DNA from: an uncultured Victivallaceae bacterium
Lineage (GTDB): Bacteria > Verrucomicrobiota > Lentisphaeria > Victivallales > Victivallaceae
DNA length: 53,798 nt
Assembly: GCA_944389925.1 (NCBI GenBank)
Contig: CALXOD010000069.1
Coordinates: 1 to 53,798 of the forward strand
Direction of reading: 5' to 3'
The notes below the pieces were generated by a model, which saw nothing but the letters and a program-made list of their open reading frames with translations, searched no databases and was not told the origin of the DNA. Positions 1 to 53,798 of the stretch are shown here, piece by piece (the stretch's first letter is position 1; every line of letters starts with the position of its first letter). A program made the position numbers and the translations under genes.

Positions 1-1696
1 CTTTTTCACCGGGAGCGTTTTTCAGGTGTATTTTCGTTTCGTCACAGGCCAGCGTCCTGCGGGCGTCGCGGACCTTCACGTTGCCTTTGAACGTCAGGAG
101 ATTCCCACCGTAATCCAGATCACTGGAGTCGGAGGTGATCACCGTCTGGACGGCGGCTTTGCCCGGAGCCGGCGCGGAACAGAGCACAATCCGGCTGTCT
201 CCGGGAGAACACAGACGTTCTTCGTTGAGCCAGAGAATCAGCTGTTCTCCGGTCAGGGAGTCATCTCCCCGCACCAGCCGGGGATGTGCGCCGGAGAGGG
301 TGACCTTGCGTTGGGTGTAATCCAGCACGGCTTGAGCGGCTTCCGCCCGTTCTCCGCCTTCCGGGGAGGTTCCGCGGCGGACGACTCGGACATCGTCATG
401 ACAGACAATTTCAGCAAGTTCCCGTTTCCCGCCGGCATTGATGCCGGGCATCAGCGTGGTATCGGTTGCGGGGGCTGCGGCGGCATGCGGCTCCGTGGTG
501 CGGAAGGAAATATTCATGGTACGGCAGGTCAGTTGCATGTCGGGATCTTCCACCACGACATTGCCGGTGAAGATGGCAGAGTTCTTCCGATAATCCATAT
601 CCAGAGCGTCGGAACGCAGATCGGTCCGCTTGGTGGTGTTCTGATCCGTATCTTCCCGGTGGAAGACCAGTCGGCAGTTTTTGCGGACGGCCATCTGCTC
701 CGTGTTGCGGTGGATTTCGATGGTTTCGCCGCTGAGGGTATCGTTGCCGCGATGCAGGGTGGGGGGATTGTCCGGCAATCCGGTCAACGTGATCAGGCCG
801 GATTGCATCAGGTATTCCACCCGATCGGCGGTGGCGCGCTGCCGTGGTTCCGCAGCGGCAGCGGCGGCGAGTTGCCGATCAATGACGACATGGCCTTCGC
901 AGATGATTTTGGATATTCCCTCGACGCCTGAAGCGGCGAAGGGATCTGCACCGGACGAATTTTCGGGATTTCGGTCGTTGCGGTCCAAATAGATCAACAG
1001 CCGGTCGCAGGTGACGGTTGCCCGTTCTTCATTGATTTTGACGTGACCGCGGAGGATGATTTCTCCTTTGTTGAAATCGATATAAAGGGAATCGGCATAC
1101 GCGTTGATGAATTCGTATTTTTCAGGAATTTTTCCACTTTTGAGAAGATTGGCCGGGTTGCTGGCGGCGGTGCGCAGGACGATTCGCACGTTTTTCCGGA
1201 CTGAAAGCGTACGCTGGGAATAATCCGCGTCAAAGCCGACGCCGTCCAGATCCAGCAGCGGTGACCGGAAGAAAACCGGCTCACCACCTGCCGCCTGCTG
1301 ATTTTCCTGGTTGATATCTGCGCGGGTACTGCTGATAACACCTTCGCTGTACAGACGTTGTGCCCAGAAAGCCAGCACGTCGGCAAGCGGAGCATTCAGC
1401 GGATAAAGCACGGTTTTCCTGGTATTGTCGATCAGGTCGATATCGGCATCGCGACGGATAATGTCCATAACCGGGCCGGTGGTGATGATGAGGTCGCCCT
1501 GGCGTTCTGCTTCGGCGCTGTAGATCATCAGCTGCAGGCGGTTTTTGTGGTAAACCGGAAGACGGGATTCCCGTGTTTTCAAACCACGCAGTTCATTAAG
1601 AGAATTGGCGCAGACGGACACCGGAACCAGTGGAAGAGCGGCCGGTGCCAGCAGCAGAAACATCGGAAAACATGTACGGAAAAAACGAAACGGCAT
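1..1696 (-). CDS. OstA/LptA-family LPS transport protein, C-terminus cut by window edge
   Basis: This frame stays open from an ATG at 1696 to the left edge, so only the first 565 residues are present. Residues 1-30 form a signal peptide (FPMFLLLAPAALPL core). The rest repeats the OstA beta-strand pattern, seen as LDYGGNLLTFKGNVKV, SLYIDFNKGEIILRGHV and MDYRKNSAIFTGNVVV, each a strand pair ending in G-N/H-V. The OstA fold carries lipopolysaccharide across the periplasm (LptA, LptC, LptD N-domain). An AGGAA site precedes the start, 19 bases after the kdsA stop, so it sits in the Kdo operon, as lpt genes often do. At more than 565 residues it is far longer than LptA (about 185 aa), so it is either a multi-repeat LptA/LptC fusion or an LptD-like N-domain. 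The family call is firm; the exact paralogue is not. Confidence 0.8.
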   Translation of the reverse strand, partial: MPFRFFRTCFPMFLLLAPAALPLVPVSVCANSLNELRGLKTRESRLPVYHKNRLQLMIYSAEAERQGDLIITTGPVMDIIRRDADIDLIDNTRKTVLYPLNAPLADVLAFWAQRLYSEGVISSTRADINQENQQAAGGEPVFFRSPLLDLDGVGFDADYSQRTLSVRKNVRIVLRTAASNPANLLKSGKIPEKYEFINAYADSLYIDFNKGEIILRGHVKINEERATVTCDRLLIYLDRNDRNPENSSGADPFAASGVEGISKIICEGHVVIDRQLAAAAAAEPRQRATADRVEYLMQSGLITLTGLPDNPPTLHRGNDTLSGETIEIHRNTEQMAVRKNCRLVFHREDTDQNTTKRTDLRSDALDMDYRKNSAIFTGNVVVEDPDMQLTCRTMNISFRTTEPHAAAAPATDTTLMPGINAGGKRELAEIVCHDDVRVVRRGTSPEGGERAEAAQAVLDYTQRKVTLSGAHPRLVRGDDSLTGEQLILWLNEERLCSPGDSRIVLCSAPAPGKAAVQTVITSDSSDLDYGGNLLTFKGNVKVRDARRTLACDETKIHLKNAPGEK

Positions 1697-1715
1697 GCCG
1701 GAGATTCCTGTTTGA

Positions 1716-2528
1716 TTATGAAAGTTTGGCAATAGCGAGGACTTCGGCGAGGACTTCGCGGATGTCTTCGAACGAAAGCGAATTGGGGCCGTCTGACCAG
1801 GCCTGATCCGGACGGGGATGTACTTCAGCGAACAGCGCATCGATCCCCACCGCTGCCGCGGCTCGGGCCAGCGGGCGGACGAACTCCCGGTTGCCGCCGG
1901 ACGCACCGCCGAGTCCGCCGGGAAGCTGCACGGAGTGTGTGGCATCGAACACCACCGGCACACCAAAGCTGCGCATGATCGGGAGTGAACGGAAATCGAC
2001 AACCAGGTTATGGTATCCGAAAGTGCTGCCGCGTTCGGTCAGCAGAATCTGATGGTTGCCGGCGAGACGAATTTTTTCCACGGCGCCGCGCATGTCCTCG
2101 GGAGCCATGAACTGGCCTTTTTTGATATTGACCGGTTTGCCGGATCTGGCCGCGGCGACAAGCAGATCGGTCTGGCGGCATAGAAAAGCCGGAATCTGAA
2201 GCAGATCAACAACTTCTGCCACCTGCGGCACGTCGGTGGATTCATGTACGTCAGTGACCACCGGGATGCCGAAACGGTGTTTGACTTCCGCCAGCATAGC
2301 CAGTCCGGCAGTCAGACCGGGACCGCGGCGGGAACTGCCGCTGGTACGGTTCGCCTTGTCGTAGGACGCCTTAAAAATATATCCGACATTAAGTTCCCGG
2401 CACAGGTTGCTCAAATACTCGGCGCATTCCAGACAGAGCTCCAAGCTTTCCGCCATGCAGGGGCCGCCGATCAGAACCGGATGACCGTTGCCGATGACTA
2501 CGGCGCTGCCGATGGTGACACTGTTCAT
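1716..2528 (-). CDS. kdsA: 3-deoxy-8-phosphooctulonate synthase (Kdo-8-P synthase)
   Basis: This cytoplasmic enzyme condenses phosphoenolpyruvate with arabinose 5-phosphate to give Kdo 8-phosphate, the committed step to the Kdo of LPS inner core. The 270-residue length is typical. Family blocks are visible: GGPCMAES near residue 21, KASYDKANRTS, VTDVHE, NIKKGQF and VFDATHSVQLPGG. Cys24 sits where metal-dependent (Aquifex-type) enzymes carry a ligand Cys and the E. coli metal-free type has Asn, so this looks like the metal-dependent class; that is an inference from one residue. The start ATG overlaps the kdsB stop (ATGA), indicating translational coupling, and the OstA-family gene follows after 19 bases. 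Confidence 0.97.
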   Translation of the reverse strand: MNSVTIGSAVVIGNGHPVLIGGPCMAESLELCLECAEYLSNLCRELNVGYIFKASYDKANRTSGSSRRGPGLTAGLAMLAEVKHRFGIPVVTDVHESTDVPQVAEVVDLLQIPAFLCRQTDLLVAAARSGKPVNIKKGQFMAPEDMRGAVEKIRLAGNHQILLTERGSTFGYHNLVVDFRSLPIMRSFGVPVVFDATHSVQLPGGLGGASGGNREFVRPLARAAAAVGIDALFAEVHPRPDQAWSDGPNSLSFEDIREVLAEVLAIAKLS

Positions 2529-3256
2529 AATCCCGCCTCCTGCAACCGTTGTTCGGCCCGCGCCAAATCTTCGGGCGTATCAATGCCGATGCTGGTAAGT
2601 TGAGACACCAGAACTTGAATACCAATGCCGTTCTCCAGCGCCCGGAGCTGTTCAAGTTTTTCGCACATTTCGAGGCGTCCGGGGGGGAGCTGCACGAACT
2701 TTTCCAATGCCGCACGCCGATAGGCATAAATGCCCCAGTGAGCGTATACGGTGGTCGCTTCGCCGCCTTCCCGCCGGAAGGGAATGAGGGAACGGCTGAA
2801 ATAAAGCGCCGCTCCGGTCGCCCCGAATACCACTTTGGGACGGTTGGGATCGTGCAATGCCTCGGCATCGGCGGGTACGGCGACGGTGGCCATTTCGTAT
2901 TCCGGATGATTCTTCATCAAGGTGATCAATTCGTCGATGACGGAAGTCGGGATCAGCGGTTCATCGCCCTGCACGTTGATAATGATATCGCAGTCCAGGC
3001 CGGAAATGGCTTCGCGGATCCGGTCACTGCCGGAGGGATGGTCGGCACGGGTCATAACCGCTTTTCCCCCGAAGGATTCCACCGCCTTGCGAATCCGGTC
3101 ATCATCAGTTGCGACAATCACGAGATCGGCGGTGGAGGCGGCGGCTTTTTCGTAAACATGACGGATCATCGGTTTGCCGCGGAGCAACGCCAGCGGTTTG
3201 CCCGGGAAACGGGTACTGCCATAGCGGGCAGGGATGGCGATAACAACTTGGTCCAT
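2525..3256 (-). CDS. kdsB: CMP-Kdo synthetase
   Basis: It activates Kdo by transfer to CTP, giving CMP-Kdo for lipid A glycosylation in the cytoplasm. The 243-residue protein opens with the nucleotide-binding signature IPARYGSTRFPGKPL, followed by VYEKA, VATDD and INVQGDEPLI (the metal-binding Asp block), all standard for KdsB. A GGGAG ribosome site lies just before the ATG. The start is 4 bases after the rfaE1 stop, and its own stop overlaps the kdsA start, so rfaE1-kdsB-kdsA are translated from one message. No anomalies are seen. Confidence 0.97.
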   Translation of the reverse strand: MDQVVIAIPARYGSTRFPGKPLALLRGKPMIRHVYEKAAASTADLVIVATDDDRIRKAVESFGGKAVMTRADHPSGSDRIREAISGLDCDIIINVQGDEPLIPTSVIDELITLMKNHPEYEMATVAVPADAEALHDPNRPKVVFGATGAALYFSRSLIPFRREGGEATTVYAHWGIYAYRRAALEKFVQLPPGRLEMCEKLEQLRALENGIGIQVLVSQLTSIGIDTPEDLARAEQRLQEAGL

Positions 3257-3260
3257 GGGG

Positions 3261-4262
3261 TCAGTTCTCCCGGTTGAGTTCTTTTTTCACTTCGTCAGCG
3301 GCAACGGGAACGGTGCCGACTTTTCCGACGACAATACCGGCCGCATAATTCCCGATTTCAGCTGCCTCCGCCGGTGTGGCACCGGCAGCCAGGGCCAGCG
3401 TAAACGCCGCAACAACGGTGTCTCCCGCACCCGAGACGTCGAAAACTTCCCGCGCACGAGTCGGAATCACGGTTTTTGTCCCATTCCGTCTGTACAGGGC
3501 CATGCCCTCTGCGGCGAGGGAGATCAGCAGATATTCCGGAGCCCACTGCTGCTGGAGTCGTTCCGCCACGCGATCCAGTTCCATTTCCGCTTCATGCCCG
3601 GAGTGATTCGGCAGGGCCGCCATGGCGACGGCTTCCTGACGATTCGGTTTGATGACGGTCAGCCCCTGAACGGGAGAGAGGTTGCCGGGTTTCGGGTCCA
3701 GTGCGGTGATGATCCCTCGCCGGGCGGCGGCGGGAACGATGGCGGAAAGCATTTCATCGGACAGCAGGCCTTTGTCGTAATCTTCAAAAATCACCGCATC
3801 AATTTCTCCTGCCGCAATCAGGGCCAGGACCTTTTCCGTAATGGCTTCCCGGAGTCGCGCCGGAGCGGGTGAAGCGTCCTCATGATCGACCCGGAGCAAT
3901 TGCTGGGTACCGGCAATGACCCGTTGTTTGTGAGTGGTTTGACGCATCGGATCAACGCAGACCGATTCCGGATTGATGCCGTATTCCGCCAGCTGCCGGC
4001 AGAGTTCCCGGCCGTCCGCGTCATCGCCGATCATGCCGAAAGCCAGTGCGGACCCGCCCAGTGTGACCAGGTTGCGCATGACGTTGGCGGCGCCGCCGAG
4101 ACAGCTGCTGGTCCGGTCGATGGAAACGACCGGAACCGGCGCTTCCGGAGAAATCCGGGTGGCACGTCCCCACAGATAAACATCGAGCATCAAGTCGCCG
4201 ATCACGGCAATGCGCTTTTCCCGAAACCGGTCGATGAGAGAGATCAGTTTATTTGCTTTCAT
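3261..4262 (-). CDS. rfaE1: Heptose-7-phosphate kinase (HldE N-domain / RfaE1 type)
   Basis: This is a PfkB-family sugar kinase that phosphorylates heptose 7-phosphate at C1 on the way to ADP-heptose for LPS core. Visible signatures are GDLMLDVYLWGRATRISPEAPVP near the N-terminus (substrate lid), GGAANVMRNL, and DVSGAGDTVVAAF near residue 265 with the catalytic Asp. At 333 residues it lacks the C-terminal nucleotidyltransferase domain of bifunctional HldE (about 475 aa), so that activity must be encoded elsewhere. The ATG at 4262 is chosen because it matches the family start; a longer reading from 4280 adds six unlikely residues. It overlaps the upstream gene by 14 bases. Confidence 0.92.
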   Translation of the reverse strand: MKANKLISLIDRFREKRIAVIGDLMLDVYLWGRATRISPEAPVPVVSIDRTSSCLGGAANVMRNLVTLGGSALAFGMIGDDADGRELCRQLAEYGINPESVCVDPMRQTTHKQRVIAGTQQLLRVDHEDASPAPARLREAITEKVLALIAAGEIDAVIFEDYDKGLLSDEMLSAIVPAAARRGIITALDPKPGNLSPVQGLTVIKPNRQEAVAMAALPNHSGHEAEMELDRVAERLQQQWAPEYLLISLAAEGMALYRRNGTKTVIPTRAREVFDVSGAGDTVVAAFTLALAAGATPAEAAEIGNYAAGIVVGKVGTVPVAADEVKKELNREN

Positions 4263-4737
4263 GGTTTTTTGAGTTCGCAAAGCTGTCCGCCACCTGCCGG
4301 GTGAGGGCGGTGAGGAACGGCTGTGGATTGAGTTCCATTTCCTGGTTGACGGTTTTTCCCTGGATCGCCCGGGCGGCGATCAGGCGCAGGTCGCTGATGT
4401 CCTGCTGAATTTCGGCAATTTCTCCGGCGGAGATGGTCTGCCGGTGCAACCGCAGATAGTTGGCCATGAGGTTCAGAGTCCACAGGACGATTTTATTTTC
4501 CTCGTCGGCCGCTGTGTCCCTGATCCGGGCTTCGTTGCAGTTATTGCGCAGCGAATCGAAACTGCTCAGCAGTTGCTGGCGTTTGATTTGCAGGGCCCAG
4601 ATGTCGGACCGGAGCAGGTAGGTCGGGATTCCGACCGCCAGCACAACTTCCGAAATTACGATTAAACAGAAAATTACGACCGCTGAGGCGGCAACGTAAT
4701 CCCGTTTGAATTTTGCAGTGAATAACGACCGGTCCAT
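4249..4737 (-). CDS. Small single-pass membrane protein, unknown function
   Basis: I do not recognise this 162-residue protein. A single hydrophobic helix spans about residues 16-40 (VVIFCLIVISEVVLAVGIPTYL), preceded by a basic stretch (KFKRDY), so it is probably anchored with the N-terminus in the cytoplasm. The remainder is helical and charged, with coiled-coil character around residues 50-135. It sits 23 bases after the Zn peptidase and overlaps rfaE1 by 14 bases, inside the LPS gene run. The topology (short inner tail, one helix, external helical domain) resembles integrating-conjugative-element TraE-type proteins in outline only. A role in envelope assembly is a guess from position. Confidence 0.75.
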   Translation of the reverse strand: MDRSLFTAKFKRDYVAASAVVIFCLIVISEVVLAVGIPTYLLRSDIWALQIKRQQLLSSFDSLRNNCNEARIRDTAADEENKIVLWTLNLMANYLRLHRQTISAGEIAEIQQDISDLRLIAARAIQGKTVNQEMELNPQPFLTALTRQVADSFANSKNHESK

Positions 4738-4760
4738 GCCCAGTTGCTCCGGATTTTTCT

Positions 4761-5456
4761 TCAGTCACGCCGCCCGCCGAAGAGCCCGGCACGGTAGAGG
4801 TAGTACAGCAGCACCAGCAACGAGTTGACGGCGGAGGCCACATAGGTCAGAAATGCGGCATTCAGGACTTTGCCTGCCGCGTCTGCTTCCCGGGAGGTGA
4901 CGATACCGGCGCTTTCCATGAGTTTTCTGGCGCGGGCGCTGGCATCGTATTCCACCGGCAGCGTGACGATGGAAAAGAGCACCGCCGCACCGAAAATCAT
5001 TGCTCCGGCGAAAATCAATCCCGGCGCATGCATGAAAAAACCCGCCAGAATGACAATATAGGACAACGGCGATGCCAGCGACACCACCGGTACCATCATG
5101 CTGCGCAGCGTCAGCGGCCCATAGGCCTGAGCATGCTGGATCGCGTGTCCGGCCTCGTGGCAGGCGACTCCGATGGACGAGAGGCTGCGTCCCGAAAAAA
5201 CTTCGTCCGAAAGTCGCAGCTTTCGGGAGACCGGATCGTAGTGGTCGGAAAGAAATCCGTCCGTCCGTTCAATCTGCACATTGTCGATTCCGGCATTCTG
5301 CAACAGTCGGGCTGCAGCCTGTGCGCCGGTCATGCCTGAGGAGGCCGGAATCTGCGAGTAGTGGGCAAAAGTGCTTTTGGTGCGATAGGATGCCCACATC
5401 GCCAGCAGCAGTCCCGGGAGAATGAAGAGAAAATACATCGGATCAAAATAAAACAT
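4761..5456 (-). CDS. Membrane zinc metallopeptidase (YugP / Zn_peptidase_2 family)
   Basis: This 231-residue integral membrane peptidase carries the zincin motif VACHEAGHAIQH at about residues 97-108, with a downstream VEYDASARA block that probably gives the third zinc ligand Glu. Hydrophobic helices lie at the N-terminus (MYFLFILPGLLLAMW), around residues 120-165 and near the C-terminus. This layout and length match the YugP-like neutral Zn peptidase family, whose physiological substrate is not established. It lies 46 bases after the esterase and 23 before the small membrane protein, so it is probably cotranscribed with the LPS genes. The family call is confident; the biological role is unknown. 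Confidence 0.9.
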   Translation of the reverse strand: MFYFDPMYFLFILPGLLLAMWASYRTKSTFAHYSQIPASSGMTGAQAAARLLQNAGIDNVQIERTDGFLSDHYDPVSRKLRLSDEVFSGRSLSSIGVACHEAGHAIQHAQAYGPLTLRSMMVPVVSLASPLSYIVILAGFFMHAPGLIFAGAMIFGAAVLFSIVTLPVEYDASARARKLMESAGIVTSREADAAGKVLNAAFLTYVASAVNSLLVLLYYLYRAGLFGGRRD

Positions 5457-5502
5457 GCCACATGGTTCCTTCGGAAATCATTCCGGTGTTATTCTGTTAC
5501 CT

Positions 5503-6333
5503 TCAAAGCGGAAAACCGCATTGATCCCGCAGAAAATCCCGCGCCAGTTCCGGCCAGACTGCGATATCGGGATGTTCCGGCGCCAGCCCCAGTCCGTGGA
5601 CGCCGTCCGGGAAGACGTGCAGTCCCCACGGCCGCTGGTGGGTTCGCAGTGCAGCGGCAAACATCAGACTGTTCTCCACCGGGACGCCTGCGTCTGTAGC
5701 CGTATGCCAGAGAAAGGTCGGCGGAGTGTGTGCGCCAACCCGATTCTCCAGAGAATAGCGTTTCCGTTCCGCCTCCAGTTTTTCTCCGAGAAGATTCTGG
5801 CCGGAGCCTTCGTGACCGTTCGGGCCGAAGGAGATGACCGGATATCCCAGAATCATGGCATTCGGCTTCATATCGAAACCGTCAGCTGCATCGCCGGCAT
5901 CGGCATTGATTTCCTCGAAGAGGGTGCCGGTAGAGGCAGCCAGATGGCCTCCTGCGGAAAAACCGCAGACTGCCAGACAATCTGGAAGCATCTGCCACCG
6001 ATCTGCCAGCTGCCGCACCAGGCGGATGGCGCGGAAGGCGTCTCGCTGCGGTTCGGGAAAACGGTAGGGGGCCGTGCGGTATTGCACGACAAATGCATGA
6101 CAGCCGAGCCGGCGGAATCGTTCTGCAATGTCCACGCCTTCATGCTGGGCCCGGAATCTGTAGGCTCCACCGGGAAATATGACCAGAATCGGGTGTGGCT
6201 GTCCGTCTTCAAGCGGATAACAGTCCAGCATCGGCTGATAGTCATCTTCGATATTGCCTGTGCCGGCGGAACAGCGTTCCGGCCAGAGGGGCAGGGACTG
6301 CAGGGGTTTCAGATTGGAGCGTGGTTCTAGCAT
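5503..6333 (-). CDS. Alpha/beta-hydrolase esterase (acetyl-xylan-esterase / BD-FAE-like)
   Basis: This 276-residue protein has the alpha/beta-hydrolase landmarks: an oxyanion motif PGGAYRF, the nucleophile elbow GFSAGGH (catalytic Ser), a downstream Asp region (HTATDAGVPVENS) and the C-terminal catalytic His in FPDGVHGLGLA. These match sugar-ester deacetylases of the BD-FAE/endo-xylanase-associated type. The ATG at 6333 is preferred over a longer frame from 6435 because AAAAGGATA precedes it and the added residues look non-coding. No signal peptide is seen, so it is probably cytoplasmic, acting on imported acetylated sugars; the substrate is inferred only from family. Confidence 0.88.
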   Translation of the reverse strand: MLEPRSNLKPLQSLPLWPERCSAGTGNIEDDYQPMLDCYPLEDGQPHPILVIFPGGAYRFRAQHEGVDIAERFRRLGCHAFVVQYRTAPYRFPEPQRDAFRAIRLVRQLADRWQMLPDCLAVCGFSAGGHLAASTGTLFEEINADAGDAADGFDMKPNAMILGYPVISFGPNGHEGSGQNLLGEKLEAERKRYSLENRVGAHTPPTFLWHTATDAGVPVENSLMFAAALRTHQRPWGLHVFPDGVHGLGLAPEHPDIAVWPELARDFLRDQCGFPL

Positions 6334-6436
6334 GGGTATCCTTTTCCGGTTGAGAAAAAAAGTCTTACTCCTGTCATAAAATACACCCGGAGAAGTGAAA
6401 AAACAAGTCCGCCAATGTCGTCGACCCGATTCCATA

Positions 6437-6470
6437 ATAAAAAAAATCCCCGGCGCCGGCGGCGTCGGGG
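6437..6470 (-). terminator. Rho-independent terminator of the parvulin gene
   Basis: On the minus strand, 19 bases after the stop of the foldase gene, a 10-bp GC-rich stem (CCCCGACGCC / GGCGCCGGGG, one A-C mismatch, 3-base loop) is followed directly by A and eight T. It separates the foldase transcript from the esterase/LPS operon. Confidence 0.9.
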
Positions 6471-6488
6471 AATGAACCGTGATTGGGG

Positions 6489-7622
6489 TTACTTGGTCGC
6501 TTCGGCCGGGGTCGGGGCGGGGGCCGGGGCCTTGACCAGGAATTCCGCTTTGTTGGCTGCTTCAAGCTCTGCCAGCATCTTTTCGACTTCGGCCTGGGCT
6601 TTTTGACCCTTGAGGCCTTCCAGCAGACGATCCTTGACTTCTTCAAACGGGATGGTCTTTTCCGGCTGGGCGGCATCGCGGCGGATGATGTGGTAGCCGA
6701 ACTGAGTCTTCACCAACCCGGAGAGTTCGCCTTCCTTGAGGGCGAAGGCAGCTTCTTCGAATTCCTTGACCATCTGCCCCTTGCCGAAAGCGCCGAGCGA
6801 ACCGCCGTTTTCCTTGCTGGGACAGTCGCTGTTTTCTTTGGCTGCGGCTTCGAATCCGGCCGGATTTTTCTTAAGGTCGGCCAGAATTGCTTCCGCCTTG
6901 GCCTTGGCCGCATCGAGCTGCTCCTTGGTGGCCTTGTCCGGAGTGCTGATCAGAATATGAGACGCACGGATGGTGTTGGCCGGATCGGCGGGTTCCTTGA
7001 AGCGTGCGATGTTCGCATCATAATAGGCTTTGGCTTCGGCATCGGTGACGGTGATTTTCGAAACGACCGTCTTGTCCAGATAACGCTCAATGGCAAAGCT
7101 TTCCTGAATGGTCGGATTCTTGGCCATTTCATCGATATAGGCGTCTTCGTTCTTACCGGTCATCTGGAGCTGCAGCTTGACCATTTCCCGCTGTTCTTTG
7201 GGCATGGAGTCAAGCTGTTCCTTCATGGTATTTTTCACCAGTTCGGCAGAGGGTTTGAAGCCGGCCTTTTCCGCAGCTTCCAGCAACAGCTTCTGGTCGA
7301 CGAAGGCTTTGACCTGCATCGGAGCGACCCGTTCGAGCAGTTCCGCGGTGATCATCGGCGGGATCTTCCCATCCGGTCCTTTGAGCTGGGCATTCATAAC
7401 GTCGACGAATTCCTGTTTGGTGATGTCTTTCCCGTTTACCCGGGCGATAACTGGCGGCAGAAAGCTCCACAGATCCGGTTGTTCTGCGGTCTGTGCCGGT
7501 TTTTCCGCGGCGGGTGCGGCAGGTTTGACTTCGGCGGGCGCGGCGGCCGGCTGTTCGGCGGCGGTCAGCTGGACCATCAACGCGCCGGCGGCCAGAGTCA
7601 GACTTAACATTTTTGCATTCAT
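6489..7622 (-). CDS. Secreted parvulin-type peptidyl-prolyl isomerase (SurA/PrsA-like)
   Basis: This 377-residue periplasmic foldase opens with a signal peptide ([19 protein letters not shown], cleavage near AAEQ) followed by an Ala/Pro/Glu-rich linker. Residues 65-190 form a helical SurA-N-like chaperone domain ([15 protein letters not shown]). The parvulin domain follows at about 205-315, with [28 protein letters not shown] and [11 protein letters not shown]. An Ala/Pro-rich tail closes it. It catalyses proline isomerisation during folding of exported or outer-membrane proteins. Strong terminators on both sides (6437-6470 downstream and the rpsD terminator upstream) make it monocistronic. 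Confidence 0.93.
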
Positions 7623-7840
7623 TGTTCAGAAATCCTTTCCTGTTCTTGTTCAATCCGGATGATCCGGTCCCCCCGGCCGAATCTCAATGAAGAAATCCGT
7701 TACGGGAAACGCATGATTTTCCATATCCGGATAAACAATTACACCCGCAATTCACGAAAAGCAAGCGGGGATTGCAGGATTTATCAAAATAGAAAAGTTT
7801 TTCCCTCGCTGCCGGTTTTCAGTTTCCGTTGCGGCGATAA

Positions 7841-7876
7841 AAGAAAAAAGCACCGTCCCCAATGGGAACGGCGCTT
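7841..7876 (-). terminator. Rho-independent terminator of rpsD
   Basis: Thirty-one bases past the rpsD stop the minus strand folds a 13-bp stem (AAGCGCCGTTCCC with GGGGACGGTGCTT, three-base loop, two G-T pairs) that runs into TTTTTTCTTTT. Confidence 0.92.
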
Positions 7877-7907
7877 CTGTCCACAGATTCGTGGGGGGAA
7901 CCCACTA

Positions 7908-8519
7908 TTAGCGGGCGTAGTATTCGATCACGCTCATAATCTTGACGTTGACCGGAATTTCATCCGCCTGCGGCACCCGGACCAGCGTGGCCTTTAGGTT
8001 GTCACGGTCGACTTCCAGATAGGCCGGAATGGTGGAATTGCTCTTTTTGGCGGCTTCGGCAATCGCCGGAGACTTTTCCGCATTGATGGTGATGACCTGG
8101 CCTTCTTTCACCCGGCAGGAGGCGCGGTCCACCTTTTTGCCGTCCACGAGAATGTGGCCATGGTTCACATACTGTTTGGCCGCGAAAATCGTCGGTGCGA
8201 AGCCGGCACGATAAACCAGCGCATCCAGACGGGTTTCCAGGGCACTGAACAGCTTTTCCCCGGCCTGACCGGTACCGGCCTTGGCTTTGGTATAAGCGAT
8301 CTGGAGCTGTTTTTCGCTGATGGCGTAGTAGTTTTTAAGTTTCTGCTTTTCGATCAACAGTTCTCCATAGGTGGAGAGCTTGGCGCGACGACCTTTGCCG
8401 TGCGGGCCGGCCGGATAGGCGCGGGCCATGCCTTTAACGGTAGGGCAGTTCGGGCATCCCCAGATGCACTGGCCGATGCGGCGGCAGAACTTGTGTTTCG
8501 CTCGACTTGCGGTTGGCAT
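7908..8519 (-). CDS. rpsD: 30S ribosomal protein S4
   Basis: This primary 16S rRNA-binding protein nucleates the 30S body. The 203-residue length is normal. The N-terminal region has a four-cysteine cluster (CRRIGQCIWGCPNC) of the zinc-binding S4 form, then KLSTYGELLIEKQKL, and the S4 RNA-binding domain at about 95-155 (RLDALVYRAGFAPT, VNHGHILVDGKKVD). The ATG at 8519 follows AAAGGGA; the longer frame from 8588 adds residues foreign to S4. It stands alone rather than in the alpha operon, with its own promoter (8647-8675) and terminator. The leader of about 120 bases leaves room for autogenous control, but I see no proven element. Confidence 0.97.
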   Translation of the reverse strand: MPTASRAKHKFCRRIGQCIWGCPNCPTVKGMARAYPAGPHGKGRRAKLSTYGELLIEKQKLKNYYAISEKQLQIAYTKAKAGTGQAGEKLFSALETRLDALVYRAGFAPTIFAAKQYVNHGHILVDGKKVDRASCRVKEGQVITINAEKSPAIAEAAKKSNSTIPAYLEVDRDNLKATLVRVPQADEIPVNVKIMSVIEYYAR

Positions 8520-8646
8520 TACCAATCCCTTTCTGTTTGAGGTGTTTCCCTCTGGTTTGAACTTTTTCCGCACGGATTCCGGCGTCAAGCCTTATTCATG
8601 GGGCCGCAACCCGGCGGTATCGCAATAACGAAAATTACGATCTCTT

Positions 8647-8675
8647 ACCATACTCTCTTTTAGAGAAAATGTCAA
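8647..8675 (-). promoter_or_regulatory. Sigma70-type promoter of rpsD
   Basis: The minus strand reads TTGACA, 17 bases, TATGGT, about 130 bases upstream of the rpsD start. It has a consensus -35 and ideal spacing. Confidence 0.75.
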
Positions 8676-8687
8676 GATATTCCTCTG

Positions 8688-8735
8688 AAAAAATAATTGC
8701 GTTTCACCGTTCCTTGCGGTTCAACGGTGAAACGC
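8688..8735 (-). terminator. Terminator downstream of the Gfo/Idh dehydrogenase
   Basis: A perfect 13-bp stem (GCGTTTCACCGTT / AACGGTGAAACGC, 11-base loop) on the minus strand is followed by AATTATTTTTT. It ends the isomerase-dehydrogenase transcript just before the rpsD promoter. Confidence 0.9.
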
Positions 8736-8819
8736 GATAATCCTTTTCGCCACCCGGATCTGTGCCGCAAGATGCACGGCCACTGCCGGTTTGGGTGGCG
8801 GAAAGAACGGTTGGAGCGC

Positions 8820-9941
8820 TTATTCCGGCAGTTCGCCAGGTTCCAACCCGAGCGGCAGAGGTGCCGGACGCGGGCAGGTGGTTTCCAGATCGACCCGGGT
8901 GCCGAGCTTGCTGGATTTGTCAAATGCCAGCATGATTTCAAGCACATGGTTGGCCTGCTCGCCGCAGGCCCGGTGTGCCCGGCCGCTGCGCAACGCGTAA
9001 GCCATGTCGGCGGCGCCGATGCTCCGGCTGTTTTCCGTATAGCCGAAGGCCAGCGGTACGTCTTCCCAGTCGTTGTAGCCGTTTCGGAAGACTCGAACCG
9101 GGCCGCCGAAGGTGTTGGGATCGGGAACCTGCAGCGACCCTTCGGTACCGTAGATTTCAATCGGGTTGTGACCGTGCTTGTAGCAGTCGAAACTGGCAAT
9201 CACGGTGATCAGGGCGCCGCATTGAAATTCGATGACGCCGGTCAGGTGGGTGGTGACGTTGACCGGATACCGGTCGTACGGTTTGTAGATTCCCTGATAG
9301 GTTTCGCTGACTTCCGCGCCGAGGGTCCGGTAGTCGAATCCCTTGGTGGTCCGGGCGATGACGCTTTTGGCCGGGCCGAGCAGGTTGACCAGCGCGGTCA
9401 TGTAATACGGGCCGAGGTCCAGCATCGGGCCAGCGCCGTAATCGTAGAAGAAGGGAGCCTGTCCCCATTTTTCCGGACCGCGTCCCATGACGATGGCGGT
9501 ACCGGAGAGGGGTTTGCCGATCCAGCCGTCATCGATCAGTTTGCGGGCGGTCTGCTGGCCGCCGCCGAGGAAGGTATCCGGGGCACAGCCGACGCGCAGG
9601 CCTTTTTCCTGCGCCAGCTTCATGACTTTTGCCGCATCGGCGGCGTCTACGCCGAAGGGTTTTTCCGAATAGGCGTGTTTGCCGGCATTCAAAGTGTCGA
9701 TGGCAATCTTCGAATGGACCTGCGGCGGCGTGAGGTTGAGAACGATTTCGATCTCCGGATTGGCGAGGAGTTCCTCATTGGTTACGTTGGGAACACCGTA
9801 AAGTTCTTTTTTCGCCGCGGAACGGGACGGAATGATGTCCGAGCAGGCGACGACCTCCAAGATGCGGAATTTAGTGGCAGCCTTGAAGTAAGTGTCGCTG
9901 ATCATGCCGCAGCCGATGATGCCGACTTTGGTGGTTTTCAT
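8820..9941 (-). CDS. Gfo/Idh/MocA-family NAD(P)-dependent sugar dehydrogenase
   Basis: This 373-residue cytoplasmic oxidoreductase has an N-terminal Rossmann fold (VGIIGCGMISDTY), the EKP signature (YSEKPFGV, near residue 93) that carries the catalytic Lys, and a C-terminal substrate domain. A DLGPYYMTAL block fits the His/Tyr region of sugar-binding members. It is 30 bases downstream of the TIM-barrel isomerase and shares its promoter, and a lactonase lies divergently. Oxidation of a sugar or cyclitol to a keto or lactone product is therefore likely. The exact substrate cannot be read from sequence. Confidence 0.92.
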   Translation of the reverse strand: MKTTKVGIIGCGMISDTYFKAATKFRILEVVACSDIIPSRSAAKKELYGVPNVTNEELLANPEIEIVLNLTPPQVHSKIAIDTLNAGKHAYSEKPFGVDAADAAKVMKLAQEKGLRVGCAPDTFLGGGQQTARKLIDDGWIGKPLSGTAIVMGRGPEKWGQAPFFYDYGAGPMLDLGPYYMTALVNLLGPAKSVIARTTKGFDYRTLGAEVSETYQGIYKPYDRYPVNVTTHLTGVIEFQCGALITVIASFDCYKHGHNPIEIYGTEGSLQVPDPNTFGGPVRVFRNGYNDWEDVPLAFGYTENSRSIGAADMAYALRSGRAHRACGEQANHVLEIMLAFDKSSKLGTRVDLETTCPRPAPLPLGLEPGELPE

Positions 9942-9971
9942 GACAATGGCCTCCCAATAGGATAAAAGAAG

Positions 9972-10769
9972 TTATTTGTTGCCGGCGAGCAGACCGGAGG
10001 AGGTGACGAACCGGTAACTGATTTCCAGAGCCTGCACCATTTCGGTATTGCAGTAGTCCAGTTCGACGACCACGCTGCCGACAGTGGCCGGAGCCGCTGC
10101 GATCAGGTCGGCGATCGGCAGGTCGCCGGTTCCGAGCGGGCGCAGGTCGGCTTTGTTGTCGTAGATTCCGTTGACGATGCGGAGTCCGTCGTCGGTACGC
10201 TTGAGCGAACCATCTTTCATATGCAGCAGGATGACCCGGTCTCCGAAGAGCTTGAGCATGGCCACAGGATCTTCCGCGCCGAAGTTGGTGGACCAGAAGG
10301 AGTCGATTTCAAATTTGACTTCCGGGCAGAGTTCGGCGTAGATATCGTATTTGATCCGGCCGTCGAGCCGGTCAAATTCCCAGTAGTGGTTGTGCTGGAA
10401 AAGGGTAAAACCCTGTTTCCCGACGATTTCCGCCATTTTTGAAGTCTGTTCCGCGGTGCGTTTGATCGCATCCATGTCGCGGAATTCTTCGGGGCCATAG
10501 CCGCAGACGATCTTGTCCAGTCCCAGAATGGAGGCGATTTCCATGCATTCGCCGAGGTTGTTGGGGCGAGCCCAGGGGGAATGTGAGGAGTACATTTTCA
10601 AGCCGAGGTCGTCAATGATTTTTTTGAATTCGCTCGGACGCAGATTCCAGAAGCCGGCTGGTTCGACGGCCTGATAACCGATGTCCGCGACCTTCTTCAA
10701 CACTGCCACAAAATCTTTTTCGGCTTGTTCGCGCAGCGAATACAACTGAACAGCTACGGGACGCAACAT
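9972..10769 (-). CDS. Sugar phosphate isomerase/epimerase (xylose-isomerase-like TIM barrel)
   Basis: This 265-residue protein shows AP-endonuclease-2/IolE-type TIM-barrel features: SLREQAEKDF near the N-terminus, GYQAVEPAGF, FQHNHYWEF, KFEIDSFWSTNFG, LLHMKDG and VVELDYC, supplying the Glu/Asp/His residues that bind a divalent metal in this family. It probably interconverts keto-sugars or cyclitol intermediates. AGGAGG precedes the ATG. It is the first gene of a two-gene unit with the Gfo/Idh dehydrogenase, transcribed from 10832-10860 and facing the AraC-type regulator. Confidence 0.9.
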   Translation of the reverse strand: MLRPVAVQLYSLREQAEKDFVAVLKKVADIGYQAVEPAGFWNLRPSEFKKIIDDLGLKMYSSHSPWARPNNLGECMEIASILGLDKIVCGYGPEEFRDMDAIKRTAEQTSKMAEIVGKQGFTLFQHNHYWEFDRLDGRIKYDIYAELCPEVKFEIDSFWSTNFGAEDPVAMLKLFGDRVILLHMKDGSLKRTDDGLRIVNGIYDNKADLRPLGTGDLPIADLIAAAPATVGSVVVELDYCNTEMVQALEISYRFVTSSGLLAGNK

Positions 10770-10816
10770 TTTCTCATTTCCTCCTGTTTTGGGGCTTGAC
10801 CTTTCTTTAACGGAAA

Positions 10817-10829
10817 GTATGTTTCATAC
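10817..10829. promoter_or_regulatory. Palindromic operator candidate GTATG-TTT-CATAC
   Basis: A perfect inverted repeat (5-bp arms, 3-base spacer) lies just downstream of the minus-strand -10 box, over the expected start of transcription. Further half-sites occur at 10840-10844 (GTATG) and near 10875 (AGTATG). Its position fits a repressor or AraC-type regulator site controlling the isomerase/dehydrogenase unit. Confidence 0.5.
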
Positions 10830-10831
10830 AT

Positions 10832-10860
10832 AGTATATGGTATGAATTGAGGAATCGCAA
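10832..10860 (-). promoter_or_regulatory. Promoter of the isomerase-dehydrogenase unit
   Basis: The minus strand reads TTGCGA, 17 bases, TATACT, about 60 bases upstream of the isomerase start. The GTATG/CATAC palindrome overlaps the likely +1. Confidence 0.6.
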
Positions 10861-10933
10861 TTGACGAAAAGTATGATTATTTGACAGAAAATATGCAAGG
10901 CCGGATTTTTTCTCCGGTGCCGGAAAGGGAACC

Positions 10934-11713
10934 ATGTATGAACATGTAAAACGTCTGGCTGCGGTAAGTTTTTATTCCGCGCCTTCGGATCGTCGGATAA
11001 CGCCGGTACAGATCCCGGAACACACGGAGCTGGTGGAGCTGATCACCGGCGGGCGGGTATTTTTCGAGCAGGACGGTACGGAAGCGGTGTTCGGGCGTGG
11101 TGCGATGTTCTGGCATGAGCCCGGCGAGTGGACGGTACATCGAACGCCGGAGGAGGATCCTTATCGTTGCGCAGTGTTCAAGTTCGAAGTGGATTTACCG
11201 TGTCGCCCCGCCGGTCGGGTGACGGTCTGGAAGCAGCCGGAGGCGGCGGTGGAATTCGGAGCGGAAATGCTGGCGGCGTTTCATGAGCAGCGTTATGACC
11301 GGCAGGCACTGACGGCTTATGTTTACGCGGCGCTTGCCTGGCGGGCGTTGAATGCCGGCCCCGTGGTGAAGGCGCTTTATCCCAAACCGTTGCGGCGGAT
11401 TCTGCAATATATGGAGGAGCATTATACCGAAATGCTTTCGGCGGAGGTGCTGGCGGCAGCGGGGGGAGTGAGTCGACCCTATCTGTTTGCGCTTTTCCGG
11501 GAGCATCTGCATAGTTCACCGCACCGGTGGTTGCTGCGCAAGCGCCTGAATCGGGCCAGACTGCTGCTGGCCGGCGGTGAGGAGCCGGTGAAATTCATTG
11601 CCGCGGAATGTGGATTTGAGTCGCTGGAGGTATTTTACCGTCAGTTTCGCCAGAATGTGGGAATTCCGCCTGCGGAATATCGCCGCCGTTACCGGCCTTA
11701 TCCGGTTTCCTGA
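10934..11713 (+). CDS. AraC-family transcriptional regulator
   Basis: This 259-residue regulator has an N-terminal cupin-like sugar-sensing domain (ELVELITGGRVFFEQDG, FWHEPGEWTVHR) and a C-terminal double helix-turn-helix at about 155-255 (MEEHYTEMLSAEVLAAAGGVSRPYL and the signature FIAAECGFESLEVFYRQFRQNVGIPPAEYR). AAAGGGA precedes the ATG. It is divergent from the isomerase/dehydrogenase unit and precedes a lactonase, so it most likely controls this sugar-oxidation cluster, perhaps through the GTATG/CATAC sites in the shared intergenic region. The effector is unknown. Confidence 0.93.
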   Translation: MYEHVKRLAAVSFYSAPSDRRITPVQIPEHTELVELITGGRVFFEQDGTEAVFGRGAMFWHEPGEWTVHRTPEEDPYRCAVFKFEVDLPCRPAGRVTVWKQPEAAVEFGAEMLAAFHEQRYDRQALTAYVYAALAWRALNAGPVVKALYPKPLRRILQYMEEHYTEMLSAEVLAAAGGVSRPYLFALFREHLHSSPHRWLLRKRLNRARLLLAGGEEPVKFIAAECGFESLEVFYRQFRQNVGIPPAEYRRRYRPYPVS

Positions 11714-11784
11714 AAAATGCCGGCGGAACAGCGCGTAATGCAAGGACGGATGGTGGTGAAATTTTCTGACAAGAGGAGGATAAG

Positions 11785-12840
11785 ATGAGGAAAGCAGTCC
11801 ATAGCGGGCAGGCGGTGGTTTTGCGAATCGGTTCCGAGGATGCGATGCCGGAGAACGGGGGGCTGTATCGGGTGGAGCAGCTGGAGAAAGGTCGTTGGGA
11901 GGTGACGGATTTCGTTTCGGCGCCGGGATTGAATTACACCATCTGGAGTCGCGATCGGCGCCGTCTGTACGGGACGCTGTCCGAAAGCGGGGAACTGGCG
12001 GTATTCCGTCTGGCGACGGATGGCCGTGCCCGGCTGGAGGCGAAGGTGCCGGCTCTGGGAACGGTCAGCTGTCATCTGGTGCTGAGTCCGGACGACCGAT
12101 TTCTTTATGTGGCCAATTATGGAGACGGTACTCTGGCGGAATATCAGATGGCGGGGGGGGGATTGCCGACGACAGGGCGGGTGATCCGGCATGCCGGGAG
12201 CGGACCGACGCCGCGACAGGAGGGGCCGCATGCGCATTTTGTCGGATTCACGCCGGATGGAGCGTATCTGGCGGCGGTGGATCTGGGGATCGACGCTGTA
12301 TTGTTTTATGCTTATGATCCGGTATCCGGAATTCGGGAACCGGCGGCATTTCGGGCGGAGTTGCCGCCGGGAACGGGACCGCGCCATCTGGTGTGGCGGG
12401 AGAATTTCTTTTTTGTGGCGGGAGAGCTGGGCAGCACGGTCAGTTCCTTCCGCTGGCGACAGGGCGCTCCGCCGGAACGGCTGTCAACGGTTTCAACGTT
12501 ACCGGAGGGTGTGTATGTGGAAAATTATCCGGCGGCGATCCGGAACAGCCCCGACGGGCGTTTTCTGCTGGTCTCCAACCGGGGACAGAATGCCCTGGCC
12601 GTCCTGGTTGCGGACGGGGTGGGGCGCCTCCGGTTGTTGCGGACGGTGGAGTCCGGAGGGGATTGGCCGCGCGATTTCGCCTTTGAACCGGACGGGCGGC
12701 ATCTGTGGGTGGCGAATGAACGGAGTGATACGATCTGTCGCTTTCGATATGATGCGGAGACGGGCTGTTTGCGACCGACGGAGGAAACCGTTTTCGTCAG
12801 AAAAGGGCTGTGCATCGCGTTTGATGGAGCTGTTTTCTGA
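11785..12840 (+). CDS. Lactonase, 7-bladed beta-propeller (6-phosphogluconolactonase-like)
   Basis: This 351-residue protein shows blade repeats of the PF10282 lactonase fold: LSPDDRFLYVANYGDGTLAEY, FTPDGAYLAAVDLGID, IRNSPDGRFLLVSNRGQNALAV and FEPDGRHLWVANERSDTI. No signal peptide is seen. Such enzymes hydrolyse sugar lactones; a GAGGAGG site precedes the ATG. It lies 71 bases after the AraC gene and is probably cotranscribed. With the neighbouring Gfo/Idh dehydrogenase it suggests oxidation of a sugar to its lactone and then to the acid. It converges on dnaB with 40 bases between. Confidence 0.9.
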   Translation: MRKAVHSGQAVVLRIGSEDAMPENGGLYRVEQLEKGRWEVTDFVSAPGLNYTIWSRDRRRLYGTLSESGELAVFRLATDGRARLEAKVPALGTVSCHLVLSPDDRFLYVANYGDGTLAEYQMAGGGLPTTGRVIRHAGSGPTPRQEGPHAHFVGFTPDGAYLAAVDLGIDAVLFYAYDPVSGIREPAAFRAELPPGTGPRHLVWRENFFFVAGELGSTVSSFRWRQGAPPERLSTVSTLPEGVYVENYPAAIRNSPDGRFLLVSNRGQNALAVLVADGVGRLRLLRTVESGGDWPRDFAFEPDGRHLWVANERSDTICRFRYDAETGCLRPTEETVFVRKGLCIAFDGAVF

Positions 12841-12880
12841 TATCGGTAAGGATCGGGCTATCGGGACTTCCTGGCCGTGA

Positions 12881-14326
12881 TCAGGTCGGAGGTCCATCTT
12901 CTTCGCGATAGGGGCTGGCCGCGGTGAATTCCATGCGGGTCGGGAAGAAATTCAGCTTGATGACGCCGGTGCGGCCATTACGGTTTTTTTCGAGGATCAG
13001 TTCCGCCTCGACGCTCTGGGAGGCGGAGGAAACTTCCTTGGCATCATCCCGGTTGCGGTGCAGGAAGGTAACGATGTCGGCATCCTGTTCAATCGCACCG
13101 GATTCACGCAGATGCGAAAGTTTCGGACGGGCGGATGCCCCGGCCGTCTTGTCCACTTCGCGGTTGAGCTGAGCCAGAACCAGTACCGGAATGTTCAGAT
13201 CCTTGGCCAGGGATTTGATGCCGCTGGAAATGGCGGCAACCTCATTTTGACGACCGTCTGTCTGATTGTCGGCGTGCATCAGCTGCAGGTAGTCGATTAC
13301 CACGACGTCGATGGACGGTGTGCCGTCCGCATCCGGGGTCATGCGCAGCCGGCGGGCTTTGGCGCGCAATTCCGAAATAGTCAGGCCACCGGTCGGGTCA
13401 ATGTAGATCCGGGCATCCCGGAAGGCGCTGATCGCCTGGGTCAGCTTGCTCATGTCGCCGGGCTGGAAGGTTTTATTCCAGAAGACTGTTTCGGAAAGGC
13501 CCGCTTCCGTGCACAACAACCGCCGGGCGATCTGTTCCGTCGTCATTTCCAGACTGAAGAAAGCGACTTTGCGCGGCCGGGGGGAACGCGTTGGCAGGGC
13601 CATGTTGCGGATGATATTGAGTGCCAGAGAGGTTTTCCCGATCGAGGGGCGGGCGGCCAGAACGAACATTTCCCCGGGTTTGAGGCCGCCGGTATAGGCA
13701 TCAAGCTGTGCGAAGCCGGTGGAAATCCCGACTTCGATTTTTCCGTCAAGCACGTCTTGAAGATACTTGAATTGGTCGACGATGCAATCCCTGATTTCGG
13801 CGCAATTGGTCTTATTCTCCGCATTGCGGATATTGTATACGGCCGTTTCAACCTCTTCCAACAAACGGGGGGCATTGGCCGCGGGATCAAAACAGCGCAG
13901 CATGGATTCAGAACAGACCGCGATCATCCTACGCAGTGTGAAAAGCTCCCGCAGCGTGATACACCAGGACTCAAGATTGACAGTGGTGGCCACCGTACCG
14001 TACAATTCGGCCAGAAACACTTCGCCGCCGATCTCTTCCAGTTTTCCCACCGTCTGGAGCTGATGGGCTACGGCCACGACATCCACCTGCTTGTGCGGAT
14101 GATCGGCCAAAGCGAGAATTGCCGCGAAAATCTCGCGGTGAACCTGCGTGTGAAACACCTCCGGATTACGGCCGAACTGGCTGAGGGCGATGTCCACGCA
14201 GGGAATCGGTTCCCGCAGCATGGCCGAAAGAACCGCCCGCTCCATGGCCGGATCGGCGGGCAGTGCCCGGTCCGGCGCCGGCAATGAGGCGGAGGCCGTT
14301 TTGGTCATGCTGCGTTCTTCCGGCAT
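12881..14326 (-). CDS. dnaB: Replicative DNA helicase DnaB
   Basis: This is the hexameric 5'-3' helicase of the replication fork. The 481-residue protein has an N-terminal DnaB domain (MERAVLSAMLREP at about 28-40), a linker, and the RecA-like motor with Walker A ARPSIGKTSLALNI (GRPSMGKT in most relatives), FFSLEMTTEQIARRLL (H1a), VVVIDYLQL (Walker B), LAQLNREVDK and LRESGAIEQDADIV. There is no intein. GAGAGGAG precedes the ATG. It is the last gene of the prs-to-dnaB run and follows rplI by 21 bases, a conserved bacterial neighbourhood. Confidence 0.97.
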   Translation of the reverse strand: MPEERSMTKTASASLPAPDRALPADPAMERAVLSAMLREPIPCVDIALSQFGRNPEVFHTQVHREIFAAILALADHPHKQVDVVAVAHQLQTVGKLEEIGGEVFLAELYGTVATTVNLESWCITLRELFTLRRMIAVCSESMLRCFDPAANAPRLLEEVETAVYNIRNAENKTNCAEIRDCIVDQFKYLQDVLDGKIEVGISTGFAQLDAYTGGLKPGEMFVLAARPSIGKTSLALNIIRNMALPTRSPRPRKVAFFSLEMTTEQIARRLLCTEAGLSETVFWNKTFQPGDMSKLTQAISAFRDARIYIDPTGGLTISELRAKARRLRMTPDADGTPSIDVVVIDYLQLMHADNQTDGRQNEVAAISSGIKSLAKDLNIPVLVLAQLNREVDKTAGASARPKLSHLRESGAIEQDADIVTFLHRNRDDAKEVSSASQSVEAELILEKNRNGRTGVIKLNFFPTRMEFTAASPYREEDGPPT

Positions 14327-14347
14327 GAGACTCCTCTCGGCGCCGCG

Positions 14348-14803
14348 TCAGCCGCGGACAACCCAGACCTTGAGCGGCACCACGACGTCAGCGTGCAGTT
14401 TGACATCGACGGTGTAGCTGCCGAGGGTTTTGATCGGAGCTTCAAGCTTGACGTGGTTGTGATCGATCGAGAAACCGCTTTCAGCGAGTTTTTCGGCGAT
14501 GCTGCGCGCAGTGACCGAACCGAAGAGCTGTTCGTCTTCCGCAGCCTGGGCGGCAATCGAAATTTCCAGTTCCGCCAGTTTGGCGGCCAGTTCCTTGGCT
14601 GCAGCCAGGTCGGCGGCACGCTTGGCTTCAATCTTTTCCTTGCGGGCCGCGAGCAACCGGAGCGTTCCGGGCGTGGCCTTGGCGGCGAGGCCGCGCGGCA
14701 ACAGATAGTTGCGGGCGTAACCGGGCGCCACATGCACTTCGTCGCCGGCAAGACCCAGATTTTCGACGTCTTCCAGCAAAATCAGGCTGATATGAGCTGC
14801 CAT
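14348..14803 (-). CDS. rplI: 50S ribosomal protein L9
   Basis: The 151-residue protein has the L9 N-terminal domain LLEDVENLGLAGDEVHVAPGYARNYLLPRGLA, a long connecting helix rich in Ala/Lys, and the C-terminal domain with FGSVTARSIAEKL. It binds 23S rRNA near L1. It follows rpsR by 20 bases and precedes dnaB by 21. Confidence 0.97.
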   Translation of the reverse strand: MAAHISLILLEDVENLGLAGDEVHVAPGYARNYLLPRGLAAKATPGTLRLLAARKEKIEAKRAADLAAAKELAAKLAELEISIAAQAAEDEQLFGSVTARSIAEKLAESGFSIDHNHVKLEAPIKTLGSYTVDVKLHADVVVPLKVWVVRG

Positions 14804-14823
14804 GATAGTTTATCTCCTCTCAA

Positions 14824-15051
14824 TTAGTAGACCAGGCTGATGATCCGGGCGCGTTTGATGGCGGTGCAGAGCATCTTCTGGTGATCCAGGCAGGTGCCGG
14901 TGATGCGGCGGGGCATGATTTTACCCTTTTCGGTCTGGAATTTAGAGAGCGTTTCCGCATCCTTGAAATCAATATAACGGACTTTGGCTTCGCAGAAGCG
15001 GCAGATCTTCGGTTTGGCCGGCTGGCGCCGACGCGAACTTCTTTTTTGCAT
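14824..15051 (-). CDS. rpsR: 30S ribosomal protein S18
   Basis: This 75-residue basic protein has KPKICRFCEAKVRYIDFKDAETL and PRRITGTCLDHQKMLCTAIKRAR, the S18 core that pairs with S6 on the 30S platform. It keeps a CxxC...C...C pattern typical of the cysteine-bearing form. It lies between ssb and rplI in the usual order. Confidence 0.97.
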   Translation of the reverse strand: MQKRSSRRRQPAKPKICRFCEAKVRYIDFKDAETLSKFQTEKGKIMPRRITGTCLDHQKMLCTAIKRARIISLVY

Positions 15052-15098
15052 GTTTTCGCCTTTCCAGGGTTGTTGTTTTTTTTAAAAGTACTTTTTGG

Positions 15099-15632
15099 TC
15101 AGAATGGAATGTCTTCCTCAGCCTCGGTGCCCGGATTGAATGCAGCTTCCGGCATCGGCGGCATCGGTTGTCCTCCGCGCGAACCGGCGGGGGCTCCGCC
15201 ATTGCCGGCCCGGTTGTACGGACGCGGCTCATAATTGCCGCCACGCTGCTGGTCGTAACCACCACGCTGCTGGTCGTAACCACCTTCTCCGCCGCCATCG
15301 CGGCGGTTGCCGAGGAACTGGATCTGTTCGGCGACCACCCGGAGGCGGGAGCGTTTGCCACCGCCTTCGCGATCTTCCCACGTGTCGTACTGGAGGCGTC
15401 CTTCCACCATGACGGGCGAGCCTTTTTCCAGAAAACGCTTGCAGTTTTCCGCGGATTTGCTCCAAACCGTCACATCGACAAAACAGGTTTCCTCGCGGTC
15501 CTGATTGTTGACAGTGAAGCGGCGGTTGACCGCCAGCCCGAGTTCGCAGACAGCGGCTCCGGACGGCGTATAACGCAGATCCGGTTCCCGCGTCAGATTG
15601 CCGATCAGAAAGACTTTATTCAGAGATGCCAT
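15099..15632 (-). CDS. ssb: Single-stranded DNA-binding protein
   Basis: The 177-residue protein has the OB fold at residues 1-108 (NKVFLIGNLTREPDLRYTPSG, FVDVTVWSKSAENC, VEGRLQYDTWED), a Gly/Gln/Tyr-rich flexible linker with a tandem GGYDQQR repeat, and the acidic tip EEDIPF that recruits repair and replication partners. It sits between rpsF and rpsR, the conserved S6-SSB-S18 arrangement. Confidence 0.97.
   Translation of the reverse strand: MASLNKVFLIGNLTREPDLRYTPSGAAVCELGLAVNRRFTVNNQDREETCFVDVTVWSKSAENCKRFLEKGSPVMVEGRLQYDTWEDREGGGKRSRLRVVAEQIQFLGNRRDGGGEGGYDQQRGGYDQQRGGNYEPRPYNRAGNGGAPAGSRGGQPMPPMPEAAFNPGTEAEEDIPF
15241..15282. repeat. Two exact 21-bp tandem repeats in the ssb linker
   Basis: Two identical 21-base units (15241-15261 and 15262-15282) encode consecutive GGYDQQR heptads in the disordered linker of SSB. 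It is in frame, so it probably varies linker length by slippage without breaking the gene. Confidence 0.9.
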
Positions 15633-15680
15633 GCTATTACCTCCCGTATCCTTTCCCGGATGGGGTGCCGGGCCGTCCGA

Positions 15681-16007
15681 TTATTCAACTTCCGACGCGG
15701 GTTCGGCCGGGAGAGCGGCCGGACGTTCGTCGATGATGATCAGATTGCGCAGCACCTTTTCATTCAGTCTGAACTTATCTTTGAGCTCGATCACCTTGGA
15801 GGGGGCGAGTTCGAAGAAGAAGTTCCAATAGATACCGGCTTTGCGTTTGTTGATGTCGTAGGTGAACTGTTTGCGTCCCATGGAGGCTGCGGCGGTCAGT
15901 TTCCCGCCGAGCGCGTCGATCAACGCGGCGAAATCCTTGCTGAAGGCTTCTCCTTCATCGTCCACCTTGCGAATGTCCAGAATGAACACAGCTTCGTATT
16001 TTTTCAA
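15681..16007 (-). CDS. rpsF: 30S ribosomal protein S6
   Basis: This 108-residue protein (MKKYEAVFILDIRKVDDEGEAF, RKQFTYDINKRKAGIYWNFFFELAP, RNLIIID) has the S6 ferredoxin-like fold and forms a heterodimer with S18. It follows pth by 31 bases and precedes ssb by 48. Confidence 0.95.
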   Translation of the reverse strand: MKKYEAVFILDIRKVDDEGEAFSKDFAALIDALGGKLTAAASMGRKQFTYDINKRKAGIYWNFFFELAPSKVIELKDKFRLNEKVLRNLIIIDERPAALPAEPASEVE

Positions 16008-16038
16008 AATAAGACCTCTTTTCTCGTGGCTTTCCCAT

Positions 16039-16689
16039 TCAGGAAAGCGTCTCCGTTTTTTTTACTTCCGCGGCATCGCCGCTGTCCGTCTCCTGCGTGG
16101 CGGGACGCCAGGCGTTGTACTGATTCATCGCCCGGGAAACCCCGCCGGTGAGAATCGCCAGGGCCGCATCTGTCGCCCCATCCAGAACCTTTTCGTAGAT
16201 CGGCTGTTCTGCCTCGTCCATCCGGCCGAGGACATAATCGGTGACAGCTTCGTTCCGGTCGCGGCCGATCCCGATCCTGAGCCGGACGAATCCGGCACTG
16301 CCCGTTTCCGCAATGATCGATTCCAGGCCGCGGTGACCGCCGGCCGAGCCGCCGACACGAATTCGCATCCGGCCGAGCGGCAGATCCAGATCATCGGAAA
16401 TTACCAGCATTTCTTCCGGGGCCAGGCCCCGTTTTCTGAGCAGTCCGGCCACCGCCGTGCCACTCAGGTTCATATAGGTCTGCGGCAGCTGGAGCATCAG
16501 CGACCGCCCGCGGAACCGTCCTTCAAAGCAGCGGCTTTCGTGACGGTGGCTCTCCGCGAATTCTCCGGGAAAACGCCGCAGCAGTCGCGCCACTACATCG
16601 AAACCGGCATTATGCCGGGTTCCGGCATATTCCCTTCCGGGATTGCCCAGTCCGACAATCAGACTGATTCGCGGTTCCTGCTGCATCAT
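16039..16689 (-). CDS. pth: Peptidyl-tRNA hydrolase
   Basis: It recycles tRNA from prematurely released peptidyl-tRNA. The core motifs are GLGNPGREYAGTRHNAGF (Asn and catalytic His), LPQTYMNLSG, VISDDLDLPLGRMRIR, GGSAGGHRGLESI and FVRLRIGIGR. Length 216 includes a poorly conserved tail of about 25 residues beyond the usual 190. The start is one of two adjacent ATGs (16689 or 16686). It lies 24 bases after rplY, the common rplY-pth pairing. Confidence 0.96.
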   Translation of the reverse strand: MMQQEPRISLIVGLGNPGREYAGTRHNAGFDVVARLLRRFPGEFAESHRHESRCFEGRFRGRSLMLQLPQTYMNLSGTAVAGLLRKRGLAPEEMLVISDDLDLPLGRMRIRVGGSAGGHRGLESIIAETGSAGFVRLRIGIGRDRNEAVTDYVLGRMDEAEQPIYEKVLDGATDAALAILTGGVSRAMNQYNAWRPATQETDSGDAAEVKKTETLS

Positions 16690-16713
16690 GGTCCGGATTC
16701 TCCGGGAAAACGC

Positions 16714-17346
16714 TTATTCGGCGTCTTCCTTCTTCTTTTCCTTGATGGCTTCGGGTTCGGTCGCTTCCGCAGCCGCCGGAGCCGCTTCTTCTTCCTGCAT
16801 CGGGCGCGCCACATGGAAGACAATTGCATCGGCTTCCGTCAGGGCGGTCATACCGGAAGGCATGACAATGTCTTTTACCAGCAGGTGATCACCGATGTCG
16901 AGATCCGCCACATTGACCTTGATTTCGTCAACCAGGTCTGCCGGCGTGCATTCCACTGCGAGTTCATGGATGCTCTGTTCGAGGGTACCGCCATGAGCTG
17001 CGCCGATGCAGTCGCCGATCGCATGCAGGGAGACGGTCGAATGCACTTTCGCATGGACGTCCACCGCCTGGAAATCAACGTGAACGTAATAGTTTTTGAG
17101 ATGGTTGATCTGGACTTCCTTGACCAGTGCGGCCTGTTTCCGGTCGCCGTCGACGAGGTAGATCAGATGATGATGGTGCTGAGCCAGTGAGGTCCAGTCA
17201 CCGGCATTGAGGTAGATGGCCCGGGGTTCCTGACCCTTGCCATAAATAATGGCCGGGATCAGTCCGGCGTTGCGGGCGCGGCGCGCGGCGTTGTTGCCGA
17301 ACTCGCTCCGCGGCTGCACCGCGATTTCGTTGTTGTCCTTGCTCAT
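16714..17346 (-). CDS. rplY: 50S ribosomal protein L25, long (CTC/TL5) form
   Basis: This 210-residue protein has the L25 5S-rRNA-binding domain (RSEFGNNAARRARNAGLIPAIIYGKG) followed by the TL5 C-terminal beta domain (VDVHAKVHSTVSLHAIGD, LVDEIKVNVADLDIGDHL), and ends in an acidic/Lys tail. The ATG at 17346 after AAAGGA is chosen; the frame could begin at 17391, but that would overlap prs and add non-family residues. It lies 41 bases after prs, the classic prs-ctc-pth order. Confidence 0.95.
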   Translation of the reverse strand: MSKDNNEIAVQPRSEFGNNAARRARNAGLIPAIIYGKGQEPRAIYLNAGDWTSLAQHHHHLIYLVDGDRKQAALVKEVQINHLKNYYVHVDFQAVDVHAKVHSTVSLHAIGDCIGAAHGGTLEQSIHELAVECTPADLVDEIKVNVADLDIGDHLLVKDIVMPSGMTALTEADAIVFHVARPMQEEEAAPAAAEATEPEAIKEKKKEDAE

Positions 17347-17387
17347 GGGAATCCTTTCGTTGATGTTTACGGCCAAAAAGCGTATGA

Positions 17388-18341
17388 TCAATGGTTGATA
17401 TAAAACAGCGAGGATACCGATTTCCCGTCATGAATACGACGGATGGCTTCGCCCAGAATCGGCGCGACGCTGACGACTTTGATTTTTCCGCCGAGATCAT
17501 CGTGCTGCGGAACGGCGTCGGTGGTGACAATCTGTTCAATTTCGGGGGTGGCGAGCAATTTCTGCTTGCCAGCCTCATTCAGCAGGCAGTGAGAAACGGC
17601 GCAGTATACTTTGGCCGCGCCGTTTGCCTTGAGAATGCGGGCGGCGGCACAGAGCGTGCCCGCAGTGGAGGTCAGGTCGTCGGTGATGACACAGACTTTG
17701 TCCCGGACATCGCCGACCAGATGGGAGGAGGCGACGGTCGTTGCATTGATCCGGCGCTTGGCCACTACCGCGAAACCGCCGCCAAGTACGTCGCCATAGG
17801 ACATGGCCATCTTGGCACTGCCGGAGTCCGGGGCGACCACCACCGGATCCGGGCCCAGCACCTGTTTGAGGTAGGGGGCCAGCACCGGCCGGGCGTACAG
17901 ATGGTCCATCGGGATGTCAAAGAATCCCTGAATTTGCTGGGAATGCAGGTCCATGGCGATGATTCGGTTGGCTCCGGCAACCGTCAGCAGATTGGCTACG
18001 AGCTTGGCGGTAATCGGCACCCGCGGTTTGTCCTTGCGATCCTGGCGGGCATAACCGAAATACGGCAGCACCGCCGTAATCCGGGCCGCGGAGGCTCGTT
18101 TGGCGGCGTCGATCATGATGAGCAGTTCCATGAGGTTGTCGTTGGTCGGCGCGCAGGTCGGCTGGATCAGAAAGGCGTCGGCGCGGCGGACGTTTTCCTC
18201 GAACTGGACGAAAACTTCCCCATCCGGAAATTTTGTCGGATGAACTTTGCCGAGGGGCACGCCGAGATAGGCAGCGATGTCCTGTGACAATTTCGGGTGA
18301 GCTGAACCTGAGTAGACACAAATATGTTTCGCCTCTTCCAT
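17388..18341 (-). CDS. prs: Ribose-phosphate pyrophosphokinase (PRPP synthase)
   Basis: It makes PRPP from ribose 5-phosphate and ATP for nucleotide, His and Trp synthesis. The 317-residue class I enzyme shows YSGSAHPKLSQDIA, FPDGEVFVQFEENVRR, YFGYARQDRKDKPR (flexible ATP loop), DLHSQQIQGFFDIP and VVAPDSGSAKMA. The PRPP loop VCVITDDLTSTAGT has DDLTSTAGT where most enzymes have DDMIDTGGT, a modest variation. The fourth codon ATG (18341) is preferred because AAGGATG is ideally spaced for it and too close to the ATG at 18350. First gene of the informational run, behind 18536-18564. Confidence 0.96.
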   Translation of the reverse strand: MEEAKHICVYSGSAHPKLSQDIAAYLGVPLGKVHPTKFPDGEVFVQFEENVRRADAFLIQPTCAPTNDNLMELLIMIDAAKRASAARITAVLPYFGYARQDRKDKPRVPITAKLVANLLTVAGANRIIAMDLHSQQIQGFFDIPMDHLYARPVLAPYLKQVLGPDPVVVAPDSGSAKMAMSYGDVLGGGFAVVAKRRINATTVASSHLVGDVRDKVCVITDDLTSTAGTLCAAARILKANGAAKVYCAVSHCLLNEAGKQKLLATPEIEQIVTTDAVPQHDDLGGKIKVVSVAPILGEAIRRIHDGKSVSSLFYINH

Positions 18342-18535
18342 TTTCCGCATCCTTCTGGGTCTTTGCCCTGAACCGCCGGATGGGAAAGCAGACGAAACAG
18401 TCCTCTGAACTAGAAAACAACAGGACTTTTCCGCAACCTTCCGGTGATCGGCGATCGTACTTTACGATTGGCCGCCGATCGATCCTCTTTCAAACGGATC
18501 AAGGTTTCGACAGTTAAAACACTGACTGCATATTT

Positions 18536-18564
18536 ACTATAGCATGCCTGCCGGCATTTTGCAA
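18536..18564 (-). promoter_or_regulatory. Promoter of the prs-rplY-pth-rpsF-ssb-rpsR-rplI-dnaB run
   Basis: The minus strand reads TTGCAA, 17 bases, TATAGT, leaving a leader of about 190 bases before prs. It begins only 12 bases beyond the kinase stop, and no terminator is visible between, so read-through from the kinase gene is possible. Confidence 0.7.
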
Positions 18565-18575
18565 GCAGCTGTTGA

Positions 18576-20894
18576 TCACCGGAGGGGGGAAAAGGGCGGT
18601 TGAGTTCGGTAATGGATAGTGGGGGCGATCTCCGGAGGCGGCATCCGGGTGGCGTCCGTGACCTGAATCAGCAGCCATTTGGTTGCGGCAATCGGACTCC
18701 ATGAGACGATATAGCGGTGCCCGTCCTGTTCATATTCGGCCTGACGGATCGTGGAGTTGCGGATTCGTTCCAGCAGGGCAGGAACAGGAAACTTTTTGAG
18801 CGGGGGGAGTTTTGCCACTTTCTCCGCAGTCAGTTGCCGATGTTCGGCAAGTTCCCGCTGCCGGGAGGAGAAAATGATTTCGTCCTGTTCATTGACCAGG
18901 TAATAGACGGACGGTGCGTCCGGAACGGCGGTGGCTTCGTACAAATTCTTGACCACTTCATGAAAACACACATCCACTCCGATAGCTCCTTCTTCATTGC
19001 CGTCCGCATCAATCAGTGGTCCCCAGCAGGAGAAAATCAGATGATTGGCACTGTCAAGCCGGGGCAGTCCCCAGTAAAAGGCGCGTGGATTACGTCGACG
19101 CAATTCCCGGATTCGTTTATCCTGGAATTGGGATGGCGGTATTTTTTCAAACATGCCGGGATAACGGAGGCCGATTCCGTTATTGAACAGAAAGGAAAGG
19201 CGTCTTATTGCTCCGCCCTTTTCCATGAATGTCATCACATTTTGGCGCACGTTCCGTTCCGTTCCGTCAACGGCGGTAATTCCGCGCAGCAACAGGCCCA
19301 AACCACCGTGTTCCGGCAGAGGCAGGGTCTGGAGTAGCCGGGTTGCTTCTTCCCGGGACATGTCGTCAGGGCGGTGGCAGGAAGAATGGGTCATGCTGAT
19401 CGGGCGATTGAAAATGGGCGAAAAGGTCAGATCCTTTGGCGCTGTCCGGGGATTGAGATAATCCCGGTTGAAGAAAATTTGTTCGGAACCGCGGGGACGT
19501 TCCGATTTGCCGTATTCGATGCTCAATCCGGTGCTGAAGGCCTTTAGTTGCTCTTGAATGGACAACAGCAGATTGTTGATGGTTCCCGCGGTAACTTCGG
19601 TTTGACGCTGGAGGGCCAATCGCTGGAGCGTACGGAGATTCGATTCCGTACTGCTGCGATTTTCCCGATAGAGGCTCCATGCGGTCAGGCCGGAGAGGAG
19701 AAACAGCAGGGTGGCTCCCACCGCCAGCGATTGGATGCGGTACTTGTACATGCGTCGGGCAATGCGCTGCACCGGACCGTCCGGACAGGCGGATACCTCT
19801 TCGTTGAATAGAAAATGCCGGATGTCGTCCGCCAGTTCCTGGACATTCTGATAACGGCCGGCAGGGGCGGGGCAGCGGGCATGTTCAATGATGGCGGTAA
19901 GCGCTGGCGGGATTTTTACATGGGGGTGAAAATGTCGAACCGGTTCAAACTGTCCCGTCTGTATCCGGTCCAGTACCTCCCGGGCGGAATTTCCTCCCAC
20001 GCCCCGTTGCAACGTGGCCAGCGCATACAGAATCATACCTAGGGCAAAGATGTCTGCGGCCGGTGTGACGGCCCCTTCCTTCAGTGTTTCCGGGGCGACG
20101 TAAGCGGGAGTCCCCTCGATTTTCCGGCCGCGTATGGTGCCGGTTAAAGCCGCGCTGCCCCAGTCCATCACATAAAGTTCCCCATGTTTGCCCACCATGA
20201 TGTTTTCAGGCTTGAGGTCACAGTGCACGACACCGCGATTATGGGCATAGGCAATGGCTTCGCAGAGTTTCAGAAAATATTCCAGCCGCACATGTAATGC
20301 CGCCTGTTCTTCCGCTGCGGAAAGAGGGGGATTTTCTCCGGTCCGGCGTGCACTTATGAGGAATTCCCGCAGGGTGATGCCGTCGACGAACTTCATTGCC
20401 AGATGCAGCCCTTTTTCTGAATCTCCGTCGAGGCTGTAAAGCGGTACAATGGACGGGTGATCCAGACGGGAATTCAACTTGGCTTCCCGGAGGAATTTGA
20501 GAACGGCTTCCGGATTTTTCGTCAATTCCGGACGCAGCGATTTGATAATGACCGTCCGGTCCAGAAAGCGGTCATGCGCCCGGAAAATCAAACCGAATCC
20601 ACCTTCGGCAAAGAGATCTTCCCGGTGATAACGTTGATTCAGCCGGGGCAGGCTTTCCAGAAACTCCCGGGATTCGTCCACAGACAGATCGGAAATAGTA
20701 TCCGAATCACCATTTCCGGACCCGCTCGCAGCAGGGGGCCGTGCCGTAGCCGCCTGTTCAATTTGCTCCGGGGTCAGTACCCTGGTGACATCAATATCCT
20801 GCATGATGACAGACGATCGGACCTTTCTTTTTCCGGTTTCAGGTTCTATGCAAACTTCTGATACCACTGGGCGATTGCTGGTGTCTTCCGGCAT
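18576..20894 (-). CDS. Transmembrane Ser/Thr protein kinase with extracytoplasmic sensor region
   Basis: This 772-residue Hanks-type kinase has its kinase domain at about residues 90-365: glycine loop FAEGGFG, Lys118 in TVIIKSLR, catalytic loop HCDLKPEN (224-231), Mg loop DWG (244-246) and GTPAYVAPE. HCD replaces the usual HRD, so it is a non-RD kinase, and DWG replaces DFG as in many planctomycete kinases. A single membrane helix follows at about 387-408. The C-terminal 360 residues, probably periplasmic, contain features of a Cache-like ligand sensor (FYWGLPRLDS, GAIGVDVCFHEVV, YYLVNEQDEIIFSS, YIVSWSPI). Downstream of DUF167, ftsH and an FHA gene on the same strand; substrate unknown. Confidence 0.9.
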   Translation of the reverse strand: MPEDTSNRPVVSEVCIEPETGKRKVRSSVIMQDIDVTRVLTPEQIEQAATARPPAASGSGNGDSDTISDLSVDESREFLESLPRLNQRYHREDLFAEGGFGLIFRAHDRFLDRTVIIKSLRPELTKNPEAVLKFLREAKLNSRLDHPSIVPLYSLDGDSEKGLHLAMKFVDGITLREFLISARRTGENPPLSAAEEQAALHVRLEYFLKLCEAIAYAHNRGVVHCDLKPENIMVGKHGELYVMDWGSAALTGTIRGRKIEGTPAYVAPETLKEGAVTPAADIFALGMILYALATLQRGVGGNSAREVLDRIQTGQFEPVRHFHPHVKIPPALTAIIEHARCPAPAGRYQNVQELADDIRHFLFNEEVSACPDGPVQRIARRMYKYRIQSLAVGATLLFLLSGLTAWSLYRENRSSTESNLRTLQRLALQRQTEVTAGTINNLLLSIQEQLKAFSTGLSIEYGKSERPRGSEQIFFNRDYLNPRTAPKDLTFSPIFNRPISMTHSSCHRPDDMSREEATRLLQTLPLPEHGGLGLLLRGITAVDGTERNVRQNVMTFMEKGGAIRRLSFLFNNGIGLRYPGMFEKIPPSQFQDKRIRELRRRNPRAFYWGLPRLDSANHLIFSCWGPLIDADGNEEGAIGVDVCFHEVVKNLYEATAVPDAPSVYYLVNEQDEIIFSSRQRELAEHRQLTAEKVAKLPPLKKFPVPALLERIRNSTIRQAEYEQDGHRYIVSWSPIAATKWLLIQVTDATRMPPPEIAPTIHYRTQPPFSPLR

Positions 20895-21000
20895 CTTTCG
20901 CCAGCAATGGGCCGGATCCCGGATTGGGCAGAGATATTTTCAGAACCGCTGTCGTTGCCGGGGGAAGACTGCAGTCGCATTGTTCCGCTTTTTCAAAGTA

Positions 21001-21028
21001 AGTATAATATTCAAATGAAAAAAAGCAA
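21001..21028 (-). promoter_or_regulatory. Possible promoter of the kinase gene
   Basis: The minus strand reads TTGCTT, 16 bases, TATACT, about 107 bases before the kinase start, in an AT-rich patch of the intergenic region. Confidence 0.45.
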
Positions 21029-21099
21029 GGGAGATCCTGCAAAATGTCGACCTTTCCCGCGACTTTTCTACAGTACTTGCAGGAAAGAAACCGGTTGCG

Positions 21100-21414
21100 T
21101 CATTCCGGCAGGTGCGGTGCCAGGAGGTCGACTAATTGCTCCGGGGTCAGGCCAACGAAAAACAGCCGTTTTTTGCGACCGGTTTCTCCGCTGACGATCT
21201 GAATCCGGCTTGGCGGAATTGCCAGCTTCTTACTGAAAAAGCGGATCAAAGCGGCATTCGCCTTGCCATCAACCGGGGGGGCGGCGACGGCGATTTTCAA
21301 GCGACCGTCGTACTCCCCGGCAATCCGCCCGGCGGCGGCACCGGGTTGAATGTGGCATTCCAGAATGGTGCCGCCGTGATCAGGCCGGATCGTTGGTGGG
21401 GACAGTTTCATGCT
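21100..21414 (-). CDS. DUF167 (YggU-family) protein
   Basis: This small protein of about 104 residues matches the YggU/DUF167 family: CHIQPGAAAGRIAGEYDGRLKIAVAAPPVDGKANAALIRFFSKKLAI and VSGETGRKKRLFFVG are characteristic. The family is widespread, with known structures but no settled function. The start is taken at 21414 (another Met is at 21408). Either way it overlaps the 3' end of ftsH by about 30 bases in another frame, suggesting translational coupling. Confidence 0.9.
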   Translation of the reverse strand, partial: SMKLSPPTIRPDHGGTILECHIQPGAAAGRIAGEYDGRLKIAVAAPPVDGKANAALIRFFSKKLAIPPSRIQIVSGETGRKKRLFFVGLTPEQLVDLLAPHLPE

Positions 21415-23350
21415 CATCAACCGGAGCGATGGTTTCGCCGGGAGCATCGGAGTTGTCCGCTTGATTTTCGGAACCCGGCTCCAGATCCAGCAACTGGCGG
21501 ATTTCGTCGATGGACATGGTCTCTTTTTCCAGCAGGGCGGTTGCCAGTTTTTCCAATTGTGCACGATATTCGGTCAGAAGGGCCCGGGCGCGGTCATGGG
21601 CCCGCGCAATGAGTTTCCGGATTTCCAGATCGATTTCCCGTGCGGTTTCGGGGCCGAGCATATCCTGCTGCGGCATATCAATTCGCACATGGGGATGGGC
21701 GCGCATATCGCTGTATTTGACCGGGCCGAGCGCATCGGTCATACCGTAGACACAAACCATGGCACGGGCCATTCTGGTCAGATGGTCGATATCGGCGGCG
21801 GCACCGGTCGTGATGTCGCCAAAGACCAGTTCTTCGGCGACACGGCCCCCCATTGATACGGCCATTTCGTCGAGCATTTCCAGTCTGCTGTGGGTGTATA
21901 CATCTTCTTTGGGCATCATGAACGTCGCGCCGAGGTAGGACTGTCCACGCGGAATAATGGTCACTTTGTGAACCGGCGTACTGTGTTCGGAATGAATCGC
22001 CACCAGTGCATGGCCGGCTTCGTGATAAGCGGTCAGGCGGCGTTCCCGTTCCACAATGCGGCGGCTGCGGCGTTCCCGTCCGTAACAGACTTTGTCCCGG
22101 GCTTCCTCCATATCGGCGGCACTGACTGCTTCCCGCCCGTAACGGGCAGCCAGCAGCGCGGCTTCGTTGCAGAGGTTGGCGAGATCTGCCCCGCTGAATC
22201 CCGGGGTGGTGCGGGCAATAACGTCCAGATCCACGGTGTCGTCGATTTTAATTTTTTGGGCATGCACTTCGAGGATCTTGCGCCGCCCGACGATGTCGGG
22301 CAGATCCATGACGATCTGCCGGTCAAAGCGTCCCGGTCGGAGCAGGGCCGGGTCCAGCACGTCAGGCCGGTTCGTCGCGGCGAGCACAATGACGCCGGAG
22401 CGGCTTTCCAGACCGTCCATTTCGACGAGCATGGCATTGAGAGTCTGTTCCCGTTCATCGTGGCCGCCGCCCCATCCGGAGAAGCGGGAACGGCCGACGG
22501 CATCAATTTCATCGATGAAGATCAAGCAGGGGGTATTTTTTCGGGCCTGCTCAAACATGTCGCGAACCCGGCTGGCGCCGACCCCGACGAACATTTCCAC
22601 AAAATCGGAACCGCTGATGGAGAAAAACGGTACTCCGGCTTCGCAGGCGACGGCCTTGGCCATGAGAGTCTTCCCGGTACCGGGTTCACCGACGAGCAGA
22701 CACCCTTTGGGAATGCGGCCGCCGACGAGCTGGAATTTCAACGGATCGCGGAGAAATTCGACGATTTCCTGAATTTCCTCCTTGGCTTCATCGGCGCCGG
22801 CGATGTCATCAAATTTTACATGCAGTTCATCAGGCGGAATCATCCGGGCCCGGCTCTTGCCGAAATCCATGGCGCCGCGCCCCGCCATTTTAATCTGACG
22901 GGAGGTAAAAAAGTAGATGGCCACCAGGATCAGAATCACCGGCAGCAGCGGCACAATCAGCGTCCACCAGGAATCCTGGCCCGCTTCCACTTTCAACTGA
23001 GTCCGCGCCAGCAGTTCTCCCAGTTTTTCAGAGTAAATGATCCGGGTTTTGTACTGGGCCTCATTCTGACCGGCTGCCTGAGGTACAGCGGTTCCGGCGG
23101 GGGCAGGTGGCACCACCGTATATTTGCCCTCAATCGTCAGAACCCGGTTGGTTTCCGAGGTGACCACAGCGGTTTTGATGGCGCCTTCGGCGAGTTTCGC
23201 TTCAAATTCGGTTTGATCCAGCTCCGTCACCTTAGCCGGGTGAATGCCGTTGAACAACAAAAGAGAGCCGAGCAGAATAAAGATGAGCAACCAGACCAGC
23301 GCGGCTTTGCCAGAGCGCTGCGGAGGCCGGAGCATTGCATTGTTTGCCAT
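21380..23350 (-). CDS. ftsH: ATP-dependent zinc metalloprotease FtsH
   Basis: This membrane-anchored AAA+ protease degrades misfolded membrane and regulatory proteins. In 656 residues: TM1 at about 16-36, a periplasmic loop, TM2 near 130-148, then the AAA module with Walker [14 protein letters not shown], Walker [16 protein letters not shown], the SRH ([22 protein letters not shown]), and the zinc site HEAGH (residues about 441-445). The long Pro/Ala-rich stretch in the periplasmic loop is unusual but minor. It lies 142 bases after the FHA gene, and DUF167 overlaps its end. Confidence 0.97.
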
Positions 23351-23492
23351 AAAAAAATCAGTCCTGTTCCAGTTTTCCGGACGAAGCCGGGATCAAAAAA
23401 TATTCATCGGACGGCAAGCCGGAAAAACTTTTTCGTCGATGGTGCTTGAGCCTGCAAAATGCGACAGTGGGCTGAGAAATGCCGTTGATTCC

Positions 23493-24035
23493 TTATTCCC
23501 CAATGGAGAAAATTTTCACTATCAGCAGAGCCACGACGGCAATCAGCCCCAGAGCGAGAATCACCAGACCGGCCAGCATGATTTTGTGGGTTCGCGCCTG
23601 TTGTTTGACCTCGACCTCGGCAAAGGGGGAGTAATTGCTCAGTTCCTTGACCGTGGACAGGTTGGACTCAAGACTGTCGAGATTGATGGTGTGGGTCCGC
23701 CCGAAACCGCTGCCGGAGACAGGGCCTTCCCCGTCCGCGGCGCAGTCATAGAGGATTTCCACCCCGCCGAGTTGGATGATGTCCGAATTTTTCAGCTCAT
23801 GCTCCGTGATCGGCACGTTGTTGACCCGGGTACCGTTGGTGCTGTTATTGTCCCGGATGAGGTAACTTCCGGACTCCAGACGGATGAAATCGCAATGATG
23901 GCCGCTCAAGCTGGGATCCTTGATGCAGATATCCATTGCATCCTTCCGGCCGGCACTCATTTCCGGTTTGTCCAGTACGAAGGTTTTGCCGCGCAGCTTT
24001 TCAAACAGGACTGTCAGTTTCGGATTTTCTGCCAT
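23493..24035 (-). CDS. FHA-domain protein with C-terminal membrane anchor
   Basis: This 180-residue protein has an FHA domain at about 22-95: SAGRKDAMDICI, SLSGHHCDFIRLE and DNNSTNGTRVN carry the Gly-Arg, Ser-x-x-His and Asn/Ser-Thr-Asn-Gly residues that bind phosphothreonine. A linker of about 55 residues leads to a C-terminal transmembrane helix (IMLAGLVILALGLIAVVALLIV), so it is tail-anchored with the FHA in the cytoplasm. It is the first gene before ftsH on the same strand and 3 kb from the membrane Ser/Thr kinase. A phospho-dependent adaptor role is inferred. Confidence 0.92.
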   Translation of the reverse strand: MAENPKLTVLFEKLRGKTFVLDKPEMSAGRKDAMDICIKDPSLSGHHCDFIRLESGSYLIRDNNSTNGTRVNNVPITEHELKNSDIIQLGGVEILYDCAADGEGPVSGSGFGRTHTINLDSLESNLSTVKELSNYSPFAEVEVKQQARTHKIMLAGLVILALGLIAVVALLIVKIFSIGE

Positions 24036-24427
24036 TTTTCTGCCTTGCTGATGGCCGGTGGCATCTGGAAGTGCCGCCGACTATGTTATATGATTCTCTT
24101 TGCTATAATAATTGTCGTTTTTTCATCCGGTTGAACTCGTTCACTGTCCGACCAAATCGGGAAGGCGTCTACTGAAAGACGCGATACCTCTTCCTTTTTT
24201 TCTCTCTGCCGGGAATCTGGCTCCTTGGGCGGCAGAGACTGTCGGAATCCGTTTATGGAACGCTTCATACCTGATCAAGAAGAAATATAACGCCGGGTTT
24301 TTCATTTGCAATGCCGTCTTTTGTTTTATTTTATAAAAATGCGGATTTGGCGGAAAGCCCGGATGATGCTATCATAATTCCCGGGTGAAAAGAGACCAGC
24401 AGTCGGAAAAAAAGGAGCTCAGAAATC
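24036..24427. other. Divergent intergenic region between the FHA and ribokinase genes
   Basis: In this 392-base AT-rich stretch I see no gene or stable RNA fold. The only strong signal is the ribokinase promoter candidate at 24347-24375. A T-rich TATAAT-bearing patch near 24100-24120 may serve the FHA gene. Confidence 0.5.
24347..24375 (+). promoter_or_regulatory. Possible promoter of the ribokinase gene
   Basis: The plus strand reads TTGGCG, 17 bases, TATCAT, about 50 bases upstream of the start. Confidence 0.45.
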
Positions 24428-25300
24428 ATGGCAGCGGTGTTCAATATTGGTTCGCTCAATATCGACCTGGTATATACACTGGAACACATCGTGCGCCCGG
24501 GAGAAACGTTGACTTCCCGGACCCGCACCGTGCATTGCGGTGGTAAGGGAGCCAATCAATCGGTGGCATTGGCCCGGGCGGGCGTTCGCGTTTTTCATGC
24601 GGGTAAGGTGGGGGCTGACGGAGGAGAACTGATCGCAACCTTGCGTAATGCCGGCGTGGACGTCTCATTGATCGAAACCGGAACGGGTCCAAGCGGACAT
24701 GCGGTGATCATGGTGGATGATGCGGCAGATAATGCGATCGTGCTGTATCCCGGTACGAACCATCAATTGGATGATGGATTTCTGGACCGGGTGTTCGCGA
24801 TGGTTGCGCCGGGGGACTGGATTTTGTTGCAGAATGAGGTGAACGATCCCGGCCGGATGATGCGCCGGGCCCGGATGGCGGGGGCATATTGTGCGTTCAA
24901 TTTTGCTCCGTTTGATCCGGCATTGGAGGTGCCGCTGGAATATCTTGATGTGTTGCTAGTTAATGAAATTGAGGGGAGCGGTCTGGCGGGAGTGGATGAG
25001 CCTGAGGCGATTCTGGAGCATTTGAGCCGTCGTTATCCTGAAACGCTGGTGGTGGTGACACTGGGCCCGGACGGGGCGGTTGCGGCGCGCGGTGCGGAAC
25101 GTTTCCGGGCATCTTCCCCGAAGGTGACTCCGGTGGATACGACGGCGGCAGGAGATACGTTCATTGGTTATTTTCTAGCGGGAATACAGGAAGGGATGGG
25201 GACGGCTGCGGCGTTGACATTGGCTTGTCGTGCTGCGGCGGTTACGGTTACCCGGCCGGGGGCGGCGGAGTCGATTCCGGAACGAACGGAAATCTGCTGA
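24428..25300 (+). CDS. Ribokinase-family (PfkB) sugar kinase
   Basis: This 290-residue cytoplasmic kinase has NIDLVYTLEHIVRPGETL at the N-terminus, HCGGKGANQSVALARAG (the PfkB-1 signature, residues about 38-54) and DTTAAGDTFIGYFLAG with the catalytic Asp near 240. This set matches ribokinase (D-ribose to ribose 5-phosphate), though fructokinase-like specificities are possible. AAAAAGGAG precedes the ATG. It is first in a run leading to a secreted protein 237 bases on. Confidence 0.85.
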   Translation: MAAVFNIGSLNIDLVYTLEHIVRPGETLTSRTRTVHCGGKGANQSVALARAGVRVFHAGKVGADGGELIATLRNAGVDVSLIETGTGPSGHAVIMVDDAADNAIVLYPGTNHQLDDGFLDRVFAMVAPGDWILLQNEVNDPGRMMRRARMAGAYCAFNFAPFDPALEVPLEYLDVLLVNEIEGSGLAGVDEPEAILEHLSRRYPETLVVVTLGPDGAVAARGAERFRASSPKVTPVDTTAAGDTFIGYFLAGIQEGMGTAAALTLACRAAAVTVTRPGAAESIPERTEIC

Positions 25301-25537
25301 GCACGTCGCCGCCCCGGAGAAGAGGAGGTGGACAGTCGTCGGCAGAAAGGGGAGATTTGCATGAATGTGCCGATGGTGTTATAGTATGCCGCCGTGCGGC
25401 CTTGCGGAAGAGGAGACAGGCCGTGGATGTTGCCGGAGTTTGTCCGGAGGCGGGGGCGCGGAGACGTTGGCGGATGCAGGCCATGAATCCATGCGCCGGA
25501 AAATGCGGGATGGAATCCCGGAAGGAAAGGAGTGGTT

Positions 25538-26476
25538 ATGGTACATTGTCGTAAGTTTTTATGGGGTTGTGCTTTGTTTGCTGGACTCACTGTCGTTGCG
25601 TGGGGGGACGACGAGGTGGAGCTGCGGGTGAACGGTGATTTCGGCGGGGCTGCTCCCGGAGCGGTGATGGCTCCCGGATGGACGGCGGATGAACTGCCCG
25701 GACAGACGAAAGTGGTGCCGGGAGAGGATTGGGATGAATTCGGATTGAAGGTCGTTGCCCCTGATGGAAATGCCAAAACGGTTTGTTCTGACTTTTTCCC
25801 GGTGGCGGGCCGGACGTTGAAACTGGAGGTTTCTTTGCGCGGCAACGGAATGGCATCGGTGGGGTTCCAGGCGTTCGACCAGGCCAAGAAGCCGCTGGTC
25901 AAGGCCGGGCAGAGTCGCGCCTATCAATTGTCGGAGGCCGGCAGCGAGGTCAAAAATTACTTTTCGCTGACGGATCCGAATGTCAAATTCATCCGGATCT
26001 GTCTGACTGCCAACCCGGGTACCCGGGTGGTTTTTGAAGAGGTGGAGGCGGAATTCAAGTCTGTTTATCCGCCGGCATCCGCGGCGATGCAGAGCGTTAC
26101 TCCGGTCGTCCGGGCTGTTGCCGCAGAGGCGGCAGGTGTTGCTTCCGCGCAGCCCGGTGTGGTGCGACCGCTGATTCATGATAAATTCTATGCGTTAAGC
26201 CGGCTTGCGGAAAAAACGGAACTGCAGGTGTCGTTGCCGCGTGGTTCTGAAATTGATTTCGAGCTGGGCGAAGACGGCGCCAATGATCGGTACTGGACTG
26301 TGAGCCAGTATGATCCGGCAGTCTGCCAGGTCAAACTGGAGCATGATATCGGCGGTATCTGGCCGTTTCGCTATGACAAGGCGGAAGTTGAACTGAAAGC
26401 CATGGCTCCTGGCAAGACCACTCTTGTTTTCAATTGTGCCGGAAAAAGTGTGATCATTCATTTTTCCGTGCAATAA
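25538..26476 (+). CDS. Secreted two-domain protein; N-terminal jelly-roll-like and C-terminal chagasin-like regions
   Basis: This 312-residue protein begins with a signal peptide (MVHCRKFLWGCALFAGLTVVAWG, cleavage near WGDD). Residues 25-175 (LRVNGDFGGAAPG, LKLEVSLRGNGMASVGFQAFD, FIRICLTANPGTRVVFEEVE) look like a carbohydrate-binding jelly roll. Residues 215-312 (YWTVSQYDP, AEVELKAMAPGKTTLVFNC) resemble the chagasin/I42 beta-sandwich of cysteine-protease inhibitors: a strand ending in W, and a pGkttl strand near the end, but the NPTTGY loop is not intact. The ATG at 25538 follows GGAAAGGAG and is preferred over a GTG at 25532. The role in the cell is unknown. Confidence 0.7.
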   Translation: MVHCRKFLWGCALFAGLTVVAWGDDEVELRVNGDFGGAAPGAVMAPGWTADELPGQTKVVPGEDWDEFGLKVVAPDGNAKTVCSDFFPVAGRTLKLEVSLRGNGMASVGFQAFDQAKKPLVKAGQSRAYQLSEAGSEVKNYFSLTDPNVKFIRICLTANPGTRVVFEEVEAEFKSVYPPASAAMQSVTPVVRAVAAEAAGVASAQPGVVRPLIHDKFYALSRLAEKTELQVSLPRGSEIDFELGEDGANDRYWTVSQYDPAVCQVKLEHDIGGIWPFRYDKAEVELKAMAPGKTTLVFNCAGKSVIIHFSVQ

Positions 26477-26520
26477 CCGGATAGGAGCCGGTGGGTGTGC
26501 CGGCTTCTGCAGCTGTTGAA

Positions 26521-26574
26521 GCAAACCGCGCATATCCTGGGTCAGGGGTGTGTGCGGTTTGCCTTTTTCTTTTT
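26521..26574 (+). terminator. Terminator of the secreted-protein gene, overlapping the 3' end of the PHP gene
   Basis: A 9-bp perfect stem (GCAAACCGC / GCGGTTTGC, 24-base loop) on the plus strand is followed by a C then TTTTTCTTTTT. The 3' half and T-tract lie inside the converging PHP gene and encode its last residues (KKKKANRT). Confidence 0.7.
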
Positions 26575-27417
26575 CAGCTCCTGGAGGAGGTGGGCAGGGA
26601 CGAACATTTTCCCGGCGCCGGAGCCGAGGGCGATCCGAGGCGTGTTTTCGCCGTGAAAATCACTGCCGCCGGAAAGGGCCAGGCCGTACTCCGCGGCCAG
26701 CTCGGTGATGAGTTCAGTTTCAGCCGGACCGAATAAACTGTAATAACTTTCGGCGGCGTCCAGTCCCAGCGGGGCGAATTTTTTCATGATCCGGCGTACC
26801 CAGGAACGCTCATTACGCTGACGGTAAACCGGATGGGCCCAGACAGCTACGCCGCCGGCGGCATGAATGGCTTCAATGACGGCATGAGGTGGTGGCAATT
26901 TGCGGGGAATATAGGCGGGACAGCCGCGCTTCAGGAGCTTGTCAAATACTTCCGTCATGCTGGAGAAGGAGTATTTTTTCTGCAATGCCCGGGCGAAATG
27001 GGGGCGTCCGGTGACCTCGCCGCCGCCGGCTTCGGCAATTTCTTCGTCCGTGAGGGGATACCCCAGAGAGGAGAGGCGTCTGCGGATGCCGTCCGCCCGC
27101 TCCAGCCGTTCCTGCCGCTGCCGTTCCAGAAAATCCTGGAGGGCAGGGGCTTCTGGATCGATGAACAACCCTGTGAAATGAATTTCCCGGCTGCTGTACT
27201 GGGCGGCAAGCTCTACACCGGCAATGGCTTCCAGCTGAGGAAAGGCCCGGGCCGCAGCGAGAAATGCGGCGATGCCGGCCACTGTGTCGTGATCGGTCAA
27301 TGCTACGGCACACAGGTTCGCCGAGACGGCCATTTCCGGGATTTTTTCCGGCGGAACGCTGCCGTCAGAGGCGGTGCTGTGAACATGAAGATCAATTCCG
27401 GCCGTTGATTCGGTCAT
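26542..27417 (-). CDS. PHP-domain phosphoesterase (RNase AM / YciV-like)
   Basis: This 291-residue enzyme has the four PHP blocks: DLHVHSTASDGS (residues about 9-20), ALTDHDTVAG, GVELAAQY and GGVAVWAHP, with a final GGSDFHGENTP. These His/Asp/Glu residues build a trinuclear metal site. Relatives (YciV/RNase AM and 3',5'-nucleoside bisphosphate phosphatases) trim 5' ends of RNA or degrade small phosphoesters; which applies here is not resolvable. Promoter candidate at 27469-27496. Confidence 0.92.
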   Translation of the reverse strand: MTESTAGIDLHVHSTASDGSVPPEKIPEMAVSANLCAVALTDHDTVAGIAAFLAAARAFPQLEAIAGVELAAQYSSREIHFTGLFIDPEAPALQDFLERQRQERLERADGIRRRLSSLGYPLTDEEIAEAGGGEVTGRPHFARALQKKYSFSSMTEVFDKLLKRGCPAYIPRKLPPPHAVIEAIHAAGGVAVWAHPVYRQRNERSWVRRIMKKFAPLGLDAAESYYSLFGPAETELITELAAEYGLALSGGSDFHGENTPRIALGSGAGKMFVPAHLLQELKKKKANRTHP

Positions 27418-27468
27418 GCGGCGACATCTCCCGGGATCATCGTTTTGAATGAAAAAATGTTGCCGGGG

Positions 27469-27496
27469 AACATATCAGGAAAATGACGACTGTCAA
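27469..27496 (-). promoter_or_regulatory. Promoter of the PHP gene
   Basis: The minus strand reads TTGACA, 16 bases, TATGTT, 52 bases before the ATG. Confidence 0.55.
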
Positions 27497-27538
27497 GAGT
27501 TTTTCCTGAATTTTTCGGGAAGTTCAGGGTGGGAACGG

Positions 27539-27567
27539 TTGTTTTTACTGGAAAAATCCGTTATAAT
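27539..27567 (+). promoter_or_regulatory. Promoter of the heparinase-like gene
   Basis: The plus strand reads TTGTTT, 17 bases, TATAAT, about 58 bases before the start. Confidence 0.65.
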
Positions 27568-27624
27568 CTGTCAAATCATAAGAAATGGACAAGGGCGGAA
27601 AATTCAGAAAAGGAGACAGACCCT

Positions 27625-29502
27625 ATGAAAAGAGGCTGGTGTTGTTTGCTGACAGGGTGGCTGATGGGGGCCGTGAGCCTGGTTTCGGGAGTGGAAATGA
27701 CAGCGGACGCGGTGACGGAGCAGCTGGCGGCCCGGATTCCGGAAACGTTGCAGCGGGAATGCTGGTTTGGAGATCAGCGGCCGTTTTCCGACCGGACGTG
27801 GTGGGCGGAGCAGGCAAAGAGGCCGGAGGCGGTCAAGCTGATTGCCGCTGCGGAAAAACTCCTGGCATCCCCGCTGCCGGTGCCGACAGACGACTTGTAT
27901 CTGGAATTTTCCCGTAACGGCAATCGGTCCCGTTATCAGAATGTCCGGATCAATCTGGAGAAGAACGTGACCGTGGTCGCGGCGGCCTGGTGTCTGACCG
28001 GCGATCCCCGTTACCGGGATCGTCTGGAGGCTGCGCTGCGGGTTTTTCTGGCGGCGAAAAGCTGGGTGTTGCCCGCGCATGACCGGGGCAACCGAATCTG
28101 GAAAGGCGAGACGATTTCCATTGATCTGGTTTCCGCACTGCTCAGCTGGCGGTTGGCTGTGGTATCCCGGACGGTGGAGGGGACGCTGGATCCGGCGTTG
28201 ATTCAGGATTTGAACCGGCAGATTCGCGCCCGGGTGCTGACGCCGTTTCTGGAAATGCTGGAAGGGAAACGCAAGGCGGACTCGTGGCTGACGGCGCGAA
28301 CCAACTGGAATGCCGTCTGTCTGGCAGGAGTTACCGGTGCGGCACTGGCATTGGAATCTGATTTTGACGTCCGGGCGCGGATTGTGGCGGGTGCGGTACG
28401 CCTGATTGCCTATTCGCTGCAGGGATTTGGGGCGGACGGATATTGTTTTGAAGGTGTGGGGTATTGGAATTACGGGTATGGACACAATCTGCGCTTTGCT
28501 CTGCTGGTATATCGGGCTACCGATGGGTCGGTAAATTTGATGGAGCACCCGGCCATGCGGGCCGCCGGACGTTATGGCGAGGCGATTCAAATGTCCGGAG
28601 GAGTGGTACCGGCGTTTGCTGATTGCGGATTGAATACGCGGGTGTCGGAGGTGCTTTGTTCCTGGCGGGATTTTCTGACGGGGAGTACGGCAGGAGACGG
28701 GGAGCCGTTCTGGATGGACGGACAGCTGCCGATGGTGGCGTTGACACCGGTGGTGCGGAGTGTCCGTGTGGAAGGCGGGGAAGGAAAAGACGGCGATCCT
28801 GCTTTTTCCTGGTTCCCGTCCGGTGGTGTGGCGGTGTTGCGTCCTGCTGCCGGAGAACGTTTTGCTGCCGCGATCAAGGGCGGGAGTAACCATGAACCGC
28901 ATAATCACAATGATGTCGGCTCTTATGTGGTTATGATTGACAACGTGCCGATGCTTTTCGATCCGGGCAGTGAAGTGTATACCCGGAGAACCTTCAGCAA
29001 GGATCGTTATCAGTCCGGTCTGCTCAATTCTTTCGGGCATCCGGTACCGGTGGTGGATGGAAAACTGCAGCGGGATGGAAGGGGGACGGATTGCCGGACA
29101 AGCGAAGCGGAGGAGGAGGACGGGGTATTTCGCTGGCGGACCGAACTGCAGCCCGCATACGGAGATCCCTGCATCCGTTCGCTGGAGCGGCTTTTTACAC
29201 TGGAACGCCGTCCGGAACGCATAGTGGTTTGCGATCGTGGCAAATTTTCCAGGGCGCTCTCATTTGAAACCGCGCTGATTGCTCCGGTGGAATTCCAGAA
29301 AATCGCGTCTGATACCGTGGAGGTGAGAAACAGCGGCAAGGTACTTCACATCAAAATCACCGCTTCCGGCCCGTTTGAATTGATCCCGACGGAAATCAAA
29401 GAGGATTCGCCCACTCGTCAGCGAGTATTCCGGCTCGGCATCCGCCTGTTGAAACCAGCGAAGAATCCGGAAATCCGTACGGAATTTCTCGTCGGGAATT
29501 GA
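27625..29502 (+). CDS. Heparinase II/III-like polysaccharide lyase, secreted
   Basis: This 625-residue protein has a signal peptide (MKRGWCCLLTGWLMGAVSLVSG). An alpha/alpha toroid spans about residues 60-330 (TNWNAVCLAGVTGAAL, GYCFEGVGYWNYGYGHNLRF), followed by the anti-parallel beta module with NHEPHNHNDVGSYVVMID, which carries the conserved His/Asn of the heparinase II/III C-domain (PF07940), and FSKDRYQSGLLNSFGHPVPVVDG. The family cleaves uronate-containing glycans by beta-elimination in the periplasm or outside; the substrate here is unknown. The ATG at 27625 after AAGGAGAC fits the signal peptide; the frame could start at 27529. Confidence 0.87.
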   Translation: MKRGWCCLLTGWLMGAVSLVSGVEMTADAVTEQLAARIPETLQRECWFGDQRPFSDRTWWAEQAKRPEAVKLIAAAEKLLASPLPVPTDDLYLEFSRNGNRSRYQNVRINLEKNVTVVAAAWCLTGDPRYRDRLEAALRVFLAAKSWVLPAHDRGNRIWKGETISIDLVSALLSWRLAVVSRTVEGTLDPALIQDLNRQIRARVLTPFLEMLEGKRKADSWLTARTNWNAVCLAGVTGAALALESDFDVRARIVAGAVRLIAYSLQGFGADGYCFEGVGYWNYGYGHNLRFALLVYRATDGSVNLMEHPAMRAAGRYGEAIQMSGGVVPAFADCGLNTRVSEVLCSWRDFLTGSTAGDGEPFWMDGQLPMVALTPVVRSVRVEGGEGKDGDPAFSWFPSGGVAVLRPAAGERFAAAIKGGSNHEPHNHNDVGSYVVMIDNVPMLFDPGSEVYTRRTFSKDRYQSGLLNSFGHPVPVVDGKLQRDGRGTDCRTSEAEEEDGVFRWRTELQPAYGDPCIRSLERLFTLERRPERIVVCDRGKFSRALSFETALIAPVEFQKIASDTVEVRNSGKVLHIKITASGPFELIPTEIKEDSPTRQRVFRLGIRLLKPAKNPEIRTEFLVGN

Positions 29503-29518
29503 CGAGAACAGAATAAAA

Positions 29519-29546
29519 CCGGGATGGGCCGGCATCGACATCCCGG
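29519..29546 (+). terminator. Hairpin after the heparinase-like gene
   Basis: An 8-bp perfect stem (CCGGGATG / CATCCCGG) lies 17 bases after the stop codon. It lacks a T-tract, so termination is only possible if assisted. Confidence 0.35.
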
Positions 29547-29740
29547 CAGGAGGGGAACGCCTCAAGCCGATTCCGGAAAGGACGATGATTCCGGTACCAG
29601 GCAACACTTCCTTTTTACTGTTTCCGGCCATTGTAAAATGTCTTCTCCGATGGTACATTATACGATTGTTTTTTTGATCAGAATCCGGGCTTCAAAGAGT
29701 TGCGAGCCCGGGCATTCAAGTAGAGAAGCGGGGATGGATT

Positions 29741-30790
29741 ATGGATTGGGAGTTGCACAGTTCCTGGCTGGTGGTCAACATTCTGTTGTTTCTGGGCGGT
29801 TTATGGATTTTAATTAAAGGCAGTGACATCTTCATTGATGCCTCCGCGGACATTGCCCGACGCTTCCGGGTGTCGGAGCTGGCGATCGGTTTGACGCTGG
29901 TCAGTATCGGTACTTCGCTGCCGGAACTGGCGTCCAGTTTGTATGCCGCATTCTGCAATCAGCCGGAATTCATTGTCGGGAATATTGTAGGGAGCATTAC
30001 CACCAATATTACGCTGATGCTCGGACTCGGGGCGCTGATCGGCGGATCTCTGTGTTTTTCCCGCAGACTCTTGACCCGGGACGCGGTATTTATGTTTCTG
30101 GTGTTTCTGCTGACGGTGTTGCTGACAGTGCTGACCCGGGTGCCGGGAAATAGCGGCGTGCCCGAACCCGGCATCAACCGCTGGGGTGGATTGCTGCTGC
30201 TGGTGTTGGCGGTCTGGTATTGTCGCAGTCTGCTCCGGAATTCCGATCCGGGTACTTCCCGGGAGGAGGAGAGAGAAGACCAGGCGGCAGATGTTGCTGA
30301 GTCGACGGAAAATCCACCGTCGCCGCCTTCCGCGGCGCGTTGCTTCGGTCTGGCGGCGCTGGGGCTGTTTATGGTGATTGTCGGATCCAAACTGTTGGTG
30401 GACAATGTGGTATGGGGAGCGGAAAAACTCGGGATCAGTACGATGATCATTTCAGTGACGGTAGTCGCCTTCGGTACTTCCGTACCGGAGCTGGCAGTGA
30501 CACTTGCCGGAGTGCTGAAAAACCGTCATGATCTGGCGGTCGGTAACATCATCGGCAGCTGCACCTTCAACATTCTGATGATTTTCGGCGCCTGTGCCCT
30601 GGTGCGACCGCTTGAAATCGCCGGTATCGACGGCGCGGTCAATCTGGCATTGATGGTGGGGGCCGGTGTGGCATTGCTCGGCTGTATGGCTACCGGTGGG
30701 CGACTGAACCGGGTGCATGGCGTGGTTCTGCTGCTGCTTTATGTCGGGTTTCTGATTTACAACTGCCGTATTCTTCTGGGGTTGGTCTGA
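29741..30790 (+). CDS. Calcium/sodium antiporter (YrbG / CaCA family)
   Basis: This 349-residue inner-membrane exchanger has two inverted homologous halves of five helices. The alpha-repeats are visible as SIGTSLPELASSL (about 55-67) with GNIVGSITTN, and AFGTSVPELAVTL (about 243-255) with GNIIGSCTFN; the GTSxPE glutamates bind the cation. A hydrophilic loop near 165-195 (rich in Glu/Asp) links the halves. It exports calcium against sodium or protons. No operon partner is obvious: 238 bases separate it from the lyase and 116 from the dehydrogenase. Confidence 0.94.
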   Translation: MDWELHSSWLVVNILLFLGGLWILIKGSDIFIDASADIARRFRVSELAIGLTLVSIGTSLPELASSLYAAFCNQPEFIVGNIVGSITTNITLMLGLGALIGGSLCFSRRLLTRDAVFMFLVFLLTVLLTVLTRVPGNSGVPEPGINRWGGLLLLVLAVWYCRSLLRNSDPGTSREEEREDQAADVAESTENPPSPPSAARCFGLAALGLFMVIVGSKLLVDNVVWGAEKLGISTMIISVTVVAFGTSVPELAVTLAGVLKNRHDLAVGNIIGSCTFNILMIFGACALVRPLEIAGIDGAVNLALMVGAGVALLGCMATGGRLNRVHGVVLLLLYVGFLIYNCRILLGLV

Positions 30791-30906
30791 TCTGGAAAAA
30801 CCGGAAAAAAACGGAGTGTGAATTTGCTTTTTTCTTTTAAACCGGTTTATTATGGTGACGGCAATCAATGGGAGAATGAGAGGTTCAGGAAAACAGGAGG
30901 TGCTGT

Positions 30907-31956
30907 ATGAAGCAGATTAATTGCGGTATCATTGGCTGCGGAGTGATTGCTCCAACTCATATTGAGAGCTATCTGCGGGTTCCGGATGTCCGGGTCAAGT
31001 ATTTGTGTGATCTGGAGCGGAGCAAGGCCGATGCCCTGGGGGACAAATACGGTATTCCCTACCGGACCACCAATTACATGGAACTGCTCTCCGATCCTGA
31101 AATTGACGTGGTCAGCGTCTGTACCGATCATTTCAGTCACGCCGAGATTGTATCCGCGGCTCTGGATCATGGCAAGCATGTCGTCTGTGAAAAATGTCTG
31201 ACCAGCACGGCATCCGGCCTGCAGTCGATGCTGGCGGCCCGGAAGCGGCACCCGGAGCTGGTGTTCAGCGGGATTTTCCAGCACCGTTGTGAACCGACCA
31301 ACCGGGTGTTGCGGCAGTTGATTGCAGACGGCCGCTTCGGGCGGGTCTTGAGTGCTACGCTGTATGTCAGCTGCCTGCGGACTGATGAATATTATCTGGC
31401 CGACGCCTGGCGGGGCACCTGGGCGCAGGAAGGCGGCAGCGTACTGATCAATCAGTCGGTACATCATTTTGACCTGCTGCGCTTCTTCCTGGGCGAGGTG
31501 GAGGCCGTGGCGGCGAAATACGACAATCTGGCGCATCAGGGCATTATTGAAACCGAAGATACCATTGTCATTGCTCTGCGATTCCGTTCCGGCGCCCTGG
31601 CGACGGTGGCGGCGACTTCCGGCAGTCGGTCGGTTACATGGCGCAGCGGCTATACCATTACCGGCACGGAAGGGTTTATCGAATATACCGATTTTGTACC
31701 GTCATACCTCAACTTCACTGATCCGGTACGGAAGAAAGAGATCGAAAAAGCCTTTGCCCAGTGCAAACTGGACGATGCCTTGCAGGTGAGCAAGGGGTAT
31801 TACGGTGGCGGGCATCCGGCCCAGATTGCCGACATCATTGATGCCGTGCGTAATCATCGGGCTCCCTATGTGACCGGTGAAGACGCGGCGGAAACCGCCC
31901 GGCTGGTGATCGCCTGTTACGAAGCAGCCCGTTCCGGGAAATGGGTCACGCTCTGA
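30907..31956 (+). CDS. Gfo/Idh/MocA-family dehydrogenase with variant EKC motif
   Basis: This 349-residue oxidoreductase has a Rossmann domain (CGIIGCGVIAPTHIESYL) and a C-terminal Gfo/Idh domain (GSVLINQSVHHFDLLRFFLGEVEAV). The usual catalytic EKP appears as CEKCLT, with Lys retained and Pro replaced by Cys. AGGAGG precedes the ATG. The stop lies 16 bases before mnmE, so they may share a transcript, although the functions are unrelated. Substrate unknown; a sugar or cyclitol is likely. Confidence 0.88.
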   Translation: MKQINCGIIGCGVIAPTHIESYLRVPDVRVKYLCDLERSKADALGDKYGIPYRTTNYMELLSDPEIDVVSVCTDHFSHAEIVSAALDHGKHVVCEKCLTSTASGLQSMLAARKRHPELVFSGIFQHRCEPTNRVLRQLIADGRFGRVLSATLYVSCLRTDEYYLADAWRGTWAQEGGSVLINQSVHHFDLLRFFLGEVEAVAAKYDNLAHQGIIETEDTIVIALRFRSGALATVAATSGSRSVTWRSGYTITGTEGFIEYTDFVPSYLNFTDPVRKKEIEKAFAQCKLDDALQVSKGYYGGGHPAQIADIIDAVRNHRAPYVTGEDAAETARLVIACYEAARSGKWVTL

Positions 31957-31972
31957 ACGTACAGGGCGCAAA

Positions 31973-33298
31973 ATGAATACAACCGACACGATCTGCGCTC
32001 CGGCTACGGCAATCGGCGGAGCGATTGCCGTCATCCGTATTGCCGGTCCTGACGCGTGGCCGATGCTTCAGAAGGTCTGGCAGGGCGGCATGCCGCCCGG
32101 GCCGACGTGTCCCCGGCGTATGGTGCTCGGCCGGGTTGGCGGCGATCAGGTGCTCGGGGTGTTCATGCCGGGACCGCACAGTTATACCGGGGATGATGTG
32201 GCGGAACTGCATTGCCACGGGGGAGCCCGGGCGGCGCATGCTGTTCTTGCCGCGGTTCGGGAGGCCGGGTGCCGGATGGCGGAACCGGGAGAATTTACTT
32301 TCCGGGCATTCGCAAACGGGAAAATCGATCTGGTGCAGGCCGAGGCGGTTGGCGATCTTGTGGCGGCGCAGAGTGATATGGCGCTGCATCTGGCGGAGCG
32401 CCAGCTGGCCGGAGCGCTCAGCGACGAGCTGGGGCGATTGCGTGGTGAGCTGGTGGAGATCCTGGCTGAATGTGAATCCCACCTGGATTTTCCCGATGAG
32501 GAGCTGGACTGGGACAATGCTCTGGCTGTCCGGCTGGGGCCACTGTGCGCCCGGCTGGAAACCTTGACCCGGAGCGGTCGCGCGGGGGCTTTGCTGCGGG
32601 AAGGGGTGCGACTGGTGATCGCCGGTCGGCCGAATGCCGGAAAATCCAGTCTGTTGAACCGCCTGCTTGGTTATGAGCGGGCGATTGTCACCGATATTGC
32701 GGGGACCACCCGGGACACGCTGGAGGAACGGACAGAGATCCGTGGTATTCCGGTTCGGCTCATTGATACCGCCGGACTGCGGGAGGGGGGCGATGTCATT
32801 GAACGGATCGGCATGGAGCGGAGCCGGGAGTCGTTGCGTACTGCGGAAGTGGTATTCTGGGTGCTGGATGCTGCTGCCGATCCGCAGGCGGAAGCCGCGG
32901 AGATGGCTGCCGCCGCGCCGCCGTGCACGGTGGCGGTCTGGAATAAGATGGATGTTGCGCCGGAGGTCGGGTTGCCGCAGGTGGCATTCCCGACGGTGCG
33001 GATTTCCGCTGTGACCGGGGCGGGACTGGAGGAACTGGCCGATACGTTTGCCGCCATGGTCTGGCAGGAGAAGGATTGGCGGGAACCGGAGATCGCGGTT
33101 AATGCCCGGCATCAGGAGCAGCTGCACCGGGCATCCACAGTCCTGCCGGAAGCAGCAAAGCTGATCAATGCTGGAGAATGGGAGCTGGCGGCCATTCCGC
33201 TGCGGGCAGCTATTGAGGCAATCGGCCGGATTACCGGGGAAACGACGGATCCCGATGTACTGGAAAATATCTTCAGCCGATTCTGTATCGGGAAATAA
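31973..33298 (+). CDS. mnmE: tRNA-modification GTPase MnmE
   Basis: With MnmG it installs the cmnm5 group at U34 of wobble tRNAs. The 441-residue protein has an N-terminal formyl-THF-binding domain (TICAPATAIGGAIAVIRIAG, FMPGPHSYTGDDVAELHCHGG), helical sections, a Ras-like G domain at about 217-370 (GRPNAGKSSLLNRLL, IAGTTRDTLEE, DTAGLR, NKMD) and the C-terminal FCIGK with the conserved Cys. The ribosome site is weak, but the previous stop is 16 bases away, suggesting coupling. Confidence 0.97.
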   Translation: MNTTDTICAPATAIGGAIAVIRIAGPDAWPMLQKVWQGGMPPGPTCPRRMVLGRVGGDQVLGVFMPGPHSYTGDDVAELHCHGGARAAHAVLAAVREAGCRMAEPGEFTFRAFANGKIDLVQAEAVGDLVAAQSDMALHLAERQLAGALSDELGRLRGELVEILAECESHLDFPDEELDWDNALAVRLGPLCARLETLTRSGRAGALLREGVRLVIAGRPNAGKSSLLNRLLGYERAIVTDIAGTTRDTLEERTEIRGIPVRLIDTAGLREGGDVIERIGMERSRESLRTAEVVFWVLDAAADPQAEAAEMAAAAPPCTVAVWNKMDVAPEVGLPQVAFPTVRISAVTGAGLEELADTFAAMVWQEKDWREPEIAVNARHQEQLHRASTVLPEAAKLINAGEWELAAIPLRAAIEAIGRITGETTDPDVLENIFSRFCIGK

Positions 33299-33454
33299 CT
33301 GTTGCAAAGTTATTACATTGTCCCCGTTAAGAGCCATTTTCTTCAAAATACGGCAAGGAATGTTAATATGCGGGAAGATATTTCCGGGAAATGCCGCTAT
33401 TATTATTTAAGTGAAGGAAATACCAAATCTATTTGAAATAGGAGGAAATGGTTC

Positions 33455-34633
33455 ATGGGCACATCATCGCAGGAGCCGATGCGGTTTACCGGACGGAGCC
33501 GCAGTCTGGCCGCCATCGCTGGCGAAACACTTGATCGTCTGCCGAATTACACACCGACCGTGGCGTGTGAAACCGCTTCGCGGATGCTGGGACGTCCCGT
33601 GCATACCGGAACCGGATCCCTCTGGCGGGCCGAGGCGGAAGCCTTGCTGAAAGGGGAACAGGCATTTGCGGATTTTGAAGCGGCCGTGGATGACGATCTG
33701 CTGGCGCTGGCGCGTTTGATGCACTCCGATGCGATTCGGCATGGTTGGCGGATGGCCCGCAAACCGACGAAAAAACTGGATGAAAATACCTTTCTTTACG
33801 GGGATCCGGATGGGATCTGGGAGAAGTGGAATTACGATCCGGCATCCGGCAATTACGGTGTGATCGAAACCAACGCCCCGGCAGTGGAACCGGAAGACTG
33901 GCCGGAACGGGCCCGGCAGGCCGCCGCCGCGCTGGAGAAAAATGTGGAAAATGCCCGGCGTACCTTCGGCAGCTGGGAGGCCGCGATGCAGAAGCGCGTT
34001 GGAGATGAGTTTCTGGTGCTGGGGGTGGGCGGCAGTTTTTCCGTCGGCGTGACCGAGGCGGCACTGATGGCCTGTCTGCTGGAACCGGGGGCGGTAGCTG
34101 ATCTGCTGGATTGCCAGTTGGAAATTGCCAAAGCATCGGTAGATGCTGCTGTTGAGCGCGGCATTGCAGTCGTGCTGGGGGGAGGAGATATGGCCGATAA
34201 CAACGGGACCATGTATTCTCCGGATCTGTTCCGGGAGCTGATGTTGCCCCGGCTGAAGGCTTTTACGCGCTACAGCCGCGAGCGCGGCGTGCATTATATG
34301 TGGCGCAGCGACGGCAAAGTGTGGGACATTGCCGATGATCTTTTTATAGATGCCGGGATTCCCGGATACGGCGAGATCGATTTTCTGGCAACGATGACTT
34401 CTGCTGAGTTGCGTCGCCGGTATCCGGAGCTGGTGCTGTGGGGGAATGTTGCGGGAGATGTACTCTGCCGGGGATCGGTCGAAACGGTGCGTCAGCATGT
34501 GCATGAAGTGCTTCAAGGGGGCGGAAATACCCGGCATTTCTTCGGCTGCAGCAATACCATTCTGGCGGGAACGCCGCTGGAAAATATTCAGGTCTTCCTG
34601 GAAACATCTGCTTCCTGGCGTCTGAACGGCTGA
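33455..34633 (+). CDS. Uroporphyrinogen-decarboxylase-like protein (URO-D fold)
   Basis: This 392-residue protein carries the URO-D fold features GGGDMADNNGTMYSPDLFRELMLPRLKAF, GYGEIDFLATMTSAELRRR and LWGNVAGDVLCRGSVETVRQHVHE. Such proteins in anaerobes are often methyltransferases of corrinoid/CoM chemistry (MtaA/CmuA relatives) rather than haem enzymes. No zinc CxH signature or corrinoid protein is visible nearby, so the activity is undecided. It begins with a GGAGG site and follows mnmE by 156 bases. Confidence 0.85.
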   Translation: MGTSSQEPMRFTGRSRSLAAIAGETLDRLPNYTPTVACETASRMLGRPVHTGTGSLWRAEAEALLKGEQAFADFEAAVDDDLLALARLMHSDAIRHGWRMARKPTKKLDENTFLYGDPDGIWEKWNYDPASGNYGVIETNAPAVEPEDWPERARQAAAALEKNVENARRTFGSWEAAMQKRVGDEFLVLGVGGSFSVGVTEAALMACLLEPGAVADLLDCQLEIAKASVDAAVERGIAVVLGGGDMADNNGTMYSPDLFRELMLPRLKAFTRYSRERGVHYMWRSDGKVWDIADDLFIDAGIPGYGEIDFLATMTSAELRRRYPELVLWGNVAGDVLCRGSVETVRQHVHEVLQGGGNTRHFFGCSNTILAGTPLENIQVFLETSASWRLNG

Positions 34634-34756
34634 AAATGTCCGGATCGTGCAGCGGTTCCGGTGTTGTTCCGGGCCGCTGCCGTATTGGAATGGAGCCGTT
34701 TCTACGAGGGAAGCCAGATTCCCTTTTCAACGCAGGAGCAAACGGAAGGCGCCTGC

Positions 34757-35104
34757 TCAGTTCTCCGAGGGGGCCGCGGCGGATGTGCCGGACTCGACGT
34801 CGGAAGATAGTTCACGCAACAGCATTTCGGCGGGGGTCAGGTATTTTTTTGCCTGATTGCAGGCGCGGCAACAGACCACGAGATTGCCGCGGGTGCTGCG
34901 ACCGCCGCGGGCAATCGGTACGATATGATCCAGCGTCAGCTCTTCTTCCGGAAATTTCCGCTTGCAGTAGTAACAGATGCCCTGCCGGAATTTTTCCCGG
35001 AAATATGGTGTCCGGCGCAATTCCCGCGCTTTGGCGCGTTCGCGCCGGATATGCCGTTCATCCCGTTCGATTTCAATCCAGTCGTCCATAGAAAACGCAC
35101 TCAC
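34757..35104 (-). CDS. HNH endonuclease-domain protein
   Basis: This 115-residue protein has a zinc HNH core: CYYCKRKFPEEELTLDHIVPIARGGRSTRGNLVVCCRACNQAKKY, with two CxxC pairs framing DHIVP and N. The ATG overlaps the metG stop by four bases (ATGA), so it is translated from the metG message. Standalone HNH proteins of this size are usually of unknown role; no target or mobile element is evident. Confidence 0.9.
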   Translation of the reverse strand: MSAFSMDDWIEIERDERHIRRERAKARELRRTPYFREKFRQGICYYCKRKFPEEELTLDHIVPIARGGRSTRGNLVVCCRACNQAKKYLTPAEMLLRELSSDVESGTSAAAPSEN

Positions 35105-37047
35105 CCGACGCTGGCACCCGAGGCGATTTCTCCATCGACGGTAATCAGTTTCAGCTCCTGGCCGATTTTTGCAGCCAGCAGCATTCCCTGCGATTCGATG
35201 CCGCGGATTTTCGCCGGTTTCAGGTTGGCGACGACGACGATGTGTTTGCCGATTACGGCTTCCGGAGCATAGTATCGGGCAATACCTGCAACCAGCTGAC
35301 GTTCTTCCTGTCCCATGCGGATTTTTAATTTCAGGAGTTTGTCCGCCCCGTCGATTTTTTCGGCGGCGAGGATTTCCGCAGTGCGCAGCTGAGTTTTGAA
35401 GAAATCGTCGATGGTGATCAGGTCAGCCACCCCAGGGAGCACTGTTTTCGGTGCCGTTTTCGGAGAGGCAGCGGGAACCGGAGCCGCTGATTTCTGCATT
35501 TTTTCTTCGGTCTGGATCCGCGGGAAAAGCCCATCAGTGTCACGCATGACCCGACCGGAAATGAAGTCTCCGGACTGCCGCAGCTCGGCAATGCGCTGCG
35601 CTGCGAATTCTTCGGGATCGAAGCCGAGCGCTTCGCCGAGCGCCGTCATTTTCCCGGGCATGACCGGCAGCAGCAGAATGGCGATCTGCCGCAGGGCTTC
35701 CGCCGCGGTGTGGAGAACCGTCTGAAGCCGTTCGGTATCGCCGCGTTTGGCGAGTGTCCACGGGGCGGTTTTTTCGAGATAACGGTTGCCGGCACGGACT
35801 GCATTCAGGACTGCGGCCAGTCCCTGATCGCACTTCATGGCATGCAGGGCCTGCTCCATGGCGTCAACCGCATTGGCGACGGTCTGCAACAGTTCCCGGT
35901 CTTCTTCCTGCAGGGGACCGGCGGGGGGGATGACTCCCTGAAGATGGCGCAGGGTCATTTTCAACACCCGGCTGAGCAGATTGCCCAGGTCGTTGGCCAG
36001 GTCGCTGTTGTAACGGGCGATGAATGCTTCTTCGGTAAATGAGGCATCCTGTCCCGGAGCCATTTCGGCGAGCAGGAAGTAGCGGAAGGCATCGACGCCG
36101 TATTTTTCGACCATTTCCATCGGGTTGACGACGTTGCCGAGGGATTTACTCATTTTGGTGTTGCCGGTCAGCCACCAGCCGTGGGCAAAAATAGTCCGGG
36201 GCAGCGGCAGATTCATGGCTTTGAGCATGGTCGGCCAGTAGACGCTGTGGGTGGTCAGGATGTCTTTGCCGATCAGATGGTACGATGCCGGCCACCATTT
36301 TTCGAACATGGCCTGATCGCGCCGGTAACCGACGGCGGAGACGTAATTGAGCAGGGCGTCAAACCAGACGTAGCAGACGTAATCCCGGTCGAAAGGCAGT
36401 TCAATACCCCAGGACAGGCGGGATTTCGGGCGGCTGATGCAGAGATCGGAGAGTTCTTTGCGCAGGAAGCCAAGCGTTTCGTTGGCCCGGAACGACGGCT
36501 GGATGAAATCCGGATGGGTTTCGATATAGTCAATCAGCCATTGCTGATACTTGCTCATGCGGAAAAAGTAATTGGACTCGACGATCCGGGTGACTTCCCG
36601 ACCGCATTCCGGACATTTGCCGTCCACGAGGTCTTTTTCGGTGAAAAAGCGTTCATCGCCGACACAATACCAGCCGGTGTATTCCGCCTTGTAGATTTCG
36701 CCCCGGTCATAAAGGTCCTGCAGTACCTCCTGCACGACCGCCTTGTGCGCGGCGTCGGTGGTGCGGATGAATTTGTCATTGGTAATGCCGAGCTTCCGCC
36801 ACAATTCCTGGAAGCGAACCACGGTTTCATCGCAGTGTGCCTGGGGATCCATCCGGCGGGCGTCAGCGGCCTTCTGCACTTTCTGACCGTGTTCATCGGT
36901 ACCGGTGAGAAAGAATGTCGGTACGTTCAAGGAACGGTAATAACGGGCCAGAACATCAGCCAGGATGGTGGTATAGGCATGACCGATGTGCGGTTTGTCA
37001 TTCACATAGTAGATCGGAGTTGTGACATAAAAATAATTCTGATTCAT
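35101..37047 (-). CDS. metG: Methionyl-tRNA synthetase
   Basis: The 648-residue class I synthetase has HIGH (PHIGHAYTTILAD), a zinc knuckle CPECGREV, KMSKS (NTKMSKSLGNV, about residue 302) and a C-terminal tRNA-binding (EMAP-II/OB) domain from about 545 (IDDFFKTQLRTAEILAAEKIDGADKLLKLKIRMG). The ATG at 37047 (MNQNYFYVTTPIYYV) follows AAGGAT; a longer reading to 37194 adds residues that do not look coding. The HNH gene overlaps its stop. Confidence 0.97.
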   Translation of the reverse strand: MNQNYFYVTTPIYYVNDKPHIGHAYTTILADVLARYYRSLNVPTFFLTGTDEHGQKVQKAADARRMDPQAHCDETVVRFQELWRKLGITNDKFIRTTDAAHKAVVQEVLQDLYDRGEIYKAEYTGWYCVGDERFFTEKDLVDGKCPECGREVTRIVESNYFFRMSKYQQWLIDYIETHPDFIQPSFRANETLGFLRKELSDLCISRPKSRLSWGIELPFDRDYVCYVWFDALLNYVSAVGYRRDQAMFEKWWPASYHLIGKDILTTHSVYWPTMLKAMNLPLPRTIFAHGWWLTGNTKMSKSLGNVVNPMEMVEKYGVDAFRYFLLAEMAPGQDASFTEEAFIARYNSDLANDLGNLLSRVLKMTLRHLQGVIPPAGPLQEEDRELLQTVANAVDAMEQALHAMKCDQGLAAVLNAVRAGNRYLEKTAPWTLAKRGDTERLQTVLHTAAEALRQIAILLLPVMPGKMTALGEALGFDPEEFAAQRIAELRQSGDFISGRVMRDTDGLFPRIQTEEKMQKSAAPVPAASPKTAPKTVLPGVADLITIDDFFKTQLRTAEILAAEKIDGADKLLKLKIRMGQEERQLVAGIARYYAPEAVIGKHIVVVANLKPAKIRGIESQGMLLAAKIGQELKLITVDGEIASGASVG

Positions 37048-37256
37048 CGGAAGGCAGATCCTTGGTTTAGAAGATTCATTCAAACTGTTCGTGGACAATT
37101 TACCATCAAAGCGGACGGTTTGCAAATTTCCCGCCACAGATGCGTTTGGTATTTTTGGGAAAAGGCGGTATATTAAAGGTGGGAACAGAAACAACCTTCG
37201 GCGCGTCTTCTTCCCGATTTTTTTCCGTTGCGCGCCGCATAATGATTGGAAGAGCG

Positions 37257-37640
37257 ATGCAAAAGCAGATGTTGAGCGGAAAAATCCATACCGCGCGCCT
37301 GACCCGCTGCGATCTGGAATACGAAGGCAGTATGGAAATAGATATCCGCTATCTCAGAGAAGCGGGCATTTTGCCGTATGAGAAGATTCTGGTGGTGAAC
37401 CGGACCAATGGAGAGCGCCTGGAGACCTATGCGATTCCCGGTCGGCCGGGGGAAGGGGCATTCTGTCTGAACGGGCCGGCGGCGCTGAAAGGGAAAAAAG
37501 GAGATGTGGTGACGATCATGGCTTTTTCCCTTTGTACGGAAGAGGAGGCAGCGCGGATTGAGCCGAAGGTGATTGTGCTGGATGAGCAGAACCGGATTGT
37601 CCAGCGCAAAGGGCGGGTTCCGGAAGCGGACATGGACTGA
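37257..37640 (+). CDS. panD: Aspartate 1-decarboxylase (pyruvoyl enzyme)
   Basis: It makes beta-alanine for pantothenate and CoA. The 127-residue proenzyme self-cleaves at Gly24-Ser25 (YEGSMEID) to form the pyruvoyl cofactor; Lys9, Tyr58-type and downstream residues match PanD (GKIHTARLTRCDLEYEGS). The ATG at 37257 aligns Ser25 with E. coli PanD, so it is chosen over longer frames from 37140. GGAAG precedes it. Stands alone, diverging from metG. Confidence 0.95.
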   Translation: MQKQMLSGKIHTARLTRCDLEYEGSMEIDIRYLREAGILPYEKILVVNRTNGERLETYAIPGRPGEGAFCLNGPAALKGKKGDVVTIMAFSLCTEEEAARIEPKVIVLDEQNRIVQRKGRVPEADMD

Positions 37641-37658
37641 GGTTTTTTCCGGTTTCAT

Positions 37659-37685
37659 TTGCAAACGTACCGGAAACGGTATAAT
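37659..37685 (+). promoter_or_regulatory. Possible promoter of the prepilin pair
   Basis: TATAAT at 37680-37685 with TTGCAA 15 bases upstream (short spacing) lies 24 bases before the first prepilin ATG. Confidence 0.45.
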
Positions 37686-37709
37686 ATATGACCGCTATGG
37701 AGCGTTATA

Positions 37710-37886
37710 ATGAATGCAGCCGGATACAAAACAGAACGGAAAAACTGCAGCGGCCAGATCATGAGCGAATATGCCATTGCCCTGGTCATGCTGTCGCTGG
37801 TGGCGGTGGTGTTGCTGTCGCTGGTGTTCTTTTTTTCATTGTACGGCGGACGGCTGGTGAACTGGATCAGTATTGAGTATCCATAA
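37710..37886 (+). CDS. Small Flp-type prepilin-like protein 1
   Basis: This 58-residue protein has a basic leader (MNAAGYKTERKNCSG) and then QIMSEY followed by a hydrophobic helix (AIALVMLSLVAVVLLSLVFFF). The G/xxxxEY site, Glu and Tyr at +5 and +6 after a Gly, is the type IVb Flp prepilin signature. It ends 20 residues past the helix, a very short mature protein. GGAG precedes the ATG. A second protein of the same design starts 51 bases on. No TadV peptidase or Tad assembly genes are in the window. Confidence 0.75.
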   Translation: MNAAGYKTERKNCSGQIMSEYAIALVMLSLVAVVLLSLVFFFSLYGGRLVNWISIEYP

Positions 37887-37937
37887 ACGATCATAACCGG
37901 GGCCGGCAGTGCTCCGAAAGACCGGGAGGTTGGGATT

Positions 37938-38174
37938 ATGTTGAAGCGTAAGTCAATGCGTCGACGCCAGAAGGGTCAGGCAGTCGTGGAGTACGTGATT
38001 CTGGTGGTGGTGATTGCGCTGGTGGCGTTTTTTGCGCTTTCGGCATTCAGCACCCGGATCCGGGACCTGATCACCGGAGCGACGGTGGCCCTCGGGGGCG
38101 AACCGGCGGAAGGGTCGGACAAGGAGGTCCAGGATATCGTCAAGGATTTGCAGAGCGACGGCGAAATCAATTGA
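37938..38174 (+). CDS. Small Flp-type prepilin-like protein 2
   Basis: This 78-residue protein has a strongly basic leader (MLKRKSMRRRQKG), then QAVVEY with Glu and Tyr at +5 and +6 after the Gly, and a 20-residue helix (VILVVVIALVAFFALSAF). The mature part is short and acidic (GSDKEVQDIVKDL). It is the second of a tandem pair with the same cleavage signature. GGGAGG precedes the ATG. Type IVb (Tad/Flp) pilus subunits are the likely identity; a pseudopilin of a secretion system is the alternative. Confidence 0.8.
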   Translation: MLKRKSMRRRQKGQAVVEYVILVVVIALVAFFALSAFSTRIRDLITGATVALGGEPAEGSDKEVQDIVKDLQSDGEIN

Positions 38175-38242
38175 GTCGAGTCCTCTTGCTGCAGGAGGGA
38201 CGGACGAGCTGGAAAATACGGTAAAAAATCGTTTTTTCGGGC

Positions 38243-38270
38243 TTGATTTTCCCGGAGATGATGTTATTTT
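38243..38270 (+). promoter_or_regulatory. Promoter of tRNA-His
   Basis: TTGATT, 16 bases, TATTTT, placing the start of transcription about 10 bases before the tRNA. Confidence 0.45.
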
Positions 38271-38288
38271 ATAAAAACTGCTCTGGAT

Positions 38289-38366
38289 GGTGGTTGTAGC
38301 TCAGTTGGTTAGAGCGCCTGGTTGTGGCCCAGGAGGTCGCCGGTTCGAGTCCGGTCTACCACCCCA
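38289..38366 (+). tRNA. tRNA-His (GTG anticodon)
   Basis: The cloverleaf folds fully: the extra G(-1) at 38289 opposite C73 is the histidine identity mark, the acceptor arm runs GTGGTTG with CTACCAC (one T-T mismatch), the D-arm is GCTC/GAGC, the anticodon arm CCTGG/CCAGG around TTGTGGC with anticodon GTG, and the T-arm GCCGG/CCGGT around TTCGAGT. CCA is encoded. A T-tract follows immediately. Confidence 0.96.
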
Positions 38367-38509
38367 TTTTTTTTGATTCCTGCAAATTGAAGACGTATCC
38401 GGGAGCTTCCCCGTTTTCGAACCGGGCGGCCTCAACGTTCCGTCGATCTCCCGCCGGAACATTTGTTTCAACGGGAGAGGGACGGGAATCCGCTTCCGCG
38501 GCGGGAAAT

Positions 38510-39082
38510 TCATTTCGACGTCTGCTGCATCAGGAGCTGGGTAATAATGTTGATGACCTCCTGTGCCTGATCCGAACCGATGCCTACTCCTTCGATCACA
38601 CTTCGCTTGAAGCAGATCGCCGCCGGCAGACCGCTGTGCGAAACCACGGCAATGAGCAGACTCTTATTCAGGAAATAGAAAAGAATACAGGCCAGTCCAA
38701 TCATCCAGGCGCAAAAGACGAAAATTCCCAGTTCCCCCCCATGAACCATCATGGCTGGCAGCATGAAAAGGCCGATCAGAAAGAAAAACAGCGCGAAGGC
38801 GAAAAACAGAATCGGTTTGGTGTAGCCCGTGGAGGTGACGCTGATCGACCGCAGCGGCAGAATGGTTTGAATCTGTCCACTTAACGAACCGCGTTTGAAT
38901 TCGATCCGATCTGCGTAAACTTCAAAAGTTGTCGTAACATCAATTCCAAGCATTGTCAGAAACCATGAAATAAGTCCGGAACTCCGGGCGACAATATGAA
39001 CGTATACCGGACCGTTGTAATTGAGGGCGAATTCCTTCAAAACCAACGCCCGATTTCCGATTGACATGGCGATTGAGTGCAT
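38510..39082 (-). CDS. Integral membrane protein, unknown function
   Basis: I do not recognise this 190-residue protein. Two or three hydrophobic helices are visible at about 92-112 (ILFFAFALFFFLIGLFML) and 120-142 (IFVFCAWMIGLACILFYFL), between a soluble N-terminal half and a short C-terminal tail. The N-terminal half (FEVYADRIEFKRGSLSG, ILPLRSISVTSTGYTKP) resembles a PH-like domain as in membrane bPH proteins; this is a guess. GAGGAGG precedes the ATG. Confidence 0.78.
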   Translation of the reverse strand: MHSIAMSIGNRALVLKEFALNYNGPVYVHIVARSSGLISWFLTMLGIDVTTTFEVYADRIEFKRGSLSGQIQTILPLRSISVTSTGYTKPILFFAFALFFFLIGLFMLPAMMVHGGELGIFVFCAWMIGLACILFYFLNKSLLIAVVSHSGLPAAICFKRSVIEGVGIGSDQAQEVINIITQLLMQQTSK

Positions 39083-39117
39083 TTGCTTTCCTCCTCGTGG
39101 ATGGTTGACGGAACTGA

Positions 39118-39137
39118 ATATTATAATAGTATAATAT
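39118..39137. promoter_or_regulatory. AT-rich inverted repeat in a divergent intergenic region
   Basis: An ATATTATA-ATAG-TATAATAT inverted repeat (8-bp arms) sits between the divergent membrane-protein and GH78-like genes. It contains TATAAT on both strands, so it may combine back-to-back -10 boxes or an operator. Confidence 0.35.
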
Positions 39138-39300
39138 CCCGGAAAATCAAATTGCTGCCGCCTGTTTTTTCGCAGAAGGTGCGGAAAATAAATTAATTTT
39201 TCGGGAAATTTTTATTTGAGACTGGCAATTCCTGCTTGAAGAGGATATCTTGAAAACCAGCATTCGGCATGATGGTGTAACAAAGGAGCTGCAAGTCGCC

Positions 39301-41346
39301 ATGAAAAAAGAAGTTCCGGACGTTTTTAAAGGGAAGTGGATCACCAGTGACGAGTTCTGCAGTCTTGTCCCGCAGAATGTGTTTCACCGCCAGCTCGACG
39401 ATTCCGCACTGCCGGAAGTTGATCCTGCACTCCAGAACCGGCACATCCTTTTCCGGCGGACATTCACACTGGACGATTCCACCGCTCCCGCCGTAATTCA
39501 CATCACTGCCGATGATTATTACAAACTTTATGTGAACGGCGTTTTCGTCACGCAGGGGCCGGCGGCGGGATATTCGTTTCACTACTTTTACAACCGGATC
39601 GACATCTCCCGATTCCTCCGGGCCGGCCGGAACACCATCGCGGTGCATACCTTTTATCAGGGATTGATCAATCGCGTCTGGGTCAGCGGCGACCGGCAGC
39701 ACGGACTGCTGCTCGATCTGATCGTCGGAGGGGATACGATTTTAAGTTCGGACGAGAATTTCCGCTGCCGGATTCACTCCGGATTCTCCGCCGCCGGAAC
39801 GGTCGGTTATCAGACTCAGTTCATGGAGCGTTATGACGCCGCCGCGCCGGAGGTCGGATTCGAACAACCCGGATTTGATGATTCAAATTGGGAATTCGCG
39901 AAAATCCGCCGTCACGCAGATTATCAGCTTTTCCGGCAGCCGTCGAAACAGCTGGAATTTGAATCGATTGCTCCGGCGAACGTGGAGAGACGCGGCACGA
40001 ATGCGCTTCTGATTGATTTCGGTGGAATCTTCGTCGGCGCTCTGACGTTCCGGGCCTCCGGTGGATGCGGAGATGAAATCGAGATGCGTTTCGCGCAGGA
40101 ACTCAATGACGACGGCTCGGCGCGGTATGAGTTGCGGGCCAATTGCCGCTACGTCGAATATTTCAAATTGTCCGGTCGCGGGTATGATACGCTGAATCAA
40201 TTTGATTACAAGAGTTTCCGTTATGTGGAAATTTTGTTTCCCTCCGGGTGTGAACCGGATCCGGCATCTTTCCGGTTGACGGCGCGGCATTATCCATTCA
40301 CGTTGCGGGCCGCCTGCCGTTTCGACGACGGAAAATCGCGCGCGATCTGGAAATTGTGCGTCGATTCGCTGCACTACGGCGTGCAGGAGGTGATCCAGGA
40401 CTGCATGGATCGGGAGAAGGGATATTATCTCGGCGACGGTTGTTACAGTCTGCTGGCGCATTGTTTGTTGACACGTGATTACACGCTCATGGAGAAGTTC
40501 TTCGACGATTTTCTCCGCACGTCGTTCATCAACCGGGGATTGATGACCTGCGCGGCGTGCTCCTTCATGCAGGAGATCGCCGAATATCCGTTGATCATGT
40601 TCCAGTTGCTGCTGGAATACTGCGCGTTGACCGGCAACGTGGAATTCGTGCGTGAGCGTTACGCCGCCTTTGCCGACATCCTTGATTTTTATCGCGAAGA
40701 ATATGCCGACGGTGACGGGCTTCTCAACCATCTTGACAAATGGTGCGTGGTCGAGTGGCCGGCGAATATGCGCGACAATTACGACGTCGATCTTACCGAG
40801 GGACGGCGGTGTGACACCCGGCACAACGTGATCAACGCCTATTACATCGGCGCGATCAAATCCCTGAACCGGATCGCCGAACGAATCGGATTCGAACCTT
40901 ATCAGGATCCGGCGCCGCTGGAGGAGGCGTTTGTGAGAGTGTTTTACGATCCGGAAAAAGAGTTGTTTCGCGACAGCGACGAAACAACCCATATCAGTTT
41001 GCCCGGAAACGTGTTCGCCGCGTTTTTCGAATTGTTCCCCTCCCGGGCTGGCATCGAGAATACCATCGCGATGATTCGGGAGAAGCGGTTGTCGCAGAGT
41101 CTTTTTTTCGAAACGTTTCCGTTGCTCGCGTTTCTGACCCGCGAAGGTGAAACGCAACTGGTGCACGAACTTCTGATCGACGAAAACGCCTGGCTGAAGA
41201 TGAGCGACGAGGGGGCGACGCGCACCTTCGAAGGGTGGAGCAAAGATTTGAAATGGAACACTTCGCTCTTTCATCTGACGTTGACGCTCGGTGCGTTGTT
41301 CCTTACGGAATGGGATGTCGGCGGGATTCTGAGGTTTTCCAGATAA
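39301..41346 (+). CDS. GH78-like alpha-L-rhamnosidase-family protein
   Basis: This 681-residue protein has N-terminal jelly-roll domains (HITADDYYKLYVNGVFVTQGPAAGYSFHYF, a GH78 D-domain-like strand set) and an (alpha/alpha)6 barrel. GH78 DxPxRDExxGWxGD appears as DCMDREKGYYLGD, keeping the putative catalytic acid Glu at about residue 372. No signal peptide is visible, so it seems cytoplasmic. The ATG at 39301 (AAAGGAG, 12-base spacing) is preferred; a TTG at 39250 is the alternative. Rhamnose is the family substrate; other sugars are possible. Confidence 0.82.
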   Translation: MKKEVPDVFKGKWITSDEFCSLVPQNVFHRQLDDSALPEVDPALQNRHILFRRTFTLDDSTAPAVIHITADDYYKLYVNGVFVTQGPAAGYSFHYFYNRIDISRFLRAGRNTIAVHTFYQGLINRVWVSGDRQHGLLLDLIVGGDTILSSDENFRCRIHSGFSAAGTVGYQTQFMERYDAAAPEVGFEQPGFDDSNWEFAKIRRHADYQLFRQPSKQLEFESIAPANVERRGTNALLIDFGGIFVGALTFRASGGCGDEIEMRFAQELNDDGSARYELRANCRYVEYFKLSGRGYDTLNQFDYKSFRYVEILFPSGCEPDPASFRLTARHYPFTLRAACRFDDGKSRAIWKLCVDSLHYGVQEVIQDCMDREKGYYLGDGCYSLLAHCLLTRDYTLMEKFFDDFLRTSFINRGLMTCAACSFMQEIAEYPLIMFQLLLEYCALTGNVEFVRERYAAFADILDFYREEYADGDGLLNHLDKWCVVEWPANMRDNYDVDLTEGRRCDTRHNVINAYYIGAIKSLNRIAERIGFEPYQDPAPLEEAFVRVFYDPEKELFRDSDETTHISLPGNVFAAFFELFPSRAGIENTIAMIREKRLSQSLFFETFPLLAFLTREGETQLVHELLIDENAWLKMSDEGATRTFEGWSKDLKWNTSLFHLTLTLGALFLTEWDVGGILRFSR

Positions 41347-41404
41347 AACGAATTGATTTCAAGTGTGTTGCATTTTGTCATGTAATCAATCGAAAGGACG
41401 TGAA

Positions 41405-42067
41405 ATGGCAAACGAACTCGATGAAATGACCGGTCCGGTCAACGCCGCCGGACGGGATGTCAATGTGATTGAAAAACAGTTGCCCGTCACGGTGGGGGCG
41501 GGGTCATTGCTGTTTGAAATTCTGCTCTGGTGTCTCGGCATTCTGCCCGGGGTGATTTTCCTTTTCATGAAGATCAACGCGGCCAATTATTTCCGGCAGT
41601 TGCAGCAGAAAATTCAAGCCGACGCTTCGCAGATCGACAATTATCTGGAGCAGCGCGTCCAGATCCTGCAGAATCTCGCCCCGCTGGTGGCGAAGGCGAT
41701 CGATCTGGATAAAGACGTCATGAAAGCCGTCGCCGCACTCCGGGGCGGACATCTCCTGGATTCCGAGCGCAATGAGCTCTCCAGTGAACTTGATCGTTCC
41801 TTCGGACGGTTGTTCCCGCAGATCGAAGCGTATCCGGAGTTGAAGGCCCATCAGGCGATTGCCGAGGCGATGCGCCAGAACAGTTACCTGCAGCGCGAGA
41901 TCACCGCGGCGAGAACCCTCTACAACGATACGGTCAATCTCTGGAACCGTTCGCTTTATGAGTGGCCGACCCGGATGATCGTCGCCGCGCGGAATCATTA
42001 CACGACACGCATTCCGTTCACCGCCTCCGCCGAGACGAAGGCGCGCGCACGTGAGGTGTTCTTTTAA
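41405..42067 (+). CDS. LemA-family membrane protein
   Basis: This 220-residue protein has one N-terminal transmembrane segment (about 33-52, FEILLWCLGILPGVIFLFM) and a cytosolic or periplasmic helical coil (NYFRQLQQKIQADASQIDNYLEQRVQIL) of the LemA type, ending at AREVFF. LemA proteins are small membrane coiled-coil proteins of poorly known role. The stop overlaps the next gene start by one base (TAATG), so the pair is coupled. A GAAAGGA site precedes it; 58 bases separate it from the GH78-like gene. Confidence 0.88.
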   Translation: MANELDEMTGPVNAAGRDVNVIEKQLPVTVGAGSLLFEILLWCLGILPGVIFLFMKINAANYFRQLQQKIQADASQIDNYLEQRVQILQNLAPLVAKAIDLDKDVMKAVAALRGGHLLDSERNELSSELDRSFGRLFPQIEAYPELKAHQAIAEAMRQNSYLQREITAARTLYNDTVNLWNRSLYEWPTRMIVAARNHYTTRIPFTASAETKARAREVFF

Positions 42068-43803
42068 TGAATTCCGACACCCGGGATCCGGTGCAGCGCT
42101 ACCGGAAGGAATATAGACAGAAATTTTTTGAACTGGCGGTGAATTTTCTCGATCGTGCCGTCGCGTCCGCCGGAGTCGATCTGACGGCCAATGCGGTGTT
42201 GTCCGGAAAAATCGATCACCTTCTGGCGAAGCGCAATGCACTCTCCAGGAAGCGGACGCTCTGGATTTTTCTGTTGCTTCTCCCCGTGGCCGGAATCGTG
42301 ATCTGGGGGGCGTTGTTATGGTATTGGTTGAGTGACCGGCGGGCGGTTTCGATGGAACACTGGGGCGGGTTCGCTGGCTTCTGCCTGATCGGGTTGCTGT
42401 TCATATTGTTGAAATGCGTTCCCTCCATCCGCCGGCTCGGCGGTGTGGTTGAACAATTGAATGCCGACATCTCCCGGAAAATATCCGAAGCGTGGGATCA
42501 ACTGCGCCCGTTTTACCGGTATCTGAAATGGAACACCGTGACCGGACTCGTGGAAAAGACGATTCCACAATTGAAGTTCGATGATTTTCTTCCGGAGTCG
42601 CGTCTGGCGGATTTTTTCGGGACGTTTCAGTTTGATCCCGGAGAATTTTCGCTCAAATCGATCCTTTACACTCACAGCGGGACATTTTACGGTTATCCTT
42701 TTCTTTTTCTTGACGTCAAAAGTTTTTCCTGGGTCGAGAAGAGTTATTACGGCTATAAGACGATTCATTGGACCTCCCGCGAAAGGGATCGCAACGGCAA
42801 GATGCGCACGGTCTTTCATTCGCAGACATTGACCGCCAGTGTCACGCGGCCGGCGCCGGAGTTTCGCGAGGAAAAATTTCTGCTGTTCGGTCACGATGCC
42901 GCGCCCGGGCTGGTTTTTTCCCGGGAACCGTCGCCGCTGTCCGGGGGCGGGCATTCTCTTTTCAGGAGCATTCGGAAAAGGTTCAAGTTGGCATCGTTGC
43001 ACCGTTTCGAACGGGATTTGACAGATGCGAGCAATTTTACGATGATGAGCAACCGCGAGTTCGAAGTGCTGTTCAACTCCACGGATCGGAATGACGAGGT
43101 CGGATACCGGCTGTTGTTCACGCCGCTGGCGCAGCAGCAGATGGTGCAGTTGCTCAACGATACGAAATTCGGTTACGGGGATGATTTCCATTATCGGAAG
43201 GACAGAACGGTCACCTGCATCATTCCCCGGCATCTGACGCGGCTTGCTTTCTCCACGGAACCGGTGATGTTGCAGGAATATAATTGGGCGAGAATCAGGA
43301 AAACATTGTTGGAGCAATATACGGAATTTTTCCGATCGATTTATTTTTCACTGGCACCGCTGATGACGATTCCATTGTATAATGAGCCACGGGTCACGCC
43401 GTCGGCCTTTTCCTTCGGGGAGCGGGGCGACCGTTTAATATCGCCGTGGGAGATGGAGAGCATCGCAAATTATCAGGGGGAGGGGCTCTACAAACATCCG
43501 GAAAGTGTTACCGAAAATCTATTGAAGGTTTCCGAAGTTGAACACCTTGATGAGAATCGAACTTCGGCGCGAATCACCGCGATCGGTTTCAAAGGCATCG
43601 CCCATACAGAGCATGTTACCGTCCGCGGCGGTGACGGGCGATTCCATTCCGTCGCGGTCGAGTGGCTGGAATATATCGAAGTGAGACGCACCTTGCGAAT
43701 GGACGCTCGCGTGGCCCGGGAAGGCGATCCGGAGAGCGCTTCCGGAGCGGACAGCAATGAATTTTTCCGGCGTTCGATCATTTCCGGTCTCCCGTACAGA
43801 TAA
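42067..43803 (+). CDS. Large membrane protein coupled to LemA (possibly DUF3137-like)
   Basis: This 578-residue protein has two adjacent transmembrane helices near the N-terminus (about 65-85 LWIFLLLLPVAGIVIWGALLW and 100-118) and a long C-terminal soluble region with a strand-rich block (ILYTHSGTFYGYPFLFLDVKSFSWVEKSYYGYKTI) resembling DUF3137, a partner often next to LemA. That identification is tentative. It begins inside the LemA stop codon (TAATG), so the two are translationally coupled and probably act as a complex. Confidence 0.7.
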   Translation: MNSDTRDPVQRYRKEYRQKFFELAVNFLDRAVASAGVDLTANAVLSGKIDHLLAKRNALSRKRTLWIFLLLLPVAGIVIWGALLWYWLSDRRAVSMEHWGGFAGFCLIGLLFILLKCVPSIRRLGGVVEQLNADISRKISEAWDQLRPFYRYLKWNTVTGLVEKTIPQLKFDDFLPESRLADFFGTFQFDPGEFSLKSILYTHSGTFYGYPFLFLDVKSFSWVEKSYYGYKTIHWTSRERDRNGKMRTVFHSQTLTASVTRPAPEFREEKFLLFGHDAAPGLVFSREPSPLSGGGHSLFRSIRKRFKLASLHRFERDLTDASNFTMMSNREFEVLFNSTDRNDEVGYRLLFTPLAQQQMVQLLNDTKFGYGDDFHYRKDRTVTCIIPRHLTRLAFSTEPVMLQEYNWARIRKTLLEQYTEFFRSIYFSLAPLMTIPLYNEPRVTPSAFSFGERGDRLISPWEMESIANYQGEGLYKHPESVTENLLKVSEVEHLDENRTSARITAIGFKGIAHTEHVTVRGGDGRFHSVAVEWLEYIEVRRTLRMDARVAREGDPESASGADSNEFFRRSIISGLPYR

Positions 43804-43816
43804 AAGCCTCTGGACA

Positions 43817-43880
43817 GGGAGGACGTGGGAGGAATGCAGGGGAGGGGAGGCGAAAGCGAAAGCGAAAGAAAGGGAAAGAG
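43817..43880 (+). repeat. Purine-rich tract with G-quadruplex-like runs and GCGAAA triplet repeat
   Basis: Just after the DUF3137-like gene the plus strand is nearly all purine. G-runs at 43817-43819, 43827-43829, 43839-43842 and 43844-43847 (loops of 7, 9 and 1) could form a quadruplex, and GCGAAA occurs three times in tandem at 43850-43867. Confidence 0.5.
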
Positions 43881-43882
43881 GG

Positions 43883-44025
43883 TTATTCGCGTGTGTGGCG
43901 AATTAATATTTTTATCAATGCCGGATTATGGTAAAAAAACTTTCAGTGAATGGAGTGATTATCTATTGACAACGCCGTAAAGGAATGATATATTCTTCAT
44001 GATGCCGTTTTATGGCATCGGTTCT
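43883..44025. repeat. Copy A of a diverged ~145-bp repeat (contains the ncRNA promoter)
   Basis: This segment aligns without large gaps to 48498-48640. Both share the exact 20-base core beginning AATGCCGGATT (43917-43936 and 48532-48551), then scattered identity through AGGAATGA and the TTATG element. Copy A has an intact consensus promoter. Confidence 0.7.
43966..43994 (+). promoter_or_regulatory. Consensus sigma70 promoter of the structured RNA
   Basis: TTGACA, exactly 17 bases, TATATT. Start of transcription is expected near 44001, right at the first hairpin of the RNA. It is the strongest promoter in the window. Confidence 0.8.
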
Positions 44026-44218
44026 TTTACAAAGAGTATATTTCAGCAAATGTGTCTATAAACCCGCCAAGTTGAAAGTTTCATTTGCTTCTATCCCAGG
44101 TGAAATATACCCGGTGAGATTGTGTCTTCACATCTTGCCGGGCGCTTCCACATGATAGAAGCAGGTTCTTGGCGGGACCTTTAGACACAGTGATTGGAAG
44201 CGTTCGGCTTTTTTTTTT
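44001..44218 (+). ncRNA. Candidate structured non-coding RNA (class unknown; 6S-like shape)
   Basis: Predicted transcript of about 218 bases. A 5' hairpin (GATGCC 44001-44006 with GGCATC 44014-44019) leads to a nested rod: 8-bp stem TGTGTCTA/TAGACACA (44051-44058 with 44182-44189), 9-bp CCCGCCAAG/CTTGGCGGG (44063-44071 with 44168-44176), an asymmetric internal loop (15/5 bases), 9-bp GCTTCTATC/GATAGAAGC (44087-44095 with 44154-44162), 5-bp CCCGG/CCGGG (44110-44114 with 44138-44142), and an apical TGTG-TCTT-CACA hairpin. A short AAGC/GCTT hairpin and ten T end it at 44218. The remaining 44219-44489 shows no gene. All the stems are perfect, so it is very unlikely to be chance. The bulged rod recalls 6S RNA but I cannot match its conserved bases. 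The transcript could also be a leader of the small membrane gene at 44490. Confidence 0.65.
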
Positions 44219-44489
44219 GCTCCTTTTTTTGATTTTTCCCGTCGCTGTCCTGCACTTCCAAACCCGGCTTGCCCGCATTCCGTTCTGAGCTGAGCCGTTT
44301 TGCGTTTTATGCTCCGAAAGGTGAATAACACCCTCGCAAAACGAGACGTGACAAACATGTTCAACCAGAAAGGAGAGTGAGCCGGAGAAAAATCTGGAAG
44401 AGAGGCTTCCCGTCCGCATCCGGGAGAATGAAATCGATGTGCATTGTTTAACGTAACAACAGTAAAACTCAAAAAAAGGATCTGTCATC

Positions 44490-44696
44490 ATGAAAGACAT
44501 CAACATTGCCGAGATCGCGTTTTCAGCTCTCAGCCTCATTTGCGTATTGATCATCTGCTTCGGATTTTTGACTCCGCTGCTCACGGAAGGAATTCCGTTG
44601 GTCGAATGTTCCGCGAAGGGAGCGATCTTCAATGTGGTCGGCTCGCTTGCAGTCACCTTTGCAATTTTTGCGGGGTTTTTCCGGAAACAATATTGA
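44490..44696 (+). CDS. Small two-helix membrane protein, unknown
   Basis: This 68-residue protein has two hydrophobic stretches (about 10-30 IAFSALSLICVLIICFGFLTPLL and 44-64 GAIFNVVGSLAVTFAIFAGFF) and ends in RKQY. A ribosome site (AAAGGATC) precedes the ATG and the frame is free of obvious shadows, so it may be real. It lies 272 bases after the structured RNA. I do not recognise a family. Confidence 0.55.
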   Translation: MKDINIAEIAFSALSLICVLIICFGFLTPLLTEGIPLVECSAKGAIFNVVGSLAVTFAIFAGFFRKQY

Positions 44697-44893
44697 TCGT
44701 CCGTAATATCTGCAAATATTGCCGGTCAATATTGTACGGTTCCAGTCAGGTGGCGGTTATCCCAGGGTAATATGTTAACTTTTATCAAGTTATAATCATT
44801 TATCCAGGATTGCGCCACCGAATTTTGCGCGCGGAAGGAATTTTGATTCGAATCCTGAGATAATTTTGGATTTCAAAACAGGGGGAATTATCA

Positions 44894-46753
44894 ATGAAGA
44901 AAAAGACGTTGCTGGAAATTGTTTTTACAGCGACAGGTCTGTTGTTGATGACAGGGTGCGTCAGCACGATTGAATCAAAGGCTGACGGCGGTGATGCCAC
45001 CAGCATGAAAAAAATGGCAAGTTTATACAACGGGGAAAGGGTTTTTGTTTACGATCCGGCTAATGAACTGCCGATTCTCGGTCTGTTTACCGAAGCTGTT
45101 ATCGGCAAACCGGCGAAAGATACAAGCCGGAGTTTTGCCTGGATGAAAAAGGCGGCGGAAACGGGAGATCTTGCCGCAATGGTTTCAGTCGGGCAATATT
45201 ACGGCGAGGGTTTTGGAACGGAGACGTCGTACAGTGACTCGGCCGCCTGGTTCAGCAAGGCGTTGAAAGCAGCCTCTGAAAAGAAGGAGGCAGAGCAGCA
45301 GATTTCTTATAACGAGCTCTGCAAAAAAATGGTATCATGGTTCAATGAGCATCTCTCCAGTAAAAATGTCATCGCATATTACGATGTACTTCTGCAAATT
45401 TCCAACTATCTCGATCCCACGGCAATCTGCAGACTGATCGCCTGGAGTGATCTTAACTTTGCAGAAAAGGTCACCCGGATGGATGCGTTTTCAGAAGATT
45501 TCAAACGTTCCGCCGAATTTGCTTCAGTTGTGAACGAGGAAATCAAGCAATTTATGGTTGCTTTGTATGATAAATCAAGGTATCAGAAACTTTTTGACTA
45601 TCACAGCGGCCTCCCCGTTAATGTAAACTTCTGTTGCGATTATGACATCGCGGAGCAGATCATAAAAGAAAAGAAACTGCCGGATCGATTTGCGATGGCT
45701 TCGCTGCTTAAGAAGGAATCCGTTCCGCTCCAGGTAACGGATCGCGGAACATTTTTCGGTGCACGCACAGGTGATTTATATTTCATGGCCGACTTTCCGG
45801 ATGAAGTTCTGATTGATTTGTATGAATACACCCGTCCACCAGACGCTGATGACGTATTCAACAGCATGTTCGGCGGTCTGCTTGGCGGCGGTAAGGTGAT
45901 CACTCCGATTGTCGTGTACTCCAATAATTACAAGCCGGAAGAATTTCTTTATCCGGAGTTGTATTTATTTGGAGTCCGCAAAAGGGTCGTCGGAATTAAA
46001 GTTGAAGATATTATTGAGAAACTGAAATCCGATTATGAGAATTTGACGGTGAAGAATCTTTCCGAAGAAAAAGTTACGAAAGTTATCATCGGAACCGCAT
46101 ATCGGGTTACTTACAAGCCGGTTGGCTTCCGCCTCGAAAACGACGGCATATTCATGACGGTCAAGAGTGAAAAGGAGACCGGTCTTCAGGAGCCGAAACT
46201 GGAGAAAATCCAGCCCGGAGATCCGGATTATCTCTTCGCCCTCGTAAATGCGAAAGTACATGCCGGTTTCAGTTATTCTCCACTTGAAGGTTATCCGCAG
46301 AAGGAGAAAGACAAAATTCACCAGGAAGAAGACGAGGCTTTTGAGGAATTCTTCAATCGCGATCTTAAGGTTGCCGATATGGAAAAACAGCTCGCGCAAT
46401 ATGGCATTGTCGCATCTCTGGATTATACTTCTTCCGATACAAAGCCGCAACTGTGGCACAAGGTGATGCAGAACAAGAAAAATTATCGGTTGGAATCTTC
46501 AACCGGTGAGGGGGCGGATAATCTCATTGACATGGCCGTGACCTCTGTATTATCGAATTTCCTGCAGATGCAGGCTCAGTTAAACGGACAGCGGGCTGAT
46601 GAAAATGTCGTAATCATCGAATGTTTCGATAAGGCGCTTTATGCCAGGGCAATGGAACAATATCCGAAAATTCAGGCCGCACTGGCAAAAAAAGCGGAGA
46701 GGAAGAAACAGGATGATTATGAGCAGAAGAAAAGAGAGCAACTGAATTTCTAA
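44894..46753 (+). CDS. Large outer-membrane or periplasmic lipoprotein with Sel1-like N-terminal repeats
   Basis: This 619-residue protein has a lipobox (LLLMTGC, lipidated Cys22). Residues 30-110 have Sel1/TPR-like repeats (GDATSMKKMASLYNGERVF, DTSRSFAWMKKAAETGDLAAMVSVGQYYGEGFG, SAAWFSKALKAA), which are protein-interaction helices. The remaining 500 residues are not recognised and end in a Lys/Glu-rich helix. The gene may be a distinct function from the neighbouring zinc-ribbon gene. A GGGGGAA site precedes the ATG, and a -10-like TATAAT lies at 44791-44796. Confidence 0.78.
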   Translation: MKKKTLLEIVFTATGLLLMTGCVSTIESKADGGDATSMKKMASLYNGERVFVYDPANELPILGLFTEAVIGKPAKDTSRSFAWMKKAAETGDLAAMVSVGQYYGEGFGTETSYSDSAAWFSKALKAASEKKEAEQQISYNELCKKMVSWFNEHLSSKNVIAYYDVLLQISNYLDPTAICRLIAWSDLNFAEKVTRMDAFSEDFKRSAEFASVVNEEIKQFMVALYDKSRYQKLFDYHSGLPVNVNFCCDYDIAEQIIKEKKLPDRFAMASLLKKESVPLQVTDRGTFFGARTGDLYFMADFPDEVLIDLYEYTRPPDADDVFNSMFGGLLGGGKVITPIVVYSNNYKPEEFLYPELYLFGVRKRVVGIKVEDIIEKLKSDYENLTVKNLSEEKVTKVIIGTAYRVTYKPVGFRLENDGIFMTVKSEKETGLQEPKLEKIQPGDPDYLFALVNAKVHAGFSYSPLEGYPQKEKDKIHQEEDEAFEEFFNRDLKVADMEKQLAQYGIVASLDYTSSDTKPQLWHKVMQNKKNYRLESSTGEGADNLIDMAVTSVLSNFLQMQAQLNGQRADENVVIIECFDKALYARAMEQYPKIQAALAKKAERKKQDDYEQKKREQLNF

Positions 46754-46763
46754 GGAATCCATT

Positions 46764-46801
46764 CAACCAGGAGAGATGATTGCTGAAATCTCTCCTGGTT
46801 G
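46764..46801 (+). terminator. Strong hairpin between the lipoprotein and zinc-ribbon genes
   Basis: A perfect 14-bp stem (CAACCAGGAGAGAT / ATCTCTCCTGGTTG, 10-base loop) starts 11 bases after the stop. No T-tract follows, so it may act as a processing or transcript-stability element rather than a full terminator. The next gene starts 34 bases on. Confidence 0.5.
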
Positions 46802-46835
46802 TCGATTCAGAACGGAACCATGGGAGAAAAACATT

Positions 46836-47795
46836 ATGGAAGAAGAAAAGAAAGCGGAAAATAATGAAATCCAGCCGGATACTTCCGGTACCGGGCTGAA
46901 AAAATGTTCGGACTGCGGGAAAGATGTCTCGAGTTATGCAACCAGCTGCCCGAATTGCGGCGCGCCTCAGAATCCGACCATCCGGAAATGTCCGGACTGC
47001 GGAAAGGACGTCTCCATCCATGCAACCGGCTGCCCGAATTGCGGCAGACCGCTTGAACCCGCGGCCCGAACCGATCTCAAACCGGTCAACATGGGATTTT
47101 CACTCCAGGCGCTGCCGTTGATCATTCTGCTGTGTTCCTGGTTGAGCACAAAGGAATTCGAGTGCTGGTCGGCCACGAGTTTCTTCGTCTTCATTTTCGC
47201 GGTGTTCATCGGGATCGAAGCGTACCGCAACCGGAAAATCAAGGATATCGGCAATCCATTCGCCTGGATACTCGGCGCGTTGTTCTTCTACCCGATCGTA
47301 TACCCGTATTACATGTTTAAGAGAAAGGAGATTCAGCTTGATTCCATTTTCAAGTTGTTCTCCATTCCGCTGGCGATTCTGACATTGTATTTCTGGATCG
47401 TGAGTTTCAACACTCCCGGAGCCGCCATCGGAACCGGAAGTCTCACGATTGCCGCGCCCTCCGGTTCGTCCTCCTACTCTTCCGGCAGCACGTTCTCCAG
47501 TCCGGAAATCAAGTCCGAACCGGCTTTCTCCCGCGAGGAATATATCTGCCGGGAAGCAAAGAACGGTATGACCGAGTTTCTTTCCGATATGGAAGGCTCC
47601 AGGGCGCCGAGCTGCACTTCGGTTACGATTGTGAAGAAAGTATCGTCAACCAAATGGATCGGGAAGGCCGTCACTGATAACGGAAAATCCGGGGAAGTCA
47701 GCATCGAGATCATGGGGTTCGGTGACGATGATCCGGAACCGGTTGTGATGGTCGTTCCGGTGGACATCACGGATTTTTACAATCCGTTCGAATGA
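46836..47795 (+). CDS. Double zinc-ribbon membrane protein
   Basis: This 319-residue protein has two zinc ribbons near the N-terminus (KCSDCGKDVSSYATSCPNCG and KCPDCGKDVSIHATGCPNCG, each CxxC...CxxC), then four hydrophobic helices at about 88-185 (LQALPLIILLCSWL, FVFIFAVFIGIEAY, ILGALFFYPIVYPYY, IPLAILTLYFWIVSF), and a soluble C-terminal part from about 230. The two ribbons are near repeats of each other, suggesting internal duplication. Function unknown; such ribbon-membrane proteins often act in envelope stress or as accessory factors. GGGAGAAA precedes the ATG. Confidence 0.85.
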   Translation: MEEEKKAENNEIQPDTSGTGLKKCSDCGKDVSSYATSCPNCGAPQNPTIRKCPDCGKDVSIHATGCPNCGRPLEPAARTDLKPVNMGFSLQALPLIILLCSWLSTKEFECWSATSFFVFIFAVFIGIEAYRNRKIKDIGNPFAWILGALFFYPIVYPYYMFKRKEIQLDSIFKLFSIPLAILTLYFWIVSFNTPGAAIGTGSLTIAAPSGSSSYSSGSTFSSPEIKSEPAFSREEYICREAKNGMTEFLSDMEGSRAPSCTSVTIVKKVSSTKWIGKAVTDNGKSGEVSIEIMGFGDDDPEPVVMVVPVDITDFYNPFE

Positions 47796-47824
47796 CGCAA
47801 AATCGTCGTTCAGCACAGGAAATG

Positions 47825-47857
47825 AAGGAGGGGCGTGTAAAACGAACCTCCTTTTTT
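47825..47857 (+). terminator. Rho-independent terminator of the zinc-ribbon gene
   Basis: Stem AAGGAGG / CCTCCTT (15-base loop) followed by TTTTTT, 30 bases after the stop codon. Confidence 0.8.
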
Positions 47858-48042
47858 CATGTCGTATTCCTGGAGAAATTCCCCCCGTACCGGAGCTTCC
47901 GGAGAATACGTGCCGGACACCGAGCCGGCGTTCCGGAAACGTTGAAGCAGATCGGCGCGTTTTCCGGATGAAAACGGAAGACGGGAGAATTTTTTGTAAA
48001 TTCTCGACTGTTAACAGAAAATAAATAGTATCGACCGACATC

Positions 48043-48071
48043 TTGACAAAATAATTATATTGTATCATAAT
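48043..48071 (+). promoter_or_regulatory. Promoter of the ROK pseudogene
   Basis: TTGACA, 17 bases, CATAAT, 45 bases before the ATG. The rest of the 47858-48116 gap holds no gene that I can see. Confidence 0.6.
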
Positions 48072-48116
48072 CAATACAGAAAATACAGTTACAGTCGAGG
48101 TTTCTCCACTGTGCGG

Positions 48117-48532
48117 ATGATCAAGGAAAAATCCGAAAGAATCAGTCCGGGTTCTCACGATGTTCTCCGGCTGCTCTATGAAAACGATTCGATGCGCCAG
48201 AGCGACATCGCCCGAATTCTCGGTATCACGAAATCCGCCTGCAACCAGCATTGCCGGCGATTGGTCAATGCCCGGTTCAGCAGCGCGGAAAACGGCACCG
48301 CCACCCGGGGCGGACGCCCGGGGCCCAGTCCTGGCACATCAATCAGGATGAGAACTGCTTTCTCGGATTGTCGTTTTCCTCGCACGCCAAAGAACTTTCC
48401 GGAAGCTCTGCATCGATTGTTCGGGACGTCGGTCTCCGCACAAATAGAAACCTTCACCTGGAAATCCACGGGGGAATCCGCGGAAGAGCAGGAGATGTAT
48501 TCTTACTGCATGGCGAATCGACATTCCTGTAA
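48117..48532 (+). pseudogene. Frameshifted, truncated ROK-family transcriptional regulator
   Basis: The first frame encodes a winged helix (SPGSHDVLRLLYENDSMRQSDIARILGITKSACNQHCRRLVNA) as in ROK/XylR/NagC regulators, up to GGRPG. A shift near 48318-48330 then moves coding sense to the next frame (AQSWHINQDENCFLGLSFSS), which continues the ROK domain 'GRP-x-x-hxhN-x-D-x-x-x-h-G' block, and ends at a stop at 48530-48532. A ROK protein should be about 380 residues; only about 140 are left, so the gene is dead. Sequence beyond is the diverged repeat copy B. Confidence 0.7.
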
Positions 48533-48640
48533 ATGCCGGATTATGGTAAAATTTTTCGATGAATCGAGTAATTTCCTGTCGACACAATCCCGTCCAGGAA
48601 TGACATCTCTTCAAAGGCGTCGTCTTATGTAATATGCTCA
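48498..48640. repeat. Copy B of the diverged ~145-bp repeat
   Basis: Homologous to 43883-44025, including the exact core 48532-48551. Its promoter is decayed (TCGACA, 17 bases, CATCTC) and no structured RNA follows, so it looks like a degenerate duplicate. Confidence 0.65.
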
Positions 48641-49081
48641 TCTCTGCCAGGAGCCGTCCAAAAATTTTTCCGAGGGCGTTCTTCCTCGTTTTTCGTAGAA
48701 GTACAATGTCGCGGACGAAATTCCGGCAAGTCATGCAAGTTGGCTCTGTCTGAAATGTCCGTCCCATCCGACTCTGATCCGTCAAATTGTTTTATTCCGC
48801 CTGATTGCCGCTCAGGATAACTCTCGCTGTCAAACAATCGTTACGGGCAGCCGGAATGAACAGACAAAAAAATACCGGAGGGCGAAGTGCTCATCCGGCG
48901 ATTGTGACAAAACGTCTTTAAAAAATAAATGCTGAAACCGTTTTCGCATCGGCCTGTGAAAAAGCCGCAGTTGGCGAATTCTTCCGGAACCCGCATCGCG
49001 GGCCCCGGTAACATCTTCTTGAAGGCGCCACCGGCTTAGCCGGTGGTTTTGATTTTTGCCTGCGGGAACGACGCGGAAAAA
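48641..49081. other. Gene-poor region with paired GC hairpins (IS200/IS605-like end)
   Basis: No supported gene. Two successive hairpins are visible: CCCGC-ATC-GCGGG (48990-49002) and CCACCGGC-TTA-GCCGGTGG followed by TTTTGATTTTT (49028-49056). The second, on the plus strand, is terminator-shaped, but no plus-strand gene ends there. Such hairpins are reminiscent of the 3' ends of IS200/IS605-type elements, but no transposase remnant is recognisable. Confidence 0.4.
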
Positions 49082-51457
49082 TTACTTCCCACCGTTTTCC
49101 TCCGCAGCCTTTTCCTCCGCAGCTTTTTCCGCTGCTTCGGCCTCTTTTTTCCGCTGCATGCTTTCAAGTGCGTCGAACCGCGCCTTGTCGGCCACGGAGA
49201 CGTGACCCTCGACCCGGCCGTCGTCAAGCGGGTTGGCGATACGCGCTTCAAGGTCGCGGAAGAGCGCGCGCATGTCGATCAATCCGCCGATCAGGAACCA
49301 GACGGTCGAAACGATTCCGACCACCAGCGCCACGACGATGATGGTAATGAAGAAGTAGACCGCCCATGCGTCGGTGCTGAACGGGAAGAAAAGATTCCAG
49401 ACCAGCACACCGCAGAACATGATGCCGAAACTGTAGATCAGCGAATAGATGAACACGCTCCATGCGATGACTTTGTCGCCGCGGGTATATTCGGAGGTGA
49501 TCCCGATGAGCTGCGTGTAAACCCAGTTCCAGACGGAGATTTTTTGCTTGGGTGCCTCTTGCTCTTCCGGGTTGTCGCTGTAAATACCCCGGTGGAACAG
49601 ACGGTCAAGGTTGTAGGGTTCCTTGTAGGTGAGCCACGATCCGGCAATATACGCGATTACGCCGGCAACCATTGAAAAGAAAAAGATCTCCATCGAGTTG
49701 ATCGGGAATTTGATCGCATCCATCTTCCAGACGATGATCGGATCAAACGGAGCCGACACGGTCTCGAGGAACGCTCCCACCACTTCGACGTAACCGCAAT
49801 CCTCCAGCCACGGGTAGATCAGATCCGCCCAGTTGCGCTGGCAGAAGAGCCCGAGAATTGAAATGCCGGAACCGAAAAATAACGCGCACCACGCACCGAA
49901 CGTAGTTCCCCAGCGGGTGTACAATCCACCGACCATGATCGGCCCGGCCGCCCCCAGCCAGACGGCGCACATGATCGTGGTGAACATGTTGATATAGTCG
50001 AGCTGGGCGAAAAAGAGCGATACGATAAAGAAGAAAATTGTTACACCGAGCGAACAGAGTTTCAAATAAAGCAGGTGTTCCTCCATGGTCATCGGCGTCT
50101 TGCGGAACGGCAGAATCACGTCCTGAATGATCGTACTTGACGCATTGAAGATCCGGCTGTCGTCGGTCGAAAGCAGAAGCATGATCATCAGCAGCGTGAA
50201 GATGCCCATCAGGATCGGCGGAAAAAGCGACCGGAGCATGGTCGGCATCATCATCTGGAAATAGAGCGAACGAAACTCCTGGAATTTCGCATTGCCGTTT
50301 TCGGTTCTTGAATCCTGAATGCTCTTGAGCGTCGCATCAAGGAAAGGCATATCGGGATTGTGAGTGCGCGAATAAGGGGCGTCGACGCCGATCTGGTGCT
50401 GCGCCACCGGCAGTTTTGAGACGCTTTCATTGATCCTTTTCTGCACCAGAGTCTGATCGGCGAAGACCTCCTGGCTGATTTTATCGGTTAACGCAAGCCG
50501 GACATTATGGGCCGCGGGGGCGAAGCGGTTGTTGAGCATGAAGGTGATGACGAAAATTCCGACCAGCGTCATCATGGTTCCGGAAAAACCGTTACGCCAG
50601 GTGCCGAGGATGTTGGCCATTTTCTGCTCATGCGGAGTGCGGCCGGCATTGGTGGTGTCGTTGCCGATCCATGCGGCGCGGTTGAGGATGGTGCTGGTGA
50701 TCGTGACGACCAGTGCGAAGATGTTGAAATCACGCAGTTCCTCGATGTCCATCGGGTTGAGGAAGCTTTCTCCGGGCGCGCGGTCGAGCATGACCGGCGC
50801 GACGTCGCTGAACCAGGAGATGTTCGTAAGAATGAAGACCGTGAAGATCACGAAGATCGGATAACTGATGATTCCCTGGAAGCAGTCCGTCACCAGGAGC
50901 GAAATACGTCCCGCCGGCCAGACGATCGCCAGTGCGAGAATCAGCAGGATCGCCACCAGCACGCCGTAGGTCGGAATTTCGAACCCGAAAATCGGCAGTT
51001 TGTGCGGGATTCCGAGAAAGTAAATGAAGAACCGCACCGCCACGGCCGGTCCGATGGCGTTGGTGACCATCTCTGCGAGAGTGCGGATGATCGCCGCCAC
51101 AATACGGAAGGGACGGCTGTAACGCTGTTCGAAGAACTGGCCGGCGGAGAGGCAGCGCGCCTGGCGGAACCGGTACACGCAATAACCGCTCAACGCCATG
51201 AAAAGACCGAGCGGAACGGTCAGGTTGTTCCAGAAACTCATGGCCATGCCGCACTGATAATTCTGTTCGCAGAGAGCGACCAGCGTGATGACCGAAAGAC
51301 CGGCACTCATGTCTCCGACGCTGATGACGTAACGACCGGCGACGCGACCGGAAGCGAGATAATCGGCGATGTCCCTGACGTATCTTCGTGAGTAAAACGC
51401 CGCTCCGATGATGACGATCAGCGGAATCAACACGATCAGCCAGCCGGTCAGATTCAT
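49082..51457 (-). CDS. Sodium/solute symporter (SSS) family transporter
   Basis: This 791-residue transporter has about 13-15 membrane helices of the SSS (SglT/PutP) fold, starting LTGWLIVLIPLIVIIGAAFYS and containing a conserved loop ADYLASGRVAGRYVISVGDMSAGLSVITL (the unwound TM1 region near the Na site). A long soluble insert (about 300-390, rich in KISQEVF, HQIGVDAPYS) and a C-terminal Glu/Ala/Lys-rich tail of about 40 residues are unusual. It probably imports sugars with sodium. The ATG at 51457 follows a strong GGAAAGGAAG; the longer frame to 51646 adds residues unlike the family. Divergent from the GH3 gene. Confidence 0.9.
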   Translation of the reverse strand: MNLTGWLIVLIPLIVIIGAAFYSRRYVRDIADYLASGRVAGRYVISVGDMSAGLSVITLVALCEQNYQCGMAMSFWNNLTVPLGLFMALSGYCVYRFRQARCLSAGQFFEQRYSRPFRIVAAIIRTLAEMVTNAIGPAVAVRFFIYFLGIPHKLPIFGFEIPTYGVLVAILLILALAIVWPAGRISLLVTDCFQGIISYPIFVIFTVFILTNISWFSDVAPVMLDRAPGESFLNPMDIEELRDFNIFALVVTITSTILNRAAWIGNDTTNAGRTPHEQKMANILGTWRNGFSGTMMTLVGIFVITFMLNNRFAPAAHNVRLALTDKISQEVFADQTLVQKRINESVSKLPVAQHQIGVDAPYSRTHNPDMPFLDATLKSIQDSRTENGNAKFQEFRSLYFQMMMPTMLRSLFPPILMGIFTLLMIMLLLSTDDSRIFNASSTIIQDVILPFRKTPMTMEEHLLYLKLCSLGVTIFFFIVSLFFAQLDYINMFTTIMCAVWLGAAGPIMVGGLYTRWGTTFGAWCALFFGSGISILGLFCQRNWADLIYPWLEDCGYVEVVGAFLETVSAPFDPIIVWKMDAIKFPINSMEIFFFSMVAGVIAYIAGSWLTYKEPYNLDRLFHRGIYSDNPEEQEAPKQKISVWNWVYTQLIGITSEYTRGDKVIAWSVFIYSLIYSFGIMFCGVLVWNLFFPFSTDAWAVYFFITIIVVALVVGIVSTVWFLIGGLIDMRALFRDLEARIANPLDDGRVEGHVSVADKARFDALESMQRKKEAEAAEKAAEEKAAEENGGK

Positions 51458-51923
51458 TTTTCTTCCTTTCCTTCCCTTGTTTTTTATATTTTGACGCGAA
51501 TGCTGAATTTCACTTTCAGAATGAAGAACCGCCCCATCCCGCCGTTCTCCATTCGCCCTGGAATGAAGACATCTCGCCGGCTGTTCCGGGATAACTTGCC
51601 GCCCGGGAGAGATTTCATATCCTGCAAACTTTAAGCTTGTGATCAATTTAACATATTGATTTGCAAGCTGTTGAACTATTCTTTTTTTTAGTCGCGTGAA
51701 ACCATTCTTTTAAAGATACATGACATTTTGGCAATTTTCAAGAGTGCTCATCTTTTTTTTCCGTTATTTCGTGCCCGAATTTTTATTTCAGACGAAAAAA
51801 AAGCAAAATATCTTGCTTATGACTGAATCGCAGATCTGGACATTACCATGTTCGATGCTATCTTAACAGAACGATTTTATTTCATTAAAGAATCCTGAAA
51901 CAATTTTGGAACATTTGAAAATC
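51458..51923. promoter_or_regulatory. Divergent intergenic region between the symporter and GH3 genes
   Basis: In this 466-base AT-rich region no gene is seen. An inverted repeat ATCAAT-N7-ATTGAT at 51642-51660 is the clearest possible operator. The strand of the main promoters cannot be decided by eye. Confidence 0.4.
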
Positions 51924-53798
51924 ATGGAAAAACGCATCTCTGAAATCCTCGGTCAACTGTCGCTCGATGAAAAAATCCACCTTTGTTGTGGCTTTTCCGG
52001 CATGGAGGCCGGCAATCTGCCGCGTTTCGGCATCCGGACTCTCGCCATGGCCGACGGGCCGCAGGGAATTCGGCTGGAGGACGGGCGCACCTCCACGGCG
52101 CTGCCGTCGGGGATGAACCTGGCCGCTTCCTTCGATACGGAGAACGCGGAACAATACGGCGCTTTGATCGCGCGCGAATGTCTTGCCAACAATGTTCAGG
52201 TGAGTCTGGGACCGGGGTTCAATTTAATGCGCACCCCGATGAACGGGCGCAATTTCGAATACTACGGCGAAGATCCGGTTCTGGCGGGCGAAATCGCCGC
52301 CGGTTACGTGCGCGGCTGTCAGTCCGAAAAGGTCGCCGCCACGCCCAAGCATCTGGCGCTCAACAATCAGGAGATCTGCCGCTCCGTCGGAAGTTCGAAT
52401 TGCGACGAGGCGGTCATGCGGAATTTGTATCTGCGACCGTTTGAAATCGTCGTGCGGGAATCGTCGCCGTGGATGATGATGTCCAGTTACAATAAAATCA
52501 ACGGCACCTACGCGTCCGCGTGCCGTTTCACGCAGCAGACCGTGATGAAGGACGAAAACAATTTCGACGGCGTGATGGTTTCCGACTGGGGGGCCGTTCA
52601 CGACGTGGTCGGCTGCGCGCTCGGTGGACTCGACCTGGAAATGGGCAGCGATCTCTTCCGGAAGGAGTTGAAGGCGGCGGTCGAGAGCGGGAAAGTTCCG
52701 ATGGCGGCCCTCGATGAGATGGTGCGCCGCAATCTCCGGCTGCTTTGCCGTACGGGACGGATCGACGGCGTGCCGTTTGAACCGGGAGAGGCCGAATGCA
52801 ACAGCGCACGTCATCGGAAGTTCGCGCTCGACTGCGCAATCGAGGGGAGCGTGCTTCTGAAAAATTGCGGCGGCATTCTGCCTTTGAAACGCAAAACGTT
52901 GCGCCGGATTCTGGTTACGGGGCCGAATGCCGATTATCGCCAGAGCATCGGTTCGCTGGAACATTGCGGCGGTTCCGGCGCGGTGCATCCGGATTATGAA
53001 ATTACTCCGCTGGAGGGAATTCGCGAATTTCTCGGCGATTCGGTGGAGGTGGTGTTCGCGCCGGGAGCGCTGTTCGAAGACCGTGAACGGATTCCGGCGG
53101 AACTGCTGCGCACGCCGGAGGGGAAACCGGGGGTACGGCTGTCGTATTACGAATCGAAGGATTGCTCAGGCGAGCCCTTTGAGGTACGGGTATCGCCGTC
53201 GTTCGATCTGCACTGGGGCGAATTCGGCGCGGCGGGGCGCGACAATTCCGATCCGCTCAACCGGCGTTGTTTCAGCTGCCGGATGGAGTGTGTGGCGACA
53301 CCGGTGAAAGATGAGACGATCCGGCTCTCGTACCGGGCGGGACGGCTCTTCGGCCGGGTGAAGGTCGATGGAGTGGAACTGCTTTCGAACCGGGCGAGCA
53401 TCGTTTATCCGGTCAATGGCGGCGCCGTGATCGAAGTTTGCAAGGGCGTGCCGCTGAAACTGGAAGTGGAAATGGAGCGCTATTCCGAGGAGTTCTCCGA
53501 ATTCAGTCTGCTCTGGATCGGTTCTCCGGAAGAACGGCTCCGGGAGGCGGTCGAGCTCGCGCGTACGGTCGATGCGGTGCTCTTTTTCGGCGGGCGCAAC
53601 CATCGTTACGACCGGGAGGCGATCGGCTGGGGCGATGTGCCCAACGCCGACGTCGGCGCGTGGGATCTGCCCTCCGGTCAGAATGAGTTGATCTCGGCGC
53701 TCTGCGACGCGAATCCGCGGGTCGTCGCTTGTTTTGTGAACGGTTCTCCGTTCAACGTGATGCCGTGGATCGACAAACTTCCGGCGATGGTGGAGATG
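51924..53798 (+). CDS. Glycoside hydrolase family 3 enzyme, C-terminus cut by window edge
   Basis: The visible 625 residues include the GH3 N-terminal barrel (LSLDEKIHLCCG, MADGPQGIRLEDGRTS, LGPGFNLMRTPMNGRNFEYYGEDPVLAG, KHLALNNQE), the nucleophile motif GVMVSDWGAVHD with Asp221, the second domain (GSVLLKNCGGILPL) and an insertion at about 400-540 of PA14 type (FEVRVSPSFDLHWG, IRLSYRAGRLFGRVKVDG). It acts as a beta-glucosidase-type exo-enzyme; there is no signal peptide, so it is probably cytoplasmic, with the symporter importing its substrates. The frame is open at the edge. Confidence 0.95.
   Translation, partial: MEKRISEILGQLSLDEKIHLCCGFSGMEAGNLPRFGIRTLAMADGPQGIRLEDGRTSTALPSGMNLAASFDTENAEQYGALIARECLANNVQVSLGPGFNLMRTPMNGRNFEYYGEDPVLAGEIAAGYVRGCQSEKVAATPKHLALNNQEICRSVGSSNCDEAVMRNLYLRPFEIVVRESSPWMMMSSYNKINGTYASACRFTQQTVMKDENNFDGVMVSDWGAVHDVVGCALGGLDLEMGSDLFRKELKAAVESGKVPMAALDEMVRRNLRLLCRTGRIDGVPFEPGEAECNSARHRKFALDCAIEGSVLLKNCGGILPLKRKTLRRILVTGPNADYRQSIGSLEHCGGSGAVHPDYEITPLEGIREFLGDSVEVVFAPGALFEDRERIPAELLRTPEGKPGVRLSYYESKDCSGEPFEVRVSPSFDLHWGEFGAAGRDNSDPLNRRCFSCRMECVATPVKDETIRLSYRAGRLFGRVKVDGVELLSNRASIVYPVNGGAVIEVCKGVPLKLEVEMERYSEEFSEFSLLWIGSPEERLREAVELARTVDAVLFFGGRNHRYDREAIGWGDVPNADVGAWDLPSGQNELISALCDANPRVVACFVNGSPFNVMPWIDKLPAMVEM

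Follow-up and report, generated by a model that had tools for sequence, protein, structure and literature searches.

The window, by which we mean the whole stretch of 53,798 nucleotides that was analysed, contains a 686-base gap between a gene ending at 43803 and a gene starting at 44490. As described in the first-pass annotation, this gap holds no convincing ORF and carries a promoter, TTGACA (43966-43971) and TATATT (43989-43994) separated by 17 bases, followed seven bases 3' of the −10 element by the hairpin GATGCCGUUUUAUGGCAUC. The nested stems of a long rod, noticed in the same annotation, were likewise found, with outer stems at 44051-58/44182-89 (8 bp) and 44063-71/44168-76 (9 bp) and inner ones at 44087-95/44154-62 (9 bp) and 44110-14/44138-42 (5 bp) together with an innermost stem, as was a run of T residues at 44209-44218. 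The fold of this element had a minimum free energy of −83.9 compared to a mean of −52.2 for shuffled sequences (z = −7.7), and none of 200 shuffles equalled it. A second set of helices, H, T, PKa and HP0, which conflict with the rod and did not figure in the earlier list, was found in the same RNA. In the following, the rod is referred to as state A and the fold with helix T and local hairpins as state B. All features lie on the forward strand:

43966..43994, + strand: sigma-70-type promoter TTGACA-N17-TATATT, 11/12 match
44001..44019, + strand: 5' hairpin P0, located where the transcript should begin; position kept, and pairing kept despite sequence change, in relatives
44028..44212, + strand: RNA core as modelled (R1); 190 bits to the model, about 130 homologues
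44037..44050, + strand: UAUAUUUCAGCAAA, the segment that varies least; supplies the 5' strands of PKa and HP0, local 5' hairpin of state B
44037-45 with 44101-09, + strand: helix PKa
44046-50 with 44084-88, + strand: helix HP0
44051..44059 with 44181-44189, + strand: P2, rod, state A; z up to 27, 90.7% paired
44063..44071 with 44168-44176, + strand: P3, rod, state A; z up to 19.9, 98.4% paired
44087..44095 with 44154-44162, + strand: P4, rod, state A; z up to 25.5, 95.4% paired
44110..44142 (44110-14 with 44138-42), + strand: P5 hairpin; 88.3% paired, its 3' strand being the 5' end of helix T
44138..44149 with 44196..44207, + strand: putative terminator helix T, state B; outer 10 pairs 95.5% paired
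44164..44179 (44164-68 with 44175-79), + strand: H hairpin, overlapping P3; 98% paired
44209..44218, + strand: U-tract immediately 3' of helix T; at least 6 T in 8 nt at 116/133 loci
44490..44696, + strand: first downstream gene, 68-aa small membrane protein, likely target; no Pfam match
44894..46753, + strand: second downstream gene, 619-aa Sel1-type lipoprotein; weak Sel1 match
46776..47795, + strand: third downstream gene, 339-aa zinc-ribbon membrane protein; Zn_Ribbon_1 and DZR above cut-off

Similar stretches were detected by DNA search in 42 of 100 relatives, and a covariance model based on 39 sequences extended this to 60 of the 100 (1-8 matches per genome, most with E < 1e-18). In total, the family has about 130 copies, in genomes that are mostly MAGs. 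In a phylum-wide scan of 388 genomes, 58 carriers were found, all but one within a single order (Lentisphaerota: Victivallales). Named records that carry the RNA include Victivallis vadensis DSM 14823 (copy at NZ_QEKH01000025.1, 312-494, minus strand) and Victivallales of the rumen, colon, caecum and faeces. The promoter region is a recurrent feature: a −10-like hexamer was present 25-80 nt upstream at 100 of 132 homologous loci, compared to 48 of 510 control stretches, and the 5' segment of the homologues folded at −11.1 kcal/mol, compared to −6.4 kcal/mol after shuffling. In the window, the promoter and 5' hairpin region (43896-44014) recurs at 48511-48629 as a direct repeat of 72% identity, so that the RNA and its three genes lie between the two repeats; an apparent truncated gene for a helix-turn-helix regulator lies around 48118-48500, just 5' of the second repeat copy.

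Of the pattern hits in records beyond Lentisphaerota (Microseira, Paenibacillus and others), the model confirmed just one, locus L173. This strong copy (178.5 bits) lies on the 7.5-kb contig JAQVKF010000190.1 labelled Thermoguttaceae (Planctomycetota), which is probably mis-binned; no other confirmed copy came from a record assigned to a different phylum. An origin from a virus, phage or plasmid was rejected: neither of two pattern hits in IMG/VR was confirmed by the model, and phage and plasmid records gave no match to the RNA.

With Rfam 15 at gathering scores, tRNAs alone were recognised in the window and in 20 homologous loci, and the 6S, SRP, RNase P and other models that the annotation had named for comparison recognised nothing in the element. 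Sub-threshold matches (mir-3478, isrK, Ysr251 and others) were far under the gathering scores and are attributed to chance. Acido-Lenti-1 (RF01687) is a described RNA motif that occurs in Lentisphaerae (PMC2864571), yet no Rfam match to it was found in the element. We found no description of the RNA in the literature, of which coverage was partial, and two recent large surveys name neither Lentisphaerota nor Victivallis; absence there and from Rfam is in itself no proof of novelty. The RNA constitutes a large and exceptionally well-supported family that is missing from Rfam 15.

Of the three identities proposed in the first-pass annotation, a new RNA class and a leader of the downstream gene are both borne out, whereas a diverged 6S RNA is not. 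The element does resemble 6S RNA (RF00013; 6S-flavo, RF01685) in its length of ~185 nt, its long bulged rod and its own promoter. However, no hit to RF00013 or 6S-flavo was obtained in the region even at E ≤ 10, and RF00013 was detected in 0 of 21 relatives, the own genome among them, so that no recognisable 6S RNA was seen elsewhere either. Furthermore, the RNA occurs in 1-8 copies per genome rather than as one or two free-standing ones, is linked to a gene on the same strand, and has at its end a terminator helix whose formation competes with that of the rod. Here the rod shape by itself was misleading.

Covariation in relatives, suggested in the annotation as a check on the stems, was found overwhelmingly. 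In an APC-corrected, all-against-all comparison of column pairs in 102 aligned copies, the top covarying pairs were those of P2, P4 and P3, with z up to 27, and all four Watson-Crick pairs were used at many positions of P2 and P4. The rod set, counted together with PKa, had 91.8% of its cells paired, compared to 33-43% in slid controls, and 953 two-sided changes, compared to 282 in shuffled alignments, a null that leaves the relatedness among copies in place.

The helices of state B were conserved as well, with 90.9% pairing as opposed to 28-50% in slid controls and 151 two-sided changes as opposed to 60 after shuffling. Their covariation score was modestly above that of the shuffles (0.311 vs 0.242), which keep the relatedness. 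Two-sided changes were seen in 7 of the 10 outer pairs of helix T, and in hairpin H the pair 44166/44177 was UA in 62 copies and CG in 34 (z 9.9). Helix T comprises 12 bp, and its 3' end abuts the U-tract exactly; the frequency of at least 6 T in 8 nt following it, given above, compares to a background of 1.6%. From these sequence features, helix T and the U-tract are predicted to form an intrinsic terminator. A second terminator with an antiterminator 3' of the RNA (GCTGGATTTCGC motif) was found in a subset only and was therefore left outside the core.

Several bases are claimed by both helix sets: 44138-42 by T and P5, 44168, 44175 and 44176 by H and P3, and 44087-88 by HP0 and P4. In addition, PKa and T would form pseudoknots across a rod of 26 pairs with linkers of only ~5-6 nt, so that the two sets are most likely sterically exclusive; the alternative is one compact pseudoknotted fold that holds both. 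In the window, calculated energies were −71.8 kcal/mol for state A and −57.2 kcal/mol for state B, and state A was the lower in 94 of 102 copies. When minimum free energy folds of the growing transcript were followed, HP0 and PKa appeared first and were replaced by P4, P3 and P2 before the 3' strand of T had been made. T was present in almost no full-length molecule folded in this way, so that termination would need a helper or kinetics. Taken together, the energetics and the growing-transcript folds suggest read-through as the default and termination induced by an effector, although the energies alone leave the direction unsettled.

The first large downstream gene was on the same strand as the RNA at 92 of 104 loci (92:12), compared to 57 of 95 (57:38) for the upstream gene (Fisher p = 3.7e-6), and the median distance between RNA and gene was 164 nt; since genes were simple ORF picks, the 12 opposite-strand cases and some of the distances are approximate. 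At loci L276, L294, L295, L235 and L222, a Shine-Dalgarno sequence and start codon were found 31-68 nt past the end of the model, which leaves hardly any space for an additional promoter. In the window, gene 44490 begins ~280 nt past the U-tract, a spacing at which a promoter of its own is possible. Its product has a 67-aa homologue, 69% identical, encoded directly 3' of another RNA copy (G042:C38), and this, together with the family-wide strand bias, supports the leader function that the annotation had offered. The 68-aa membrane protein is likely the target of the window RNA.

The same data bear on a free-standing small RNA that acts in trans, as a regulator or a 6S-like polymerase binder, next to an incidental gene. 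Such an RNA would have the promoter of its own and the 3' terminator helix with U-tract that are seen here, and the stable rod would fit as its thermodynamic end state. The 92:12 strand bias, the close start codons at several loci, the up to 8 diverged copies per genome and the mutually conflicting helices argue against it, and we regard it as improbable.

We consider the element, with a probability of roughly 70%, a cis-acting transcription-attenuation leader of the orphan riboswitch type that controls accessory genes. The order at the locus would be promoter, 5' hairpin, an RNA of about 185-190 nt with two folds, terminator and gene. In state A, the two halves of the RNA would pair with each other as the rod (P2, P3, P4) and P5 would occupy 44138-42; with the start of the terminator held by P5, RNA polymerase would go on to transcribe the gene. 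In state B, each half would fold locally, the 5' half into PKa/HP0 and the 3' half into hairpin H within helix T, and T with the U-tract would stop transcription. State A may be the default in the cell because the rod zips up while the 3' strand of T is yet to be transcribed, and a putative signal, a small molecule or a protein, would tip the balance between the two alternating states.

In common with transcription-terminating riboswitches, the RNA is the 5' leader of a same-strand gene and has a covarying structured domain, and it carries what appears from the alignment to be an expression platform with mutually exclusive, covarying antiterminator and terminator folds (P5/P2-P4 against T and U-tract). 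Unlike them, it matches no Rfam class, and its terminator helix borrows a strand from inside the conserved domain. The downstream genes also differ: the 102 proteins comprised 97 Pfam families, none in more than 5, and pointed to no common pathway, which is unusual for a metabolite riboswitch. Among them were AIDA-type adhesins, zinc-ribbon and Sel1 proteins and glycosyltransferases, and some matched defence proteins (JukA, HEC-06, a type IV restriction enzyme). Next to four copies (L035, L041, L045, L049), (AAGC)n tetranucleotide runs were observed soon 3' of the RNA, mostly 3' of a GCGAACGAAGTGAGCGC-like palindrome, and the contigs end there; these sites are possibly phase-variable or repeat-collapsed.

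The lack of a common pathway would suit a variant of the attenuator in which an RNA-binding protein, not a small molecule, sets the fold, and a protein might bind the invariant segment UAUUUCAGCAAA. A big and intricate fold, however, is found more typically in RNAs that sense small molecules, and we consider this variant rather unlikely. Regarding small molecules, c-di-GMP riboswitches (GEMM) likewise occur many times per genome, ahead of a variety of surface and accessory genes; the RNA shows no sequence or structure match to them. GGDEF proteins were encoded in 1 of 51 strong carriers (RNA match with E at most 1e-8) as opposed to 19 of 49 other genomes, and with GGDEF absent from nearly all carriers c-di-GMP is unlikely as the common signal. 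The distribution of c-di-AMP synthase is uninformative, since 97 of 100 genomes encode it whether or not they carry the RNA.

At 46 of 97 loci, compared to 21.7 expected, further terminator-like hairpins were found between the RNA and its gene, which would be needless for a single switch. They would be accounted for if the RNA acted in processive antitermination, as EAR (RF01735) and put RNAs do, with the rod riding RNA polymerase past terminators further on, ahead of long accessory genes or within them; glycosyltransferases and long adhesin genes are indeed among the targets, and EAR and put are likewise structured leaders ahead of accessory operons. Against this, the element matches neither, bears its own competing 3' terminator helix and precedes many genes without a later terminator (e.g. 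L249, L253, L263, L256). No extra NusG paralogue accompanies the RNA; put antitermination needs none. Overall, we judge processive antitermination quite improbable. A specialised NusG paralogue of the LoaP/RfaH type was rejected as a partner, the RNA-rich genomes G017, G043, G058, G090, G092 and G093 carrying one NusG each. At one locus (L265, G094:C1:184754), an RNA copy lies 5' of a gene for a NusG paralogue (G094:C1:185392).

RNA copies of 95-98.5% identity precede unrelated genes, and do so in different genera, so that the module spreads independently of its gene. The stretch shared by near-identical copies has edges at about −18/−80 and about +73. In one subfamily, homology extends from the promoter (TTGCATT, spacer, TATATTA) through the 5' hairpin and the RNA to ~73 nt beyond and ends just 5' of the variable gene. 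The pairs L260/L165 and L261/L252 have 2 kb of upstream sequence and the RNA in common but differ after it. A contig of genome G039 was 99.6% identical to the window up to 44018, continued with 120 nt of other sequence and resumed at 48858, without the RNA and its three genes, which another G039 contig has. Judging from these alignments, the promoter-leader is apparently a recurrent module that is exchanged, or given new genes, through recombination. The two G039 contigs, C101 (L299) and C34 (L032), matched window positions 38287-44018 and 43816-53798 with 99.6-99.8% identity, G039 is filed in another genus, and the version without the RNA module has a changed −35 and −10. Recent transfer, a mixture of strains or mis-binning of the contigs would each explain this sharing.

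The occurrence of near-identical copies in different genera and in unrelated contexts, and a window copy in a stretch missing from another G039 contig, would also be expected of a mobile palindromic DNA repeat of the MITE or BOX type, with a structure incidental to mobility. BOX elements of Streptococcus pneumoniae are repeated and structured, lie upstream of varied genes and spread between loci. The present RNA is far larger than these, strongly covarying and equipped with promoter and terminator. Compensatory changes in every rod stem and the conserved promoter, U-tract and gene orientation speak against a mobile repeat, and neither a transposase nor terminal inverted repeats or target duplications came to notice in an unsystematic look. 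The covariation pattern already largely refutes this reading, which we hold to be the least probable of all. Nor does the element behave as an integron attC site: the copies are single and dispersed, the gene lies 3' of the element, and the upstream strand bias is weak (57:38).

Returning to the attenuation leader, its broad target range points to a signalling role rather than to feedback in a single pathway. As a tentative and rather speculative extension, the copies may constitute one new riboswitch class for a global signal other than c-di-GMP, carried on a promoter-leader module that spreads within the order and brings any accessory gene it precedes (adhesins, defence, zinc-ribbon membrane proteins) under the same signal. 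The RNA is apparently a widespread means of controlling accessory genes, including some for defence and adhesion, in a poorly studied phylum of the gut and rumen. Victivallis vadensis DSM 14823, a cultured carrier, makes it testable, and the effector, once found, could expose a new signal in these bacteria.
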